Origin: an uncultured Bacteroidales bacterium
GTDB lineage: Bacteria; Bacteroidota; Bacteroidia; Bacteroidales; Muribaculaceae
Length of the DNA: 64,000 nucleotides
Direction of reading: 5' to 3'
Assembly: GCA_902768435.1 (NCBI GenBank)
Contig: CACXLJ010000013.1
Coordinates: 1-64,000 of the forward strand
The notes beneath the pieces were generated by a model. It did no database searches. It saw only the letters and a program-made list of their open reading frames with translations, and was not told the origin of the DNA. Each line of letters opens with the position of its first letter. Positions within the stretch are counted from its first letter, which is position 1. The position numbers and the translations under genes are program-made. Positions 1-64,000 of the stretch are shown piece after piece.

Positions 1-187
1 CATCACCCTCTGGCACTTCTTCTCCCACCACATTTTCTCATAATTTCTCTATTTTTCTATTCTATTATCACTTTATCATTGTCTTATCGGTGTTTAGGAA
101 AATCAGGCGCATCATCAGGATAATAAACTTTAACTCCTGCACCAATCATCTCCTGTTTACTCCATCGAACTTCGGTTGTCACTACAT

Positions 188-1615
188 TTATTTGATGCCC
201 AGGATGATGTTGATAAGGGCGGTGACATCTGAGACATTGATCTTGCCATCGCCGTTCACATCGGCGGCCTGTTCGTCCTTGTCGACGATGCCCAGAATCA
301 TGTTGACCAGCGTAGTCACGTCGCTCACGTTCACATTCTCATCACCATTAACATCACCGGGAACCATCGGCACCTCTAGATCTTCAATGATGATATAGAA
401 CTGATTCCAATAATCAGCATCTCTATAGCTTTGATAACAACCAGCCAGCACGTGAAGTTCACACACATTTTTGTTGATTTCAAAAAAAGTGTTGCTCGCT
501 ATTGATGGCACTTTTGATGGATAGCATGAAATCTTGGTTACGTCCACACACCCAGCAAATGCATTTTCGCCTATAACATTAACTGTTTTTCCAATCACAA
601 TGTCGGTCAATTCAGCACAACCAGCAAATGCACTCTCGCCCACAGTGGTGACGGAGTTGGGAAGAATCACATTTGTTATTAACGAACCATCTAAAAAATA
701 ATCAGGTATTTTCTTTACTTTTGAGCCTATGGTGACCCTATTTATCGCATTCTTGGGAATGTTTCTATCATAAAAGCGACAATCAATGGCGTTCCAAGTT
801 AATTCGGCTAGATTTGAACAACCCGAAAATGCCTCATCATCAATAGAATTAACCGATTCCCCAATAGTAAGGCGGGTCAATTTCGAACATCCAGAAAAGG
901 CCTCACTTCCTATCACAGACACTGCGTTACCTATAACTACATCGGTCAATTCGCCACAATCTGCAAATGCACAACTTTGGATTGAGATAACAGAGTTGGG
1001 AACAGTCAAACTAGTTATTTTTGATCCACTCAAAAAAATATAAGGTATTACTTCAACTTTTGGACCAATTGACAAGGAAGAAATGTTTTCTTTAGGGAAA
1101 TCGCCCATATCAAAACAATTAACGGGATTCCATATCAGTTCAGTCAAACCAGTACACCCTTTGAAGACTCCATTAATTGCACTCACTTTAGAACCAATGG
1201 ATAGTTTTTTCAGGCCGATACATCCCTCAAAGGAATAAGAACCAAGGCCTATCACATTATCTGGAATAACTATTTCTGTTAAATTCTGACAGAATGAAAA
1301 GGAATGTGATCGGATGTATTCAATAGTTTCTGGAATATCCACGCCAGTCAGACCAGTACAACCATTGAAAGCATAATCACCTATTGCAGTAACTTTATAG
1401 GTCTTTTTATTGTATTTGACTGTTGAGGGAATACTTACCACACCATATAAATTGGGGTAATTTGTTGAAGCCGTAGTATCGCAGGTCACACTCACCGATT
1501 TGCCATCGCTATTGATGTTATAGGCGAGGCTGTCGACCATAAAGTCGTAGGCGGTGGCAGAGTTGGCAAAGGTGAGGGCAGCCAGCAGGATGAGGTTTTT
1601 GACGAAAGTTTTCAT
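188..1615 (-). CDS. BspA-like leucine-rich repeat protein with C-terminal dockerin-like repeats
   Basis: 475 residues, secreted. Residues 1-22 form a signal peptide (basic start, hydrophobic core, cleavage near SATA-YDF). Residues of about 40-400 are BspA/LRR_5-type repeats of roughly 23 residues, each with the pattern F-x-G-C-x-x-L-T-x-I-x-I-x-x-x-V. The last 58 residues hold two EF-hand-like dockerin repeats, DVNGDENVNVSD and DVNGDGKINVSD, each followed by a hydrophobic helix. Such proteins are surface or secreted adhesion/binding proteins in Bacteroidales; the dockerin-like pair suggests docking to a cohesin-like partner or a calcium-bound cap. The ligand cannot be inferred. It is monocistronic, with a well-formed promoter upstream. 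Start is the only ATG giving a signal peptide. Confidence 0.9.
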   Translation of the reverse strand: MKTFVKNLILLAALTFANSATAYDFMVDSLAYNINSDGKSVSVTCDTTASTNYPNLYGVVSIPSTVKYNKKTYKVTAIGDYAFNGCTGLTGVDIPETIEYIRSHSFSFCQNLTEIVIPDNVIGLGSYSFEGCIGLKKLSIGSKVSAINGVFKGCTGLTELIWNPVNCFDMGDFPKENISSLSIGPKVEVIPYIFLSGSKITSLTVPNSVISIQSCAFADCGELTDVVIGNAVSVIGSEAFSGCSKLTRLTIGESVNSIDDEAFSGCSNLAELTWNAIDCRFYDRNIPKNAINRVTIGSKVKKIPDYFLDGSLITNVILPNSVTTVGESAFAGCAELTDIVIGKTVNVIGENAFAGCVDVTKISCYPSKVPSIASNTFFEINKNVCELHVLAGCYQSYRDADYWNQFYIIIEDLEVPMVPGDVNGDENVNVSDVTTLVNMILGIVDKDEQAADVNGDGKINVSDVTALINIILGIK

Positions 1616-1667
1616 AGCGGATAGTATTATATTGCCATTTAATCGATTTTGCGGTTTTGTTTGGGTG

Positions 1668-1699
1668 CAAAGTTAGGGCATAAAAATGGGCACACCAAA
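1668..1699 (-). promoter_or_regulatory. Bacteroidetes-type promoter of the BspA-like gene
   Basis: Read on the minus strand: TTTG at 1696-1699, a 20-bp spacer, then TAACTTTG at 1668-1675, an exact match to the Bacteroidetes sigma-ABfr consensus. It lies about 53 bp before the start codon of the BspA-like gene. Confidence 0.75.
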
Positions 1700-1812
1700 T
1701 TTAAGAGTTCATTTAACACTCTGTAATCTTCTAATAGTCAACAAAAAGCATTTTTCTTCAATTCATCCTATTTTTGAGGACCCAAAAAGCGCCCCAATTT
1801 TGTGTCCGGAAT

Positions 1813-1947
1813 TTATTTGTTGAATCATTGCCACATTTTGCGAGAGAAAAACATCGACGCCGAGGGGATATACCATCAAAAAGCAGCACCTCTCGGTGTC
1901 AAAAAGCCTCGCAAGCTCGGAGATTATTTGTTGAATCATTGCCACAT
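1813..1947. repeat. Two exact 24-bp direct repeats
   Basis: A 24-bp sequence beginning TTATTTGTTGAATC and ending GCCACAT occurs exactly at 1813-1836 and 1924-1947, 111 bp apart. The intervening segment differs in composition. The role is unknown; it may be the remains of a duplication or small element. Confidence 0.85.
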
Positions 1948-2271
1948 AAAAAAATACCGCGCACCGCGCAGCTTTTTGACGAACTTTGTTCGTTGCTTTT
2001 TGATTATCATCCTGTCCCGCACCGCTGAAAATCAGATAAATCAGATTCATCCGTAGTTTATAATCTCTGTCCCGCCTTGTTTTAGCGCGCCAGCGCAGTA
2101 ATTTTTACTTTATAATTTTAAAACGGAGTTTTATAATTTTAAGCCCGAAGGGCGTCAAAAAATAACCACGCGCTTAACCGTGCTGCTTTGTGTGAGCCCG
2201 TTTACTCGTCTCCTATTTTACTATTTAAGGTTATTTAAGTAAAAGATAATGTGATTATTGAAACAAAATAG

Positions 2272-2279
2272 TAATTTTG
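2272..2279 (+). promoter_or_regulatory. -7 box (TAATTTTG) of the Cys/Lys-rich protein gene
   Basis: TAATTTTG matches TAnnTTTG exactly and sits 30 bp before the start codon at 2310. No convincing -33 TTTG is seen at the usual distance. Confidence 0.55.
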
Positions 2280-2309
2280 CGGCAGATATTAACTTAAAAA
2301 ACTAAAGAT

Positions 2310-2858
2310 ATGAAAAAATTATTAGCTATCAGTTTAGCACTCGTGCTGGGTGCATCGATGAGTTTCGCTCAAACCAAGGCTGCCACCAAAAAGGAGACTA
2401 CCCCAAAGAAAGAGATGATGAAACTCGAAAAGAAGTCTGAAACCAAAATGTCTAAGGAAGAGGCTCTTAAAATGCGCGAGAAAGCCGAAGCCGAAGGCAT
2501 GAAGTGCGAGAAAGCAGCAGGCCACAAGTGCGCTAAAGAAATGAAGTGCGAAAAGGCCGAAGCCAAGAAGTGCGCTAAAGGCGACATGAAGTGCGAGAAA
2601 ATCGAAGGCAAGAAATGCGAAAAGGCCGAAGGTCACAAGTGCGAAAAAGGCGAAGGCCATAAATGTGCCAAAGGCGAAGGCCCTGAGTGCGCAAAAGCCT
2701 GTGCTGACAAAAAAGCCATGGATTGCGAAAAGAAATGCGAGAAAGAGGCTAAAAAGCAGTGCTGCAAGGCTACTTGCGAGATGACTTCGCCCCATTGCGC
2801 CAAGTGTGGCACCGCCGAACAGCAGTGCGGCGACTGCAAGGACTGCGCTAAAAAATAA
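2310..2858 (+). CDS. Secreted Cys/Lys/Glu-rich low-complexity protein
   Basis: 182 residues. Residues 1-20 form a clear signal peptide ending SFA-Q. Residues of about 21-60 are Lys/Glu/Thr-rich with no cysteine; residues of about 64-145 are tandem degenerate repeats of the type G-(M/H)-K-C-(E/A)-K, with spacing that drifts from 7 to 10 residues; the tail has a CC pair and C-x2-C and C-x2-C-x2-C groups (HCAKC, CGDCKDC). There are about 20 cysteines in all. The pattern suggests a periplasmic or exported metal-binding (metallothionein-like) or redox-active protein, but no known family is recognised and metal binding is inference. It stands alone between hairpins; the gene is expressed from a Bacteroidetes-type -7 box. 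Confidence 0.8.
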   Translation: MKKLLAISLALVLGASMSFAQTKAATKKETTPKKEMMKLEKKSETKMSKEEALKMREKAEAEGMKCEKAAGHKCAKEMKCEKAEAKKCAKGDMKCEKIEGKKCEKAEGHKCEKGEGHKCAKGEGPECAKACADKKAMDCEKKCEKEAKKQCCKATCEMTSPHCAKCGTAEQQCGDCKDCAKK

Positions 2859-2879
2859 TTGACGGCTATAATATCATTG

Positions 2880-2911
2880 TTCTTCATCAGCTCCATTGCG
2901 ATGAAGAATTT
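2880..2911 (+). terminator. Hairpin after the Cys/Lys-rich gene
   Basis: Perfect 9-bp stem TTCTTCATC/GATGAAGAA (2880-2888, 2900-2908) with an 11-nt loop and a short T run, 21 bp after the stop codon. Confidence 0.5.
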
Positions 2912-2920
2912 CAAAACGAA

Positions 2921-3853
2921 TCATGATATGCGTGCTTTCACGGCACGCATATTTCTTTTCAGCCCCGCCAGTTTCACACGCTTCACAGCGCTGTGACTGA
3001 AGATGCGGCTGAACTGCTCCTGCGTCATGTCGAGGATGGCCTGAGCATCGAGTTGCAGAAATTCGTCGCTGGGTTGGAATTCCGGCACATGATTGCCGGT
3101 GGCATGGCGGTTGTGTGGGCAACACAACTGGCACTCGTCGCAGCCGTACACATGGTTGCCTATGCACTGCTCAATCCATTCGGGCAGCCGCTCGTCGCGG
3201 TTCTCGATGGTTTGGCACGAGAGGCACTTGCGGGTATCAACCATGCCGTCGTGCAGTGCCTGTCCCGGGCAGTGCCGCTCACAGGCATGGCACTCGCCGC
3301 AAGTTTCGGTGCAAGGCGCGTCAGGTGTGAGTTCCAACTCGGTAATCACCTCGCACAGCACAAAGAAAGAGCCCTTGCCGGGCAGGATTATCATATTGTT
3401 GAGCCCCACAAACCCGATGCCCGACTTCTGTGCCCAGTAGCGTTCGCGCATAGGTGCCGAGTCAACGCACACACGCGAAGCACAACCGGTTTTCTCCAGG
3501 ATGAACTGCGCCAACAGGCGGCCACGGTCGCGCAGCACCTCGTGGTAGTCGCGGCCATAGGCATAGTAGGCAAACCGTGGTGCATCGGCAGGCTGGAATC
3601 GGTTGGGGTAGTAGTTCATGGCCAGGCAAATCACCGACCGTGCGCCGGGCAGCAGCAGGTGTGGGTCGCGGCGAATGTCGTCGTGCCGTTCGGCCCACGC
3701 CATGCACGAGTGTTCTCCGCTGGAGATCCACTCACTGTAGCGTTGCACGGCATCGTCGTCAACGACTTCGGCGGCAGCAAAGCCACAGGCATCGAATCCC
3801 AGCCTTTGGGCTTCGGCCTTGATGAGGGTCTCTATGCTGGTGCCAGGATTCAT
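2921..3853 (-). CDS. queG: Epoxyqueuosine reductase QueG
   Basis: 310 residues. It reduces epoxyqueuosine to queuosine in tRNA (GUN anticodons), a cobalamin and [4Fe-4S]-dependent cytoplasmic enzyme. The N-terminal half is the DUF1730/QueG domain; the C-terminal half holds two ferredoxin-type clusters, CGECHACERHCP and later CLSC with GCDECQLCCPHN. Length matches Bacteroidetes QueG, which lacks the HEAT-repeat tail of longer homologues. It sits 14 bp downstream of the polysaccharide deacetylase gene and is probably co-transcribed with it. Confidence 0.93.
   Translation of the reverse strand: MNPGTSIETLIKAEAQRLGFDACGFAAAEVVDDDAVQRYSEWISSGEHSCMAWAERHDDIRRDPHLLLPGARSVICLAMNYYPNRFQPADAPRFAYYAYGRDYHEVLRDRGRLLAQFILEKTGCASRVCVDSAPMRERYWAQKSGIGFVGLNNMIILPGKGSFFVLCEVITELELTPDAPCTETCGECHACERHCPGQALHDGMVDTRKCLSCQTIENRDERLPEWIEQCIGNHVYGCDECQLCCPHNRHATGNHVPEFQPSDEFLQLDAQAILDMTQEQFSRIFSHSAVKRVKLAGLKRNMRAVKARIS
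2926..2959 (+). terminator. Hairpin terminator overlapping the 3' end of queG
   Basis: Perfect 10-bp stem ATATGCGTGC/GCACGCATAT (2926-2935, 2943-2952), 7-nt loop, then TTCTTTT on the plus strand. It lies inside the last codons of the convergent queG gene, so coding and terminator sequence coincide. Confidence 0.6.
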
Positions 3854-3867
3854 AACGAGGCAGGATG

Positions 3868-4494
3868 TTACATGGGCAGTTTACCGAAGTCATAGCCTTG
3901 CTCCTTGAGCCACTCGATGGCTTTTGGAAGAGCATACTTCATGTTTTTCTCGGCTTTGAGCGAGTCGTGAAACACGATGATGGAGCCATTGCGGGCCAGG
4001 TGCTTCACATTGTCGAGCACCTGCTCGCCGTTGAGTTTCTTGCTGTAGTCGCGTGTCACCAGGTCGTACATGATGATGGCAAACCGGGCGCGCAGCACCT
4101 TCGACTGCGCCCAGCGCAGCAATCCGTGCGGCGGACGGAACAGCGGCGAGTGAATATACTCGTTGGCAGTGAACACATTGTGCAGATAGGCCTTGGTCTT
4201 CATGTAGGCACCTTGGGCGTGGCTCATGGTGTGGTTGCCCACGCTGTGGCCGCGCAGCAAGATTTCCTGGAACAGCAGGGGATTGCGTTTCACATTCTCG
4301 CCCACGCAAAAGAAGGTGGCCTTCACCCCATAGTGGTCGAGCGTGTCGAGCACCCACGGCGTGACCTCGGGAATAGGCCCGTCGTCGAAGGTGAGGTACA
4401 CCGTGTGCGGCTTGTGATGGATGCGCCACACCGTTTCGGGAAACAGCATGCGGTAGGCAAGTGGCGGGCGTTCAACGAGTTTTGTGAGTCTCAT
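3868..4494 (-). CDS. Polysaccharide deacetylase family protein (NodB homology domain)
   Basis: 208 residues, one NodB domain. Motif 1 is TFDDGP, motif 2 is the metal-binding H-S-V-G-N-H-T-M-S-H, motif 3 is FRPPHG, so the metal-binding Asp-His-His triad is present. Such enzymes remove N-acetyl groups from peptidoglycan or other glycans. No signal peptide is apparent, although the first 40 residues could interact with membrane. It is the first gene of a pair with queG. The substrate is not predictable. Confidence 0.88.
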   Translation of the reverse strand: MRLTKLVERPPLAYRMLFPETVWRIHHKPHTVYLTFDDGPIPEVTPWVLDTLDHYGVKATFFCVGENVKRNPLLFQEILLRGHSVGNHTMSHAQGAYMKTKAYLHNVFTANEYIHSPLFRPPHGLLRWAQSKVLRARFAIIMYDLVTRDYSKKLNGEQVLDNVKHLARNGSIIVFHDSLKAEKNMKYALPKAIEWLKEQGYDFGKLPM

Positions 4495-4497
4495 GTC

Positions 4498-4537
4498 ATC
4501 AAAAAATAAAGCGACGGGGCTTTACTGACCCCGTCGC
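4498..4537 (-). terminator. Strong terminator after the GT117 gene
   Basis: Perfect 9-bp GC-rich stem GCGACGGGG/CCCCGTCGC (4511-4519, 4529-4537) with a 9-nt loop, followed on the minus strand by TTTATTTTTT. It closes the GT117 transcript 13 bp after its stop codon; its T run reaches to the start of the deacetylase gene. Confidence 0.85.
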
Positions 4538-4550
4538 CTGATGTGAATGA

Positions 4551-7500
4551 TTAGTTTCGGGTTGCATTCTGGTCTTCTTGAGCAGCGGCTTCGGCACTGG
4601 GAATGCTAATACCTGGGCCATTGTTGCCGCCGCCTTGCTGTTGGCGTTGAGCGGCCTCGTACATGGCCTGCAGTTCCTCTTCGGTATACTGCGCTTCCAT
4701 TTGCTTGCGCTGTTCGTACGACTTCACATAGTCTTCCACCTCGTTGGTATAGACGCCCATGCCTTTCACCTTCTTGATGAGGCTGTCGTAACCGGCAGGA
4801 TTCATCTCCTTGTAGCGGCTGAAGAGTCGTGGATAGTAGATGGTCATCACATTCTGGTCGTAGTTGCTCAATCCGTTGATGCGTTCGCCAATCGACTGAT
4901 AATAGATCATGTATTGCGAGTAGCGCATGATTTCGCTCTCAACGATGCCGATGGCCTTTTTCACGAGTTCGGGCTTGTTGGTCTCTTTGCCAATGGTCTC
5001 GTAAATGTCGGCAAGGCGTTGCATACCACCCATGTTTAAGGTGAACGGACAAGCCTTCTCGGGCAGTTTCTTCTCCATGAGGTTGAGAATGTCGATAGCC
5101 TTGGCAAAGCGGTCGTTCACATACTCATCGACGGGTTTGCCCATAAACTCGCTTTGGCCATTGGCCTTGGCAGTCTTGCCCGTCATGCCCTCGTTGATAA
5201 GGTCGTTGACGAGGCTCACCATCGCCGAACGGGTGGTTTCGACCATGCGGCGCACTGTTTCGTCAAGATAGATGGAGCCTGGCTCGGCCTCATCGAGACC
5301 GCCCCAGCGGAACTTCTTGGTGATGTTTTCATACATCTTGTCGGTATAGCAGTGTATGTCGCCACGGTCGTCATTATCGTACTCAATGGGGACAATCTGG
5401 TAGGCCATACCGGTGTTGCGCATGTAGGTCCAGAAACGAGAGTAGAGGTCGTCGGCCACGGTCATGGCAAAGTAGCAGGGCCGTTTCCAACCTTCGGCAA
5501 TCGACGATGCAATGAGGTCAAGGGTCATGATGTCGCTTGAACTCATGCTGCCCTGAGAGATGTCGACGGGGATGGCTTCGAGCACTTGGTCGCGCTCTTG
5601 CTCGGTAACCACGCCAGCCTTAATGGCCTGGTCCGCATCGATGGGGATGAAGGTATTAGGATACATTACATTGCCTGTGATGCGTCCGTCCTCGCTCTTG
5701 TTTGACTCATCTTTATACAGTTCCTGCAAGCTCTTGATAAGCGGAGTGAGTTCATGATTCGACTCGAAATCCACGCTGCTGCTCTGGCGGTCGCCGTAGG
5801 CATAGGTGAACTTGTCGGCCTGCATGGGAAGCGGTTTGGAGTCGTAGGCGGCACGCTGCATCTGGGCTATATACCAGTCGGTGGCAAGATAGCTCAGGTT
5901 CACCACGCGCACATCGGTGCGATAGCCTTCCACCTCCTGCAGGTACCACAGCGGGAAGGTGTCGTTGTCGCCATTGGTGAAGATGATACCGTTTTTATCG
6001 ATGCTCGACAGGTAGTTCATGCCGAAGTCGCGTGCGCAATAGCGGCCAGAGCGGTCGTGGTCGTCCCAAGTCTGGCTCACCATCTGCAGTGGCACGAGCA
6101 GACCAATGAGGGCTGCCACGCCTGCCAATGCCATAGCCGGCTTGCCTGCCGATACCTCGCGGTCGACGAGAGCGTCTTTCTCGGCATCGCCCGTTTTCTT
6201 GCTGCGTTTCATCAGCCACACGATGCTGCGCCACAGACCTGCAACGCCCATACCCACCCAAATGGCGAAGGCATAGAACGAACCGGCGTAGGCGTAGTCT
6301 CGTTCACGAGGCTGCAACGGAGTTTGATTCAGATAGAGCACGATGGCAATACCTGTCATGAAGAACAGGAAGAATACCACCCAGAACTGCTCGATGCCCC
6401 GTTTGCTCGAGAAGGCTTGCCAAAGTATACCAATCAAGCCCAACAGCAACGGCAGGCAGAAGAACACATTGTGACCCTTGTTGCCTGTGGTGTAGTCAGC
6501 GGGCAGCAGACTCTGGTCGCCCAAGCGGGCATTGTCGATAAAGGGGATACCCGAAATCCAGTTGCCATGTGTGAGATCGCTGGAGCTGAGGCCCTGGATG
6601 TCGTTCTGGCGGCCTGCGAAGTTCCACATGAAGTAGCGCCAGTACATGTAGTGCAGCTGGTAGCCGAAGAAGAACTCGAGGTTCTGGCCGAACGAGGGTT
6701 TAGACCCTGATGTACTCATTCCATAGCTCTGTTCAACATAATTTAAAATATTGTAGTCATCAACCGGGTCACCATTCTGGTCCACAATCATGTCCTTAGA
6801 AATGTCGACCTGAGTGAGCGGGTGATTGTCCACATCCAGGAAGTCGTTATAATATTTCACATGGCTCGGCATCGACGAGTACATGCGCGGGAACAGCATG
6901 CACATGCCCGAAGGATAGCCAATGTCGAAGTCATGACCGGTGCACACATACTGGTCGGGGTCGCTCTCGTTCTGCTTCACCACACGAGCATATTGCTTGT
7001 TGCCATTCTTGGCTCGGTACTTGAGGCTGTTGCCAGTGAACTCAAGTTGGGGCGAGGCGGTATAGACCTGACCATAGAGAAGCGGTGACTTGCCATACTG
7101 GTCACGGCTCAGATAACCGCTGAGGGCGAAGGCGCTGTTAGGCGAGTTCTCGTCGAGCGGTGTGTTGGCACTCGAGCGGATGAGGATGAGGCCGTAGCAA
7201 GTAAAGCCCACGAAAATCATGAAGATGCTGAGAATGATGTTGCTGTAAACGCGCGTAGGCACCTTCTTGACAAAGCGGAACAGATACACGCCCAGTGCAA
7301 TGAGAATGATGATGGGGATGAGCAGGCTCGATCCGATGAAGGGGATGCCCGACAACAGGATAGCCACCATGAACGAAACCTTCATGCGTGTTTCGTCGGA
7401 GCCTTTCTTGAGTTCCCACAGGCACCAGCCAATGGCTGCCAGCAGCACAAGCGAGTAGATGATGGCGCCTGTGTTGTAGCCCATGCCCAAGGTGTTCACA

Positions 7501-8261
7501 AAGAAGCGGTCGAAGTAGCCGCCCAGTTCCACAAAGCCGGGTTCAAGACCGTAGAGAATCACTCCCACTATGGCAAACGACACCAGCAGGGTGATGATAG
7601 AGCCCTTGGCATTCGATTCCTTGGTTTTGCGGAAGTAATAGACCAGCGCAATGGCGGGGATACACAGCAGGTTGAGCAGGTGCACACCCAGCGAGAAACC
7701 GAACACATAGGCTATGAGAATAATCCAGCGGTCGCTCGTGGGCGAGTCGGCTCGGTTCTCCCACTTGAGTATGAGCCAGAACACCAGTGCGGTACAGAAC
7801 GAGGAGAAGGCATACACCTCGGCCTCGACTGCCGAGAACCAGAAGGTGTCGCTCCAGGTGTAAACCAGGGCGCCGCACAGACCGCTACCCATCACCACCA
7901 GGTATTGGGCGAGTGTCATCTCGTCTTCCTTGCCGTCTTTTACCACGAGCCTCTTCACAAGGTGCGTGATGGTCCAGAACAGCAGCAGAATGGTGGCGGC
8001 GCTCAAAATGGCCGACATGGCGTTGACGCACTTCGACACTGCCATCACATCGCCGCCGGCAAAGCAGGCTGCCAGGCGGGCAACGAGTATGAAGATGGGG
8101 TTGCCGGGCGGGTGACCGACTTCCACTTTATATCCTTGAGCAATGAATTCGGGACAATCCCAGAAGCTGGCGGTGGGCTCGATGGTGAGCAGGTAGGTAA
8201 TGGCTGCTACCAGAAATGTGAACCAGCCCAGCGTGTTGTTGATAATGTTGTATTTTCTCAT
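4551..8261 (-). CDS. GT117 / DUF2723 multi-pass membrane glycosyltransferase-like protein
   Basis: 1236 residues from the ATG at 8261 (MRKYNIINN). A longer frame opens at 8357 but would run through the promoter, so the internal ATG is preferred. The N-terminal half is a GT-C-like membrane domain with many hydrophobic segments and the family signature W-D-C-P-E-F-I...GHPPGNP near residues 35-60. The C-terminal half (about 700-1236) is largely soluble, with an insert around a YLNQTPLQPRERDYAY stretch typical of DUF2723 proteins; the end is Gln/Glu-rich. The family is assigned to CAZy GT117, protein O-mannosyltransferase-like enzymes of Bacteroidetes, so a role in O-glycosylation of secreted proteins is likely but is inference. 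Monocistronic. Confidence 0.88.
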   Translation of the reverse strand: MRKYNIINNTLGWFTFLVAAITYLLTIEPTASFWDCPEFIAQGYKVEVGHPPGNPIFILVARLAACFAGGDVMAVSKCVNAMSAILSAATILLLFWTITHLVKRLVVKDGKEDEMTLAQYLVVMGSGLCGALVYTWSDTFWFSAVEAEVYAFSSFCTALVFWLILKWENRADSPTSDRWIILIAYVFGFSLGVHLLNLLCIPAIALVYYFRKTKESNAKGSIITLLVSFAIVGVILYGLEPGFVELGGYFDRFFVNTLGMGYNTGAIIYSLVLLAAIGWCLWELKKGSDETRMKVSFMVAILLSGIPFIGSSLLIPIIILIALGVYLFRFVKKVPTRVYSNIILSIFMIFVGFTCYGLILIRSSANTPLDENSPNSAFALSGYLSRDQYGKSPLLYGQVYTASPQLEFTGNSLKYRAKNGNKQYARVVKQNESDPDQYVCTGHDFDIGYPSGMCMLFPRMYSSMPSHVKYYNDFLDVDNHPLTQVDISKDMIVDQNGDPVDDYNILNYVEQSYGMSTSGSKPSFGQNLEFFFGYQLHYMYWRYFMWNFAGRQNDIQGLSSSDLTHGNWISGIPFIDNARLGDQSLLPADYTTGNKGHNVFFCLPLLLGLIGILWQAFSSKRGIEQFWVVFFLFFMTGIAIVLYLNQTPLQPRERDYAYAGSFYAFAIWVGMGVAGLWRSIVWLMKRSKKTGDAEKDALVDREVSAGKPAMALAGVAALIGLLVPLQMVSQTWDDHDRSGRYCARDFGMNYLSSIDKNGIIFTNGDNDTFPLWYLQEVEGYRTDVRVVNLSYLATDWYIAQMQRAAYDSKPLPMQADKFTYAYGDRQSSSVDFESNHELTPLIKSLQELYKDESNKSEDGRITGNVMYPNTFIPIDADQAIKAGVVTEQERDQVLEAIPVDISQGSMSSSDIMTLDLIASSIAEGWKRPCYFAMTVADDLYSRFWTYMRNTGMAYQIVPIEYDNDDRGDIHCYTDKMYENITKKFRWGGLDEAEPGSIYLDETVRRMVETTRSAMVSLVNDLINEGMTGKTAKANGQSEFMGKPVDEYVNDRFAKAIDILNLMEKKLPEKACPFTLNMGGMQRLADIYETIGKETNKPELVKKAIGIVESEIMRYSQYMIYYQSIGERINGLSNYDQNVMTIYYPRLFSRYKEMNPAGYDSLIKKVKGMGVYTNEVEDYVKSYEQRKQMEAQYTEEELQAMYEAAQRQQQGGGNNGPGISIPSAEAAAQEDQNATRN

Positions 8262-8303
8262 TTTGAAATGATATGATAATGATGTTATTTGCCTAAAAAC
8301 GTG

Positions 8304-8311
8304 CAAAGATA
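8304..8311 (-). promoter_or_regulatory. -7 box (TATCTTTG) of the GT117 gene
   Basis: Minus-strand TATCTTTG 43 bp upstream of the chosen start at 8261; the -33 element is weak. Its position argues against the longer open frame that begins at 8357. Confidence 0.6.
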
Positions 8312-8435
8312 CTAAAATAAACGCAAAGTATAAAGTGTTATTATATATGCCTTTCAAAAATGCAATGTATTTTAAAGTAAATTTAAACTTTTAGGCGGTC
8401 AATGAGTCAAATAAGCACGACAGAAAAGCGATTTT

Positions 8436-8467
8436 ATTGTTTTTTTGAAAAATTTGATATAACTTTG
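8436..8467 (+). promoter_or_regulatory. Promoter of the beta-flower / GH3 pair
   Basis: ATTG at 8436-8439 (one mismatch to TTTG), 20-bp spacer, TAACTTTG at 8460-8467, 21 bp before the start codon at 8488. This position excludes the earlier in-frame start. Confidence 0.65.
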
Positions 8468-8487
8468 TGTTATTAAACGACAACGAT

Positions 8488-8913
8488 ATGAAAACTTTCA
8501 AGAAAATATCAATAATTCTCCTGTTCGTAGCTGCACTCATGACAGGCGTTCAGGTACAGGCGCAGACCCTGCGCGATGCCGAGTATCACAGCATGGGCCG
8601 CATTTCGCCCAATGGCACTGTGCGCGATGCCAACTATCAGTCGATGGGCTTCTTCGACAAGAACGGCAATGTGCTCGACAAGGCTAACCGTGTAGTGGGC
8701 AAGGTGAAGAACCTGCAAATCTACAACACCGAGGGAGAACGCATCGGTTATATCAACACCGATGGCACCGTGTGCAACGGCGAGAGCCTTGTGTTGGGCA
8801 AGATTGAGAAGAACGGCAAGGTGCTCGACAGCGAGAAGAATGTGATTGGCTATGCCCAGGGCATCAGTTTCGAGTGGATAGCCTGCTACTTCTTCTTCGA
8901 CTTCTTCAAATAA
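8488..8913 (+). CDS. 5-fold beta-flower repeat protein, secreted
   Basis: 141 residues from the ATG at 8488. Signal peptide of about 23 residues ends at VQA-Q. The mature part is five to six short beta-hairpin repeats with the theme G-x-I-x-x-N-G-x-V-x-D-A/S (GRISPNGTVRDA, GFFDKNGNVLDK, GYINTDGTVCNG, GKIEKNGKVLDS), the pattern of the Bacteroidetes 5-fold beta-flower family. The C-terminal end is aromatic (FFFDFFK). Function is unknown. It lies 12 bp before the GH3 gene on the same strand and shares its promoter. Confidence 0.8.
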   Translation: MKTFKKISIILLFVAALMTGVQVQAQTLRDAEYHSMGRISPNGTVRDANYQSMGFFDKNGNVLDKANRVVGKVKNLQIYNTEGERIGYINTDGTVCNGESLVLGKIEKNGKVLDSEKNVIGYAQGISFEWIACYFFFDFFK

Positions 8914-8925
8914 TGCAGCACAGCG

Positions 8926-10059
8926 ATGAGAGGTAAAATACTTTCGTTAATACTGATAATCATATCGGCGGGGGTGGCCTATGGCCAATTGCCCGCCGAC
9001 TCTGTTTTACGCCGTTATGCCGCTCAGATGCTCATGGTGGGCTTTAAGGGCGACAGCATCAACGACCAGAGCGATGCCGCACGCTATGTGCGCGACCTCA
9101 AGGTGGGCGCCATCGTGCTCTTTGATGTCGATCTCACGGGCGATGCCACGATAGGCTCGCGCAATGTGACCTCCACCGGGCAGCTGGCGACACTCACCGC
9201 CAAGTTGCAGAGTTATGCCGACTATCCGCTGCTCATCGCCCTCGACCAGGAAGGCGGGCGTGTGGTGCGCATGAAGACGCAGTATGGTTTCCAACCCATT
9301 GTGTCGGCTAAGTATCTGGGTGAAACCGACAACGAAGACACTACTCGCTTCTATGGCCATCGCATGGGCGAACAACTGCACAGTCACGGTGTGAACATCA
9401 ATCTGGCACCGGTGCTCGATCTCGACAATCCGCAGTGTCCCGCCATAGGCAAACTCGACCGCAGCTATGGTGCCAGTCCCACTCAGGTGGTGCGGCATGC
9501 CCGCTGGCTCATCGAAGAGCATCACAAGCAGGGCGTGCTTTGTGCCGTGAAGCATTTTCCGGGCCACGGCAGCGCCATCAGCGACTCGCATTGGGGCTTT
9601 GTAGATGTGACCCAGACATGGAGTCCCACCGAACTCATCCCGTTCAGGCGACTCATTCATGATAACCTCATCGATCTGGTGATGACGGCGCACATCTTCA
9701 ACCAGAAACTCGATCCCGACTATCCCGCCACCCTCTCGCGCAAGACCCTCGAAGGCTTGCTGCGCAAGGAGTTGGGTTACGACGGCGTGGTGGTGACCGA
9801 CGACATGTATATGGAGGGCATCATCAACCAGTATAGCATCGAGCGTGCGCTGGTGCTCGCCATCAATGCCGGCGCCGACCTCATCTGTGTGGGCAACAAC
9901 ATCAACACCGGTTTTGAGCCCGACCGCCCCTTCCGTCTGGTCGACATCATCGTGGCGGCCGTCAAGCGCGGCGAGATACCCTACGCACGCCTGCTCCAGT
10001 CGCACAACCGCCTTGAGCGCCTCTACAACCGCCTCGCCTCCCTCCAACCCAAGAACTAA
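8926..10059 (+). CDS. Glycoside hydrolase family 3, NagZ-like beta-N-acetylhexosaminidase
   Basis: 377 residues with a signal peptide (cleavage near AYG-QLP). A single GH3 N-terminal TIM-barrel domain: ALDQEGGRV near residue 103, KHFPGHG with the loop histidine of DSHWG about residues 205-222 (the Asp-His acid/base dyad typical of NagZ), and the nucleophile region VVTDDMYMEG near residue 290. NagZ-type enzymes cut GlcNAc from 1,6-anhydroMurNAc peptides in peptidoglycan recycling; a periplasmic location fits. The second GH3 domain of beta-glucosidases is absent. Confidence 0.88.
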   Translation: MRGKILSLILIIISAGVAYGQLPADSVLRRYAAQMLMVGFKGDSINDQSDAARYVRDLKVGAIVLFDVDLTGDATIGSRNVTSTGQLATLTAKLQSYADYPLLIALDQEGGRVVRMKTQYGFQPIVSAKYLGETDNEDTTRFYGHRMGEQLHSHGVNINLAPVLDLDNPQCPAIGKLDRSYGASPTQVVRHARWLIEEHHKQGVLCAVKHFPGHGSAISDSHWGFVDVTQTWSPTELIPFRRLIHDNLIDLVMTAHIFNQKLDPDYPATLSRKTLEGLLRKELGYDGVVVTDDMYMEGIINQYSIERALVLAINAGADLICVGNNINTGFEPDRPFRLVDIIVAAVKRGEIPYARLLQSHNRLERLYNRLASLQPKN

Positions 10060-10068
10060 ACATAAAAT

Positions 10069-10094
10069 AACGACGCAAAATCTGCGTCGTTTTT
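10069..10094 (+). terminator. Terminator after the GH3 gene
   Basis: Perfect 9-bp stem AACGACGCA/TGCGTCGTT with a 5-nt loop and TTT tail, 9 bp after the stop codon. Confidence 0.8.
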
Positions 10095-10125
10095 CGTATG
10101 TTATTGTCGCAAAATCTGCGTCGTT
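10074..10125. repeat. 18-bp direct repeat that duplicates part of the terminator
   Basis: CGCAAAATCTGCGTCGTT occurs at 10074-10091 and again at 10108-10125, 34 bp apart. The second copy lacks the left stem arm, so it looks like a tandem duplication of the terminator that then decayed. Confidence 0.8.
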
Positions 10126-10186
10126 ATTTGCGGGGGTGGCGGAGGTTCGTTTATCGCACAACGCTCTGACGAGCGACTCATGCTAC

Positions 10187-11143
10187 TCACTTCGCCGAGC
10201 GGGCGGAGCGGTAGAGTTCGTAGCTGTTGACGAGGTTTTGCCACAGGATGTAGCAGCCGGGTGCTACCGACGAGAGTGGATTCAAGTAGAGCGATGAAAT
10301 CCAGATGGCGAACGCCGTGTTTTTCTGGCCCATGGCCTGCCCGCACTCGAGCACGGCCCGGTCGCGGCGGCCCACACCACGGCCCAACCAAAACTGCACC
10401 AGGCAAATTACCAGACTCATGAGCGCAATCCACAGGAGTGTGGCGAGTGTTTCTTGCGAGTGGGCTATGTTGCGCACAGTGATGCCGGTGACGATGGTGA
10501 GCGACACCGCCCACATGTAGAACGACAGGCTCGGCTCCTTCACCACCAGCCGGTGGAAGCGGTGCCAGTAGTGCTTCACCAGGAAGGCTGCCGCCATGGG
10601 CAGGATGAGAATCTGGGTCACACGCCTCAAAATCATGAAGAAAGCAGGGAGAAATTCTACATTCACCTCAGTGTCGATGAGCGGGAACACGGCAGGAATC
10701 ATCAGGGCCGAGATAATGTTCGACAGGCAGGAAAATGTGGCCATGCTGGTCACATTGCCGCCCAACCTGCCCGTGATGACCGGTGCGGCAGCGGCACAGG
10801 GGCAAATGATGCACATGAGCACGCACTCCATGAAGATGAGTCCTTGCCCATTAGGGAAAAAGCACTTGGCGACCACCACAATAACAGCAATCATGAGCAC
10901 CTGCAGCAGCGACAGGTAGATGTGCCATCGGGTGATGCGCATCTGCTTGAAATCGACACGGCAAAAGGTGATGAACAGGATTACGAACAGCAGCACCGGC
11001 ACCGCCGTCTGGAAGAAGGGCAGCAGCGTGTCGCCCGCCTTGTCGAGCGCCTGGACATTGGCAAAGAGCAAGTATAGCCCCGTGCCGCACAGCATGGCTA
11101 CGGGCAGCGTCCACTTCTTGATGATGTCGATAAAGCCGTTCAT
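10187..11143 (-). CDS. BASS-family-like membrane transporter
   Basis: 318 residues with about ten hydrophobic segments. It resembles bile acid:sodium symporter-type (BASS) proteins, including the CPCAAAAPVITGRLGGN stretch after the third or fourth helix, equivalent to the PGG-S-N region of its neighbour, but it is more divergent. It is the third gene of the operon helicase, BASS transporter, this gene, with a 12-bp gap to the gene upstream. The substrate is not predictable; organic anions are typical for the superfamily. Confidence 0.7.
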   Translation of the reverse strand: MNGFIDIIKKWTLPVAMLCGTGLYLLFANVQALDKAGDTLLPFFQTAVPVLLFVILFITFCRVDFKQMRITRWHIYLSLLQVLMIAVIVVVAKCFFPNGQGLIFMECVLMCIICPCAAAAPVITGRLGGNVTSMATFSCLSNIISALMIPAVFPLIDTEVNVEFLPAFFMILRRVTQILILPMAAAFLVKHYWHRFHRLVVKEPSLSFYMWAVSLTIVTGITVRNIAHSQETLATLLWIALMSLVICLVQFWLGRGVGRRDRAVLECGQAMGQKNTAFAIWISSLYLNPLSSVAPGCYILWQNLVNSYELYRSARSAK

Positions 11144-11155
11144 TGCCTTCAGGGG

Positions 11156-12016
11156 TTATTTATTGCGGTATTTGATGAATCCCACATAGGTGAGCAGCAC
11201 CACATTCATGAGCAGTGCATAGATAATGGCGGGGATGGCCATCTTGGGCTCGTTGAAGATGAAGGGGCTCGAAGCCACGGCAATGGCTTGGGCGGCATTC
11301 TGCATGCCCACTTCGATGATGATGGTGCGCCGTTGCTGCACCGGCAGTCGTACGGCTTTGGCCATCAAGGCTGCCACGCCTGCTGCCACGATGATGAGCA
11401 GCGTCAGGCCTCCGCCCAGGCTGCCTATGTTCTGCCCGATGGTTTCATGGTGCTGCACAAAGAAGATGCCCGCCAGCAGCATCAGGGCCGGGAAGGCTAT
11501 TTTCGACAGCACGCGGTCGGTGGTATGCGCCGCATTGGGCCACTTGAGTCTCATGCCAATGCCCAGCAAGATGGGGATGAGCATGAGCACGATGTTTTGA
11601 ATGAGCAGGTTGCCCACCGGCAAATGGATGTCGGCAGCCAGGCTGCTGCTTTGGCTATAATTCACCGCCCAGCTCATGATGAGCGGCAGGGTGAACAACG
11701 TGATGATGCTGCTGAAGGCCGTGAGGGTCACCGACAGCGCCACATCGCCCTTGGCGAGCTTCGAGAAGATGTTCGATGAACTCCCACCTGGGCAGCAGGC
11801 AATGAGTATGAATCCTACAAAGAACAGTGGTTGCAGGTCGAGTATCAGGGCCAGTGCAAAGGCAATGACCGGGAGCACCACGATTTGCCCCAGCAGTCCT
11901 ATCGTTGCTGCTTTGGGTTGTGCAAAGATGCGTTTGAAGTCGGCCAGGTTCAGTGATAGACCCAGGTCGAACATGAGCACCGAGAGGATGGGAATGACGA
12001 GTAAAATGGGATTCAT
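11156..12016 (-). CDS. Bile acid:sodium symporter (BASS) family transporter
   Basis: 286 residues, nine to ten transmembrane helices. The motif CCPGGSSSNIFSKLAKGD at about residues 74-91 matches the conserved BASS CPGG-S-N element with sodium-coordinating residues. The family moves organic anions such as bile acids, pantoate or 2-keto acids with sodium across the inner membrane; the actual substrate is unknown. The start codon lies 6 bp after the helicase stop codon. Confidence 0.88.
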   Translation of the reverse strand: MNPILLVIPILSVLMFDLGLSLNLADFKRIFAQPKAATIGLLGQIVVLPVIAFALALILDLQPLFFVGFILIACCPGGSSSNIFSKLAKGDVALSVTLTAFSSIITLFTLPLIMSWAVNYSQSSSLAADIHLPVGNLLIQNIVLMLIPILLGIGMRLKWPNAAHTTDRVLSKIAFPALMLLAGIFFVQHHETIGQNIGSLGGGLTLLIIVAAGVAALMAKAVRLPVQQRRTIIIEVGMQNAAQAIAVASSPFIFNEPKMAIPAIIYALLMNVVLLTYVGFIKYRNK

Positions 12017-12022
12017 TGTAAT

Positions 12023-13903
12023 CTATTGATTTTTAGATAATTGCTGTATGTATTGATAAAGTTTGCGATAGAATGGGTGCCGTGTGAGCGTGGCCGAGTC
12101 GCCCAGGATGATGAGTTTCATGCGGGCACGGGTGATGGCCACATTCATGCGTCGCAAGTCGCGCAAGAAGCCTATCTGGCCCTCGTCGTTGGCGCGCACC
12201 AGGCTGATGACGATGATGTCGCGCTCCTGGCCCTGGAAACCGTCGACGGTGTTCACCGCAATGGCGTTGCGGAAGGGCTTGAAGAAGGCGTCGCGCCTGA
12301 TGAGGCGGCGCAGATACTGCACCTGGGCGCGGTAGGGCGAGATGATGCCCATGTCGAGGTGTTCGTCAAGGATGCGCTGCTTGCCAATGCGCTCAAAGTA
12401 GTCGTGCAGCGTCTGCATGGTGAGTTCGGCCTCGCCCTTGTTGATGCGGCCAAAATTCTCGCCCACAAACTCCTCTTTCATGTCCAGCCCGTGCGTGTCG
12501 ACCCACACGATGGACGTGTCGAGGTCGAGGATGCTGCGGTATTTCACATCGGGTGCACTCTGCACCATGCCGCCATAGAACCACTCGCTCGAGAAGTGCA
12601 TGATGGCGTCGTTCATGCGGTATTGCACCTGTAACAGCGTCACCACCTGTGGATTGCTCTGCACAATGCGTTCCATGAGCGTCACGCCCAAGCCGCCCTG
12701 CAGCGCCTCGATGCTTTTCACTGTGGGTGGCAGCTGCTGGTGGTCGCCCGCCAGAATCAGGCGGTTGGCGCGGCGGATGGCAATCCAGCAGGCGGCCTCG
12801 AGTGCTTGAGCCGCCTCGTCGATGAACAAGGTGGCAAATTTCATGCCCTCGAGCAGGCGGCTGGCCGATCCCGCCAGCGTGCAGGCAATCACGCGTGCAG
12901 CGCCCATCAGGTCGGCATTGATGCGCACCTCGAGTTCGGTGGCGCGGCTCTTGAGTCGGTCCAGTTTGTCGTGATAGCTTTGGTTCGAGCGTTTGCGCTG
13001 GGCCTGCATCTCACGCATGGCCTTCCTGATGGCCCACAGTTGGGGGTAGTCGGGGTGGCTCTCGAAGCGGCGCTCGTAGGTGAACGAGAGCATCTTGTCG
13101 TTCACCTTGGCGGGGTTGCCTATGCGCAGCACCTCTACGCCACGGTCCACCAGCCGTTCGCTGATCCAGTCCACCGCCATATTGCTCTGGGCGCACACCA
13201 TCACCTGGTTTTCGCGTCGCAGCGTCTCGTAGATGGCCTCGACCAGCGTGGTGGTCTTGCCGGTGCCGGGAGGGCCGTGCACAATGGCCACATCCTTGGC
13301 GCGCAGCACCTCGTTCACGGCGTGTTCTTGCGTGGGGTTGAGCCACGGGAAGCGCATGGGCTGGAAGGTGAAGGTCTCGGTGCGGCTGCGGTTGTAGAAC
13401 ATGTCGCGCAACTGGGCCAGGCGGTTGCCCTTGGCCTTGATCACGCGGTCGAGCGCCTCCATCATCAGGCGGTAGGTGGTTTCGTCGAACGACAGCTGCA
13501 CGCCCAGATGCGGGCAGGCGGCGAGTCGGTCGAGTTGCGAGGTGTCGGCGAGCACAATCACCATGCGGCTCTCCTCGGCATAGCTCACCGAGGCGGTAAA
13601 GGGCAGGTAGGCAATGCCGCCGCTGGCGTCAATGTTGAAGAACATTACCTGGCGGCCATACTCAAAGTTGTGCTCAATGTCGGTGTCTTCGTCGCGGAAC
13701 GCCTCCACAACCAGCTGGTTGAGCGAGTTGTAGTAGTGGCGGCCCAGACGCACGGGGCACCAGCAGTCGCCGCGTTTCACCTTGCGCTCGATGCCCATAG
13801 TCTCAGTGAGCCGGCGGAACTCTTCGCGTTCGGCGTCGTATTCGGCCTGAAGCAGCATCTTCTGCTTCTGGAGCATCAATATGGGCGACACAGCTTGACT
13901 CAT
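12023..13903 (-). CDS. SF1B helicase of the UPF1/IGHMBP2 type
   Basis: 626 residues from the ATG at 13903 (MSQAVSP); an ATG six codons earlier lies too close to the -7 box. Motifs in order: Walker A HGPPGTGKTT, DEAA box (FIDEAAQALEA), motif III GDHQQLPPT, QYRMND, NTVDGFQGQERD, and motif VI MNVAITRAR. This is the UPF1/Hcs1-like SF1B group, 5'-3' RNA or DNA helicases; an N-terminal beta-barrel-like region of about 170 residues precedes the motor core. The bacterial role is poorly defined. First gene of the operon with two transporters downstream. Confidence 0.9.
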   Translation of the reverse strand: MSQAVSPILMLQKQKMLLQAEYDAEREEFRRLTETMGIERKVKRGDCWCPVRLGRHYYNSLNQLVVEAFRDEDTDIEHNFEYGRQVMFFNIDASGGIAYLPFTASVSYAEESRMVIVLADTSQLDRLAACPHLGVQLSFDETTYRLMMEALDRVIKAKGNRLAQLRDMFYNRSRTETFTFQPMRFPWLNPTQEHAVNEVLRAKDVAIVHGPPGTGKTTTLVEAIYETLRRENQVMVCAQSNMAVDWISERLVDRGVEVLRIGNPAKVNDKMLSFTYERRFESHPDYPQLWAIRKAMREMQAQRKRSNQSYHDKLDRLKSRATELEVRINADLMGAARVIACTLAGSASRLLEGMKFATLFIDEAAQALEAACWIAIRRANRLILAGDHQQLPPTVKSIEALQGGLGVTLMERIVQSNPQVVTLLQVQYRMNDAIMHFSSEWFYGGMVQSAPDVKYRSILDLDTSIVWVDTHGLDMKEEFVGENFGRINKGEAELTMQTLHDYFERIGKQRILDEHLDMGIISPYRAQVQYLRRLIRRDAFFKPFRNAIAVNTVDGFQGQERDIIVISLVRANDEGQIGFLRDLRRMNVAITRARMKLIILGDSATLTRHPFYRKLYQYIQQLSKNQ

Positions 13904-13918
13904 GGCTTTATTTCGCTG

Positions 13919-13950
13919 CAAAGATACTCAAACTGCACCGTATGACCAAA
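13919..13950 (-). promoter_or_regulatory. Promoter of the helicase operon
   Basis: Minus strand TTTG (13947-13950), 20-bp spacer, TATCTTTG (13919-13926), 15 bp before the chosen helicase start. Both boxes match the Bacteroidetes consensus exactly. Confidence 0.75.
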
Positions 13951-14117
13951 TACAGCCCACCCCCGAAGCCCCCCAATTCACACAAATCTCGGTTTTAAGA
14001 ACAAATTGGGCATAATGGTTTTTTGTACGAGACTGCGTCTCGCAATACATTGACATGATATAGAATGACGCTCTGGCGCGCGAGAAAGCTGGGGATAGGT
14101 GGAGCATTGGGGAAGGT

Positions 14118-14151
14118 TGGGAAAGATGGGAAAGATGGGAAAGATGGGAAA
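14118..14151. repeat. 9-bp tandem repeat TGGGAAAGA, 3.7 copies
   Basis: TGGGAAAGA repeats at 14118, 14127 and 14136 plus a partial fourth unit, ending 17 bp beyond the stop codon of the RepA-like gene. Repeat slippage here would lengthen or shorten only non-coding sequence. Confidence 0.9.
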
Positions 14152-14167
14152 TGTTGGAAATTTGGGA

Positions 14168-15961
14168 TTAGTGGGTGCGGATGAATTCATAGTAGTAGGG
14201 GTCGTAGGAGACGGGTTCTTCGTAGGCGCAGGGGTCCCAGGGTTTGTCGAATGGTTTGTCGTCGTCTTCGTCGTACTCGTCGTCGTAGTCGTCGTCGGGT
14301 TCTGCCGCCCCTACGGGGCTTGGTGTTGAGGGGGCTTCGGTGACAGGAGTTTCGCCTTCGGCTTCACTCCTGCCTATATTCTGATCAGCCCTAACGGGCT
14401 TATTGTCGGCGGGGGACTCGGTTGAGGGCTCGGGCTTATTGTCGGCGAGGGGCTCGGTTGAGGGCTCGGGGTTTTCGTCGGTGGGGGACTCGGGTTGCTC
14501 GGAGGGCTCGGGCTTTTCCTCGACGGGTTGGGGTTGGCTGATGTTGGGAGTTGAGGGGTTGTAGGGGGTTGAGATGTTGTAAGGTTTTGAGGGATTGGTG
14601 TGACGGAAGCGGTCGGCGTTCATGCCTGCAGGGAGGGGTGCGTTCTCGTCTTCGGGTTTGGGGGTGTAGACGGGCAGGTAGGGGCACTTGGCGGGGTCGA
14701 CAGGAACGGCGTAGTTGCCGTCGGGGTAATATTTATAGGTCTTGCCGGTGACGGAGTCGTAGCGGAGCATGGGCAGGTGGTCGTCGTCGACGAGCAGCGT
14801 GTCGACTCCGCCCTGGGCGACGACGGTCTGGGAGCAGACGCGGTGGGGGTTGATGGGCGTTGTGGGCATGGGCGGCAGTGGCTGCAGGGTTAAGGGGGCA
14901 GCGGGCTGGCTGTCGTCCTCGTCTTCGAGGTTGTCGTAATGCTCCTTGAGGAGCCTGCCGACCTGTGACTTGGAGATGCCGACATGGTCGGCTATCTCGC
15001 AGATGGTGAAGGACTTCTGCCTATATTGGATGACAGCCTCCAGAATCTCTTGACGAGTGCGGTAGCCGAAGTCGCGGAGGAGCTGGCGCTCGTTGGCGCC
15101 TGTCATGAAATCGCACAGGGTGAGTGACTGGGTGGCGTCGTCGAAACGGAGGCTTGCTGTGATAACATTCTCGTCGTCGTAGATGACCTCGCCCATGCGC
15201 GACTTGTGGTGCTTGATGTAGGCCGATATGCCGAGGTCGCGCCGGTAGTGCCTGTTGGCGCGGTTGAGGGAGAAGACGGAGTCGAATGAGTAGGCGCACT
15301 CGTAGGAGCCAGCGATGTGCTCGAGCGTGATGGGCTGGAGCGGCTTGCGCCGGCGCGCATGTGCGAGCACGAGGATGGAGAGGCGGTGCTGCTTGACCCA
15401 TGTGCGCATGGTGTTGAGGACGAAGCGCACATCGCCCGGGTCGCCAGTGCCGAAGAGGTGTGTGATGTCGTCGATGATGAGTACATTGACGCCCATGTCG
15501 ACGGCGCGCTTGAGGATGAAGGGGAGCAGGTCGCGGTTGGACTTGGGCAGGTCGTGGTTGAAGTAGTTGGGCGTGAGGATGTTGAACTTGGGCGCGTTGG
15601 GCTGGTCGGGATCGTGCTCGGCGAATCGCGGCAGCAGCTGGTGCTCGGCGTTCTCGAAGTCGAAATAGAGGACGCTCTCGCCGCGCGCGACGATTTCGGA
15701 AGCGATGCGCATGGCGAGGATTGTCTTGCCGACATTGGGCTCGCCGAAGAGGCATGCCATCTCGCCCTGGTACCAGAGCCCATGCCAGAGGTCGACGGGC
15801 GGTGGTGTGGAGCCGACGATGTCGTAGGCAGAGCGTGTGATGAATACTGGCATGTCGCCGGGGTTATCGGGATAGCGCTTGCCCTTGGCGTCGGCGTCGC
15901 GGTCCTCGTAGGAAGTGACGAGGAAGTTGTTGGTGATGGTGTTTTTCTGTTCTGGTGTCAT
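14168..15961 (-). CDS. RepA/KaiC-like AAA ATPase with HTH and long disordered tail
   Basis: 597 residues. Residues of about 50-280 are a RecA-like AAA_25/RepA-type ATPase: Walker A GEPNVGKT and Walker B VLIIDDITHLF. Residues of about 300-345 look like a helix-turn-helix (ICEIADHVGISKSQVGRLLK). The last 250 residues are Pro/Glu/Asp-rich with two imperfect copies of PEPSTE(S/P)xADNKP and an acidic run before a YDPYYYEFIRTH end. Relatives are replication or DNA-handling ATPases of plasmids, phages and integrative elements. No replicon, integrase or relaxase is seen nearby, so this could be an orphan or remnant. Its upstream region has phased GACAAT repeats. Confidence 0.75.
   Translation of the reverse strand: MTPEQKNTITNNFLVTSYEDRDADAKGKRYPDNPGDMPVFITRSAYDIVGSTPPPVDLWHGLWYQGEMACLFGEPNVGKTILAMRIASEIVARGESVLYFDFENAEHQLLPRFAEHDPDQPNAPKFNILTPNYFNHDLPKSNRDLLPFILKRAVDMGVNVLIIDDITHLFGTGDPGDVRFVLNTMRTWVKQHRLSILVLAHARRRKPLQPITLEHIAGSYECAYSFDSVFSLNRANRHYRRDLGISAYIKHHKSRMGEVIYDDENVITASLRFDDATQSLTLCDFMTGANERQLLRDFGYRTRQEILEAVIQYRQKSFTICEIADHVGISKSQVGRLLKEHYDNLEDEDDSQPAAPLTLQPLPPMPTTPINPHRVCSQTVVAQGGVDTLLVDDDHLPMLRYDSVTGKTYKYYPDGNYAVPVDPAKCPYLPVYTPKPEDENAPLPAGMNADRFRHTNPSKPYNISTPYNPSTPNISQPQPVEEKPEPSEQPESPTDENPEPSTEPLADNKPEPSTESPADNKPVRADQNIGRSEAEGETPVTEAPSTPSPVGAAEPDDDYDDEYDEDDDKPFDKPWDPCAYEEPVSYDPYYYEFIRTH
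14307..14400. repeat. Three palindromes inside the disordered tail coding sequence
   Basis: GCCCC-TAC-GGGGC (14307-14319), CAGGAGT/ACTCCTG arms (14344-14350, 14366-14372) enclosing GCC-TTC-GGC, and AGCCC-TAAC-GGGCT (14387-14400). Such GC-rich hairpins are usual between genes, not within them. The frame stays open through all three. Confidence 0.75.
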
Positions 15962-15981
15962 AGTTTTATTGGTTTAAGTCA

Positions 15982-16026
15982 GACAATTGATGACAATGAA
16001 TGACAATTATTATTATTGATGACAAT
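15982..16026. promoter_or_regulatory. Phased GACAAT repeats upstream of the RepA-like gene
   Basis: GACAAT occurs at 15982, 15992, 16002 and 16021, spaced 10, 10 and 19 bp, so all copies face the same side of the helix. They begin 21 bp upstream of the start codon. This resembles an operator or short iteron cluster that the HTH-bearing product might bind; that is inference. Confidence 0.6.
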
Positions 16027-16117
16027 TATTTGGGGGCGAAGATAAGGGAAAACAGAGGGCAACGCGATGGTAAAAACACAGATTAGTAGATTAGTAGAGT
16101 AGTAGAATAGTAGACGA

Positions 16118-16142
16118 GCAAACAGGCTTAATACCTGTTTGC
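16118..16142. repeat. Perfect 9-bp inverted repeat
   Basis: GCAAACAGG, 7-nt loop, CCTGTTTGC. No T run follows on either side, so a protein-binding or RNA-structural role is more likely than termination. Confidence 0.7.
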
Positions 16143-16247
16143 CCAAATTGCCACGCCATGTTGCATCGAGAGATAAATGGAAAGCAAAAGACCGTTCAAG
16201 AACTAAAGCGGCTTTTCAAATCGATATAACATAACAAATAACGACTG

Positions 16248-16277
16248 AAGCCTCTGGGATGACCGGGGCTTTTTTTG
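16248..16277 (+). terminator. Terminator-like hairpin with T7 tail
   Basis: Stem AAGCCTC/GGGGCTT (one G-U pair), 10-nt loop, then a run of T. No coding gene ends just upstream on the plus strand, so it may end a small RNA. Confidence 0.5.
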
Positions 16278-16317
16278 ATTTGTTTCAATTTGTGTCACCA
16301 CGATGGGCGAGGGACAG

Positions 16318-16520
16318 TCGGCAACGGTGTTGCCGATTACTGGACGGCACCTTAAAAGCAGATAGCAACTAGCAGGTAGCCTTTAGCTGATGGTGGCAAC
16401 GGGTGTTGCTGCACAGGGAGACACTCGGCAACGGTGTTGCCGATTACTGGACGGCACGGAGGGTGGCAACGGGAGTTGCTGCATAGGGGGACAGTCGGCA
16501 ACGGTGTTGCCGATTACTGG
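16318..16520. repeat. Three copies of a 26-bp palindromic repeat, two within 70-bp units
   Basis: The 26-bp sequence starting TCGGCAACGGTGTTGCCGAT is identical at 16318-16343, 16425-16450 and 16495-16520. Its core is a perfect stem CGGCAAC-GGT-GTTGCCG. Copies 2 and 3 each follow a second hairpin, GGCAACGGG(T/A)GTTGCT (from 16395 and 16465), giving 70-bp composite units. Copies 1 and 2 share an ACGGCAC extension. This is a REP/BIME-like or structured-RNA repeat, not a CRISPR. Confidence 0.85.
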
Positions 16521-16667
16521 GCGTGCTGGGTGGGGGTGGAGGCACAACAAAGCAGGCGCCCACTTGAGAAAGCTCAATAGGCGCTTGCGTGTGCTGTTAA
16601 ATTAGAAATGTCTTGTGTGTGTAGGGTGGGCAGTGAGAGCCGGTGCTCTCACAGGGCGAAGCACTGA

Positions 16668-16982
16668 TTATTGTCCCTGATCGGGAGTCTGGAACGGAGT
16701 GCTTTGCTGCTGCACGGGCACATTCTCGATGGTGGGTTTAGCGCCATTAGAGATATATCTTGTGCTGGTGAAGATACACGACAAGATGCTGAGGACGCAA
16801 ATGAAAATAGCGAGTCCCCAAGTGGCTTTTTCAACAAAGTCGGTGGTTTTGCGCACGCCGAGCATCTGGTTGTAGTTGCTCACATTAGAGGCAAGACCTC
16901 CACCTTTAGACTTTTGAATAAGAACCACAATTACTAAAAGTACTGATGCAATTAAAATAAGTACTGAAAAGACTTGATACAT
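16668..16982 (-). CDS. secG: Preprotein translocase subunit SecG
   Basis: 104 residues with two transmembrane segments (about 1-23 and 55-77) joined by the conserved QKSKGGGLAS loop, then a short polar tail. SecG assists SecYE-SecA export. It is the last gene of the minus-strand operon; the preceding gene ends 10 bp upstream. The Gln-rich end (VQQQSTPFQTPDQGQ) is typical of Bacteroidetes SecG. Confidence 0.92.
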   Translation of the reverse strand: MYQVFSVLILIASVLLVIVVLIQKSKGGGLASNVSNYNQMLGVRKTTDFVEKATWGLAIFICVLSILSCIFTSTRYISNGAKPTIENVPVQQQSTPFQTPDQGQ

Positions 16983-16992
16983 TTTGTTATAA

Positions 16993-17751
16993 TTATTGTT
17001 TATTAAACTTCTGATAAGTCACTAATTTCCGCAAAAAGCGAATTTGGTCTGCAAAGTAAATACTTTTTTCTGGAAAATTCAAATTTATGTTTTCAATAAT
17101 TACAAGAGCCTTGTCGTATTTGTGCCTTGAAATGTACATTTTTGCGAGGCTCTCGCTGAGCATAGAATCGTTGTAACTGCTTGGTTCACTGATGGGTGTG
17201 TCGGCAATTTCTTCAACTTCGTCTTGCTCGACATGGCTGTGAGCGGGCGATGGTGCGGCTTCAAATTCTTTTTGCTTTGATTGCTCGATGAAGCTGTTAA
17301 TGAGCTCATCTTCCTTGGTGAGCGGTGTCTGGGTGTCTTGTTCGCCGTTTTGTGCCGCGAGAATGTCGGCATAGTCGGGAGCGGGGTTGAAGATGGCGTT
17401 GCTGATGGCGTCGATCTCCTTTTGGCTGCTGTTGCCGTAGGAGTCGAGGAATTTGTCGATGGTGGCCTCGGTATCGAGTTCGACGGCAGGCATCTCGGGC
17501 GGATAGAAGTCGGCAAAGAGCTTGGCGTCGGCACCCAGGGTGAGTGCCAGTGCGTTGCGGTCGGCTGTGGCTATGGCGAGGCGGTCGAGCAGTTCGTCGT
17601 TGTCGTCAATGCCGTTGTTCCTGAGGTAGAGCAGGGCGGGCAGTGTGAAATAGGGGTATTTCTCCTGTGCCATGTTGAGCCATTGGCTTGGCACGGGAGC
17701 CTTGTCGTTGGCGAGGAACCGCTTGATGTCGTTGATAAATTCGTTGTCCAT
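16993..17751 (-). CDS. Conserved Bacteroidales protein between lptE and secG
   Basis: 252 residues from the ATG at 17751, 6 bp after the lptE stop codon. Residues of about 1-90 are helical and Leu/Ala-rich, the middle (95-190) is polar and Gln/Glu-rich and probably disordered, and the end (195-250) contains one TPR-like hairpin (AKMYISRHKYDKALVIIENI). No signal peptide or membrane segment. The position in the lptE-secG operon is conserved in Bacteroidales. A scaffold role in envelope or secretion assembly is possible but unproved. Confidence 0.8.
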   Translation of the reverse strand: MDNEFINDIKRFLANDKAPVPSQWLNMAQEKYPYFTLPALLYLRNNGIDDNDELLDRLAIATADRNALALTLGADAKLFADFYPPEMPAVELDTEATIDKFLDSYGNSSQKEIDAISNAIFNPAPDYADILAAQNGEQDTQTPLTKEDELINSFIEQSKQKEFEAAPSPAHSHVEQDEVEEIADTPISEPSSYNDSMLSESLAKMYISRHKYDKALVIIENINLNFPEKSIYFADQIRFLRKLVTYQKFNKQ

Positions 17752-17757
17752 AGTCAA

Positions 17758-18279
17758 TTACCAGTTGCCAAGGGTGGCGTTGAAGATGAGGTCTTTGAGG
17801 TCGTCGCAAATCTGGTTGCAGAGGTCGTCCTGCACATCGGTGAGCATCTGGTTGCTGTCGAAGTCGCGGTAGGCCGAGAAAGTCTGGTCGGTCGAGAGTG
17901 CGTCGTTCTTGTTGTCGCTATACTTGACGCGCACGGTGATGGTGAGTCGCGTCTGTGTGGCATAGGCATTCTCGCCCACGGCCTGGGGGGTGAGTGTGTA
18001 ACCAGTGATTTCGCCTTCCATGCGCAGGTCGGTGTTAGGTGTGTCGAGCACCTGCAAGCGGGTGTTTTGCGCCACCATGTCGGTGAGTTTGGTCTCGAAC
18101 AGCTGCTGCAGTGGCGGATAGACTAGGGCTGCGCGGATGGGGAAGTTGCTGAACGAGATGGTCTTGTAGGTGTTATAGTCGAGCGATGCACCGTTCAGGC
18201 TGTAGAACTTGGTGAAGGTGCATGCGTTGAGCATGAACAACAAGAGCAGAATGCCGCAGTATCGTGCAAGTGATTTCAT
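17758..18279 (-). CDS. lptE: LptE family LPS-assembly lipoprotein
   Basis: 173 residues. Lipoprotein signal peptide with lipobox LNAC near residue 19. The mature part matches the Bacteroidetes LptE family: a short beta-rich opening FYSLNGASLDYNTYKTISF, a long helix with PPLQQLFETKLTD, then strands of the DLRMEGEITGY type. LptE forms the plug of the LptD outer-membrane LPS translocon. Part of the envelope operon. Confidence 0.88.
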   Translation of the reverse strand: MKSLARYCGILLLLFMLNACTFTKFYSLNGASLDYNTYKTISFSNFPIRAALVYPPLQQLFETKLTDMVAQNTRLQVLDTPNTDLRMEGEITGYTLTPQAVGENAYATQTRLTITVRVKYSDNKNDALSTDQTFSAYRDFDSNQMLTDVQDDLCNQICDDLKDLIFNATLGNW

Positions 18280-18319
18280 AGTGCCGTGCGCTGTTAGTTG
18301 TTGTGTGACGATTGTGGGT

Positions 18320-19585
18320 TTATTGTGATTCGAGCCCGTACTCTTTGATTTTGCGGTACAGCGTGCGTTCTGAAATGTTCAGTTCCTCGGCGGTTTTCTT
18401 GCGTTTGCCCCGATTGCGGTTCAGCGCCTCGATGATGGTCTCGCGCTCGGTTTGTTCCAGGGTCTTGATCGAGGGGGTGGAGTCGATGTCGACAGCGTGC
18501 ACTTCGTGCGCCGAAACATTATCGTCGGTTTTCTCGATGTTGTAGGCTTTGCTCACTGGCTGTGTGGCTGTTGGCAATTGGGTTGCGTGCGGGGTGAGCT
18601 GCTTGGACTCGCGTTTGAGGGCTGCTACATCGGCATTGAGGTGCACTGGTATGTAGTTGCCTTGTTGCAAAGCGCTTTCAACATCATCGATCTGTTTTTG
18701 CAGCTTGTAAATGAGCTTGAAGAGGATCTCGCGTTCCTGATTGTACTCAAACTGGGAGTTTGCGCCGGCAACGATGGGCTTCATGTCGTCGGCAATGGCG
18801 GGCAGGTATCCCATCATCATGTCGCGGTTAATGGTGTTGCCTGATTCGAACAGGGCAATCTGCTCCACGACATTCTTGAGTTGCCTCACATTGCCGGGCC
18901 AGCGGTAGCCGAGAATGGCGTCTTTGGCGCTCTGGTCATACTCAACGGCTGGCATGCGGTGGTTGTCGGCAAAGTCGTTCGTGAACTTGCGTGTGAGCAG
19001 CCAAATGTCGTTGCCGCGCTCGCGCAGGGGCGGGATGCTGATCTGGACGGTCGAGAGACGGTAGAAGAGGTCTTCGCGGAACTTGCCGTCTTTCACGGCC
19101 TGTACCATGTCCTTGTTGGTGGCAGCCACGACGCGGATGTTGGTCTTCTTCACCTCGGAGGAACCCACTCTGATGTATTCGCCCGACTCCAGCACCCTGA
19201 GCAGGCGTGCCTGGGTGGTGAGGGGGAGTTCGGCCACCTCGTCGAGGAAGATGGTGCCGCCGTTGGCCTCCTCAAAATATCCCTTGCGCGACGCTATGGC
19301 ACCGGTGAAGGCGCCCTTCTCGTGCCCGAAGAGTTCGCTGTCGATAGTGCCTTCGGGGATTGCGCCGCAGTTCACGGCGATGTAATTGTTGTGCTTGCGT
19401 GCGCTGTTGGTGTGGATGATTTGCGGAAAAACCTCCTTGCCGGCACCGCTCTCGCCAAGGATGAGGACCGAGAGGTCGATGGGCGCCACCTGCAGTGCGC
19501 GTGATATTGCATTGTTGAGTGCTGGCGCATTGCCAATGATGGAAAAGCGCTGCTTGATTCGCAGTATGTCGGTGTCTTTAATCAT
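18320..19585 (-). CDS. Sigma-54-interacting transcriptional activator
   Basis: 421 residues. AAA+ domain near the N-terminus with Walker A GESGAGKE, the sigma-54 contact loop GAFTGA and Walker B around GGTIFLDEVAELP; C-terminal Fis-type HTH (ETIIEALNRNRGKRKKTAEEL to the end). There is no receiver or sensory domain before the AAA+ core (only about 20 residues), so activity is not controlled by a built-in sensor. It should open RpoN promoters; its targets are unknown. It lies between the acyltransferase and lptE genes, an order conserved in Bacteroidales. Confidence 0.9.
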   Translation of the reverse strand: MIKDTDILRIKQRFSIIGNAPALNNAISRALQVAPIDLSVLILGESGAGKEVFPQIIHTNSARKHNNYIAVNCGAIPEGTIDSELFGHEKGAFTGAIASRKGYFEEANGGTIFLDEVAELPLTTQARLLRVLESGEYIRVGSSEVKKTNIRVVAATNKDMVQAVKDGKFREDLFYRLSTVQISIPPLRERGNDIWLLTRKFTNDFADNHRMPAVEYDQSAKDAILGYRWPGNVRQLKNVVEQIALFESGNTINRDMMMGYLPAIADDMKPIVAGANSQFEYNQEREILFKLIYKLQKQIDDVESALQQGNYIPVHLNADVAALKRESKQLTPHATQLPTATQPVSKAYNIEKTDDNVSAHEVHAVDIDSTPSIKTLEQTERETIIEALNRNRGKRKKTAEELNISERTLYRKIKEYGLESQ

Positions 19586-19592
19586 AATGTCA

Positions 19593-20447
19593 TTACCATT
19601 TTTTCATTGAATAAGTCTTGTCTTTCAGAAACACACCCAGCGACTCGGGCGTGTCGTAGGCGCCATACACATCGGGCATGATGGGGTCGCCAATCGAAAC
19701 CCTGAAGGTGTCGCCCTTGCGGCGGAACACCTCGGCGGGCAGGCGCAGTGTGCGCAGTCGCCAGTCGACCATGCCCAGGAATGTGAACCAGGGGCTGTTG
19801 TGCCCGTGGAAGTAGATGGGGATGATGGGCACATTCAGTTTCTGGATGATGCGCATGATGGTGGGCTGCCAGGCGCGGTCTTGGATGCGCACACCCCAGG
19901 TCCACTTGAATTTCGACACTGCTCCGGCGGGGAAGAATCCGATGGGAGACCCTTCCTTCACATGTCGCAGGGCCTCGGCGATGCCCTTCATCGACACGGC
20001 ACGCTTGGCGGGATTGTCGCTCGCAAGCGCGTCAACATCGATGAAGTTGGGCCTCATGGCGCTGATGTGGTTCAGGAACATGTTCACCATCACCTTGAAG
20101 TCGGGGCGGCGTTCACCAATGATCTTGATGAGCATGATGCCGTCGAGTGCGCCAAAGGGGTGGTTTGAAACGGTGATGAAACCACCTTCGGGCAGGTTGT
20201 CGAGGATTTGCTCGTTCTTGATCTTGATGGTGATGTCGAGGTCTTTAAGCAGGCCTTGCACAAAGGGCACGCCGGGCGTGTGGCAGTTGTCGGCGTGAAT
20301 CTTGTTTACCTTGTCCATTGCCAGCAGTTTCATGCACCAGCGGCACAGTTTTTCCTTCCCGTCAAAGAAAGGAATCATTTTTCTTATGTCGTCATAATCC
20401 AGCACTGCGGGTTTTACCTCAAGTTGCTGTGATTGGGGATTATCCAT
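19593..20447 (-). CDS. Lysophospholipid acyltransferase family protein (PlsC-like)
   Basis: 284 residues. PlsC/LPLAT domain with the acyltransferase HX4D motif in TVSNHPFGALDGIM (about residues 91-104), the second block FFPAGAVS, and a later PIYFHGHNSPWF element. Members transfer acyl groups to lysophospholipids or ornithine lipids at the inner membrane; the N-terminal half resembles the hemolysin-like group of Bacteroidetes. First gene of the operon ending in secG. The sigma-54 gene starts 8 bp downstream. Confidence 0.85.
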   Translation of the reverse strand: MDNPQSQQLEVKPAVLDYDDIRKMIPFFDGKEKLCRWCMKLLAMDKVNKIHADNCHTPGVPFVQGLLKDLDITIKIKNEQILDNLPEGGFITVSNHPFGALDGIMLIKIIGERRPDFKVMVNMFLNHISAMRPNFIDVDALASDNPAKRAVSMKGIAEALRHVKEGSPIGFFPAGAVSKFKWTWGVRIQDRAWQPTIMRIIQKLNVPIIPIYFHGHNSPWFTFLGMVDWRLRTLRLPAEVFRRKGDTFRVSIGDPIMPDVYGAYDTPESLGVFLKDKTYSMKKW

Positions 20448-20513
20448 AGAGAAAAAGCATAAAAAAGAACCTTACCGTTCAGGCAGAGTTCTCAATAGTT
20501 CATAATCAGGTTG

Positions 20514-20521
20514 CAAATTTA
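20514..20521 (-). promoter_or_regulatory. -7 box (TAAATTTG) of the envelope operon
   Basis: Minus-strand TAAATTTG, 66 bp before the acyltransferase start. The -33 element is not evident. Confidence 0.45.
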
Positions 20522-20674
20522 GGAAATATTCGTGGAATAGGAATAGGAAGAAATATAAAAATATGTCAAAATGTCATATTTTCTTATTGGTGCCTCGCCC
20601 GCGTACAGAATGGTTGGAAAAAAATCAATAGTCATAATTCTAGGTTTAGTCCATAATATATCAAGAATTTTATA

Positions 20675-20682
20675 TATCTTTG
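20675..20682 (+). promoter_or_regulatory. -7 box (TATCTTTG) of the zinc-ribbon gene
   Basis: TATCTTTG 26 bp before the start codon at 20709 in an AT-rich leader. Confidence 0.6.
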
Positions 20683-20708
20683 CAAGATTAATGTTAAACA
20701 ATTGAATT

Positions 20709-22235
20709 ATGTCGTTTATCGCATGTCCTAATTGTGGGCATCAGTGCCCCGAGGGTTCACACTTCTGCAACCAGTGTGGAGCCCAGATAGCAGTGTCAGA
20801 CGAAGTGGAATGCCCAGCATGCCACAGCATGATACCAGCCGATTCTATCTTTTGTCCGGTGTGCCGTAACATGATGAAGAAATCATCACAGCAACAGTCC
20901 ATTAAGTTAGAAAAGACCGAGGTCAAGCCTGCAAGTAAGCCCAAGCGTGCTCCCATTGAGTTCGGCGCTCGCGAGGCGGTCACAGGAACTGCTGCCGGTG
21001 CTGCTCCTGCATCGACCCCGAACACCGGGTCGCCTGCGACGGGATCAACAGCAGACCAGACAACAGGTGGCGGCAAGAACTGGAAGCAGTACCTGATATT
21101 GGCTGGCATACTGGCCTTCCTCGCACTGTTTGTGTGGGTGCGTTGTTTCCGCAACTCGAAACCCGACCGTCAGCCCGAAGCCACAAACACTGAGACCGCG
21201 GCCAGCGTGAACAACTCGACCGACATTTTCAACCGGGCCCTTGAGGAGTATGCCCTGAAGGGTGACGGCGACAAGATTGCCTATGCCCTGCGACTGATGA
21301 ACAGCGAGGGTCAGCCCAGCGACAAGATTATGGGTGTGACCTACTTGAGCGAGGAGAACAACTCGTTCTATCGCATCTACACGCTCACCAAGAATGGCAG
21401 CCGTTGGGAAATAGAGCGCAACAAGCAGGAGTACATCAATGGCCGCAAGCTCATTTTTGACCCCGCCGAGATGCGCAGCGATGAAGTTCCCACTCAAAAG
21501 AACATCAATGGCAAGGAATACTTCTGCTACGCCTTCCTGAACATGCCTCAAAGCATGAATGGCAACGGTATCGTGACCATAGGACTGGTGGATGTGGAAA
21601 CGGGCAACATTGCCTCGAAGGTGAACTACGAGGGCGAGATTGTGGTGACCAGCGATGGTCAGCGTCAAATTATCGGTCGCAACACCAATGCCACCAACGG
21701 CATTCTTGACTCCCGCATCAAGGAGTATGCTCAGGGCATTGGCTACTTGCATATCCCCACCAAGGAGGAACTCGATGCCGAGAAGGAGGCTGCCGAGGAA
21801 GAAGCCGCCAAGAAGGAACTGGAAGGCCCCGCTAATGCCGACCGCCGCTGGCTGCACGACAATGCCGGCGCCCTTGAGGCGCTTGAGAGCGGTGAAGAGG
21901 TGCACACTGCTGTGACCAGCTACGACAAGAGCACGCCACTGTTCAAGGCCGAGGATTTCCAAAGCAAAATCAATAGTCCTGGTTATGTGGTGTTCTTGGG
22001 CAAGAACGGTGTGGTGTATGCTTTCAACAAGTCGACCGATGCCAACTTTGTGGTATATGCTGGCGGCAGCAAGGCCACGCAGATTGGCTTTGAGAACTCG
22101 GAGAAAGGCATCCTGAACATTCGCACCGCTAATGGCGGCCGACTGCAATATGACCTGGTGAACCACACCATCAAGAAGCGTGGCGGCGATGCCAGCGACA
22201 ATAGCAAGCCTGCAGAGGTGAAACGCGAAGAATAA
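20709..22235 (+). CDS. Double zinc-ribbon membrane protein
   Basis: 508 residues. Two zinc ribbons at the N-terminus: CPNCGHQCPEGSHFCNQCG (about 7-25) and CPACHSMIPADSIFCPVC (about 36-53). A Thr/Ala/Pro-rich linker leads to one transmembrane segment (about 130-148, ILAGILAFLALFVWV), then a domain of about 350 residues that should lie outside the cytoplasm. The zinc ribbons are therefore cytoplasmic. A Glu/Ala-rich coiled-coil stretch (EEAAKKE) lies near residue 365. Function unknown. The next gene starts 8 bp downstream. A second protein of the same layout is at 59080. Confidence 0.8.
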   Translation: MSFIACPNCGHQCPEGSHFCNQCGAQIAVSDEVECPACHSMIPADSIFCPVCRNMMKKSSQQQSIKLEKTEVKPASKPKRAPIEFGAREAVTGTAAGAAPASTPNTGSPATGSTADQTTGGGKNWKQYLILAGILAFLALFVWVRCFRNSKPDRQPEATNTETAASVNNSTDIFNRALEEYALKGDGDKIAYALRLMNSEGQPSDKIMGVTYLSEENNSFYRIYTLTKNGSRWEIERNKQEYINGRKLIFDPAEMRSDEVPTQKNINGKEYFCYAFLNMPQSMNGNGIVTIGLVDVETGNIASKVNYEGEIVVTSDGQRQIIGRNTNATNGILDSRIKEYAQGIGYLHIPTKEELDAEKEAAEEEAAKKELEGPANADRRWLHDNAGALEALESGEEVHTAVTSYDKSTPLFKAEDFQSKINSPGYVVFLGKNGVVYAFNKSTDANFVVYAGGSKATQIGFENSEKGILNIRTANGGRLQYDLVNHTIKKRGGDASDNSKPAEVKREE

Positions 22236-22243
22236 CAACACCG

Positions 22244-22687
22244 ATGAGCCGAAATCTCGCTCAACTCATCGCCGCAAAGAAAGTGACCCCGCGGGTCATG
22301 GCACTGATGCAGCAGCCTGCCGTCGAGGCAATAGAGCAGTTGCGTGAAGGCTACAGCAACGATGCGGGTTTGCTCACCGACAAGTCGTTCGTGTTCAGCG
22401 ACGACATGAAAAGCGTGACGGTGATTCCTGCGGTTGGAGGCACGGCAACCGAGCGCGACGACATTCAGGCCTATGGCGATGCACTGCTCAATGCGCTCAT
22501 CAGCACTCCGGCATGCCCCAAGCGGCTCATGGCCATAGCGCAATCATGCATCAATGGCGAGATTGAAGAACTCGATGACTTGCTCTTGCAGCTCGAGAAG
22601 CGGGTGAGCAACACCATTTATGTTCCGCTCATTGTGATTGTGCTTGCATTGCTCGTGTTGTTGTGGTGCCTGAACCGCTTCGGCTAA
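22244..22687 (+). CDS. Small hypothetical tail-anchored protein
   Basis: 147 residues, not a recognised family. It is helical with a single hydrophobic segment at the very end (about 124-143, YVPLIVIVLALLVLLWCL), so it may be tail-anchored in the inner membrane with the bulk in the cytoplasm. It lies 8 bp after the zinc-ribbon gene and probably works with it. Confidence 0.7.
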   Translation: MSRNLAQLIAAKKVTPRVMALMQQPAVEAIEQLREGYSNDAGLLTDKSFVFSDDMKSVTVIPAVGGTATERDDIQAYGDALLNALISTPACPKRLMAIAQSCINGEIEELDDLLLQLEKRVSNTIYVPLIVIVLALLVLLWCLNRFG

Positions 22688-22714
22688 GATATGAACAACT
22701 AAAACAAATCCTAT

Positions 22715-23848
22715 ATGTCAGTAGAAATTAGAGAAATAAAGCCGGTGAAATCACAACTGCTCAAGTTTGTGCATTTCCCCATCGATGAGCTGTATCGCGA
22801 CAGCAAGTGCTATGTGCCTGCGCTCATTAGCGACGAACTGGGTACGCTGCTGCCCGACAAGAACCCGGCATTCGACTTTTGCGAGAGCGTCTACTACATG
22901 GCTTACCGCGACGGGAAACCTGTGGGCCGCATCGCCGGTATCATCAATCGTGTGGTGAACGAGCGCACCGGCAAGCAGGAAGGCCGCTTTGGCTATATCG
23001 ACTTCATCGACGACCAGGAGGTGGTGGATGCACTGATCGACGCCGTGGTGCAGTGGGCCAAGGGCAAGGGCATGAACACGCTCACAGGACCGCTGGGATT
23101 CACCGACATGGACCCCGAGGGTTGCCTTGTGGAGGGATTCGACGAACTGGGCACGCAGGCCACCATCTATAATTATCCCTATTACCACAAGCACTTTGAG
23201 CGACTGGGTTTTGCCAAAGATGCCGACTGGATTGAGTTCAAGATTAATGTGCCCAAGGAAATTCCCGAAAAGATGCAGCGCATAGCCGACATCGTGAAGT
23301 CGCGTTTCGGGCTGCGCACGGTGAGGTGCACAAGTCGCAAGGAACTGGTCGACAAGTATGGCAAAGCACTGTTCCGCCTCATCAATGAGGCCTACGACGA
23401 CCTGTTTGGCTACTGCCCGCTCACCGACAAGCAAATCGACCACTACATCAAGCAATATTTGCCTATGCTGCCCCTCGACCACATTTGTGTGATTGTCGAC
23501 AGCAACGATGTGCTGGTGGGCGTGGGCATTTCCATCCCTTCGCTCTCCAATGCACTCATCAAGTGCCGCGGCCGTTATCTGCCCATGGGCTGGTATCACC
23601 TGTTGCGCGCCATCCACAGCAAGACCAATATTGTGGACCTGATGCTGGTGGCCATCAAGCCCGAATACCAGAGCAAGGGCGTAAATGCATTGCTGTTTAC
23701 CGACCTCATTCCCGTGTTCAACGCTCATGGCTATGAGTATGCCGAGACCAATGTGGAGCTGGAGTCGAACCAGAATGTGCAAAAACAGTGGCAATACTTC
23801 GACCTGGTGCAGCACAAGCGCCGCAGGGCCTATACCAAAGAGATTTGA
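22715..23848 (+). CDS. GNAT-type N-acetyltransferase family protein
   Basis: 377 residues. The pattern is that of large GNAT-like proteins of Bacteroidetes, with [14 protein letters not shown] in the N-terminal half and a GNAT core in the C-terminal half ([20 protein letters not shown], the acetyl-CoA-binding region, then [17 protein letters not shown]). The substrate is unknown. It is followed after 38 bp by pgi on the same strand and may be co-transcribed. Confidence 0.8.
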
Positions 23849-23886
23849 AACAAAATAACAATCAACAATCTAACGATATAAGAACT

Positions 23887-25215
23887 ATGAGTAATTCGAT
23901 TCAAGTTTTTAATAAGTATGCATTCGGTGAAGTCACCGAGCAGCAAGTGAACGCTATGATGCCCGAGGCCGAGCAGGCACTCGAAGTGCTGGAGAAGGGG
24001 AGTGGCGCAGGCAATGATTTCCTGGGCTGGCTGCATCTGCCCAGCAGCATCACCGCCGAGGAACTGGCCGACATTGAGGAAACTGCCAGCAAGTTGCGCA
24101 CCACATGCGAGTATGTGGTGGTGGTGGGTATCGGCGGCAGTTATCTGGGCGCCAAGGCTGCCATCGAGGCACTGAGTGACTGCTTTGCCCCCTATAAGGC
24201 CGAGCACACCGCCAAAGTGCTCTTTGCCGGCAATAACATAGGCGAGGACTATCTGCACGACCTGATGACGCTGCTCACCGACCGCCGCTTTGGCATCGTG
24301 GTGATTTCCAAGTCGGGAACAACCACCGAGCCTGCCATCGCCTTCCGTCTGCTCAAGGACCTGCTCGAGAAGCAGGTGGGCAAGGCCATTGCCTCGAAGC
24401 GCATCGTGGCTATCACCGATGCCCGCAAGGGTGCTTTGCGCAACCTCGCAACTCAAGAGGGCTACAAGACCTATGTGATTCCCGACAATGTGGGCGGCCG
24501 TTTCTCGGTGCTCACGCCAGTGGGCCTGCTGCCCATTGCTATCGCGGGCTTCGACATCAAGGAACTCGTGGCAGGCGCTGTAGAGGTAGAGCAAGGCTGC
24601 AACTGCGCCATTCTCACCTATGCCGCCACACGCAATGCCCTGTATCGCGCTGGCAAGAAGATTGAGTTGCTGGTCAACTTCAATCCCAAGCTGCATTACC
24701 TGGCTGAGTGGTGGAAACAGCTCTATGGCGAGAGCGAGGGCAAGGGCGGCAAGGGCATCTTCCCCGCAGCTGTCGACTTCTCGACCGACCTGCACTCGAT
24801 GGGTCAGTGGATTCAGGATGGCGAGCGCACCATCTTCGAGACCGTCATCTCGGTGGGCGAACAGCAGAACCGCGTGATTATCCCGCACGATGAGGCCGAC
24901 CTCGACGGGCTCAACTACATTGCCGGCAAGGATGTGGACTATGTGAACAAGATGGCCGAACTCGGCACTCGCCTTGCGCATGTCGACGGCGGCGTGCCCA
25001 ACCTGCTCATCACTGTGCCCGCACTCACCGAGCGTTACCTGGGCATGCTGCTCTACTTCTTTGAGAAGGCTTGTGGCGTGAGCGGCTATATGCTGGGCGT
25101 GAATCCCTTTGACCAGCCCGGCGTGGAAGCCTACAAGAAGAATATGTTTGCCTTGCTCAGCAAGCCTGGCTACGAAGAGGCAAGTGCTGCCTTGCAGGAG
25201 AAACTGCGTCGCTAA
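23887..25215 (+). CDS. pgi: Glucose-6-phosphate isomerase
   Basis: 442 residues from the ATG at 23887 (MSNSIQVFN), the usual length for the short bacterial form (Bacillus/Bacteroides type). It interconverts glucose-6-phosphate and fructose-6-phosphate in the cytoplasm. Signature stretches include [35 protein letters not shown] and [15 protein letters not shown], the last with the catalytic Lys region. A longer in-frame opening at 23788 overlaps the upstream gene and is rejected. Confidence 0.95.
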
Positions 25216-25260
25216 GGTCGCGCTTCAAGGCACTAATATTCACAACAATATCAAGAGCGT

Positions 25261-25297
25261 GAGGTCCTGCATTGCAGGGCCTCATTCTTTCTTTTAT
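25261..25297 (+). terminator. Terminator after pgi
   Basis: Stem GAGGTCCTGCA/TGCAGGGCCTC (25261-25271, 25273-25283) with one G-U pair and an almost absent loop, then ATTCTTTCTTTT. It lies 46 bp after the pgi stop codon. Confidence 0.7.
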
Positions 25298-25330
25298 GTG
25301 TTAACTGTTTTCCATGTGAATAATAAGTAG

Positions 25331-25338
25331 TAACTTTG
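25331..25338 (+). promoter_or_regulatory. -7 box (TAACTTTG) of the MATE gene
   Basis: TAACTTTG 29 bp before the start codon at 25368. Confidence 0.6.
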
Positions 25339-25367
25339 CCCCGATTTTTCAAAAAGCAAAGTCAAGA

Positions 25368-26738
25368 ATGAGCCAAGCTGAACGACTGAACGAACTAGCC
25401 AATGCCCCTGTGGGACGCCTGCTGTGGAAATACAGCGTGCCTGCCGTGGTGGGCATTGTGGTGATGTCACTCTACAACATCATCGACCGCATCTTCATCG
25501 GCCAGGGCGTGGGTCCCGATGCCATTGCCGGCCTTGCCATCACCTTCCCGGTGATGAATGTGAGTGCGGCCTTTGGCGTGCTGGTGGGCGTGGGTGCCGC
25601 CTCACGCATTTCCATTGTGCTGGGCAGGGGTCACAAGCGCATGGCCGAGCACATATTGGGCAACAGCATCGTGATGACGCTGGTGTTCGGCACCTTCTAC
25701 ATCGCCATGTTCGGCATTTTCATGGATCCCATCTTGCGCCTGTTCGGGGCAAGCGATGTGTCGTTGCCTTATGCGCGCGACTTCATGATGTGGATATTGC
25801 CAGGCCTCATATTCAACAACCTCACTTATTCTTTTAATAATGTGATGCGAGCCACGGGCTATCCCACCAAGGCCATGGTCACTATGTTTATCGGTGCAGG
25901 CCTGAATATCATTTTAGCCCCGATATTCATTTTCTGGTTCCAGTGGGGAATCAAGGGTGCCGCCATTGCCACCGATATTGCTATGGGCACTTCGATGTTG
26001 TTTGTCATGGCGCACTTCTTCAACAAGAAGAGCCTGTTGCACTTCACACCGGGCACCTATCGCCTGCGTGCCGATGTGCTGATGCCCATCTTTGCCATTG
26101 GTGCCGCCCCGTGCATTGTGAACACGGCCGGTTGCGTGATTAATGCGGTCATCAACCACAAGGTGTTTGACTACGGTGGCGATGCGGCCGTGGCGGCCAT
26201 CAGCATCTTCACTTCGGTCACGGGTTTGCTGGTTACTTTTGTGATTGGTGTCTGTCAAGGCATGCAGCCCATTGTGGGCTATAACTATGGTGCACGACGC
26301 TATAATCGCCTCAAGCGCGCCTTTTGGCTCTCGGTGGGCGTGTGCACACTCATCTGTGCTTTGGGCAGCATCACCTGCGAGGTGGCACCAGGCCTGATTG
26401 CGCGCCTGTTCACCACCGACGGCCCCCTCATTCGCGAGACCATCAACGCCCTGCATCTCACCATCTGGATGTTTTGGGCGGTAGGGTTCCAGATTGTCGC
26501 CACCAACTTCTTCCAGTCGATAGGCGAGGCAGGGAAGTCCATTTTCATGAGCCTCACGCGCCAGGTCATCTTCTTGCTGCCCCTGCTGTTCACACTGCCC
26601 TCGTTGTGGCAACTCAACGGCGTGTGGCTCTCCTTCCCCATCAGCGACATGTTTGCCACCCTCGTGGCCGCCATCCTTGTGTGGATAGAAGTCCGCAAAA
26701 TCAACACCTGGGTCCGCCCCCAGCCCTCCACCAACTAA
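25368..26738 (+). CDS. MATE family efflux transporter
   Basis: 456 residues, twelve predicted transmembrane helices in two six-helix MatE halves. The N-terminal half has IIDRIFIGQGVGPDAIAGL and the second half GMQPIVGYNYGARRYNRLK, both typical. MATE pumps export cationic drugs or metabolites with sodium or proton exchange. Monocistronic between the pgi terminator and a convergent gene. Substrate unknown. Confidence 0.92.
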   Translation: MSQAERLNELANAPVGRLLWKYSVPAVVGIVVMSLYNIIDRIFIGQGVGPDAIAGLAITFPVMNVSAAFGVLVGVGAASRISIVLGRGHKRMAEHILGNSIVMTLVFGTFYIAMFGIFMDPILRLFGASDVSLPYARDFMMWILPGLIFNNLTYSFNNVMRATGYPTKAMVTMFIGAGLNIILAPIFIFWFQWGIKGAAIATDIAMGTSMLFVMAHFFNKKSLLHFTPGTYRLRADVLMPIFAIGAAPCIVNTAGCVINAVINHKVFDYGGDAAVAAISIFTSVTGLLVTFVIGVCQGMQPIVGYNYGARRYNRLKRAFWLSVGVCTLICALGSITCEVAPGLIARLFTTDGPLIRETINALHLTIWMFWAVGFQIVATNFFQSIGEAGKSIFMSLTRQVIFLLPLLFTLPSLWQLNGVWLSFPISDMFATLVAAILVWIEVRKINTWVRPQPSTN

Positions 26739-26776
26739 TCACAGCAATGGGCGGGTGATTTGTTATTGGGGGATTG

Positions 26777-27169
26777 TTATTTTAGGTAGCCTTTGCCTTT
26801 GCACTTGCGGCAAGTGATGAGGTCGATGTCAATCTCTCCTATGTTTTCGTTTTTTGTACCTCCACATGTGGGGCAAACCTTAACTGGGCGCAAATATTTC
26901 TGTGATACCCAGCCGTCTCTTTCGTCACCGCCCCATTCCTGTGGTCCGTTGATGAGACAGAATCCATTCTTCTTCTGCCCACAATCCAACACGACATCGC
27001 CTTTTGACATCTGCCGTTTGTGGCCGGCACCATCATCCATGACGGGGTATTTGATGCCAGCTCCAGTGCGAATGTTCACATGATTGCCAGTGCACACATA
27101 GCCTTTTTGCTGTGCATTTACGGTAAAGATTGTCAATATCGCAATCAATAAGAGTGTCAGTTTTTTCAT
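26777..27169 (-). CDS. Secreted SH3b protein with a DnaJ-type zinc-finger tail
   Basis: 130 residues. Signal peptide about 1-19 (VNA-Q). Residues of about 22-92 form a bacterial SH3 domain (GNHVNIRTGAGIKYPVM, GWVSQKYL). The tail has a CPTCGGT...CRKCKGKG pair (residues of about 98-127), the half-site pattern of the DnaJ cysteine-rich zinc finger. SH3b domains bind peptidoglycan or other periplasmic ligands; coupling to a DnaJ-like zinc site is unusual. Function unknown. Confidence 0.75.
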   Translation of the reverse strand: MKKLTLLLIAILTIFTVNAQQKGYVCTGNHVNIRTGAGIKYPVMDDGAGHKRQMSKGDVVLDCGQKKNGFCLINGPQEWGGDERDGWVSQKYLRPVKVCPTCGGTKNENIGEIDIDLITCRKCKGKGYLK

Positions 27170-27224
27170 TGATCAATATTTTTAATGTGGGTGAATAAAC
27201 TATTTGTCAACTTCAGTATGATTG

Positions 27225-27232
27225 CAAAGATA
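27225..27232 (-). promoter_or_regulatory. -7 box (TATCTTTG) of the SH3/zinc-finger gene
   Basis: Minus-strand TATCTTTG, 56 bp before the start codon at 27169, with a CTTG 19 bp further upstream as a weak -33 element. Confidence 0.55.
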
Positions 27233-27410
27233 AGTATTTTTTCGTTTTCTGCAAGTCAGCCAATCAATTAATCAACCTTTTCGGTACAAATAACCACTTC
27301 ACTCAGCGGCCCCTCAACAGGCAAGTCGCTCTGGGGTGGCCAAGTTGAGTGGATTTTATGGAGGAGGTGGATTTCATGGGGATTGTTGTGGAAAAGTGGG
27401 GTAAAGTTAT

Positions 27411-27418
27411 TATCTTTG
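27411..27418 (+). promoter_or_regulatory. -7 box (TATCTTTG) of the hydroxyacid dehydrogenase gene
   Basis: TATCTTTG 80 bp before the start codon at 27498, leaving a leader of about 70 nt. Confidence 0.55.
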
Positions 27419-27497
27419 CAATTAATAAGTCTGCGGGCGTGACAATCTGGAGGCTTGTGACTTGTTTGGAACGAACCATTAAAAACTAAAGAAAGTT

Positions 27498-28460
27498 ATG
27501 AAGATAACAGTGCTTGACGGATATGCAGGCAACCCGGGCGACCTGTCGTGGGCCGCTTTGGAGGCGCTTGGCGAGTGTACGATATTGCCCCGCGTGGAGG
27601 CTGCGCGTGTGCTGGAACATGCGGCTAAGGCCGACATTGTGCTGACGAACAAGGTGCGTTTTCCGCGCGAAGTGATTGAGAAACTGCCTAACCTGAAATA
27701 CATTGGCGTGATTGCGACGGGCTTTAACATCGTGGACATCGATGCTGCGCGCGAGCATGGCATCGTGGTGACAAATGTGCCTGCCTATAGCACGATGAGT
27801 GTGGCGCAGATGGCGTTTGCTCACTTGCTGAACATCGCCTACCGTGTGCAGCACTACACCGACGAGGCTCACGAGGGCGTTTGGAGCCGCTGTCCGGACT
27901 ACAGCTACAGCAACACGCCGCTCATTGAGTTGGCCGACAAGACGATGGGTATCGTGGGCCTGGGCAACATAGGCAGCGCGGTGGCTCGCATTGCGCAAAG
28001 CTTTGGGATGAAGGTGCTTGCCTACACCTCGAAGGCCGCCGACCAGCTGCCCGAGGGTGTGGCAAAGGCTGCCGACCTTGACGACCTGTTCAGCCGTAGC
28101 GATGTGGTGAGTCTGCACTGCCCGCTGACCGACGAGACGCGTGGCCTGGTGAACCGCCACCGCCTGAGCCTGATGAAACCCAGCGGCATCTTGATCAACA
28201 CCAGCCGTGGACCGCTGGTGGTAGAAGAGGATCTGGCCGATGCGCTGAACAGCGGCCGCCTGTTTGCCGCCGGAGTGGATGTGCTGCAGGAGGAACCCCC
28301 TAAACCCGACAATGTGCTGCTGCACGCCCGCAACTGTTACTTCACCCCTCACATTGCCTGGGCCACCTATGAGGCCCGTGAGCGTCTGATGGATGTGGTG
28401 GTAGGCAATGTGAAGGCCTTCATCGAGGGCCATCCCGTGAACGATGTGACCAGGCTGTAA
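27498..28460 (+). CDS. D-2-hydroxyacid dehydrogenase (glycerate dehydrogenase-like)
   Basis: 320 residues. NAD-binding Rossmann motif GLGNIGSAVARIA (about 155-167), catalytic Arg in INTSRGPLVVEEDL, Glu in DVLQEEPP and catalytic His in HIAWATYEARERL. The best guess is an HprA-type hydroxypyruvate/glycerate dehydrogenase, but phosphoglycerate or other 2-hydroxyacid substrates are possible. Monocistronic; converges on the prenyl synthase gene. Confidence 0.88.
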   Translation: MKITVLDGYAGNPGDLSWAALEALGECTILPRVEAARVLEHAAKADIVLTNKVRFPREVIEKLPNLKYIGVIATGFNIVDIDAAREHGIVVTNVPAYSTMSVAQMAFAHLLNIAYRVQHYTDEAHEGVWSRCPDYSYSNTPLIELADKTMGIVGLGNIGSAVARIAQSFGMKVLAYTSKAADQLPEGVAKAADLDDLFSRSDVVSLHCPLTDETRGLVNRHRLSLMKPSGILINTSRGPLVVEEDLADALNSGRLFAAGVDVLQEEPPKPDNVLLHARNCYFTPHIAWATYEARERLMDVVVGNVKAFIEGHPVNDVTRL

Positions 28461-28517
28461 TCAACCGATACCGGTCGATTACCCATTGCTGTTGCCCCGG
28501 GCGATGCTGGGGGCTGG

Positions 28518-29495
28518 TTACTTGTTGCGGTCGATGATGTAGCGGAAGATGTCGTTGAATTGACTGATGGTTTCGTTGGGCTGGTAAGGTGCCATGATGG
28601 CTTCGGCCTCGGCGCGCAGGCGCTCCATGGTTTGATGGGCATACTCGATGCCGCCGTTAGTCTTGGCGAAGTCGACGAGCCGCAGGATATCGTCGTCGGT
28701 GAGTTGGGACTTGTGCACGAGCTCGATCATCTCATCGTGCTCGGGAAGATTTTCCTGCCCCAAGGCATAGATGAGGGGTAGCGTGATTTTGCCCTCGCGC
28801 AGGTCGTTGCCGGTGGGCTTGCCTATAGTGGAGTTGTTGAAATAGTCGAATGTGTCGTCCTTGATCTGGAAGCAAAGTCCCAGCAACTGGGCAAAACGCT
28901 TGAGGTCGTTGAGCACCTCGTCGGTGGCGCCTGCAGCGAGTCCGCCCACCTCTACGCAGCTGGTGAAGAGGGAGGCCGTCTTGCGGCCGATGACGCGCAT
29001 ATAGAGTTGCTCATCGATGTCGCGGTGCTGGGCATATTCAATCTGGTCGATTTCACCTATCGAGAGGTCGGTGCCGAGCCTTGAGAGCACATTGAGGATG
29101 CGCACATCGCCCGTGTTGACGGCACATTTCAGGGCACCGCCCACAAAGTAGTCGCCCACGAGCACAGCAATGTGGTTGTCCCAAATGCTATTGATGGTGG
29201 GGGCGCCGCGACGCTCCTTGCTGCGGTCGATGACATCGTCGTGGATGAGCGAAGCATTGTGCAGCATTTCGATGGCTGCGGCAGCGTTGAGCACATTGTG
29301 CGAGATGCCGCCAAAAAACTTGCCGCTGAGTAGCACCAGAATGGGCCTGATTTGCTTTCCCTTGGTGTGCAGATATTGGGTGACGATGGCATTGGTCAAC
29401 GAGCTGTAGCTGTTGAGCAACACCTCACTGATGAGCTGGTTGAGCTCATCGAGTTCGGGGCGTATGGTAGCCTGTATGTGATCTAATGTCGTCAT
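28518..29495 (-). CDS. Polyprenyl diphosphate synthase (trans-type)
   Basis: 325 residues. First Asp-rich motif HDDVIDRSKERRG (about 94-106), second Asp-rich motif IKDDTFDYF (about 216-224). It makes long-chain all-trans polyprenyl diphosphates, probably for the menaquinone side chain; chain length cannot be read with confidence. Cytoplasmic, magnesium-dependent. The -7 box lies 17 bp upstream of the start codon, giving a very short leader. Confidence 0.9.
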   Translation of the reverse strand: MTTLDHIQATIRPELDELNQLISEVLLNSYSSLTNAIVTQYLHTKGKQIRPILVLLSGKFFGGISHNVLNAAAAIEMLHNASLIHDDVIDRSKERRGAPTINSIWDNHIAVLVGDYFVGGALKCAVNTGDVRILNVLSRLGTDLSIGEIDQIEYAQHRDIDEQLYMRVIGRKTASLFTSCVEVGGLAAGATDEVLNDLKRFAQLLGLCFQIKDDTFDYFNNSTIGKPTGNDLREGKITLPLIYALGQENLPEHDEMIELVHKSQLTDDDILRLVDFAKTNGGIEYAHQTMERLRAEAEAIMAPYQPNETISQFNDIFRYIIDRNK

Positions 29496-29511
29496 ACCCT
29501 CAAAAACGGTG

Positions 29512-29519
29512 CAAAATTA
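29512..29519 (-). promoter_or_regulatory. -7 box (TAATTTTG) of the prenyl synthase gene
   Basis: Minus-strand TAATTTTG only 17 bp before the start codon at 29495, so the transcript would have a leader of about 10 nt. Confidence 0.5.
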
Positions 29520-29619
29520 TGCAAAATATGTGGCATAATCAAACTTTTCTTGATTTTGCGGTGCTTTGGGCACCATTTTAGTTCATTTAAAGTCCCCAAG
29601 AGCAGGAAATTGATATCAC

Positions 29620-30660
29620 TCATCGCAGCTGCATGGTGTCGCCAGGTTGCAACTTGGTAGAACGGGAAATTTCGTTAATTTTAAGCAGATTTGACAGACG
29701 AATGCCAAAGTCCTGGGCAATGCTCCAGGGCGTGTCGCCCTTGCGAATGGTGTAGATGTCAAAGCCTTCGGGCGCCTTGGAGGCCTTTTTCTCAAGGTAG
29801 AGTTTGGTGCCTGGGGCGAGGGGTGTGGATTCATCGTCGATGTCGTTAAACTCAAGCAGTTTCTTGGTCTTGAGGTTGAACTCGGCAGCGATGGCATCGT
29901 AGGTGTCGCCTGCCACAGTGAGCACATAGTGCAGTTTCCACTTGCGTTTCACCGAGTGCAAGGCCGCCACATTGGCAAGCACTTCCTGGTCTTTGTTCTT
30001 GTTGCTTTTCAGGTCGTGGTCGATGCTGTTGCTGCCATGTCTCTTGTCTTTCTTGTCTTGTTTGGCATGCTTTCGGGTGCTTGCTGTCACGGGCTGTCCG
30101 TTGTCGTAGTTATAGAGTTCGTATTGCTCAATAATCTGGATGAGTTTCTGTGGATAGGCGGTATCCTCGGCATAGCCGCACTCGCGCAGGCCTGTGGCCC
30201 AGCCGCGGTAGTCGGTCACTTCCAGATCGTAGAGCCGGCTGTAGCGCTTTCCTTGCAGGAACAGGGAATGATCTTTGAACGAGTCGGCAGCCGAGCCATA
30301 CTGTCGATAGCACACGCGGCGGGCCGAGTCGCCCACCTCTACCACCTCGCCATGCCACTGGCGGTGGCACTTGATGCCAAAGTGGTTGTTGCCCTCGCGC
30401 GCCAGGTAGCTTTTGCCTGCGGCACTCTCGAGCAACCCCTGTGCCAGTGTGATGCTTGCCGGAATGCCGTAGTGCTGTTGCTGCTCAATGGCAATGTCCT
30501 TATACTGCTCGATGTATTGCAAATAGGACGCCATTTGGCGCTGCGCCGATGCATTCATGTAAAAGAAGTGCATGAAAATGACGCAAAAAACGGCAATTAG
30601 ATTGTTTTTTGAAAAATTATAAATATATTTGCAGTTACAAAAACAATTAATCTTCATCAT
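29620..30660 (-). CDS. Glucosaminidase-domain protein with two LysM domains
   Basis: 346 residues. An unusual N-terminal signal (about 39 residues, long Cys/Lys/Asn-rich n-region, cleavage near ASA-Q) precedes a FlgJ/Atl-type glucosaminidase domain (SITLAQGLLESAAGKSYL, NNHFGIKC). A Lys-rich linker around residues 190-225 leads to two LysM domains (about 240-285 and 299-345) that bind GlcNAc chains. It should cleave peptidoglycan in the periplasm. The start codon at 30660 lies two bases from the divergent cdd start codon; a later ATG near MHFFYM is an alternative. Confidence 0.87.
   Translation of the reverse strand: MMKINCFCNCKYIYNFSKNNLIAVFCVIFMHFFYMNASAQRQMASYLQYIEQYKDIAIEQQQHYGIPASITLAQGLLESAAGKSYLAREGNNHFGIKCHRQWHGEVVEVGDSARRVCYRQYGSAADSFKDHSLFLQGKRYSRLYDLEVTDYRGWATGLRECGYAEDTAYPQKLIQIIEQYELYNYDNGQPVTASTRKHAKQDKKDKRHGSNSIDHDLKSNKNKDQEVLANVAALHSVKRKWKLHYVLTVAGDTYDAIAAEFNLKTKKLLEFNDIDDESTPLAPGTKLYLEKKASKAPEGFDIYTIRKGDTPWSIAQDFGIRLSNLLKINEISRSTKLQPGDTMQLR
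30601..30631 (+). promoter_or_regulatory. Promoter of cdd, inside the glucosaminidase coding sequence
   Basis: ATTG (30601-30604), 19-bp spacer, TATATTTG (30624-30631), 31 bp before the cdd start codon. It lies within the signal-peptide codons of the divergent gene. Confidence 0.6.
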
Positions 30661-30661
30661 T

Positions 30662-31132
30662 ATGAAAGAAAGAAATGTGATTACAAAGATACAAGTTTAT
30701 TCTTATACAGAACTAACTGATGCCGATAAAAAACTTGTTGACCTTGCAAAAGAGGCCACAAATGCGTCGTACGCGCCCTATAGCCACTTTCATGTGGGCG
30801 CTGCACTAAGGCTTGAGAATGGTGTGATGATTAAGGGAGCCAATCAGGAGAATGCCGCATTTCCGGCTGGCCTGTGCGCCGAGCGCAGTGCCTGTTTTAA
30901 CGCCGGCTCCAACTATCCCGATGTTCCCATCGAGACGATAGCCGTGATCGCTGTGCAGAACGGCGAGGTGGTCGAGGATCCCTGCTCACCTTGTGGCGTG
31001 TGCCGCCAGGCGTTGCTCGAGTTCGAGACCCGTGCAGGCAAACCCATGCAAGTGCTGTTGGCTGGCCGCGACACCGTTTACCGCCTGGAGAGTGTTAAAG
31101 ACCTGCTGCCGCTCTCGTTCACCGAGTTCTGA
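30662..31132 (+). CDS. cdd: Cytidine deaminase
   Basis: 156 residues from the ATG at 30662. Zinc-binding motifs LCAERSA (about 77-83, Cys ligand and catalytic Glu) and PCGVCRQ (about 112-118). It deaminates cytidine and deoxycytidine to uridines in pyrimidine salvage. The N-terminal tail of about 20 residues before the core is a little longer than in the shortest bacterial forms. Confidence 0.93.
   Translation: MKERNVITKIQVYSYTELTDADKKLVDLAKEATNASYAPYSHFHVGAALRLENGVMIKGANQENAAFPAGLCAERSACFNAGSNYPDVPIETIAVIAVQNGEVVEDPCSPCGVCRQALLEFETRAGKPMQVLLAGRDTVYRLESVKDLLPLSFTEF
30684..30691 (-). promoter_or_regulatory. -7 box of the glucosaminidase gene, inside cdd
   Basis: Minus-strand TATCTTTG 24 bp before the glucosaminidase start codon at 30660, within codons of about 8-10 of cdd. 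It supports the long start of the glucosaminidase. Confidence 0.5.
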
Positions 31133-31160
31133 TAGCAAGCGTTCGTCTAAAGATAAACAG

Positions 31161-31198
31161 AAGAGCAATCACCGAGGTTAACACCAGTGATTGCTCTT
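31161..31198. terminator. 12-bp hairpin between convergent genes
   Basis: Perfect stem AAGAGCAATCAC/GTGATTGCTCTT with a 14-nt loop. No strong T run follows on the plus strand. It lies between cdd and the convergent LytTR gene and may end both transcripts. Confidence 0.55.
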
Positions 31199-31253
31199 GT
31201 TGTCGAATAATACTATGAGAAATTTATGTAATGATGATGTTTTGTTGCTATGA

Positions 31254-31976
31254 TTACTTGGAGAGGAATTTAGAGGCAACATAGGCATTGAAAGCATCCT
31301 TGTAAAGGTCACCTACGGGTATGTCGGTATCGTTTTCAAGTATGATGTGATTCCTGCTCATTTCCCTGATTTTCTTGAGATTGATGATATATGAGCGATG
31401 CACACGCATAAACGAGGCCGAGGGCAGTCGCTCTTCCATCTTCTTCATGCTGAGCAACACCACAATGGGTCGCGGCTTGCCTTCGACGAAGATGCGCAGA
31501 TATTCGCTCATGGCCTCGATGTGGGTGATTTCGCTCAGGCTCACACGCATAATCTTGTACTCGGTCTTGAGGAAGATGGTGTCGTCTTCGTCGGCGCTCG
31601 AAACCGAAGCGGTGCGCAGCAGGTCGAACTGGCGTTTCACCTTCTCGGCAGTTGCCTTGAAGTCGTCGAGTCCGAATGGCTTGAGCAGGTAGTCGAGCGC
31701 ATTCACCTTGTAACCCTCGATGGCATACTCGCTATAGGCGGTAGTAAACACGATGATGGGTGGCTCGGTGAGCGACTTCACAAACTCAAGCCCGTTGACA
31801 TCGGGCATGTTGATGTCGACAAAGAGCACATCGATTGCGTTGTTGTTGCACGCATCCACAGCTTCCTGGGCGCTGTGACAAGTGCCGGCAAGTTCAAGGT
31901 AAGGCACTTTTTGTATGTACGACGCGAGTTTCTTGAGTGCCAGAGGCTCGTCGTCAATAGCTAAACATCTAATCAT
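31254..31976 (-). CDS. LytTR-family response regulator
   Basis: 240 residues. Receiver domain (1-115) with acidic pair D8-D9 and phosphoacceptor D54 in FVDINMP, followed by a LytTR DNA-binding domain (about 140-238). It is partner of the LytS-type kinase upstream; the two genes overlap by 4 bp (ATGA). LytTR regulators bind imperfect direct repeats. Targets are unknown, though the downstream-facing cell-surface genes are candidates. Confidence 0.92.
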   Translation of the reverse strand: MIRCLAIDDEPLALKKLASYIQKVPYLELAGTCHSAQEAVDACNNNAIDVLFVDINMPDVNGLEFVKSLTEPPIIVFTTAYSEYAIEGYKVNALDYLLKPFGLDDFKATAEKVKRQFDLLRTASVSSADEDDTIFLKTEYKIMRVSLSEITHIEAMSEYLRIFVEGKPRPIVVLLSMKKMEERLPSASFMRVHRSYIINLKKIREMSRNHIILENDTDIPVGDLYKDAFNAYVASKFLSK

Positions 31977-33118
31977 GGTTTATCGGTTTTTAGAAATTCA
32001 ATAGGTATGATGAGTTGAATGGTGTAAACATCGTCACCATCGTCGATTTCCATGCGGGCTGCGTCGCCATAGATGAGCCGCATGCGCTTGCGCACATTGG
32101 AGAGCCCCACGCCGCCCTCATGCTTGACAGGTGCTTTGGCTTGCGTGGCATGCTTGCTGTTGACGCAGGTGAAATGAATAAAATCGCCCTCCAATACGGT
32201 ATTGACATCGATAAACGACTCTTCTTTGTACGACACACCGTGCTTGAAAGCGTTCTCGATGATGGGGATGAGCAACAGCGGAGCAATGGCCACATCGGGA
32301 CGCATGGGCAGCGGAGTGGCGCGCAGCTTGATTTCCACATTGTCGGCAAATCGCAGCCGCATGAGCGCCACATAGTACTTGATGAACTCCATCTCCTTGG
32401 CCAGCGGGATGCGCTCAATCTCGCCATCATAGAGGATGTAACGCATCATTTTCGACAGCTCAACAATGGTGGTCTTTGCCTTTTCGGGCTCGATGTCGAC
32501 CAAGGTGTGAATGTTGTTGAGCGTGTTCATGAGGAAATGGGGATTTACCTGGTAGCGCAAGTATGCAAGTTCCTGTGCTATGTTCTCCTTTTCCAGCTCT
32601 GCAAGTTCCTTTTGTTCTTGTCTCGACTTGTAATAGAACTTGGTGCCCAGGTTGCTGCCTATTGCAAAGATGAGAATGGCAAACACCGAGATGTCGCGCA
32701 TGTTGAGTAAGGGCTTCTTCCCCGTGAGAACCGAACTCACACTCGATGAGGGTGGTGGCCCGGGAACCGATTTCTCGATGGGTGGAGCTGGATTGGGGCT
32801 TGAAGGCTTTTGCGAACACCTGAAGGCAGTGAAAGCTATGATAAAAATCGTGATAATAACGAGGTATTTCTTGCGGTCATTCTTGTAAACTATGATGGGC
32901 GCAATGAAAAAATTGTGGATGACGAATGCAGTCAGATAACAAACGAGAATGCCCCAGAAACGCGTCACTTCGTACCACCCCGCCGATGAAATGCCAAATG
33001 TGGCCGAGCGGAACCAGATGCCAATAATGGGTGAAATGAACAGAAATATCCACACAATGAGATAAATCAGATTCTCCAGTGTGAACACTTTTTGCTTAAA
33101 TGTCATCTTTCCCGTCAT
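31973..33118 (-). CDS. LytS-type membrane sensor histidine kinase
   Basis: 381 residues (or 377 if it starts at the second ATG, 33106). Four transmembrane helices (about 12-32, 48-68, 80-98, 140-160) with no large outer sensor domain, then the His_kinase dimerisation motif RYQVNPHFLMNTLNN with the phospho-His, and an ATPase domain with the N-box LLLIPIIENAFKHG and a GGVGLSNVRKRM G-box. It phosphorylates the LytTR regulator encoded just downstream. The linker at about 115-132 is Pro/Ser-rich. Confidence 0.9.
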   Translation of the reverse strand: MTGKMTFKQKVFTLENLIYLIVWIFLFISPIIGIWFRSATFGISSAGWYEVTRFWGILVCYLTAFVIHNFFIAPIIVYKNDRKKYLVIITIFIIAFTAFRCSQKPSSPNPAPPIEKSVPGPPPSSSVSSVLTGKKPLLNMRDISVFAILIFAIGSNLGTKFYYKSRQEQKELAELEKENIAQELAYLRYQVNPHFLMNTLNNIHTLVDIEPEKAKTTIVELSKMMRYILYDGEIERIPLAKEMEFIKYYVALMRLRFADNVEIKLRATPLPMRPDVAIAPLLLIPIIENAFKHGVSYKEESFIDVNTVLEGDFIHFTCVNSKHATQAKAPVKHEGGVGLSNVRKRMRLIYGDAARMEIDDGDDVYTIQLIIPIEFLKTDKP

Positions 33119-33147
33119 ACCTTGCGCCTAAACTGGTTATAATGATA

Positions 33148-33155
33148 CAAAATTA
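33148..33155 (-). promoter_or_regulatory. -7 box (TAATTTTG) of the two-component operon
   Basis: Minus-strand TAATTTTG, 30 bp before the kinase start codon. Confidence 0.55.
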
Positions 33156-33270
33156 ATCAATGAATATAACATTATGAAAAATAATCAGTCATTCACTGAA
33201 TATTTAAAGCAAATCACTGCTTTTTTATAATATATCCCATTATTTTATATATAAAAAAGCGTTGTGATGG

Positions 33271-34512
33271 TTAAAATATCACCACATAGTAGTGCGGTCC
33301 GGTCTCTTTTGACTTGTAACCCTCGGCCAGCGTGAAAGTGCCAGCCACATCGAGCGCAGCAGCATTGGTGCTGTAGACATAGAACGAGCCGGCAGTGATG
33401 CTCATGGCTCCGTCGCACTTCACACCCTTGGGCGATGCAAGGCCTTTCTCGCCTGTGGTGACGATGTTGAGTTCGCCGCCATCGAAGGCGAAGTTGCCGT
33501 TCACATTGATGCCTTTGGCACCCTCGCCAGTCATCTTGATGTTGAGCGTGCCGCCCGTCATGGTGAGGGTGCTGTCGCACTTCACACCGGCGCAGCTGGT
33601 GGTGTCGCCTTGCTCGACGGTGACGCCTCCCGAACCTATGATGGTGGTGCGTCCGCCGGCAATCGCCACATTGGCCTCGCAGTTAATGCCCTTGGCGCCG
33701 CTCGCCGTGGTCTCAATGTTGATTACGCCACCATCAATCCACACGCCGTCGTTGGTCTTGATGCCGTTACGCATCAGTGCCTTGGCATAGAGCCTGACTC
33801 CTGGACGAATGCGCAGGTAGTCGTCGCTGGCAATGGCGTTGCGGCCGTTGGCAATGACATTGAGCGTGCCTTTGCCGCTCACGATGATCTGGCCCTCGCT
33901 GAAGAGGGTTCCCTTCATGTCCTCGTTGGCCACATCGGCATAGGTAGAACCGTCCTCAAGGCGGTTGGTAGTGCCGTCGGCCACCACCAGATACAGAGTC
34001 TTGCCGCACTGGTTGTTGATGGCAGCGCCATTGGGATTGGTGAGCGTCACACCATTAAGCATGAGTTTAAACTTGTTTTCGCTGTAAATCTTGAGCGAAC
34101 CGTTGGAACTGGCACCCGAGAGGATGTATTCAATCTTCTTGGTTGCCGTCTTGATGACCACATGGTTGCCTGTAACGGTGGCTGACACCTTCGAGGTGGC
34201 GCCAGTGACTTGTGCGTCGCCCGTCTCGCTGAAGTTGATGTAGATGGTGTGCTTGAATTCGGCGTTCTCCACATAGTCGCCATAAGTGGGGTCGGTCTCG
34301 GCGGTAGGCACTACATCGGCAGCCTCTTCGAGTGCCGTAGAATCGATTTCAATGCTTTTCACCTCGATGGGCGGCACCACAATGGTGTCGGTATCAACCA
34401 CAACGGTATCGGTCTTGCCTATGATATTGCTGAAGTCGGTGTCGTCGTTCTCGCACGACACAGCGAACGACGCGATCAGCCATGCGGCTATATAATAAAG
34501 AATGTGTTTCAT
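33271..34512 (-). CDS. DUF4353-type beta-helix carbohydrate-binding lipoprotein
   Basis: 413 residues. Lipobox AVSC near residue 19 marks a lipoprotein. A Val/Asp-rich linker with two Val-Asp-Thr-Asp-Thr repeats is followed by a right-handed beta-helix-like domain with repeats of the form GVKCDxxxxxTGGxLNI and AKGINxxxNxxxxGGxxxI. Such DUF4353 proteins are annotated as carbohydrate-binding; binding is not shown here. It is the last gene of the VTC/DUF4956/DUF2490 cluster. The likely location is the outer membrane or surface. Confidence 0.8.
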   Translation of the reverse strand: MKHILYYIAAWLIASFAVSCENDDTDFSNIIGKTDTVVVDTDTIVVPPIEVKSIEIDSTALEEAADVVPTAETDPTYGDYVENAEFKHTIYINFSETGDAQVTGATSKVSATVTGNHVVIKTATKKIEYILSGASSNGSLKIYSENKFKLMLNGVTLTNPNGAAINNQCGKTLYLVVADGTTNRLEDGSTYADVANEDMKGTLFSEGQIIVSGKGTLNVIANGRNAIASDDYLRIRPGVRLYAKALMRNGIKTNDGVWIDGGVINIETTASGAKGINCEANVAIAGGRTTIIGSGGVTVEQGDTTSCAGVKCDSTLTMTGGTLNIKMTGEGAKGINVNGNFAFDGGELNIVTTGEKGLASPKGVKCDGAMSITAGSFYVYSTNAAALDVAGTFTLAEGYKSKETGPHYYVVIF

Positions 34513-34523
34513 TGCATAATGAA

Positions 34524-35282
34524 TTAGAATTTAAACTTGTAGCTGAGTCCTATCATGTGCTCGTCAGCCTCGTTGTCATCATCGTTCTTGTTCACAAGCT
34601 GGTAACGATAGTAGATGCCGAACTCGTGCTTTTTCTTGAGCGTGTAGTCGACCCCGGCGTTGAAGCGCGTCTTCTCAAGGGCCATGTCGTTGAACAGTTC
34701 GGCACTCACATAGGGGGTGAACTTGCACTTGGGAATGTTGTAGTCGATTTTCAGGCGTGAGCGCAACATGTGCTTGTGCTTGGTTTTGACATCGGTATCC
34801 TCCCACCACTCGTTATCGAAGTCGTAGCGGCATGTGGTGGTCTCGGGCCGATAGGTGTACTGGTAGCGCTCGCGAATCGAGAACCCGAAGCGGCCCAAAT
34901 CAAAGCTGCCTGTGAGCGACGCGGTGAAGCGGTGGCGTGAACCCCAGTAGGATGGACGCCAATTGTTGAAATCGCCCGTGACATTGTAGGTGATTTTCTC
35001 GCGGTTGTTATCGTAGAGCCACTGGTAGCCCACATCGGCCTTGAGCCAGGTGGTGATCTTGTGGCTTGCACTTGCCGAGAGGCTAAAGCGGTCAATCGTG
35101 CGCGTGTTGTTGCGGTTGCGCAGTTCGGCCTCGGCTTCGAGTTTGGTCTTCTTGCTGAACTTCTTTTCGATGCCCACAGCATAGGACATGCCGAAGTCAT
35201 CTCCGGCCAACACATCCTGATTGCTGACTGCCGAGCAGACAAAAAGCAACAGAATTATTGAGTATCTTGCACATTTTCCCAT
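34524..35282 (-). CDS. DUF2490 outer-membrane beta-barrel-like protein
   Basis: 252 residues. Signal peptide (cleavage near VLA-G), then alternating strands ending in an aromatic C-terminus (IGLSYKFKF), as expected for a small outer-membrane beta-barrel. It matches DUF2490. The start codon overlaps the DUF4956 gene by 28 bp, implying translational coupling. Function unknown; genes of this type often accompany VTC and DUF4956 proteins in Bacteroidetes. Confidence 0.8.
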   Translation of the reverse strand: MGKCARYSIILLLFVCSAVSNQDVLAGDDFGMSYAVGIEKKFSKKTKLEAEAELRNRNNTRTIDRFSLSASASHKITTWLKADVGYQWLYDNNREKITYNVTGDFNNWRPSYWGSRHRFTASLTGSFDLGRFGFSIRERYQYTYRPETTTCRYDFDNEWWEDTDVKTKHKHMLRSRLKIDYNIPKCKFTPYVSAELFNDMALEKTRFNAGVDYTLKKKHEFGIYYRYQLVNKNDDDNEADEHMIGLSYKFKF

Positions 35283-35959
35283 TGGTCGCGTTTCAGTTTA
35301 ATGGCGTGGTTGATGCGGTCATCGCTCCTTCCACAATATTTATAAGTAATCTTCACTATGGCCATGTCTCGCAAGAAATCGATGGCACCCACTTCCACAT
35401 GCTTGATTTGCAGGCCTGTGCGCTGCTCAAGGTCGGCAATGAGCTCGTCGCGCTTGTCGGGGGTGATGAGGGCAATGCGGTCGTACTGGATGAGCTTGGT
35501 AGCCTCCTTCTTGTTGAGCAGCAAGAACTCGCAGAGCATGATGGCGAGCAGCACGGCAATGTTGGGCAGCAGCACAATGGGCTGGAACTCGATGCCGCCA
35601 GCCGCCAGCGCATTGACCACCGAGAGGCAGATGATGCTGAACAGGTAGGTCATTTCGCGCACGGGCATGGTGTCGGTGCGGTATCGCATGATGCTGAAGA
35701 TGCCAAACAGACCAATGCCGATGCCAATGCTGGTCTTCCCCTTCATGTTGTCGAGCATGTAGGTCATGAAGAACATGAGGAAGAAGATGGCGATGCTAAT
35801 GAGCAGGAAGGTGAAATAGAAATCGCGGCGATGACTCTTGCGGTAATATAGGAAATGAATGATAATCCAGCTGAACAGTATGTTCACGGCAAAGGTCTCG
35901 GCCATGATAATCATGTTGTCGGTAAAGACACTCGGGGCTATTGCATTGATTTCGTCCAT
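35255..35959 (-). CDS. DUF4956 membrane protein
   Basis: 234 residues with four hydrophobic segments in the first 130 residues (about 18-40, 47-68, 103-122 and 124-142) and a soluble C-terminal domain with a ferredoxin-like fold pattern (ELIADLEQRTGLQIKHVEVG). DUF4956 proteins are linked to VTC-type polyphosphate polymerases by gene order; they may form the membrane part of that machinery, which is inference. It overlaps the next gene by 28 bp. Confidence 0.82.
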   Translation of the reverse strand: MDEINAIAPSVFTDNMIIMAETFAVNILFSWIIIHFLYYRKSHRRDFYFTFLLISIAIFFLMFFMTYMLDNMKGKTSIGIGIGLFGIFSIMRYRTDTMPVREMTYLFSIICLSVVNALAAGGIEFQPIVLLPNIAVLLAIMLCEFLLLNKKEATKLIQYDRIALITPDKRDELIADLEQRTGLQIKHVEVGAIDFLRDMAIVKITYKYCGRSDDRINHAIKLKRDQWENVQDTQ

Positions 35960-35990
35960 AGTTTCTATTATTTTGTGTGTGTTTAAATAT

Positions 35991-36767
35991 TTATGATGTG
36001 TGTTGCATCCGGTCGATGAGTCTGAGTCGCTCTTTGAACCGGTTGGTCTTAAGGTCAGGGTTGGTAAGTGCCGAGCCCATGCAGTATTTGCTGAATCCCA
36101 TGGGCATGATGCGCAACTGCAGCAGCAGGTCGATCACGGGCGAGGGCAGCAGACCGTCGCGCTTGAGTTCCACGATGGCAAGGTTGCTGAGGCTGGTTTC
36201 TCGGCCGGTAATCAGGTTATGGAACTTCAGGTCGATGTCGATGGTGAGGCGCTCGGTCTTGGCACGGTTCACCAGCGTGATGCGGTTGAAACTGTTTTGA
36301 AGCGCCGGGAGCATCGACTGGGGTGCATATTGCAGATGCTTGTGCAGGAACTCGTCGAACGGGCCTTGAGGCGTGAATGCCACTTTTCCTGCGCATGCCT
36401 CGTCGAGCATGGCCACATCAACGGCAACGCGTTTCTTGCGTGTGCGCTTGTGGTTGTCCTTGGTCTTCACCTCAAGAAAACTCAGTTGCGATGCCACATA
36501 GGAGCGTATGCGCAACTTTTGACGGCCAGCATGCCCGTTGTGGTGGGTCACATACATGTTGAAGTCAGGAGTGTCGAAATAGGCCGTGGCGTAGGGGATG
36601 ACCCGCAATCCGCCTGTTTCCTGCACCATATAGTCGGTTTTGCAAAGTTCGAGCAACTGCAAGAGCCTTTGGCGCGTGGTCACAAACTTGGTGTCGATGC
36701 GGTTCATCAACTTGATTCCACTCATCTGGTCGAGCGTAATGGGCTGATATGTGCTTACAATATCCAC
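35991..36767 (-). CDS. VTC-domain polyphosphate polymerase-like protein
   Basis: 258 residues, one VTC domain, the tunnel-fold of eukaryotic Vtc4 that makes polyphosphate from ATP. Basic strands fit the catalytic tunnel: MNRIDTKFVTTR (about 21-32), RQKLRIRSY, LEVKTKDNHKRTRKKR and the acidic/basic TIDIDLKF and IVELKRDG. It is the first gene of the four-gene cluster. Polyphosphate synthesis is inferred from the family; bacterial members are little characterised. Confidence 0.82.
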   Translation of the reverse strand: MDIVSTYQPITLDQMSGIKLMNRIDTKFVTTRQRLLQLLELCKTDYMVQETGGLRVIPYATAYFDTPDFNMYVTHHNGHAGRQKLRIRSYVASQLSFLEVKTKDNHKRTRKKRVAVDVAMLDEACAGKVAFTPQGPFDEFLHKHLQYAPQSMLPALQNSFNRITLVNRAKTERLTIDIDLKFHNLITGRETSLSNLAIVELKRDGLLPSPVIDLLLQLRIMPMGFSKYCMGSALTNPDLKTNRFKERLRLIDRMQHTS

Positions 36768-36818
36768 TACGAACAGGAAATGTGTGTTAATTGTTTACCT
36801 AATTAGATATTAGAAATG

Positions 36819-36826
36819 CAAAAATA
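36819..36826 (-). promoter_or_regulatory. -7 box (TATTTTTG) of the VTC cluster
   Basis: Minus-strand TATTTTTG, 52 bp before the VTC-gene start codon. Confidence 0.5.
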
Positions 36827-36981
36827 TTGTTTATTGCATGGTAAAGCAAAAAAAATCAACCGACAATCATAAATTCTCAGCAAAATGCTAAAAGTTGAGG
36901 GCTTTTTGTGTCAAAATGAAACGAATTGGGCAATGCAGCAATAAAAAACGACAGGAATTTAAAAATATAGCACATCATGAA

Positions 36982-38313
36982 TTATAGAACTTCGGGGAGC
37001 TGGAACAGGCGGGTGCCATTAGAGCCCTTGATGAGGATGTAGCAACCCTCGGGGCGGTGCTCGGCGATGGCGGCCTTCACCTGCTCCACATCGTGGAACT
37101 TGCGGTAGGGGCAGGGGATGTCGGCAAATTCGTCGCCCACGAGCCACACCTCGTCGAACGGGCAACGCTCGAGCATGGCCACGATGCGTTCATGCTCTTC
37201 GCGACTGCTCTCGCCCAGTTCGCGCATCTCGCCCAGAATGGCCATTTTGGGGTTCACCTGCATCAGGCTGAAGTTGGTGAGTGCCGCTGCCATCGAGGTG
37301 GGGTTGGCATTATAGGCATCAACGATGAGGTGATTGTGCTCGGTTTCGGTGAGTTGCGAACGGTTGTTCGACGGCACATAATTCTCAAGAGCCTCGCTGA
37401 TGCTTTCGGGAGTAACCCCAAAGTTCAAGCCCACAGTTATGGCGGCAAGCACATTGTCGAGGTTGTAGCTGCCAATGAGGTGCGTGGTCACTGAGTGCCA
37501 CTGGTCGGGTTGGGCGTTGTCGCGCCAGCGCAGACGCAAGAAGGGGTCGCACGCCACAATCTCGCCGCACACACGCGCCTGAGCGTTGTCGGCATGCTGC
37601 GTGTAGGCCGCTACGGGAGCCGACTTGGGAACGATGCTGGTGAGTAGCGGGTTGTCGGTATTCACAAAGATGAGACTGCCGGCATGTGCGCCCAAGAAGT
37701 CGTAGAGTTCGCCCTTGGTGCGAATCACACCCTCGAGCGAGCCAAAACCCTGCAGGTGCGCCTTGCCCACATTGGTGATGAGGCCACAGGTGGGTTCGGC
37801 CGTTTCCACAAGTGTCTTGATGTCGCCAGGGTGGCTGGCACCCATCTCTACCACGGCTATCTCGTGCTCGGCATTGAGGCGGAGCAGCGTCTTGGGCACG
37901 CCCACATCGTTGTTGAAATTGCCCTCGGTAGCCATCACATTATACTTTTGCGCAAGCACGGTGCGAATGAGTTCCTTGGTGGTGGTCTTGCCATTGGTGC
38001 CGGTGATGCCTACCATGGGCATGCTGAACTGGCGGCGATGTTCGCGCGCCAGGTCCTTAAAAGCCTGCAGCGAGTCGGGCACCAGCATCATGCGCTTGCC
38101 CTCGAGGGGCGCAGCGGTGAAGGAGGCATAGACCTGCTCGTCGTCGACCACAGCCATGGCGCAGCCTTTTTCGAGTGCCTGCATGGCAAACTGGTTGCCG
38201 TCGAACGATTCGCCCTTGAGGGCTATGAAGATGCTGCCCTCGGGGCAGTCGCGACTGTCGGTGGTCACTGTGGGATGCTCGCAGTAGAATGCATATAAAT
38301 CTTTGATATCCAT
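36982..38313 (-). CDS. murF: UDP-MurNAc-tripeptide:D-Ala-D-Ala ligase MurF
   Basis: 443 residues from the ATG at 38313 (MDIKDLYAFY); an earlier ATG at 38355 lies upstream of the -7 box. Mur-ligase domains in order: N-terminal substrate-binding, central ATPase with GTNGKTTTKELI, and C-terminal domain. It adds D-Ala-D-Ala to the peptidoglycan precursor in the cytoplasm. ddl, which makes D-Ala-D-Ala, is divergently transcribed next to it, a functionally matched pair. Confidence 0.94.
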   Translation of the reverse strand: MDIKDLYAFYCEHPTVTTDSRDCPEGSIFIALKGESFDGNQFAMQALEKGCAMAVVDDEQVYASFTAAPLEGKRMMLVPDSLQAFKDLAREHRRQFSMPMVGITGTNGKTTTKELIRTVLAQKYNVMATEGNFNNDVGVPKTLLRLNAEHEIAVVEMGASHPGDIKTLVETAEPTCGLITNVGKAHLQGFGSLEGVIRTKGELYDFLGAHAGSLIFVNTDNPLLTSIVPKSAPVAAYTQHADNAQARVCGEIVACDPFLRLRWRDNAQPDQWHSVTTHLIGSYNLDNVLAAITVGLNFGVTPESISEALENYVPSNNRSQLTETEHNHLIVDAYNANPTSMAAALTNFSLMQVNPKMAILGEMRELGESSREEHERIVAMLERCPFDEVWLVGDEFADIPCPYRKFHDVEQVKAAIAEHRPEGCYILIKGSNGTRLFQLPEVL

Positions 38314-38342
38314 AATGCGCTGTTTTAGTGTGATTCGTGTCA

Positions 38343-38350
38343 CAAAGTTA
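38343..38350 (-). promoter_or_regulatory. -7 box (TAACTTTG) of murF
   Basis: Minus-strand TAACTTTG, 29 bp before the chosen murF start; this decides against the longer reading. Confidence 0.6.
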
Positions 38351-38455
38351 CACAATATAGTTGGATTACCGCACCCTTGACGCTAAAAAATCGCCACGTC
38401 ACCGCCAACACCCGCCCCCGCCACAATAGCCCTACAAGGAAAAAAATTCACAAAA

Positions 38456-38487
38456 TTTGGTAATTATTGTGGTTCATAGTACCTTTG
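38456..38487 (+). promoter_or_regulatory. Promoter of ddl
   Basis: TTTG (38456-38459), 20-bp spacer, TACCTTTG (38480-38487); the start codon lies 54 bp downstream. Both boxes match the consensus. Confidence 0.75.
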
Positions 38488-38541
38488 CAATACGGTTACC
38501 CCGTGGGGCGAGACCGCAACAATTAAAACATTTCCATTGCA

Positions 38542-39546
38542 ATGAAAACTACCAAAAGAAACATAGCCATCGTGTGCGGTGGCGACTCGTCGGAGCACGA
38601 AGTATCGCTGCGCTCGGCTCAGGGACTTTACAGCTGGTTTGACCGCGACCGCTACAATGTGTATATCGTCGTTATCAGGAAAAACGACTGGCATGTGAAC
38701 CTGCACGACGGCAGCATAGCGCCCATCGACAAGAACGACTTCTCGTTCAAGCCCAAGAAAGGCGAAAAGACCACATTTGACTATGCCTACATCACCATTC
38801 ATGGCACACCGGGCGAGAACGGCATCTTGCAAGGCTACTTCGACCTCATTGGCATGCCTTACTCCACAAGCAGCGTGCTTGTCGAGGCACTGACATTCAA
38901 CAAATACATGCTCAACAACTATATGCGCCCCTTTGGCGTGACCGTTGCCGACAGCATCTTGCTAATAAAAGATGTGGAGCGCAACATCACTGAAGATGAC
39001 ATTGAGCGCGACCTGGGCATGCCCTGCTTTGTGAAGCCCACCGACGACGGTTCGAGCTTTGGCGTCACCAAGGTGAAAGACAAGAGCAAGCTCGCCCCCG
39101 CCATCAAGAATGCCTTCAAGCAGTATAACCAAGTGATGGTGGAGCGCTTCCTCGACGGCACCGAGGTGACCGTGGGTTGCTACAAGACCAAGACCAAGAG
39201 CGTGGTGTTCCCCGTGACCGAAGTGGTGACTGACAACGAGTTCTTTGACTACGACGCCAAGTACAACGGACAGGTGCAGGAAATCACACCCGCCCGCATC
39301 AGTCCCGAACTCACCGCCGCCCTGCAGGCCGAGACCAGCCGCATCTACGACATTCTGCACTGCAACGGCATCATACGCATTGACTACATCATCACCAAGA
39401 ACCCCGACGGCAGTGACTGCATCAACATGCTCGAAGTGAACACCACCCCCGGCATGACGGCCACCAGCTTCATCCCGCAGCAGGTGCGTGCCGCCGGCCT
39501 CGAGATGCGCGATGTCCTCACCGACATCGTCGAGAACCAGTTCTAA
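38542..39546 (+). CDS. ddl: D-alanine--D-alanine ligase
   Basis: 334 residues, ATP-grasp enzyme that joins two D-Ala for peptidoglycan. Typical stretches: VCGGDSSEHEVSLRSAQ at the N-terminus, HGTPGENG, PCFVKPTDDGSSFGV, and the C-terminal NMLEVNTTPGMTATS with metal-binding Glu/Asn. In Bacteroidetes the usual GxxGEDG loop reads GTPGENG. Divergent from murF. Confidence 0.95.
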   Translation: MKTTKRNIAIVCGGDSSEHEVSLRSAQGLYSWFDRDRYNVYIVVIRKNDWHVNLHDGSIAPIDKNDFSFKPKKGEKTTFDYAYITIHGTPGENGILQGYFDLIGMPYSTSSVLVEALTFNKYMLNNYMRPFGVTVADSILLIKDVERNITEDDIERDLGMPCFVKPTDDGSSFGVTKVKDKSKLAPAIKNAFKQYNQVMVERFLDGTEVTVGCYKTKTKSVVFPVTEVVTDNEFFDYDAKYNGQVQEITPARISPELTAALQAETSRIYDILHCNGIIRIDYIITKNPDGSDCINMLEVNTTPGMTATSFIPQQVRAAGLEMRDVLTDIVENQF

Positions 39547-39558
39547 TCCCCCACAATC

Positions 39559-39590
39559 ATGGCGAGGCATTAGAATCTCGCCATTTATAT
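39559..39590 (+). terminator. First hairpin after ddl
   Basis: Perfect 8-bp stem ATGGCGAG/CTCGCCAT with a 10-nt loop, then TTTATAT, 12 bp after the stop codon. Confidence 0.6.
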
Positions 39591-39596
39591 TAGCAT

Positions 39597-39637
39597 AAAA
39601 AAGGCAACGGATTGAGATTCAATCTGTTGCCTTTTTT
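39597..39637. terminator. Bidirectional terminator between ddl and tRNA-Pro
   Basis: Stem GGCAACGGATT/AATCTGTTGCC (one G-U pair), flanked by an A run on the left and a T run on the right, so it can end both the ddl transcript and the minus-strand tRNA transcript. Confidence 0.85.
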
Positions 39638-39641
39638 GTTG

Positions 39642-39715
39642 TCGGGGTGAGAGGATTCGAACTTCCGACCTCCACGTCCCGAACGTGGCGCGCTAACCAA
39701 CTGCGCTACACCCCG
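39642..39715 (-). tRNA. tRNA-Pro (CGG)
   Basis: 74 nt, full cloverleaf on the minus strand: acceptor CGGGGTG/CACCCCG with discriminator A, D arm GCGCAGTTGGTTAGCGC, anticodon stem CCACG/CGTGG around loop TTCGGGA (anticodon CGG), T arm with GTTCGAATC. The 3' CCA is not encoded (CAA follows). Confidence 0.95.
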
Positions 39716-39738
39716 AGCATTTTTCGCTTTTGCGACTG

Positions 39739-39746
39739 CAAAGATA
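39739..39746 (-). promoter_or_regulatory. -7 box (TATCTTTG) of tRNA-Pro
   Basis: Minus-strand TATCTTTG, 23 bp upstream of the mature tRNA 5' end. Confidence 0.55.
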
Positions 39747-39879
39747 CAAAATAATTGACAAACACCAACACACAACCCCATTTTTTCAGTTTTTGTCACA
39801 ATTATCAAGCCTGTCAAGGCAAAACATCTCATCGCAATTTGTGAAATTTCTGCCTGGAGGGCGCTCCTGTTTGCTTTGA

Positions 39880-39911
39880 TTTGCCCTTTTGGTGAATAAT
39901 GTGTAACTTTG
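39880..39911 (+). promoter_or_regulatory. Promoter of tyrS with long leader
   Basis: TTTG (39880-39883), 20-bp spacer, TAACTTTG (39904-39911), matching the consensus exactly. The leader to the tyrS start is about 140 nt and contains the 9-bp sequence GCAAACTAT three times (39925, 40005, 40028) and a GTCCATT/AATGGAC stem. Confidence 0.7.
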
Positions 39912-40057
39912 TGCCCGTCAAACTGCAAACTATGGCAACTGGTGCTGCTCAAATGGACGGTACTATGGCAAAATCAAAATTGCTGTCCATTGCAAAGTTG
40001 ACCTGCAAACTATAGCGTAAAAACATAGCAAACTATAACAAAAAACATACGATCAAG

Positions 40058-41359
40058 ATGGCAAACTTTAATTTTGTAGAAGAACTTACATGGCGTGGCA
40101 TGATCAACAACATCATGCCCGGTACTGAAGAACAACTCAACAAGGAAATGACCTCGGCCTATGTGGGCATCGACCCCACCGCCGACTCGCTCCACATCGG
40201 GCACCTGGTGGGCATCATGATGCTCAAGCACCTGCAGCGCGCAGGTCACCGTCCCATCGCTCTGGTGGGCGGCGCCACCGGCATGATTGGCGACCCCTCG
40301 ATGAAGTCGCAGGAACGCAAACTCATCGACGAGGCAACCTTGCGCCACAATCAGGAGTGCATACGCCAGCAGCTCGCCAAGTTCCTCGACTTCGACAGCG
40401 ATGCGCCCAACCACGCTATACTCGTGAACAACTACGACTGGATGAAGGACTTCTCGTTCCTGAACTTCATACGCGACATTGGCAAGCACATCACAGTGAA
40501 CTACATGATGGCCAAGGACTCGGTCAAAAAGCGCCTCGCCGCCAATGCCGACCATGGCATGTCGTTCACCGAGTTCTCTTACCAGCTGCTTCAAGGCTAT
40601 GACTACCTCTACCTCTACCAGAAGGAGAATTGCCGCTTGCAGATGGGTGGCAGCGACCAATGGGGCAACATCACCACCGGCACAGAGCTGATTCGCCGCA
40701 TCGAGGGTGGCGAGGCATTTGCTATCACCTGTCCGCTCATCACCAAGGCCGACGGCACCAAGTTCGGCAAGACCGAGGGTGGCAATGTGTGGCTCGACCC
40801 CAAGCGCACCTCGCCCTACAAGTTCTATCAGTTCTGGCTCAACGTGAGCGACGAGGACGCCGCACGCTACATCAAGATATTCACCGATCTGCCCAAGGAC
40901 GAGATTGCCGACCTCGTGGCACAGCAGGAGCAAGACCCCGGCCTTCGTCCGCTGCAAAAGCGCCTTGCCAAGGAAATCACCTGCATGGTGCACAGTGTGC
41001 AAGACTACGAGATGGCCGTCGAGGCATCGCAGATTCTCTTTAGCAACAAGGCGCAGGACATTCTGCACAAGATCGATGAGGAAACGCTTCTCTCGGTATT
41101 CGAAGGCGTGCCCACCTTCGAGGTGCCTCGCGATGTGATTACCGCTGGCGTGCCCCTCATCAACCTGCTCACCGACCATGCAGCCGTGTTCCCCAGCAAG
41201 GGCGAGATGCGCAAGATGACTCAGGGTGGCGGCGTGAGCGTGAACAAGGAGAAAGTGGCCGACCAGAACATGACCATCGACGCCTCGTTCCTGCTCAACG
41301 ACAAGTACATCTTGGCACAGCGCGGCAAGAAGAACTATTTCCTGCTCATCGCCAAGTAA
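40058..41359 (+). CDS. tyrS: Tyrosyl-tRNA synthetase
   Basis: 433 residues, class I synthetase that charges tRNA-Tyr. HIGH motif in SLHIGHLVG (about 46-54), Tyr-binding region GGSDQWGN (about 196-203), KMSKS equivalent KFGKTEGG (about 234-241), and a C-terminal S4 domain (residues of about 355-433). Full length. Confidence 0.96.
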
Positions 41360-41416
41360 AAAACGGCATTTTTGAGGTGTGCGCAAATGCCTTAACTGCC
41401 GATTTTCTCAAAAAGA

Positions 41417-41448
41417 TTTGCACATTTAAGAAATCGGTATTAACTTTG
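41417..41448 (+). promoter_or_regulatory. Promoter of the tRNA-Gln/tRNA-Leu pair
   Basis: TTTG (41417-41420), 20-bp spacer, TAACTTTG (41441-41448); the first tRNA begins 39 bp downstream. Confidence 0.75.
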
Positions 41449-41486
41449 CACCGCAATTGCGACGAGGAGTCCAATTAGCATAGGAT

Positions 41487-41560
41487 TGGCCTATAGTGTA
41501 ACGGTAACACAACGGTTTTTGGTGCCGCATTTCCTGGTTCGAATCCGGGTAGGCCAACCA
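41487..41560 (+). tRNA. tRNA-Gln (TTG)
   Basis: 74 nt: acceptor TGGCCTA/TAGGCCA, discriminator A and encoded CCA; D arm GTGTAACGGTAACAC; anticodon loop TTTTGGT (anticodon TTG); T arm CTGGTTCGAATCCGG. The encoded CCA differs from the other two tRNAs here. Confidence 0.94.
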
Positions 41561-41567
41561 ATCACAT

Positions 41568-41597
41568 AAAAAGGGGCTGACATGAGCAGCCCTTTTT
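41568..41597 (+). terminator. Hairpin between tRNA-Gln and tRNA-Leu
   Basis: AAAAAGGGGCTG, 7-nt loop, CAGCCCTTTTT (one bulged G). It has the form of a terminator but ends 3 nt before tRNA-Leu. It may be partial, or act as a processing signal. Confidence 0.65.
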
Positions 41598-41599
41598 AG

Positions 41600-41681
41600 G
41601 CCCAGATGGCGGAATCGGTAGACGCGCTGGTCTCAAACACCAGTGGGGCAACCCGTGCCGGTTCGACCCCGGCTCTGGGTA
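41600..41681 (+). tRNA. tRNA-Leu (CAA)
   Basis: 82 nt, class II tRNA with a variable arm: acceptor GCCCAGA/TCTGGGT, discriminator A; anticodon stem CTGGT/ACCAG around loop CTCAAAC (anticodon CAA); T arm GCCGGTTCGACCCCGGC. CCA is not encoded. It is the last chromosomal-core feature before the defence island. Confidence 0.95.
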
Positions 41682-41690
41682 CGAAATTAG

Positions 41691-41727
41691 GCTGATAATC
41701 ATTTGATTGTCAGCTTGTTTTCTTTTT
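41691..41727 (+). terminator. Terminator after tRNA-Leu
   Basis: Stem GCTGATAATC/GATTGTCAGC (one G-U pair), 4-nt loop ATTT, followed by TTGTTTTCTTTTT. Confidence 0.85.
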
Positions 41728-41845
41728 GCGACAAGCGATCAACAGGAAAATGGCGATTATTCCCCACGAGTTCTGGCGTTCGCCAGGAAGGGCTGGATAC
41801 ATAATAATAAATCAAATGGCTCGTATTCTTTATAAATATCTAGTC

Positions 41846-41915
41846 ATAAATGACGCAAAAGTGAGCAATAATGGGCAATTTCAAAGATTTTATCCTAAAT
41901 AATGACCAATAGGCC
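41846..41915 (+). repeat. Left copy of the island-bounding inverted repeat
   Basis: 70 bp matching 57615-57684 in inverted orientation; by hand count 56 of 70 positions agree, and 41 of 45 in the core 41871-41915 (from ATGGGC through TTTCAAAGATTTTATCC to AATAGGCCC). It lies 165 bp downstream of tRNA-Leu. Confidence 0.8.
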
Positions 41916-42006
41916 CAGAATCGCCAATTCACCAATGCTTCACAACTGAATGCCCCTTTCGATTGTCATCTGTTTTTGGTAGAATTAGCATAAATACTTA
42001 AAATAA

Positions 42007-42024
42007 GGTTGTAATATTACAACC
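42007..42024. promoter_or_regulatory. Perfect 18-bp palindrome upstream of the Fic gene
   Basis: GGTTGTAATATTACAACC is fully self-complementary. It covers the place where the -33 element of the Fic-gene promoter would be (TATCTTTG at 42042), so a dimeric repressor bound here would block RNA polymerase. The Fic protein's own C-terminal HTH is a candidate binder, which is inference. Confidence 0.75.
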
Positions 42025-42041
42025 ATTTCAAAAATATTTTG

Positions 42042-42049
42042 TATCTTTG
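42042..42049 (+). promoter_or_regulatory. -7 box (TATCTTTG) of the Fic gene
   Basis: TATCTTTG, 28 bp before the start codon at 42078. No TTTG at -33, where the palindrome lies instead. Confidence 0.65.
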
Positions 42050-42077
42050 TGCCATCAATTGATTCAATTATACTCGT

Positions 42078-43145
42078 ATGAAGTATCTTACAGTCAAAAA
42101 GGCTTTGGCTGCATGGCAGGCGATACAGCCGTTGTCGGAGAAGGATCGGGAGAGGCTCAGCCGCCGCTTCACCGTGGACTTCAACTACAACAGCAACCAC
42201 CTCGAGGGCAACACGCTGACCTACGGGCAGACTGAGATTCTGCTATTGTTCGGCAAGGTGATTGGCGAAGCCGATGTGAGAGATGTGCAGGAAATGACTG
42301 CTAGTAACGTTGGATTGAAGATGATGGCAGAAGAGGCCCGCATAAAAGAGATACCACTGACACAAAACTTTATCAGAACACTGCACAAAACTCTATTGCG
42401 AGAGGACTACACAGTCTATCGGGACCTCCCTGGGGGCGTACAGACAAGTTATGTGATACATGCAGGGCAGTATAAGACACGGCCTAATAGTGTAATCACA
42501 CGATACGGAGACCGATTTGAGTATGCCTCGCCAGAGGAGACTCCTGGACTGATGACTGACTTGGTTGACTGGTATAACTCAGCTGAAAAGAAAGGAAAAC
42601 TTTCACCAGTAGAGTTGGCAGCTCTTTTCCACTATCGCTACATACGCATTCACCCCTTCGAAGACGGCAATGGACGCATTGCCCGGCTGATGGTGAACTT
42701 CATTCTGGCTCGTCACGACTATCCGATGATTGTGGTGCGGAGCCGCCAAAAAAGTGAGTACTTGGAAGCACTACATCAAGCAGACCTCGAAGTGGGTCCC
42801 ATTCCCAGCGATGGTGCCCATGCAGAGTTGAAAGACATTAGGCCATTCCTGAAGTATTTCAATGGACTCGTGGCCAGGGAAGTGTATAATGATGTGCTGT
42901 TTGTGAGCGAGAGGGATGAGAATGTGTGGTGGTATGATGGAGAACGGATTTCATTCAGGACTCCAAACTACACAAAGATTTTGAATGCCATGCGCACAGA
43001 GCCCACACTGACCTTGGCAGACATGAAAGACGTGACCGGCATCAGCATCACCGCCATCCAAAAACTTCTTGACCATTTGATTGACAAGAAGTATGTAGAA
43101 CGAGGCGAGAAGGATGGCAGCTGGAGAGTGTTTGTGACGCAATAA
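42078..43145 (+). CDS. Fic-domain AMPylase-like protein with inhibitory motif and C-terminal winged helix
   Basis: 355 residues. The Fic motif HPFEDGNGR is intact (about H192-R200), so the catalytic His and phosphate-binding Asn/Gly/Arg are present. An N-terminal SNHLEG (S39-G44) matches the class II inhibitory motif (S/T)xxxE(G/N), suggesting autoinhibition. The last 65 residues look like a winged HTH (LTLADMKDVTGISITAIQKLLDHL). Fic proteins transfer AMP or related groups to Ser/Thr/Tyr of targets. First gene of the island, with its own palindromic operator. Confidence 0.9.
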   Translation: MKYLTVKKALAAWQAIQPLSEKDRERLSRRFTVDFNYNSNHLEGNTLTYGQTEILLLFGKVIGEADVRDVQEMTASNVGLKMMAEEARIKEIPLTQNFIRTLHKTLLREDYTVYRDLPGGVQTSYVIHAGQYKTRPNSVITRYGDRFEYASPEETPGLMTDLVDWYNSAEKKGKLSPVELAALFHYRYIRIHPFEDGNGRIARLMVNFILARHDYPMIVVRSRQKSEYLEALHQADLEVGPIPSDGAHAELKDIRPFLKYFNGLVAREVYNDVLFVSERDENVWWYDGERISFRTPNYTKILNAMRTEPTLTLADMKDVTGISITAIQKLLDHLIDKKYVERGEKDGSWRVFVTQ

Positions 43146-43174
43146 ACAGATATTAATGGTTAATCTAGTAGATT

Positions 43175-43435
43175 ATGGAAGTAAATCTTTTTGGCGCTTA
43201 TTTTGAAGGAGCATTTCTGGCAGCAATTGCGTCGTGTTTTATAAATGGAAGAATCTCTGAACAACAAATAGATGCTACGAAAGAGATTATTTCGAGGTTC
43301 AAAGAATATGAGATTGAACATGCAGCTATCATGCCAGAGAAGAAAGAAGAGCTAAAACGTCAATTGAAACAATTTCTTGATGCGAAGATTCAAGGACTCA
43401 AAGATAAACTAAGGGCTCAAGGAAAATTGTGGTAA
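43175..43435 (+). CDS. Small hypothetical protein after the Fic gene
   Basis: 86 residues, no recognised family. The N-terminal part is mildly hydrophobic (EGAFLAAIASCFING); the rest is a charged amphipathic helix rich in Lys/Glu (KKEELKRQLKQFLDAKIQ), possibly coiled coil. It lies 29 bp after the Fic gene and before a strong terminator, so it is probably co-transcribed. A regulator or partner of Fic is possible. Confidence 0.65.
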   Translation: MEVNLFGAYFEGAFLAAIASCFINGRISEQQIDATKEIISRFKEYEIEHAAIMPEKKEELKRQLKQFLDAKIQGLKDKLRAQGKLW

Positions 43436-43481
43436 GTGGACCTTAGTTGATCTAGTGAAATTTATTATTCCAGACAGTTTG

Positions 43482-43512
43482 GCCTACCGAAAAAAACCTC
43501 GGTAGGCTTTTT
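43482..43512 (+). terminator. Terminator after the Fic pair
   Basis: Perfect 9-bp stem GCCTACCGA/TCGGTAGGC, 8-nt loop, T5 tail. Confidence 0.85.
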
Positions 43513-43762
43513 GTTCACTGCAAATGGATTTCTGTTAAATTAATTCAATAGCTGAACCAAATTCTTTTTTATATATTTTGCTTCATTTTAATAGGCATTA
43601 AAACGATGCAAATTGATTAAATCAGGGAAAGATGCAACTATGTTTTGACAAGAATTACCCCGAGAGATTTCACTTTGGGGTAAAATCATGGTTTGTGATA
43701 AAAAAGTGTGAAAATATTGCGAAAAATATGGGTTTTATTAATCTTGTTTTATAGAAAATGCC

Positions 43763-43770
43763 TAACTTTG
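43763..43770 (+). promoter_or_regulatory. -7 box (TAACTTTG) of the AAA_14 gene
   Basis: TAACTTTG, 48 bp before the start codon at 43819. The rest of 43513-43762 is AT-rich with no supported feature. Confidence 0.6.
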
Positions 43771-43818
43771 TAAATCAAACTTAATAAAACTGCACGATTT
43801 TTATTAAATATAATTTAT

Positions 43819-45093
43819 ATGAGTATCAGTAAAGATGTCATCAAGCAGTGCCTGATTAGCAAGCAGCGCGAGGTAGATGAGGCGGTGATTGTGAACCGCC
43901 CTATAGAATTCGAAGAGAATGGCAACTATGTGATAGTTGGCGTGAGACATGCGGGTAAGTCGTACCTGCTATATCAGCGTGTGCGCCAGCTGCAGGCAGC
44001 AGGAAAGGGTTGGGACGAGATTCTGTTTGTGGACTTTGAGGATGAGCGTCTGGCAGAATTCCAGACGGAAGACTTCAACAGTCTGCTGGAGGCCCATCTG
44101 GAACTGTATGGCAAGAAGCCTGTGGTATTCCTTGACGAGGTACAGAACATTCCGCACTGGGATAAGTTTGTGAGGAGACTGTCTGATGCTAAATATTGGG
44201 TATATGTGACGGGCAGCAATGCGAAGATGCTGAGCAAGGAGGTGGCAACTACGCTGGGCGGAAGATTCTTTATCTATGATGCGTACCCATATTCATTTAA
44301 AGAATACCTGGCAGCGCAACAGGTGGAACTGAAGGAACATTGGGAATATGACACGATACAGCGGAGCGAGGTGAAGCGACATCTGAACGAATACTTCTAT
44401 TACGGTGGTCTGCCGGAAATCCTGTCGTTTAAGAATAAGCGAGCCATGCTGTCGAGCTTGTATCAGAAAATCTATCTGGGTGACATCTGCGCGCGAAACA
44501 ATATCAAGAACGACAGGGTGCTGAACATCCTGATCAAGAAGATGGCGGAGAGCGTGAAGCAGCCGTTGTCGTATAACAGGCTGAAGAATGTAATCGTGGC
44601 AACGGGGTCGCCCATCAGTGTGCCAACGACAATAGATTATGCTGGATATGCTGCAGACAGTTGGCTGATATTACCCATGCAAAATGAAGTAGGCAAACTG
44701 ACAGAGAAGGAGTCGCAAAAGAAATATTACTTTATAGACAATGGCTTACTTAACCTCTTCCTGATGAATTCCGAAACATCGCTGCTGGAGAATATGGTAG
44801 CAGTGGAACTCTGTAGACGGTATGGGAAAGAGAATGTGTATTATCTAAATGCAGACAAGGAAATTGACTTTATTATACCCGAAGAGAAACTGGCCATCCA
44901 AGTGTCGTATAGCATAAAAGATCAGATGACGTGTGAGAGAGAAGTGCCACAGCTGGCGAAATATGCAAAAAGACATCAAGATTGGAAGTGTATGCTCATT
45001 ACTTACGATGAGGAGAGCACTGAAGAGGGAATACCCGTGGTGCCAGTGTGGAAGTGGCTAATGAGCAGCGAAATAATAGAATCGCTGATATGA
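43819..45093 (+). CDS. AAA_14 / DUF4143 ATPase
   Basis: 424 residues. N-terminal AAA_14 domain with Walker A VRHAGKSYL (about residues 46-54) and Walker B KPVVFLDEVQNI (about 103-114), then a C-terminal DUF4143 region (about 200-420) containing an AEDKEIDFII-like stretch (NADKEIDFII) that resembles a restriction-endonuclease-fold core. Such proteins are widespread, often mobile and of unknown role. It stands alone on the plus strand inside the island, converging on the defence operon. Confidence 0.85.
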   Translation: MSISKDVIKQCLISKQREVDEAVIVNRPIEFEENGNYVIVGVRHAGKSYLLYQRVRQLQAAGKGWDEILFVDFEDERLAEFQTEDFNSLLEAHLELYGKKPVVFLDEVQNIPHWDKFVRRLSDAKYWVYVTGSNAKMLSKEVATTLGGRFFIYDAYPYSFKEYLAAQQVELKEHWEYDTIQRSEVKRHLNEYFYYGGLPEILSFKNKRAMLSSLYQKIYLGDICARNNIKNDRVLNILIKKMAESVKQPLSYNRLKNVIVATGSPISVPTTIDYAGYAADSWLILPMQNEVGKLTEKESQKKYYFIDNGLLNLFLMNSETSLLENMVAVELCRRYGKENVYYLNADKEIDFIIPEEKLAIQVSYSIKDQMTCEREVPQLAKYAKRHQDWKCMLITYDEESTEEGIPVVPVWKWLMSSEIIESLI

Positions 45094-45301
45094 AGGTTTT
45101 ATGGGCAATAAACAAGAAGAACAATATGGGACCTGCTAATGGCGATAAGGCTCTGGGTCATCCTTCCGAGTCGTTATTTCTTGTATAGTCATATCAATTG
45201 TTATTCAAACGTCAACAATGTTCCTTTATATATTGATTAGCTATATATTTGGGCGATTATCTGCACTTTTAGATGTGTATAAGACAAATCCTTTTATGCT
45301 T

Positions 45302-45952
45302 TTAATACCATCCATTTTGTTTCAATATTCGATGTAACTCTTGTCCTGTATCATTTAACTCAATAATGGTGTGGTGCCCCCAACCGCCATTGTCAATCTC
45401 ATTGTCTATCAAACCAAGGTTCATCAAAGCATTGACTTTTATTGAATCGTATTTGTTATAGTCTTTTATTTCTTTTTCGTATTCGGGCAAAGCTTTTAAA
45501 TCAAAGACAAAAGACCTATCAATTATTGAGCACAGTCGCAAGAACAATTCATCGTCAATATGGCCATATACCCGCTCTCTGTAGATATATCCCATAATGT
45601 CAGCCTTGGCATCATCCTCTGCTCGAAGTAGATAATGAGTCAGATATTCATATAGTTTATTCCGACGTTCTGCAGTTAAGCTATTCAAGAACTTATCTTT
45701 TTCTTTTTGGGGTATGTCCTTTTCTTTTTCCAAGAATTTTGCCAATTTTCTGATGAAGTGAAGTTCCTGAAACCTACTTCCTATCCGACCAAGTTTTAAT
45801 AAAGAACCAATATATGGGATGTCGTAGAAAGTTTCTAAGATATCGGAAGAAACATCTAACTCTAACTCAAGTCCAGATGATACAAATTCTTGTTCCTTCT
45901 TTGATACCGAAAGGGTAAAAATATCTTCCATCATAATTATTTTCAAATACAA
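45302..45952 (-). CDS. Unknown 216-residue protein at the end of the defence operon
   Basis: No recognised family. All-helical looking; a conserved-looking core EYLTHYLLRAEDDAKADIMGYIYRERV lies at about 95-125 (shown only in part: RAEDDAKADIMGYI), and the last 70 residues resemble a winged helix (NALMNLGLIDNE, TIIELNDTGQELHRIL). Residues 30-60 include a hydrophobic stretch (IPYIGSLLKLG) that could touch the membrane. The gene is the last of the minus-strand defence operon, 6 bp after a possible small ORF. It may be an accessory or immunity factor. Confidence 0.65.
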   Translation of the reverse strand: MYLKIIMMEDIFTLSVSKKEQEFVSSGLELELDVSSDILETFYDIPYIGSLLKLGRIGSRFQELHFIRKLAKFLEKEKDIPQKEKDKFLNSLTAERRNKLYEYLTHYLLRAEDDAKADIMGYIYRERVYGHIDDELFLRLCSIIDRSFVFDLKALPEYEKEIKDYNKYDSIKVNALMNLGLIDNEIDNGGWGHHTIIELNDTGQELHRILKQNGWY

Positions 45953-45958
45953 CTATTA

Positions 45959-46123
45959 TTAGCCATTTATTAAAACCATTAATCTGGTAAAATTAGGAAT
46001 GGAGATTTGATATATTTTTGCTTTAATATCAATACCACTTAACAGCATAGGAATGCCTTGAGCTATACACAATTGCCTATATAATTCCTTAATATACAAT
46101 TGTTGTGAGTTTTGTTCAACCAT
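45959..46123 (-). CDS. Possible small ORF between the McrC-like gene and the 216-residue gene
   Basis: 54 codons from ATG (MVEQNSQQLYIK...) to TAA, ending 6 bp before the start of the next gene, which fits the tight packing of this operon. The same frame stays open upstream to 46195, just past the McrC-like stop codon, giving 78 codons without a good start, so this could instead be the remnant of a longer gene. Protein-like composition; no family recognised. Confidence 0.4.
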   Translation of the reverse strand: MVEQNSQQLYIKELYRQLCIAQGIPMLLSGIDIKAKIYQISIPNFTRLMVLING

Positions 46124-46190
46124 TGATAATATTGTTGCAATTGCATTGTCATTTAAGACGACGTTTATTCTGTTATTTGTTAAGACTGTA

Positions 46191-48356
46191 TCAAGTTAAT
46201 AGCGTATCGATAGCATCAAACGTTGTGTCGATAAACGTGTTGTTGCTCATGTGGGAGGTGTCTATCTTTTTGTAGTCATCAAAAAGATGGCGGTTAAATT
46301 CCAGTTCAAAAGCCAAGCGAAGGTCGTTCTCGCTGCCTTCATCGCCTTTTGCTTCTTTAGCGGTTATAGTTCGAACTCGCTTCACCTCATACACATCACG
46401 AATACCCTTGCCCTTGATATAAGGGATAAAGAAGTGAAGATCGTGAAGGGCAATCGTTGTCGGGAAATTGGAGCCTGTATAATAGAGACTTGCTGAGCCA
46501 TTATCAAACATCTCCTCATTAACCCTTTTACGATTAACGACAAGTCCGATGAGTACTCGATTAGGCACTTCGACGAAAACGCCCTTCTGAGGAATCACCT
46601 GCTCGATAATCTTTGATGATTTAGAGACGATCAATTGAGCGATATGATCTTCGAGCAGCTTACGGCTAACGTCGTCTTTAGGACGCAACGGGAAGGCCCC
46701 AATATTTACAGCCTTAATCGAATCCTCAAATTTCTTAGGTTGGCCGTTTCCTGGGAATAGGATGTAACCGCCTATCACCTCTCGCTTGAGGGCTTCGTCC
46801 TGATTGTGCTGGTAATATATAGCATCACGATATCTGTGCATTTGGTTGATGGCTCCATCAGGTGGTTCGTCCACTTCATCACTATCACGTCCTCCAATAC
46901 GATATTTCGCATCAAAAAGGTAAGTGAACTTCATGCCTTTCTGCATATCGTCTTTGGTGAGTTGAAGAACGATGTCAGGCTTCTGAGGAACAGTGGGTAC
47001 GACCAAATCCGTAATACTGATACTATCATTGGGATGGTCTGTGTGCTTGGGATTGTAAACCAGCTCGGCAAGTTCCACGTCATCTTTCTTGAATAAAATG
47101 CGAGAATGCTCACCTTTACCCAGCTCCCACGTAAACATACCGCTCATTTCCATGCGGTTCCGATGGTCAACGTCACTGTCTTTTAGTCCGAGTTGTTCCT
47201 TGACGATATGGCTGACCTCAATAAAGCACCAAATCTCATATAGCGTCGCAATGTCTTTGGACTGCAAGCGATAAATACCGTCATTCAACGAGTATGCCCT
47301 ACGTAACAAGTTCCAAGTGCGATATACTTGACTGTAGTCGGTAGCCTTTTGAAGAACGAGACTTTCCTGAGAGAGCCCTTTGAAGCGCCCAATAGTACGG
47401 AAAAATGGATGGCGTTGCAGGTGTTTTAGTACTGATACTCGCTCCTGCATTTCAGCCACCATCGTTTCAGAGATGTTCTTCAGCTGTTCGATACGCTGCT
47501 CCAGTTGGGCGTATTTGGTTGTGATCTGCCCGAGGGCATATTTCAAGAAACGGTTTTCTTGAGTATCATTGTTCTGCACCTGCTCTTCATTGCGGTACAA
47601 GTGTGCAGGTTCTTTACGATGCTCGGCAAATTCATTCTCAATAGCAGATGTAACCCGTTTGAGTTTATCGGCACGTTGGTACACTTCTATACCACGTAAA
47701 CGGCGCCTAGGCCGCTCTATGATGCTGCGGCAAGCCTTAATGAATTTATCTTGTTCTCCTTGGAAGACGCTCCACCAAATCAGATCTGGTCTATCTCCAT
47801 CGGTCTGAGGGGAAAAACCATGGAAAGTTCGCTTCATGTAATCGAGCGATAGCATTCTGTATTCTCGCTCAATATCTTCAATGATATACTTCCAGTGTTC
47901 GTGATAATTGAGCTTTGTACTCAACACCTCAAACCCGAAAGTAAACGACTTTTGGGTATCACCAATTCTATATCTAAGGTTAATCTCGCTCTTGCCAATA
48001 TCGTTGCCATAGTTCAAGAATCCGGCTAGAATGTGGCTACGAAAGCTGAAGCCTTCATTGACGTTTTGCAACATCGAACTGAACTCGGCTTGGGTCACAT
48101 TGGAGTTAAACTCTACCCATATTGGGTAATTGGCGTTGTCGAAGAAGATAGCTCTGTTTGGTTCCCCCTGAATAATCTCAATGGCCGGGTCAGTTAGATT
48201 TGAGAGTTTTACTGACTGTACGCCATCACTCCAAGAGTATATGGAGGTCAAGTTTTCCACTCCTACATTCGTGACGGCCTTGCCCCAAATGCCCTCATAT
48301 TTGGGACATTCGATGCTCATGGTGAAGTCGATATGTTTTATTCTCAGAAGATCCAT
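46191..48356 (-). CDS. McrC-like DUF2357 / PD-(D/E)XK nuclease (LlaJI R2-type)
   Basis: 721 residues. The N-terminal two-thirds match DUF2357, which includes a coiled-coil region (about 270-330). The C-terminal nuclease core shows PDIVLQL (D near residue 462) and FDAKYRI (D-A-K near 482-484), the PD-(D/E)XK active-site pattern. In McrBC and LlaJI systems such a protein cuts DNA when driven by the AAA+ GTPase partner, whose gene lies 12 bp upstream. No truncation is seen. Confidence 0.83.
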   Translation of the reverse strand: MDLLRIKHIDFTMSIECPKYEGIWGKAVTNVGVENLTSIYSWSDGVQSVKLSNLTDPAIEIIQGEPNRAIFFDNANYPIWVEFNSNVTQAEFSSMLQNVNEGFSFRSHILAGFLNYGNDIGKSEINLRYRIGDTQKSFTFGFEVLSTKLNYHEHWKYIIEDIEREYRMLSLDYMKRTFHGFSPQTDGDRPDLIWWSVFQGEQDKFIKACRSIIERPRRRLRGIEVYQRADKLKRVTSAIENEFAEHRKEPAHLYRNEEQVQNNDTQENRFLKYALGQITTKYAQLEQRIEQLKNISETMVAEMQERVSVLKHLQRHPFFRTIGRFKGLSQESLVLQKATDYSQVYRTWNLLRRAYSLNDGIYRLQSKDIATLYEIWCFIEVSHIVKEQLGLKDSDVDHRNRMEMSGMFTWELGKGEHSRILFKKDDVELAELVYNPKHTDHPNDSISITDLVVPTVPQKPDIVLQLTKDDMQKGMKFTYLFDAKYRIGGRDSDEVDEPPDGAINQMHRYRDAIYYQHNQDEALKREVIGGYILFPGNGQPKKFEDSIKAVNIGAFPLRPKDDVSRKLLEDHIAQLIVSKSSKIIEQVIPQKGVFVEVPNRVLIGLVVNRKRVNEEMFDNGSASLYYTGSNFPTTIALHDLHFFIPYIKGKGIRDVYEVKRVRTITAKEAKGDEGSENDLRLAFELEFNRHLFDDYKKIDTSHMSNNTFIDTTFDAIDTLLT

Positions 48357-48368
48357 TAATTGAAACGG

Positions 48369-50423
48369 TTAAGCCCAGAACGAAGTATAACCACTATCTA
48401 AACGGTCAATCATTTCGTCAAGTTTTGCTAATGAAATAGATTGACGTATCGTTTTACCATCTTCTGTCGTTTCGCCTTCAGCTTTAGCGACAAAAACATC
48501 TTTTTCAGATATCGACCCAAGTTGAGCCTTGATTCCCTTCTTTAGACCCTCAAGCAATGATTTTTTAACTTTGGACTCATCACCTTCGATACGTGACAGA
48601 ATTTTCATTGAGGTAATCTCATCAAGGGCACGAGCTATGACATAGTTCTGATTCAACTCTGTTCCATCATCAAGTTTGCGATAGGGCAGATTATTAATGA
48701 CATAGAGCAAGAACTCGTTTCGTGTTCGATAGGCGACTTTAAATGGAGTGCCCTCAAGCTCGTCATTAACCTTTTGCAGATAGTTTATCACCTGATCACA
48801 AACCTCTTTATTCTGTTCATAAACATCCACCCCTTCAACAGCAGTGCCGATTAAATCGTCTTTACCAAGCTTGCCAATTACTTCATATTTAGAACTAAGA
48901 CCACCATCAAGGTTAACTTCATTCATTTCAATAGTCATAGCTCGGTCAAGCACTTTTCTAGAGAACGAGAAGGTGGTCTCATCCATGTTAACGGTACCCA
49001 CAACGATGAGATTATTAGGAATGTACAAGCGTTTACCACCTTCTTCTGTAAGATATGACTCTCGAACTTCATCCTCAAGAAATAGCTGATCAATCAAACT
49101 TTTATACTCTTCAGTACTTGAATAATCAATGATGGGATCCGTCTTAATATTGCCGTTTTCATCAACTTTGCGTGATTCAATTACGCTAAGGTATTCGGCA
49201 AAATATTGCTCTACTGGTGCAAGGTTCATCTCATCCAAACAAAGGAAATATGGCATCGTGGGATTTTTGATGGCCTTGACCATAAATTTAAGAAATGGAC
49301 CAACAATGTAATGAATACCGTCTATTCTGCTTACATAACCAATTAACTCGCTTGAGTCATGCCAATTAGGTTTTACCTGGACCATTTCAAAGTTGCTAGG
49401 TTTTTGAGCCTTGAATTCATCACTATCAGCAAACCAACATGAACGAGCAAGCTCTCTTACTATTCGACTTTTGCCCGTACCAGAAATGCCTGCAAGCAAT
49501 AAGAAGGGTTTAGATTTAATAGCGGTGATGAATGGACGATATTTGTTATCAATATTCTCATTAACTCCCTTACTGTTTGACACATAGATTTCAGCGTCAG
49601 TTATATGATGCTTGAGAATATCCTTGCAGTCTTTTAAAGTTTCGAGAAATGAGAAGTATTGGTTTAGGACAGTATAAGCAGCGTATTTAGTGCCTTGATA
49701 TTCTCCCACAATAGCATCTAAGACTTGATCCGTTTTGCGAATTTCAGATAGTGTATTTTTAAGAAGATCAATGTCAATAAAACTGAAGATAGATACCTCT
49801 TTTTCATAATATCTAGAGAGAATATCACCCAAATCTTTTTCAAACTTGGACACATAATCAGCATGATTGCCCATATGAGAATTGGTGCGTTTCAGATATT
49901 GTATAAAACGATCTCTAACGGTATCTATTGAAACATCATCAAGTGCCAATTCTTCATCTGCGGGTTGAATCGTCGTTAATAATCGAAGCTCAACTGAATC
50001 CTCAATCTTTTCTCCAAATAGCATAATTGTATGACGCTCAACAAGAAAATGCCGCAGATTAAATCCAGGGACTCCCAAATTATTCAAATAGAACCTATTA
50101 TCATCACGTTTAAGATGCTGAACAGTATATCTGGCAGTCTTATTCTGATTAAAAAAGGAGGAAACTTCTTTATAAAGAAAATCAAAGACCTCATTACTTG
50201 ACTCAACTTTATTTTCTCGATTATAAAGAGGCAGAATATTGCTGACAACACCAATAGCCTTAATAAAATCTTCTCTATAGAGAGTAAAGTTGATTGCTCC
50301 GCTTGTATCTGAGAGATAATCAGAAATATCTCTAGATAGGTTGATGCTTGTTTCGTTCGATGTACTTTGTGTCAGCTTAAAATGAGCATCTTGTCTCTGT
50401 ACAATTTTCTTAAACGGTTCCAT
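48369..50423 (-). CDS. McrB-like AAA+ NTPase (LlaJI R1-type)
   Basis: 684 residues. The N-terminal ~300 residues are a divergent, probably DNA-recognising region. AAA+ core: Walker A GISGTGKS (about 312-319), Walker B FLCLDEMNLA (D397-E398), and the McrB-type signature GTVNMDETTFSFSRKVLDRA (Asn near 479, Asp near 481; shown in part elsewhere). McrB-like motors use GTP or ATP to translocate and activate the McrC-type nuclease encoded next. It sits 11 bp after the methyltransferase gene. Confidence 0.85.
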   Translation of the reverse strand: MEPFKKIVQRQDAHFKLTQSTSNETSINLSRDISDYLSDTSGAINFTLYREDFIKAIGVVSNILPLYNRENKVESSNEVFDFLYKEVSSFFNQNKTARYTVQHLKRDDNRFYLNNLGVPGFNLRHFLVERHTIMLFGEKIEDSVELRLLTTIQPADEELALDDVSIDTVRDRFIQYLKRTNSHMGNHADYVSKFEKDLGDILSRYYEKEVSIFSFIDIDLLKNTLSEIRKTDQVLDAIVGEYQGTKYAAYTVLNQYFSFLETLKDCKDILKHHITDAEIYVSNSKGVNENIDNKYRPFITAIKSKPFLLLAGISGTGKSRIVRELARSCWFADSDEFKAQKPSNFEMVQVKPNWHDSSELIGYVSRIDGIHYIVGPFLKFMVKAIKNPTMPYFLCLDEMNLAPVEQYFAEYLSVIESRKVDENGNIKTDPIIDYSSTEEYKSLIDQLFLEDEVRESYLTEEGGKRLYIPNNLIVVGTVNMDETTFSFSRKVLDRAMTIEMNEVNLDGGLSSKYEVIGKLGKDDLIGTAVEGVDVYEQNKEVCDQVINYLQKVNDELEGTPFKVAYRTRNEFLLYVINNLPYRKLDDGTELNQNYVIARALDEITSMKILSRIEGDESKVKKSLLEGLKKGIKAQLGSISEKDVFVAKAEGETTEDGKTIRQSISLAKLDEMIDRLDSGYTSFWA

Positions 50424-50434
50424 ATACTAAGAAG

Positions 50435-51502
50435 TTATTCAGTGATTATTCTATTTGATATTAAATAATGCAGTACAGCATATACCATATTTACGCTGAC
50501 AGCATTTCCAGCCTGTTTATACATTGCGCCGTTTGCAACTCTTGCGTTTCTTGCTTTTTCTGCAAAATCATCAGGAAAGCCTTGAAGCATAAATGCTTCT
50601 CGCGGTGTAAGCTTTCTAATGGCTATATGAGTAAGCTCCTCTTTTGTCATTTCCTCTGACGGCCTTTGTCTTCCTTCAGATTGTATGAAAAGATCACTAT
50701 AATAATTGTCTTGACAGGCTCTATGCATCTTGTGCATGGATGCAGTCAAAGGCCGAGCGATTATTTGATCAATCTCAGATTTTGATTTGAAGCCAGCACT
50801 GCCATCACTTAGAATTGTCGGTTTAATTTTTTCAGATAGGTAATACTTGGGCTCTACATTTTTCTCAAGAATTTCAATTACTGAATCATAGAAATTTAAT
50901 GAGCATCTCATCCGATTAATTCTGGCAAATGATTGCTTCACCAATTCTGATGAGAACTCAAAATTACCCAAGTCTGCAAGTCTAGCAAAAATGATAACTC
51001 TATTTCGTTTTTGAGGCAATCCGAAATCATTTGAGTTGAAGATATCCATTCTAACTTGATATCCGGCATTTTCAAGCTCAGCTAAAATCACTGCGATTGT
51101 ATTGCCGTTATCGTGATTCTTTAAGTTCTTGACATTCTCTAGAAGAACGTATCGAGGATGTCTATGATTAATCATATCCATAATCCTAAAGAACATTTGT
51201 CCTCGTTCCTCATTAAAACCATCTTGGTCCCCCATCATACTGAAAGTCTGGCACGGAAAACCACCTGAAAGCAAATCGTACTGAGGAAGATTCTCCATTG
51301 CTTCAATATCTTCTACGAAAGCAACTATATCTCCCATTGATACCTCATTGTCGGTATTATAATTAGCACAATATGTCGCCTGGGCATTCTTGTCAATCTC
51401 AGAATACGCAACAGTATGTAATGGAAATCTCAAATCACGTGAAATCAAATCCATTGCACGTCTAAACCCACCAACTCCAGCAAATAATTCCACATGGTTC
51501 AT
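50435..51502 (-). CDS. C5 cytosine DNA methyltransferase (second of the LlaJI-like pair)
   Basis: 355 residues. All catalytic motifs are intact: motif I ELFAGVGGFRRAM (about 4-16), motif IV GGFPCQTFS with catalytic Cys84, motif VI LLENVKNL, motif VIII LPQKRNR, motif X QAGNAVSV. It makes 5-methylcytosine; the target-recognition region between VIII and X is distinct from its neighbour's, so the two probably methylate different strands or sites. Its start codon overlaps the upstream methyltransferase gene by 4 bp. Confidence 0.92.
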   Translation of the reverse strand: MNHVELFAGVGGFRRAMDLISRDLRFPLHTVAYSEIDKNAQATYCANYNTDNEVSMGDIVAFVEDIEAMENLPQYDLLSGGFPCQTFSMMGDQDGFNEERGQMFFRIMDMINHRHPRYVLLENVKNLKNHDNGNTIAVILAELENAGYQVRMDIFNSNDFGLPQKRNRVIIFARLADLGNFEFSSELVKQSFARINRMRCSLNFYDSVIEILEKNVEPKYYLSEKIKPTILSDGSAGFKSKSEIDQIIARPLTASMHKMHRACQDNYYSDLFIQSEGRQRPSEEMTKEELTHIAIRKLTPREAFMLQGFPDDFAEKARNARVANGAMYKQAGNAVSVNMVYAVLHYLISNRIITE

Positions 51503-52632
51503 AGAAACTTCATAATGCCGTCTCCTATAGCTTTAGCGAGTTTGACCGGTACAGCATTCCCAACTTGAGCATACCACATGTTTTGAGCTCCTGTGATTAT
51601 ATAATCATCTGGGAATGTCTGAATTCGAGCGGCTTCTCTTGGGCTCAAGCCTCTGGCTTCCCAAGGATGGATATACATATTGCAATCAAACTTCATGTGT
51701 GAAGTGATTGTTTTGCATATCTGAGACTCATTCAATTTAAAGTACTTGTCTTTAAAGATTCCATTACGGCGTTTGTAAGGCATGATATCTGCTATTGATT
51801 CATGCAATGAGTTAGCACCTTGTGGTAATCTTCTGAAGATTTCAATGTCTCTTTCATTATTATAGCGGTTCTTATGATTGTAGAGCATGTGAATATCTCT
51901 TCCATCATTTATGAAATCGTAGAATGGATTGTGAACATATTCAAATTCAATGGCTGTGTAACCAGACTCTGCATTTTCGATATTCTTAGCTCCTTTTTCT
52001 TTTCTCGCTTCAAGATGGGGCAGCCCTTCTAGAGCATCCTTTAGCACAAATGGATCGCGTTTATTTTTGTTTATTTCCTCAAATATTCTATGAGGATTTA
52101 TGCCAACCCTATTGCCTATCATTATAAAGCGTTCTCTATTTTGTGGGACACCAAAATCCTGGGCTTTCAAAATCGCATAATCAAATTCATATTCACCCCC
52201 AAGATAGTCTGTAAAGTCTTGAATGATTTCTTGACTTCTGTTCATCATACCCTTTACATTCTCCATGAGAAAAAATTGTGGACGAACACACCTAAGGAAG
52301 ATAAGATACTGTTTGTATAATACATTCCTTGGGTCGTCAAGAATTCTATGGCGATTGGCCATTGAAAAACCTTGACATGGAGGACCGCCACAAACAAGAG
52401 TAATATCAGAAAAAAATTCTTCATATTCCTTGATATGCGCATTAAGTTCTGCAATGTCTCCTATATAATAGTGACTATCAGGTAAAGAATGGTTATACTT
52501 GTATGTATTTGCAAATTGTTCTACAATCTCATTTGCAAACCACGGAGTAAACCCTGCCTGTTCGAGTCCTAGGCTTAGCCCCCCGCAACCTGCAAACAAG
52601 TCAACCATTTTGTATATTTGTGTCTTTGTCAT
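51499..52632 (-). CDS. C5 cytosine DNA methyltransferase (first of the LlaJI-like pair)
   Basis: 377 residues. Motif I MVDLFAGCGGLSLGL (about 8-22), motif IV CGGPPCQGFS with Cys86, motif VI LMENVKGM, motif VIII VPQNRER, motif X QVGNAVPV. An insertion with a Lys/Glu-rich segment precedes the recognition region. It is cytosine-specific and full length. It follows the GHKL gene by 37 bp, the widest gap within the operon core, which may mark a module border. Confidence 0.92.
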   Translation of the reverse strand: MTKTQIYKMVDLFAGCGGLSLGLEQAGFTPWFANEIVEQFANTYKYNHSLPDSHYYIGDIAELNAHIKEYEEFFSDITLVCGGPPCQGFSMANRHRILDDPRNVLYKQYLIFLRCVRPQFFLMENVKGMMNRSQEIIQDFTDYLGGEYEFDYAILKAQDFGVPQNRERFIMIGNRVGINPHRIFEEINKNKRDPFVLKDALEGLPHLEARKEKGAKNIENAESGYTAIEFEYVHNPFYDFINDGRDIHMLYNHKNRYNNERDIEIFRRLPQGANSLHESIADIMPYKRRNGIFKDKYFKLNESQICKTITSHMKFDCNMYIHPWEARGLSPREAARIQTFPDDYIITGAQNMWYAQVGNAVPVKLAKAIGDGIMKFL

Positions 52633-52669
52633 TATATCTATTTATGAAATACCAACTAACACTAAATGA

Positions 52670-54325
52670 TTATTTCTTCACAGCATCATCTAACCGTCGA
52701 CACAAGTGAGATAACAAACTCAGCATGTCTAAACAATCGTTTTCTGTGAATAATCCACTTTCTTTTAATTCTCTAATCTCTTCATGTGCAATAGGATTCC
52801 TTACTCCGCTCATCATTCCAGCAGACATGAACTTTTGCCCATCTTCTACATTTTCTTTGGTTGAATTTGAAAAATCAGTACCATTCTTTTTCTTATAGTT
52901 TGAAGATACTGACAAAAGAGCATTATCTTTTCCAAAGACTTTTAGCATGAGTTTTTGTCCATCCTCATTACAATTGGACTTCTCTTGAACTCTTGTTTGA
53001 TAACGCTTAATCGCTTCTTCAACAGCCCTATAAAAATCCGCATTCTTATAATCTGCGTATGAAGCATCTTTTACTACCTGGTGTAAACGGCGCCAATGGT
53101 ACTGTGCATATTCAGGGATAAGGGCATGCAATGCACCGACGACTTCACTTTGTTTGTCGCTTTCCAATTCAGAATTTTCCACTACAGAATCTACGATCTT
53201 TTCGACACCTTTCTGTATGTCTGGTGTTAGTGTAGGATACCATTGTCTAAGATCAACTTTTGTCTTCTCTGTAATCTTGCGCTGCCGCTCTGTTTTCCTC
53301 TTGGCACGCCAATTTCGCTCAACAGAAGACAATAAAAATTTCAAATTATCTCGAAGTTCTGAAGTTATTTGCAAATCCCAACTCAACGACTGACGATCAG
53401 TTGATATTATATCCTCTTCTTGCTCATCTACGAAATCCACATCTAACCATCCTGTCAAGTACGAATAAAAGTGACTGGATTCCCCAACCCCGAAAAATTC
53501 CGGGGCATTTACCATACGTCCATGAGCATATAAAGTTATTCCTCGCAATCCTGGCTTTAGCGGCTTCTCCGTTGCCAATAGTTCTCCAATAATATTCTTT
53601 TTATAAAGATAATGCTCTTTGTCCTCAATAAAAGCGGGCACATTCCATGTGAATTGAGCATCAATATTTCTATATCTTAGTGTTTTATCTATAGGAATTG
53701 GCACATTATCATTTAGTGTTATATCTGCAACAAAGTCATCATCAAAGAAATCAAAAAGGCGTGCAAGACTGCCAGCTAACCCTTCTGGATCAAAAGCAGT
53801 TTTGCGCTTAAGATTGGTTAGAATGATTGTTGTGCCTTGCTCTTGAGGATTACATGACTCTATTGTATATTGAGGCTCATAGTTTGGCGTTTTAGAATGA
53901 ATAATGTCATTCCAATTCATAGTAAAGTTAACGCATTCACCATTCTTCTTTGTAACAATTTGAATCGTATCACCAATTCCGAAAAATGCCAATTTCCCCA
54001 ATCCCTTACGTCCTGTTACTTTTCGTTTCCCATTAGGGCTAAGCCCGCTATCAGATTCTCTCCTTTTACGGCCTATTCGCAAAAAGTTCTCATTGATTTC
54101 ATCAAATGACATTCCGACTCCTTTGTCAACAACGGCAATGCTCTTCCCCTCTTCATTATCTTTAAGAATAATATGTACTTCAGGAGATTCCGCATCATAA
54201 CTATTGGCAATCAACTCTGCTATAGCATTAGGTAATTGCGAATACATCTTGACTCCCAAATGTTCTATCGTCTGGGGATCAAAACTCATTTCCAGTTTTT
54301 GATTTTTATTTTCTATATCTGCCAT
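52670..54325 (-). CDS. GHKL (MORC-like) ATPase with C-terminal Ymh/HEPN-like domain
   Basis: 551 residues. GHKL ATP-binding motifs: N-box AIAELIANSYDA (catalytic Glu37, Asn41, Asp44), G1 VVDKGVGMS (Asp67), G2 GRKGLGKLA (105-113). A transducer-like domain follows (about 200-340), with the basic run RNWRAKRKTERQRK near 337-350. The last 130 residues resemble the TIGR02391 (Ymh) family, with RNPIAHEE at 509-516; R509 and H514 fit the R-x4-6-H motif of HEPN ribonucleases. GHL ATPases next to methyltransferases are known in restriction loci; this fusion is unusual. It starts 5 bp after a C5 methyltransferase gene. Confidence 0.85.
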   Translation of the reverse strand: MADIENKNQKLEMSFDPQTIEHLGVKMYSQLPNAIAELIANSYDAESPEVHIILKDNEEGKSIAVVDKGVGMSFDEINENFLRIGRKRRESDSGLSPNGKRKVTGRKGLGKLAFFGIGDTIQIVTKKNGECVNFTMNWNDIIHSKTPNYEPQYTIESCNPQEQGTTIILTNLKRKTAFDPEGLAGSLARLFDFFDDDFVADITLNDNVPIPIDKTLRYRNIDAQFTWNVPAFIEDKEHYLYKKNIIGELLATEKPLKPGLRGITLYAHGRMVNAPEFFGVGESSHFYSYLTGWLDVDFVDEQEEDIISTDRQSLSWDLQITSELRDNLKFLLSSVERNWRAKRKTERQRKITEKTKVDLRQWYPTLTPDIQKGVEKIVDSVVENSELESDKQSEVVGALHALIPEYAQYHWRRLHQVVKDASYADYKNADFYRAVEEAIKRYQTRVQEKSNCNEDGQKLMLKVFGKDNALLSVSSNYKKKNGTDFSNSTKENVEDGQKFMSAGMMSGVRNPIAHEEIRELKESGLFTENDCLDMLSLLSHLCRRLDDAVKK

Positions 54326-54330
54326 AATTG

Positions 54331-55389
54331 TCAGGAATTAGAAATTATAGTTTCACCTAATCTTCTCGCATATTCGCATGGCACAGCATTTCCAATAATT
54401 CGAGCCGCACCAGCGATACTGTTTGTTTTAAAGACATAGTCTTTCGGGAATGTTTGTAGTGTGGCACCTTCTCGAATGGAAATGGCTCTGTCCTCATCGG
54501 GGTGGGCAAAACGTCCGTTAGAGATACTGAAAAACTTTGTCGTAATCGTTGGAGAAGGTCTGTTCCACCACATACGTCCGTAATTATCCTTGAAAATATC
54601 GTCTTTTCCGGCATAACACTGAAGTTGTAAATCTGGTTGAGATGCCCAACTAAGACGGTTACCTCCATCATGAGGGGTCAGGGCCATGCGTTTTAAACTT
54701 ACTTCACTTAATCCAGCAACCGTATGTTGAAATTCGGATTTATCTTTATGTCCGGCTTTTATCTTTGGGAAGCCGTTATTCTCTCCTAAAACATCCGCAA
54801 CTGTTATAATCTCATTGGATTTTTCAGGCAGAGAAATATCAACACCTTCTAATCGGGTTGCTATTAAAGAAAAACGGCGACGACTCTGTGGCACACCATA
54901 GTGGCTCATATCCACAATCTCTTCTGTATGCTTATACCCCAATTTCTCTATTTTCCTCAAAAACTTTGGCAAGATTGTTTCTTTATTGGTCACAATGCCA
55001 GGGACGTTCTCGACCAAAACATATCCAGGCATATAATATTCAATGAATCGGGCAAAATTCATCAACAAGCCTTTCGATAGTTCTGCTTTGGAATGGTCGG
55101 TATTGATAATGCTATAATATTGACAGGGGCTGCAACCAACCATAATCAAACGGTCGTCATTCTTTTGTACTTCAAAATTCTTTTCGAAATAGTTGCTATG
55201 AAGTCTCTTTACATCCCTACGCACAAATACACTGCCTGGATTATTGTACTCATACGTTTCTTTGGCGTTTTCGTCTAAATCCACACCAGCAATTACGTCA
55301 ATACCTGCTTGACGCAAACCGCATGTCATTCCTCCGCCTCCGCAAAAGAAATCTATGGCTTTATATTTTATCTTTGATACATCTTTCAT
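54331..55389 (-). CDS. C5 cytosine DNA methyltransferase paired with the GHKL ATPase
   Basis: 352 residues. Motif I AIDFFCGGGGMTCGL (about 11-25), motif IV VGCSPCQYYS with Cys89, motif VI LVENVPGI, motif VIII VPQSRRR, motif X IIGNAVPC. Intact and full length, and clearly different in sequence from the two other methyltransferases in the operon. Its start overlaps the TOPRIM gene by 4 bp and its stop is 5 bp before the GHKL gene, so these three are translationally coupled. Confidence 0.92.
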   Translation of the reverse strand: MKDVSKIKYKAIDFFCGGGGMTCGLRQAGIDVIAGVDLDENAKETYEYNNPGSVFVRRDVKRLHSNYFEKNFEVQKNDDRLIMVGCSPCQYYSIINTDHSKAELSKGLLMNFARFIEYYMPGYVLVENVPGIVTNKETILPKFLRKIEKLGYKHTEEIVDMSHYGVPQSRRRFSLIATRLEGVDISLPEKSNEIITVADVLGENNGFPKIKAGHKDKSEFQHTVAGLSEVSLKRMALTPHDGGNRLSWASQPDLQLQCYAGKDDIFKDNYGRMWWNRPSPTITTKFFSISNGRFAHPDEDRAISIREGATLQTFPKDYVFKTNSIAGAARIIGNAVPCEYARRLGETIISNS

Positions 55390-56021
55390 TCGTCCTTTTC
55401 AATGTTACATTTCAAGAACCCCTTCAACGGCTCTAGATACTCTGCATCCAGATTCCAGTGCTGGGTATTCTCGTAGTTGCGGTTTGCGTCTTTTATCAGT
55501 TTCTTCTGAGTCTTTGACGTGCCCAATAACGTTTCAAGATAGGCGTATATCTTGGTCTTTTTGGCGGGGATGGTCAGAGTGGGTGGAATCTTAGTGAGGA
55601 TTCGCACCTCTGCAAGTTCTCCTTCATAGGTTTGCCAGCAATCCATGACAGGCTGATTGTCGGGATTGATGATGTTTTCCAGCAAGTCTTCCAAGGCGCC
55701 TGCATCTTTGTTGTTGGGCAGTAGGAACAACTCAAACTCTACGCCAAATTCTTCCTTGATGGCAAGCAGTTCGGCACGACGTGCTTCTATGTCCTCGTCA
55801 GCATCAAAGATGACGAGGTTAATGCCTTCAAGGTCTGAGTTCTGACGCATGGCACCTATGGCGTCTTCTGACCTCAACTTCTGATAGCCACCTGTATCGC
55901 CTTCTTTCCCTGGATGGGTGATGCTGCCTTTGGGAGCTTTTTCGCCGAAGATATGGTGATAGTAATCCTCGAAGAATTTCTTGTCGGCGTCACCCTCTAC
56001 TATTATCTGAAACCTCTTCAT
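55386..56021 (-). CDS. DUF3226 TOPRIM-type nuclease-like protein
   Basis: 211 residues. TOPRIM-like pattern: conserved Glu9 in IIVEGDADKKFF and a DxD in VIFDADED (Asp73, Asp75), then FLLPNNKDAGALEDLL, typical of DUF3226. In OLD-family systems a TOPRIM nuclease works with an ABC-type ATPase; here the ATPase is the preceding gene and overlaps by one base (TAATG). Nuclease or toxin activity is inferred. Confidence 0.82.
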   Translation of the reverse strand: MKRFQIIVEGDADKKFFEDYYHHIFGEKAPKGSITHPGKEGDTGGYQKLRSEDAIGAMRQNSDLEGINLVIFDADEDIEARRAELLAIKEEFGVEFELFLLPNNKDAGALEDLLENIINPDNQPVMDCWQTYEGELAEVRILTKIPPTLTIPAKKTKIYAYLETLLGTSKTQKKLIKDANRNYENTQHWNLDAEYLEPLKGFLKCNIEKDE

Positions 56022-57097
56022 TACGCCAACCCTCTAAGTTCAACATCGTTTTCGCATGCTCCGCTCAGACCTTCGTAACTGTATTTATAGGCCTGATGTC
56101 CTTTTACAGGAGTCTTAGCGAGTGTATATAACCGCATCTCTTGCTGATACTCTGGATGTTCTTCCAGCATTTCATTCAAGCTGCTTAATGTTTCCTTGCT
56201 ATGAGTAGTAACGAACACTTGCTTGTTTGTTGTGGTTGCCAAGGAGAAGATGGCTTCCCATAACTTCTTGTAGGCAGAATAGTGCAAGCCATTTTCAATC
56301 TCGTCTATCAAAAGTATATTGTTCATGGGATTGGCAGATGCAGCCACAATATTCAGATAACGGCGAAGACCATCACCTTGCATATTGACCGCCAACAACT
56401 GATCGATTCCTTCCAGACCTACATAAGCGACATTATTCAAAATCTCCAATGTGGTGATACGACTATCAAAGTTCTTCAATCGCTCTGTTACGGTATCTTT
56501 TAGTCTGCGCTTTATCAACTCAATCAAGTCATTGGCTGGATTGCCAGCAGCCAAATCAGCAGGAAGGAGAGCCACGCTGTTCTTTTCTAAATATCCTTCT
56601 GCCAGTTTCTTGTTAGATATCAGCCCTTGCTGATTGACTGTCAAGCTACACTCGTGAGTACTCTTTTGTTTATCAGATTCAACATCAAAAAGCATCTTCA
56701 GCGTATTCAGGAAGGTCTTTGTTTCTGATGTTGGTATCTGTCCGTTTTGCAAATCCTGCTGCGACTGCCCGTCAAAGACATAAGTCAACTCTAAAGACAA
56801 GTGCCGCTTGATATTATCAAACAATTCGGAAGAAATCTCAGGCTTTACCTTTAAGTCATAATTATGAAACATATAGCCCAAGTCTGCAAAACTGCTATAG
56901 TTGCGAGACCTGATAGAATTGATAGTTTGAGGCAGGTCTGGGTTGGACATCCCCATCACCAGCAAAAGGCATTCAAGGACAGAACTTTTTCCTGAACTAT
57001 TCTGCCCCAGAAGTATATTAACACGGGAAAAGTCATCTATCTTCAGATGGTCAATACCTCTAAAGTTCTTTATTTCAATATTTTTGAATCCATCCAT
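56021..57097 (-). CDS. OLD-like AAA ATPase (AAA_15/AAA_21 type)
   Basis: 358 residues. ABC-type ATPase: Walker A LLGQNSSGKSS (G31-S39), a signature-like MQGDGLRRYL, Walker B NILLIDEIENGLH (D265-E266) and H-loop VTTHSKE. No fused TOPRIM domain; the nuclease-like part is the separate next gene, as in split OLD (PARIS-like) systems, where the ATPase senses phage proteins and releases the TOPRIM effector. The N-terminal sentence IEIKNFRGIDHL is family-typical. 30 bp after the XRE gene. Confidence 0.87.
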   Translation of the reverse strand: MDGFKNIEIKNFRGIDHLKIDDFSRVNILLGQNSSGKSSVLECLLLVMGMSNPDLPQTINSIRSRNYSSFADLGYMFHNYDLKVKPEISSELFDNIKRHLSLELTYVFDGQSQQDLQNGQIPTSETKTFLNTLKMLFDVESDKQKSTHECSLTVNQQGLISNKKLAEGYLEKNSVALLPADLAAGNPANDLIELIKRRLKDTVTERLKNFDSRITTLEILNNVAYVGLEGIDQLLAVNMQGDGLRRYLNIVAASANPMNNILLIDEIENGLHYSAYKKLWEAIFSLATTTNKQVFVTTHSKETLSSLNEMLEEHPEYQQEMRLYTLAKTPVKGHQAYKYSYEGLSGACENDVELRGLA

Positions 57098-57127
57098 TGT
57101 CGTTATTGTTTTAAGGCTTTATGATAA

Positions 57128-57310
57128 TTACAACTCTTTGCTTTGGGTTCCTAAATCCACTAATTGTGCCATGGAGGGCTGTATCTTGTTCGTTTTCCAC
57201 CGTGAAACGGTCATGTCGGTGACACCCATCTGTTCGGCAAGCCATCGGTTGGTGATTTGCTTGTCGGCCAACACCACTCTAATTCTGTTTTGACAATCCT
57301 TCTTCGTCAT
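57128..57310 (-). CDS. Small XRE/Cro-type HTH regulator at the head of the defence operon
   Basis: 60 residues from the ATG at 57310. An upstream in-frame ATG at 57340 is rejected because it overlaps the -7 box. HTH: NRWLAEQMGVTDMTVSRWKTNK (about 19-40, shown as LAEQMGVTDMTVSRWK). Its size fits controller (C) proteins of restriction-modification systems, which delay nuclease expression until DNA is methylated. It is the first gene of the operon, so it likely regulates the whole set. Confidence 0.85.
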   Translation of the reverse strand: MTKKDCQNRIRVVLADKQITNRWLAEQMGVTDMTVSRWKTNKIQPSMAQLVDLGTQSKEL

Positions 57311-57337
57311 CAATCTTGGTTTTATTTGTTGTATGTG

Positions 57338-57345
57338 CAAATATA
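57338..57345 (-). promoter_or_regulatory. -7 box (TATATTTG) of the defence operon
   Basis: Minus-strand TATATTTG, 28 bp before the XRE start at 57310. It is the only promoter match seen for the whole 12-kb operon. A clear -33 element is missing, which would suit activator control. Confidence 0.55.
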
Positions 57346-57498
57346 AACATAATTTGTTAAACAGCCTAACATGATGTTGAATAGTATCTCATTTTTAGCA
57401 CTTTTTGTGTTTTTGACATCTTGTTTTGCATCCGTCCCGATCAAATTACACAGTGCCCTTTGCCCTATTGCAGCTATGCGTTGTAAACCGAGTTTTAC

Positions 57499-57560
57499 GG
57501 CCTAATGGGTCATTTTTGGGGAAAATCTTGGCCTAATGGGCATTTAGGGTGGTGAAATCC
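57499..57560. repeat. Degenerate copies of the boundary repeat
   Basis: GGCCTAATGGG occurs at 57499-57509 and 57530-57540, each followed by a (T)CATTT stretch. On the minus strand 57499-57531 reads as a shortened variant of the boundary-repeat core (AAGATTTT...AATGACC...TAGGCC). A further relative, CGGCCTAATGACC, lies at 59058. Confidence 0.6.
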
Positions 57561-57614
57561 CTTAAAATGCCCATGAGTGCTTTGTTTGTATAATAATCGT
57601 AATGTACAAAGGGC

Positions 57615-57685
57615 GGTCTATTGGTCATTTTTTAGGATAAAATCTTTGAAAACGCCCATCAACACTTGTCTTTGCAGCATTTATT
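57615..57685 (-). repeat. Right copy of the island-bounding inverted repeat
   Basis: Inverted partner of 41846-41915. The core 57615-57659 matches 41 of 45 positions of 41871-41915 on the opposite strand. It lies 45 bp from the stop codon of the chromosomal MalY-like gene. Confidence 0.8.
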
Positions 57686-57729
57686 ATTAATATGATGCAA
57701 AAAATTAGCGAATGATCCCAAGTCGTGTT

Positions 57730-58920
57730 TTACTGTTGCTTGAGGCGGGCGACGGCGGCGCGGAGCTGCTCCATGGCTTTTTCGAGCAGCGGGCGTGGGG
57801 TGCCTACATTGAGTCGCATGTGACAGTAGCCGGGAACGCCGTAAATCTCGCCGTTGTTGAGCGCGAGGTGAGCCTCCTCGGCAAAGAAACGCACCAGCTG
57901 GGCATGGTCCAGGCCCAGTCGGCGGCAGTCGAGCCACATCAGGAACGATGCCTGTGGCTTGATGGCATAGATGTCGGGGATGTTTTCCTTGCAGTAGTTG
58001 GCCACATAAAGCACATTTTGCTCAATGTATTTTTTGCAAGCCTCGAGCCATGGCTCGCAATAGCGGTAGCCAACCTCGGTGGCGAGCAGTGCGGGGATAT
58101 TGGCGTTGCACAGTTCGTTCACTTCGACCCAGCGATAGAACTCACGGCGCAACTCGGGGTTCTTGATGACCAGCCAGGTGCTCTTCAGGCCGGGGATGTT
58201 GAAGGTCTTGCCTGGCGATCCGCAAGTGATGGTGACGGCTGCAGCATCGTCGCTAACGGTTGCCAGTGGCGTGTGCTTGTGACCAAACAAGGTGATGTCG
58301 CCAAACACCTCGTCGCTGAATAGAATCACATTGTAGCGGCGGGCGAGGGCAGCAACCTGCTGGAGTTCCTCTTTTTTCCACACGATGCCTATGGGGTTCT
58401 GCGGGTTGCACACCACCATGATGCGAGGTTTTTGCTGGATGAACACGCGCTCAAGGTCGTCAAGATCCATCTTGTAGAAATGGTCGCCGGTGGGGATCAG
58501 GTTGTTGCGAACAGCCAGTCGGCGGTTGCCTTCGATCACATCTTTGAAGTCGTAGTAAACCGGTTCCTGCAGCACCACGCGGTCGCCAGGTTGGGTGAAG
58601 AAGTTGAGAATCATTCCCAAGGCGGGCATGCCACCGGGCATGAATGTCATCTCTTCACGGCTTATCTCGAAGCCGTTGCGGCGGCGTTGCCAGTCGATGA
58701 TCGATTGCCAATATTCGTCGTAGGTGTTGGTGTAGCCATAGATGGGGTGCTCTTGGAAACGGTTTACCAGGGCCTTGCTTATCTCGGGGCAAACGGCAAA
58801 GTCCATGTCGGCAATCCATAGTGGCAACAAGTCTTTGCTGCCAAACTCAGAGGCCAGATTATCGGTTCTTTTGCAGTGTGTGCCATGGCGGTCAATTATC
58901 GTATCAAAGTCGTAGTTCAT
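57730..58920 (-). CDS. MalY/PatB-type PLP-dependent C-S lyase/aminotransferase
   Basis: 396 residues from the ATG at 58920 (MNYDFDTII). Fold-type I PLP enzyme of the MalY/PatB branch: LPLWIADMDF near the N-terminus, CNPQNPIGIVWK (about 165-176), SDEVFGDI with PLP-binding Asp, and the Schiff-base lysine in SPGKTFNIPGLKS (about 235). Members act as cystathionine beta-lyases. It sits just outside the island and has its own promoter. Confidence 0.9.
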   Translation of the reverse strand: MNYDFDTIIDRHGTHCKRTDNLASEFGSKDLLPLWIADMDFAVCPEISKALVNRFQEHPIYGYTNTYDEYWQSIIDWQRRRNGFEISREEMTFMPGGMPALGMILNFFTQPGDRVVLQEPVYYDFKDVIEGNRRLAVRNNLIPTGDHFYKMDLDDLERVFIQQKPRIMVVCNPQNPIGIVWKKEELQQVAALARRYNVILFSDEVFGDITLFGHKHTPLATVSDDAAAVTITCGSPGKTFNIPGLKSTWLVIKNPELRREFYRWVEVNELCNANIPALLATEVGYRYCEPWLEACKKYIEQNVLYVANYCKENIPDIYAIKPQASFLMWLDCRRLGLDHAQLVRFFAEEAHLALNNGEIYGVPGYCHMRLNVGTPRPLLEKAMEQLRAAVARLKQQ

Positions 58921-58970
58921 AGTTTTACTGATTAGATGAAGGTTAAACAATAGTTGTCTGATTCAGGCTA

Positions 58971-58978
58971 CAAATATA
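58971..58978 (-). promoter_or_regulatory. -7 box (TATATTTG) of the MalY-like gene
   Basis: Minus-strand TATATTTG, 50 bp before the start at 58920, with a GTTG 19 bp upstream as a weak -33. Confidence 0.5.
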
Positions 58979-59079
58979 CAATATTTTGCTTGAATCGCAA
59001 CGGGTCGTTCGACCGAAATGTTATGTTTTTGTCAATTTTGAGCCGTTTGTCCCTTTTCGGCCTAATGACCGATTTGGGT

Positions 59080-59991
59080 TTATTCATTGGCTGCCTGCAC
59101 TACCTCAGAGTAGATGTCGGTGAGGGCGTTTAGCTCGCCCTGGTCGGTGGCGATAGCCGAACCCGAAACGACGATTCGTTTTACCAGTGTGGCTTCGGTG
59201 TAGCTGCGCGAATATTTCCCTTCCCTGTCGGTCCAGTTCAAGTAGGTGTAACAGTGGGGGAAATAGGAGCCATTGGCATTATCGTCGTAGTGGATTTTGT
59301 ACGCTCGGTCAAGTTTGAATCCACTCTTTTCCTTGTTGGCAAACACGCCGGCATTGGCATCAACAATGCTATGGAGCAGGTCGCCGATTTCCTCGTTGGT
59401 GATGCCATTGACGCCATCAAGTTTGTTGGGATAAATCCTCAGCACGAGCCGATTAGATCGGTCCGCAGCTCCTTTGGGAACAATGAGACAGGCCTCACTG
59501 TCGTTGAGTTTTTTGCGGTCTATCACTTCATAGTCTTCGGCAAGTGGGAAGGTGATGCCGCACAGCGTGACATTTTGATCGCCTTCATTGCTTTGTTCAG
59601 CGGGTTGATTCTCCTCCTCGCTTGGCTGCTCTTGGTCTTGGACTTGTGTGCTCTGTTCCACTTGTGCGGCGACCTCGGTTTGCTCCGATTTCGCAGCATC
59701 CTTTTTGCCCGAGAATACTCCCGTGGCAAATAGAATGGCAACCGCAGCCCCGACGACTACTAGGGGGATTAATACATAGAGCAAGGTCTTGTTCGATGTT
59801 CCTCGGTTTTGCTCAGGCTGTGGATACATCGTTGGCTGCTGCATCGGCTGCTGTGGCTGGCCTTGAACGGTGTTCTCCTGTATGGGGTTGGGGTTGTTGT
59901 CTGTTTCAGGCGGGATTACATCGGCACCACAGCTTAAACAGAATTGGGCGTCGTCGGAGAGAGGTGCTCCACATTCGTTACAAGTCTTCAT
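59080..59991 (-). CDS. Zinc-ribbon membrane protein
   Basis: 303 residues. One zinc ribbon at the N-terminus (CNECGAPLSDDAQFCLSCG, about 4-22), a Gln/Pro-rich linker, a single transmembrane segment (about 69-90, LLYVLIPLVVVGAAVAILFA), a Glu/Gln-rich stretch (100-140), and a C-terminal domain of about 155 residues outside the membrane. It shares its layout with the protein at 20709 but not its C-terminal domain. Function unknown; co-oriented with the lipoprotein gene 16 bp downstream. Confidence 0.8.
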   Translation of the reverse strand: MKTCNECGAPLSDDAQFCLSCGADVIPPETDNNPNPIQENTVQGQPQQPMQQPTMYPQPEQNRGTSNKTLLYVLIPLVVVGAAVAILFATGVFSGKKDAAKSEQTEVAAQVEQSTQVQDQEQPSEEENQPAEQSNEGDQNVTLCGITFPLAEDYEVIDRKKLNDSEACLIVPKGAADRSNRLVLRIYPNKLDGVNGITNEEIGDLLHSIVDANAGVFANKEKSGFKLDRAYKIHYDDNANGSYFPHCYTYLNWTDREGKYSRSYTEATLVKRIVVSGSAIATDQGELNALTDIYSEVVQAANE

Positions 59992-60007
59992 AATATAATG
60001 ATGATGA

Positions 60008-60412
60008 TTATTTCACTTTTTTGAAAGTTCTTTCTTGGTGGTCGTCACCCACGAAGTAGTAGAACGAGATTTGATCCTCGGTGTTCATGCCGGGTCCGGT
60101 ATAGTAGGTGTGCGATTTCTTGCCGTCGTAGATGGAGAAAAACTCGGCAGCGTCGTAGCGGAATTGACCGTGGTGCATTTTGAACACATACGAGCCCTCG
60201 CCCTTGCCCGTCAACGAGTCCACGGGGCTGGAAAAACTCCAGGTCACGGTCTTGCCGTCGCCATTGAAAATGAGCGTGTCGCCGTTACACACAAACACGC
60301 CATTGTGCGGCGCAGGTTCTGGCCCCAGATGGTTGGTGTTGGGTGGTCCGCCATGCACTCGGCACGATGCCACGGCCATAACGATAAGCAATGAAGTAAA
60401 AAACGGTTTCAT
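60008..60412 (-). CDS. Small lipoprotein, unknown family
   Basis: 134 residues. Signal peptide with lipobox VASC near residue 17. The mature part looks beta-rich (DTLIFNGDGKTVTWSF, SFYYFVGDDHQERTF) and may be a small lipocalin-like or META-like barrel; no family is recognised. It lies upstream of the zinc-ribbon gene on the same strand and may share its transcript. Confidence 0.72.
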   Translation of the reverse strand: MKPFFTSLLIVMAVASCRVHGGPPNTNHLGPEPAPHNGVFVCNGDTLIFNGDGKTVTWSFSSPVDSLTGKGEGSYVFKMHHGQFRYDAAEFFSIYDGKKSHTYYTGPGMNTEDQISFYYFVGDDHQERTFKKVK

Positions 60413-60442
60413 CTCTAAAACTATATTTGTTGTTGTTTGTTA

Positions 60443-60450
60443 CAAAGTTA
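60443..60450 (-). promoter_or_regulatory. -7 box (TAACTTTG) of the lipoprotein gene
   Basis: Minus-strand TAACTTTG, 30 bp before the start codon at 60412. The rest of 60451-60645 is AT-rich with no feature seen. Confidence 0.55.
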
Positions 60451-60645
60451 ATGCATTTTTGTTATAAAACAGTGAAAAATGAACAAAAACCAAGACTTTC
60501 AGTTGTTTTTCGATAGATTTCCTCTTTAGACATGGTCTTGTCAATTCTTCAGAAACTCCAATATCTTCGCACTTCAATCACAGCAAAAAAAAGACCTATT
60601 ACTGTATATTAGGCATTCCAAATATAGTTTGAAATAAAAAGTACA

Positions 60646-61233
60646 TCAAAAAAGCGAGCCGAGAATATTAGGATTCGTGACAATGTTGGCGACAATACTT
60701 GCAGCGATATCAGAGCCAAAAGATTTAATCTTGTCAAAGATAGATTTCTTTTTGGCTTCGACTTCGGCTTTGCTTTCAAGAATTTCTTTAATGTCTTTCA
60801 GTTGCTTACCAGTCAATTCATCTTTAAGAATGTCAATTACAATCTGCAAAGATTGAGTTTGGGATTGAGATTGCGACAGGTTATTATTAACCTCCACAAA
60901 AGGAGTTTGGCTTTCGCTTTTCAAAACAACTGGTTCAGGTATATCTTTATATGCCTTAATCAAGCCAAGAATTTGATTGAAAATAGAAGGGGTGCAATGA
61001 TGTCTCTCAAACTCCTCAAACTGTTTGGTCAGTTCAGGGAGATAGCTGTCTTGCGGATATTTAAGTGAAAGGAAGCGTATTGTTTTATGTTTCCATTCTG
61101 TATATTCGCCAGCGTCCTTTATACCATAATCTGCATATCCCCTAATATAACCTCTTCCTGCCGGTATATAAGATATACCAGATAGTATATTTTCACCTTG
61201 CTCGATAAGACTGTCAATTGTTATATCACTCAT
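60646..61233 (-). CDS. Unknown protein coupled to the type III Res gene
   Basis: 195 residues, not recognised. The N-terminal half has a YADYGIKDAGEYTEWKHK region and aromatic-rich helices; a Ser/Gln run (LSQSQSQTQSLQ) lies at about 118-129; the C-terminal third is a Lys-rich helix ending in a weakly hydrophobic segment (SDIAASIVANIVTNPNILGSLF). Codons are AT-rich compared with the Res gene. Its start lies 4 bp after the Res stop codon, so it belongs to the restriction operon and may be an accessory or anti-phage effector. Confidence 0.65.
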   Translation of the reverse strand: MSDITIDSLIEQGENILSGISYIPAGRGYIRGYADYGIKDAGEYTEWKHKTIRFLSLKYPQDSYLPELTKQFEEFERHHCTPSIFNQILGLIKAYKDIPEPVVLKSESQTPFVEVNNNLSQSQSQTQSLQIVIDILKDELTGKQLKDIKEILESKAEVEAKKKSIFDKIKSFGSDIAASIVANIVTNPNILGSLF

Positions 61234-61237
61234 GCTT

Positions 61238-64000
61238 TTATTCTTTGGTTACAATGTTGTAAAGTTCGCCATAACTTGTGACCACATCGTACTTGATTGA
61301 GCTATCGGAGATAGATGCAAAGTGACGACGTGCGCACTCAATTTTGCCAGCCTCTGTGCCACGCAAGTTAGCGGATTTAAGCTGATGGCTTGACGCGCCT
61401 TTGGTTTCAGCAATGAAGTAAACGTGTTTGACGCTTCCCTCACGGAATACTACAGCCCAGTCGGGGTTGTAGTGACCCATCGGCGTGTTGATGTAGAAGC
61501 CATGAGGAAGTTTGGTGTAAACCACAACCTCGTCATGTGCTTCAAGGTTCTCGGCAAAGGGTTTCTCTGTGCCGACACTATCAACCACCACTAAATCATA
61601 CAATGATTTTGCCGATTCAATAGCGTTGATACCGAGCTTGCCACGAATGGTATTCTCGGTGAAGATGTCGCTACTGTACGTCTCGGACAATTTCTTGTAC
61701 TCGATGTGCTTGATTACCGCAATTGCTTTTGCCTCGTTGATAATGTTACCGACCTTGATAATAAATTCTTCGGGGTTCAACCTGAACTGCAAGAATTTCT
61801 CTGGTTTGATACCAGTAAGGATGTCGGCAATCACCTTACGGGTTAAGCCAGTGCTTTCCACCAACTTGCCGAGCAAGTCATATTTCACGTTGTTGCCAAC
61901 GGCTTCGCTGACGCGGATTGTGCGGACTTTACCTGCTGTCATTGACGCTCCAGCTTGCAGTTCTTCTTTGTCGCGAATGTTCTCCAACGAGCCAGAGCCG
62001 ACAACGATACGGATTTCCGTAACGTTCAGATACTTGTCTATGCCGTCAATGGCATTCTTGACAAGTTCGTCGGTCTCAAAGTCAACAGTATAGAAAGAGC
62101 GGGTATTGATACGTTTCCACAATTCCTGGAACTCTTTCTTGTTGAATTTCTCCTCGTCGAACTTCGCTTCTCTTGTATGGCGAGCGTTCTGCGGTTTGAG
62201 CAGGTCGGGATTGAATACTTTATCAAGCACGGCCACGATGCTTGCCTTTGCGTCGCCATAGTCGCCCAAGTCAAGCGTATCGTTCTTTTTATCCTCGAAG
62301 TATTTCTCTGTTAGTTTGCCTTTTCGCACATAGCCATTGGCTACAAGCTCTTCATGGACTTCAACGGCTTGATTAGTTGAAAGCGTGCGCTCCTCGCCAG
62401 TTGTGGCAAAAACAATGGTTTTGCCGGTGAACAAATTGGCGGTGACAATAATCGGGCGAGTGGAGATTGCGCTGGCGAGTTCGTCTTGCAGTGCTTTTGA
62501 GAACTGTTCGTAACTCTCACTGGCTATGACTGTGAGAATGTTGGTGTCGAAAACGCCAGTTGCGCCAAGCAACTCCTCGTCTTGTCGCTCGCCGTTTCGG
62601 TCGACGCACAAGCGCATACCACGTCCAACTTCCTGTCGCTTCTTCGTCTCGTTGTCGCTGTTTTTCAGCGTGCAGATTTGGAAAACGTTTGGGTTATCCC
62701 ACCCCTCTTTGAGAGCGGAGTGCGAAAAGATAAAGCGTGTTGGCTCATCGAAACTCAATAGTCGCTCCTTATCTTTCATGATAAGGTTGTAGGCATCTAC
62801 ATCGCTACTGTCGGTCGAGCCACGTTCAATCTTCGGGTTGACCATGTGGCCTTTCCTGTCACGCGAGAAGTAGCCCTGATGAATACGGCTGATGTCACGG
62901 TCGATTTTGGCGAGATATTGCAGGTACTGCTCGTCGCCAAAAGTGGGCTGCATTTCGTGCATGACATTGACGTATTCTTCCTCGAACATTTCGGCATACT
63001 TGCCGTTTCGTGTCGTGCCGCCGCTCTCATAGATGCGGTAGTTTTCCACGTGGTCGATGAAGAACAGCGAAAGCACCTTGATGCCTTTGCCGAACAAAGC
63101 GCGTTCACGTTCAAGATGTGTGCGGATAGTTTCTTTGATTTGTATGCGGCGAATGTAGTCTTCGTTGACCGAGCCAATCATTTCACCCTCGTAGATGGTC
63201 AAGCCGTTAAGCAGAGTGATGCAGCCTTTCACGCCGTTGATGCTCGTGACGATGTAGCGGTCTTTATACTCGGTTAGGCCGTCGCTGTTCTGGTAAAGGT
63301 CGTACCGTTCACTCACCACTTTCGACACTTTCTTCAAGCCGTTTGCGCCTCTCACGTCGTGAGAGATGCGTGCCTGAGGCTGTCCTTTGGTGATGATGAT
63401 TTTTTCAAGATAGACGAAGCCGTTGGTGGCTGTGGTGCCCACCTGTTTCACACCGAGTACTTCAATTTTCTTCACCAGCCGACGGTTGAGCGCGTCGATA
63501 GCGTCAAGTCGGAATACTTGATTGTATAAATCGTCCCTGCGGTGCGTGGCACTGTAAAGCAAAGAGAACAGCGGTTTGAACTCTTTGAGTTTCGTTCGCG
63601 TGGCGTTGTTGCGGTCAACGCCCAGCACGCTCTGTGGCTCGTCGATAATCAGGATGGGGTTGGTGGCCGCCATCACGTCGATAGGCTTGCGGAAACCGAA
63701 GTCTTCGAGGCGCGACGTGAAACGCCGGGCATCTGCACCGCGGGCGTTGAACGCCTGCGTGTTGATGACCATTACCTGTAGGCTTGGGTCGAGCGCAAAC
63801 GAGTTGATGGGCGCAAGGTTCTTGCTGTTATACACGAAATAGACGAGCCGCTTGCCGTATTGTTCGGCGAAGTGGTCTTGCATGATGTCGAGGCTTTTCA
63901 GCACGCCCTCACGAATGGCGATGCTCGGCACGACAATGACAAACTTACTCCAGCCATAGAGTTTGTTCAACTCGTACATGGTTTTGATGTAAGTGTATGT
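61238..64000 (-). CDS. Type III restriction enzyme Res subunit, cut by the window edge
   Basis: At least 920 residues; the frame is open to the right edge, so the start and the Walker A motif lie outside. SF2 helicase motifs: LIIDEPQS (DEAD-box equivalent), SHSALKEGWDNPNV and the motif VI EVGRGMRL. The C-terminal nuclease core is PDWAVVF...FIAETKG, the PD-x-ExK site of EcoP1I/EcoP15I-type Res. It works with a Mod methyltransferase, presumably encoded beyond the edge, to cut DNA with two inverted unmethylated sites. Only the visible 3' part is annotated. Confidence 0.9.
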   Translation of the reverse strand, partial: TYTYIKTMYELNKLYGWSKFVIVVPSIAIREGVLKSLDIMQDHFAEQYGKRLVYFVYNSKNLAPINSFALDPSLQVMVINTQAFNARGADARRFTSRLEDFGFRKPIDVMAATNPILIIDEPQSVLGVDRNNATRTKLKEFKPLFSLLYSATHRRDDLYNQVFRLDAIDALNRRLVKKIEVLGVKQVGTTATNGFVYLEKIIITKGQPQARISHDVRGANGLKKVSKVVSERYDLYQNSDGLTEYKDRYIVTSINGVKGCITLLNGLTIYEGEMIGSVNEDYIRRIQIKETIRTHLERERALFGKGIKVLSLFFIDHVENYRIYESGGTTRNGKYAEMFEEEYVNVMHEMQPTFGDEQYLQYLAKIDRDISRIHQGYFSRDRKGHMVNPKIERGSTDSSDVDAYNLIMKDKERLLSFDEPTRFIFSHSALKEGWDNPNVFQICTLKNSDNETKKRQEVGRGMRLCVDRNGERQDEELLGATGVFDTNILTVIASESYEQFSKALQDELASAISTRPIIVTANLFTGKTIVFATTGEERTLSTNQAVEVHEELVANGYVRKGKLTEKYFEDKKNDTLDLGDYGDAKASIVAVLDKVFNPDLLKPQNARHTREAKFDEEKFNKKEFQELWKRINTRSFYTVDFETDELVKNAIDGIDKYLNVTEIRIVVGSGSLENIRDKEELQAGASMTAGKVRTIRVSEAVGNNVKYDLLGKLVESTGLTRKVIADILTGIKPEKFLQFRLNPEEFIIKVGNIINEAKAIAVIKHIEYKKLSETYSSDIFTENTIRGKLGINAIESAKSLYDLVVVDSVGTEKPFAENLEAHDEVVVYTKLPHGFYINTPMGHYNPDWAVVFREGSVKHVYFIAETKGASSHQLKSANLRGTEAGKIECARRHFASISDSSIKYDVVTSYGELYNIVTKE

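Follow-up and report, generated by a model that had tools for sequence, protein, structure and literature searches.

LlaJI (Lactococcus pNP40; GACGC/GCGTC) is encoded in the order M-M-R1-R2 and combines two C5 methyltransferases with an McrB-like R1, which has a unique N-terminal half, and an McrC-like nuclease, R2. LlaJI restricts unmethylated DNA in vivo, and its R1 is the specificity subunit, binding the LlaJI site by itself (PMC1459862). PcaRCI of Pectobacterium consists of a methyltransferase, an McrB-like protein and a DUF2357 nuclease subunit, and restricts DNA lacking its own CCNGG methylation (PMC8989522). According to the sections of PMC11090510 cited here, the DUF2357 arm of McrC stimulates the McrB GTPase and its PD-(D/E)XK domain cuts; the same sections defer a clade of methyltransferase-associated NxD McrBC systems to a later publication, and our search of the literature since 2024 for this clade returned only the CoCoNuTs papers.

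The locus described here, in a Muribaculaceae genome, shares with LlaJI the gene order, the two C5 methyltransferases, the McrB-like R1 with its own N-terminal half and the McrC-like R2. By description, not by sequence, it is also like PcaRCI, although PcaRCI has one Dcm-like methyltransferase (CCNGG) and the present system has two. With the NxD clade it has in common the NxD motif, the DUF2357 partner and the adjoining methyltransferases, but the cited sections of PMC11090510 describe no cassette of methyltransferases plus N-terminal domain. We interpret the four genes as a modification-blocked restriction-modification system and a natural hybrid, in which a specificity cassette of the type found on LlaJI chassis is joined to an NxD-McrB/DUF2357 motor and nuclease, and assign this interpretation a probability of about 0.8.

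The four-gene core and its genomic setting

Within the window (the whole 64,000-nucleotide stretch analysed), the core lies on the minus strand. Methyltransferase A (377 aa, 51499..52632; Pfam DNA_methylase, 229 bits) overlaps methyltransferase B (355 aa, 50435..51502; 252 bits) by 4 nt, and gaps of 11-12 nt separate B from R1 (684 aa, 48369-50423) and R1 from R2 (721 aa, 46191-48356). R1 is McrB-like: its AAA_5 match is weak and below the Pfam cut-off; a PDB search matched it to E. coli McrB (E 4e-5), and PADLOC to PDC-M26A (132 bits). R2 is an McrC with DUF2357 (139 bits) and a PD-(D/E)XK nuclease domain (PDDEXK_7, 117 bits). Read directly from the sequence, the PCQ and ENV motifs of both methyltransferases are intact, as are GISGTGKS, FLCLDEMN and NMDE in R1, which carries the NxD variant of the McrB signature (VNMDE); the nuclease motif of R2 (PD461...D482-A-K484) is invariant among its relatives. 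The description given by the sequence-only reading, of two overlapping C5 methyltransferases followed by McrB-like AAA+ and McrC-like PD-(D/E)XK proteins, is thus confirmed in coordinates, domains and motifs, and comparison of genes and domains bears out its assertion that composition and order are those of pNP40 LlaJI. AlphaFold models were uninformative, with a pLDDT of 34 for the R1 N-terminal domain and 39 for R2, and a Foldseek search with the R2 model gave no match at E 0.001.

These genes close a tight nine-gene minus-strand run in the order HTH (57128-57340), AAA_15 ATPase (56021-57097), DUF3226 (55386-56021), third C5 methyltransferase (M3; 54331..55389; DNA_methylase, 172 bits), GHKL ATPase (52670..54325), methyltransferase A, methyltransferase B, R1 and R2. 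M3 and its GHKL partner, which lie upstream of the core and were absent from the sequence-only account, invite the alternative that all nine genes are one composite defence in which this pair also controls R1 and R2, since gaps are -4 to +37 nt throughout and the sole methyltransferase beside R1/R2 in one related locus (L019) is an 81% relative of M3, there accompanied by a paraMORC-like kinase (PMC8011034). However, M3 and GHKL are paired without R1/R2 in L049 (68%/66%) and, as a broken pair, in Neisseria gonorrhoeae (L046), and GHKL proteins on plasmids adjoin other C5 methyltransferases; M3 and GHKL form a module separate from MA-MB-R1-R2, and we regard a composite defence as improbable. 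The GHKL protein itself (MORC-like; HATPase_c_3 with a Hypoth_Ymh C-terminus) is related to BbrUII/HgiDII, mainly through its N-terminal part, but is no member of that family (228 bits against NF050001, cut-off 550). The AAA_15 and DUF3226 genes (55386-57097) are possibly a separate defence pair, the DUF3226 protein having weak matches to PADLOC PDC-M38B and AbiLii.

The stretch from ~42 to 58 kb looks like an acquired island because its GC content is 36-43%, compared with 50-60% across most of the window. A 75-nt element occurs in inverted orientation at 41841-41915 and 57615-57689 (79% alike), and its only copies in the genome are at these two island ends; similar repeats upstream of the HTH gene may be HTH operators. 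Direct repeats at the island ends gave no convincing attachment site, and promoter and terminator scans gave signal little above that of shuffled sequence. A Fic gene (42078-43145) lies near the island. The window also encodes a large RE_endonuc-domain protein that reaches the window edge (61238-63979) and is probably a type III restriction subunit.

Relatives of the specificity parts and of the motor

The closest relatives found for methyltransferases A and B are, respectively, the first (66.7%) and second (54.3%) methyltransferases of Treponema saccharophilum pTS1 (NZ_AP025289.1), and in the methyltransferase tree A is sister to pTS1 A (100/99) and B groups with pTS1 B (99/96). In pTS1 the two methyltransferases lie side by side, and after them come an AAA protein and an R2 whose match to RE_LlaJI (PF09563, 146 bits) identifies a LlaJI-chassis system; we know of no characterisation of it. 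Residues 1-136 of the window R1 (50016..50423), the putative site-recognition part, align with residues 1-144 of the pTS1 R1 at 31% identity, and comparison of the N-terminal domains only gives E 1.5e-14; matches of this domain overall are at 29-31% identity. A profile of the domain matched nothing in the PDB, and relatives of methyltransferase A at 41-45% (Pedobacter, L034 and L035) have no detectable N-domain match. Both methyltransferases (67%, 54%) and the R1 N-domain (31%) are therefore common to the two systems, whereas pTS1 has an NxxD motor and a RE_LlaJI nuclease.

The motor tells a different story. The R1 motor tree splits NxD from NxxD McrB types (100/99) and places the window and LlaJI on opposite sides: E. 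coli McrB, LlaJI, pTS1, Pedobacter and L035 are on the NxxD side, and the window, L014-L024, Caballeronia, Mycobacteroides, Thiospirochaeta and L034 on the NxD side, with some branches long and Mycobacteroides placed by the tree and not by reading its motif. The earlier description of the system as LlaJI-like accordingly holds for composition and order but not for the R1 motor, which is off the LlaJI lineage, nor for R2, which is DUF2357/PDDEXK_7 without a RE_LlaJI match. The homology search against LlaJI components that the sequence-only reading had proposed points the same way: identity of A and B to M1 and M2 of LlaJI is only 26-31%, R2 has no blastp match to R2.LlaJI at E 0.01, and the R1 N-domain is unrelated to that of LlaJI by blastp. 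The best reading is that the system is related to LlaJI in its specificity parts only. GACGC was considered as its site and rejected, as methyltransferases and N-domain are without close similarity to those of LlaJI.

The DUF2357 domain had also been taken to mark a Bacteroidales variant. Its presence in R2 is secure, but it is no Bacteroidales marker, because DUF2357 is the usual N-terminal domain of McrC in the cited sections of PMC11090510 and because the combination of methyltransferase and DUF2357 occurs in Caballeronia and Mycobacteroides.

A constant chassis with exchanged parts

A search at E 1e-20 detected relatives of R1/R2 in just 10 of 393 Bacteroidales genomes, in three cases through the R2 C-terminus alone. 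Four named metagenome assemblies also contained relatives, in a scan that used one query protein and returned four loci; scans of viral contigs with R2, its C-terminal module and the N-domain of R1 found no relatives. Compared with Bacteroidales loci L014-L020, the R1 motor (residues 291-684; 48369..49553) is about 43-82% identical per segment, whereas residues 1-290, comprising the N-terminal domain and a variable linker or helical part (residues 137-290; 49554..50015), are 3-31% identical, with a sharp boundary at about residue 291. In R2, per-segment identity to the same loci is about 38-100% over residues 1-590 (46587..48356), which take in an N-terminal segment, DUF2357 and the PDDEXK_7 nuclease, and the C-terminal module (residues 591-721; 46191..46586) is exchanged in L014, L015, L016 and L018 (about 20%) but kept in L017, L019 and L020 (53-65%). 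From these segment identities, motor and nuclease are a constant chassis bearing two exchanged parts, the N-domain of R1 and the C-terminal module of R2. Modules of the R2 type (YYTGxxFPxT...PYxKGKGIRD) also terminate three methyltransferases elsewhere in the Bacteroidales, two of them C5 enzymes and one a putative N6A enzyme (L025:6111-8234, L026:8491-10236 and L027:9645-11297).

The methyltransferase complement varies by locus: two C5 enzymes in L021, L023 and L034, one in L014, L015, L016 and L018, an enzyme assigned tentatively by its motif to the N6A type in L022, and a C5 enzyme with a kinase and response regulator in L019; none was seen near the R1/R2 of L017 or L024, and the L020 neighbourhood is cut by a contig end. 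L019 (6274-17190) runs C5 methyltransferase (81% to M3), HEF_HK kinase, Response_reg_2, R1 with MrcB_N, Fic and R2, a two-component arrangement of a kind described previously (PMC8011034), in which a methyl-reader MrcB_N stands beside a C5 methyltransferase in apparent self-conflict. Both L017 (8853-9935) and L019 (8618-9763) have a Fic gene between R1 and R2.

The exchange has happened more than once. All five C5 methyltransferases found in a search of the window genome are at the window locus or at a second hybrid (L021; G000:C2:5701-12800), in which relatives of LlaJI M1 and M2 (47% and 53%) and an N-domain that resembles that of LlaJI R1 but stands alone are combined with the chassis of the window system; its methyltransferases are predicted to mark GACGC/GCGTC, the LlaJI site. 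Similarly, the motors and nucleases of L034 and L035 differ, yet the two loci have in common both methyltransferases, the R1 N-domain (E 3e-34) and a small protein. Across 14 loci the R1 N-domain travels with the methyltransferases and not with the motor: all four pairs of loci with related N-domains have related methyltransferases (permutation P = 6e-5), whereas related motors are seen in just one of these pairs. Several loci were gathered by methyltransferase or R2 similarity, so that the methyltransferase side of this comparison was selected and the N-domain result was not. A wider proposal, which we advance tentatively and hold to be possible but less than even, is that two methyltransferases and an R1 N-domain make up a general, horizontally exchangeable specificity cassette fitting at least two different McrB/McrC-type chassis, in a manner resembling the exchange of specificity subunits among type I systems, and that a second exchangeable plug at the R2 end, a module also present in C5 and N6A methyltransferases, couples modification to restriction.

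Mode of action

In the favoured modification-blocked reading, methyltransferases A and B would introduce 5-methylcytosine at the site that the system recognises, each acting on one strand in the case of an asymmetric site. The R1 N-domain would recognise the same site when unmethylated and the AAA+ part of R1 would form an McrB-type NTP-driven motor, which the DUF2357 arm of R2 would stimulate, and the PD-(D/E)XK domain of R2 would cut; unmethylated DNA would thus be restricted by NTP-driven cutting.

An alternative interpretation is that the locus encodes a type IV (modification-dependent) McrBC-like enzyme next to methyltransferase genes by chance. McrBC systems are classically type IV, and the same chassis carries the modified-base reader MrcB_N in L017, where no methyltransferase was seen nearby, and in L019; the latter chassis, with both a C5 methyltransferase and MrcB_N, means that a methyltransferase alone is no proof of a type II mode. 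We nevertheless consider type IV action very improbable because the window R1 had no MrcB_N/DUF3578 match at E 0.1 in a Pfam scan of the same kind as that which detects MrcB_N in L017 and L019, the methyltransferase pair and the R1 N-domain are co-inherited across chassis, and the four genes form a tight run. The preference of the sequence-only reading for modification-blocked over type IV action is therefore favoured, and the precedents of LlaJI and PcaRCI, together with the contrast between the window R1 and that of L017, make it the best reading.

The arrangement of the site is a separate matter. The site might instead be a palindrome, or there might be two palindromic sites, with methyltransferases that do not act one per strand: two C5 methyltransferases serve one palindromic site in BsuMI, and A and B, with only 27% identity, belong to different subfamilies and separate clades, which leaves room for two unrelated sites. 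BsuMI also has an R1-like subunit (PMC1459862). We consider this arrangement unlikely, if less so than type IV action, because LlaJI, likewise with two methyltransferases, has an asymmetric site (PMC1459862) and because Treponema and Pedobacter also have the two methyltransferases as a pair. By analogy it is plausible, as the sequence-only reading implied, that A and B each modify one strand of an asymmetric site.

Considered together, these sequence comparisons by themselves suggest a route by which McrBC machines turn into restriction-modification systems, in which reader domain and protecting methyltransferases move as a unit and can be carried by different motors. The site-specificity of unstudied McrBC-like systems would become predictable in this way.
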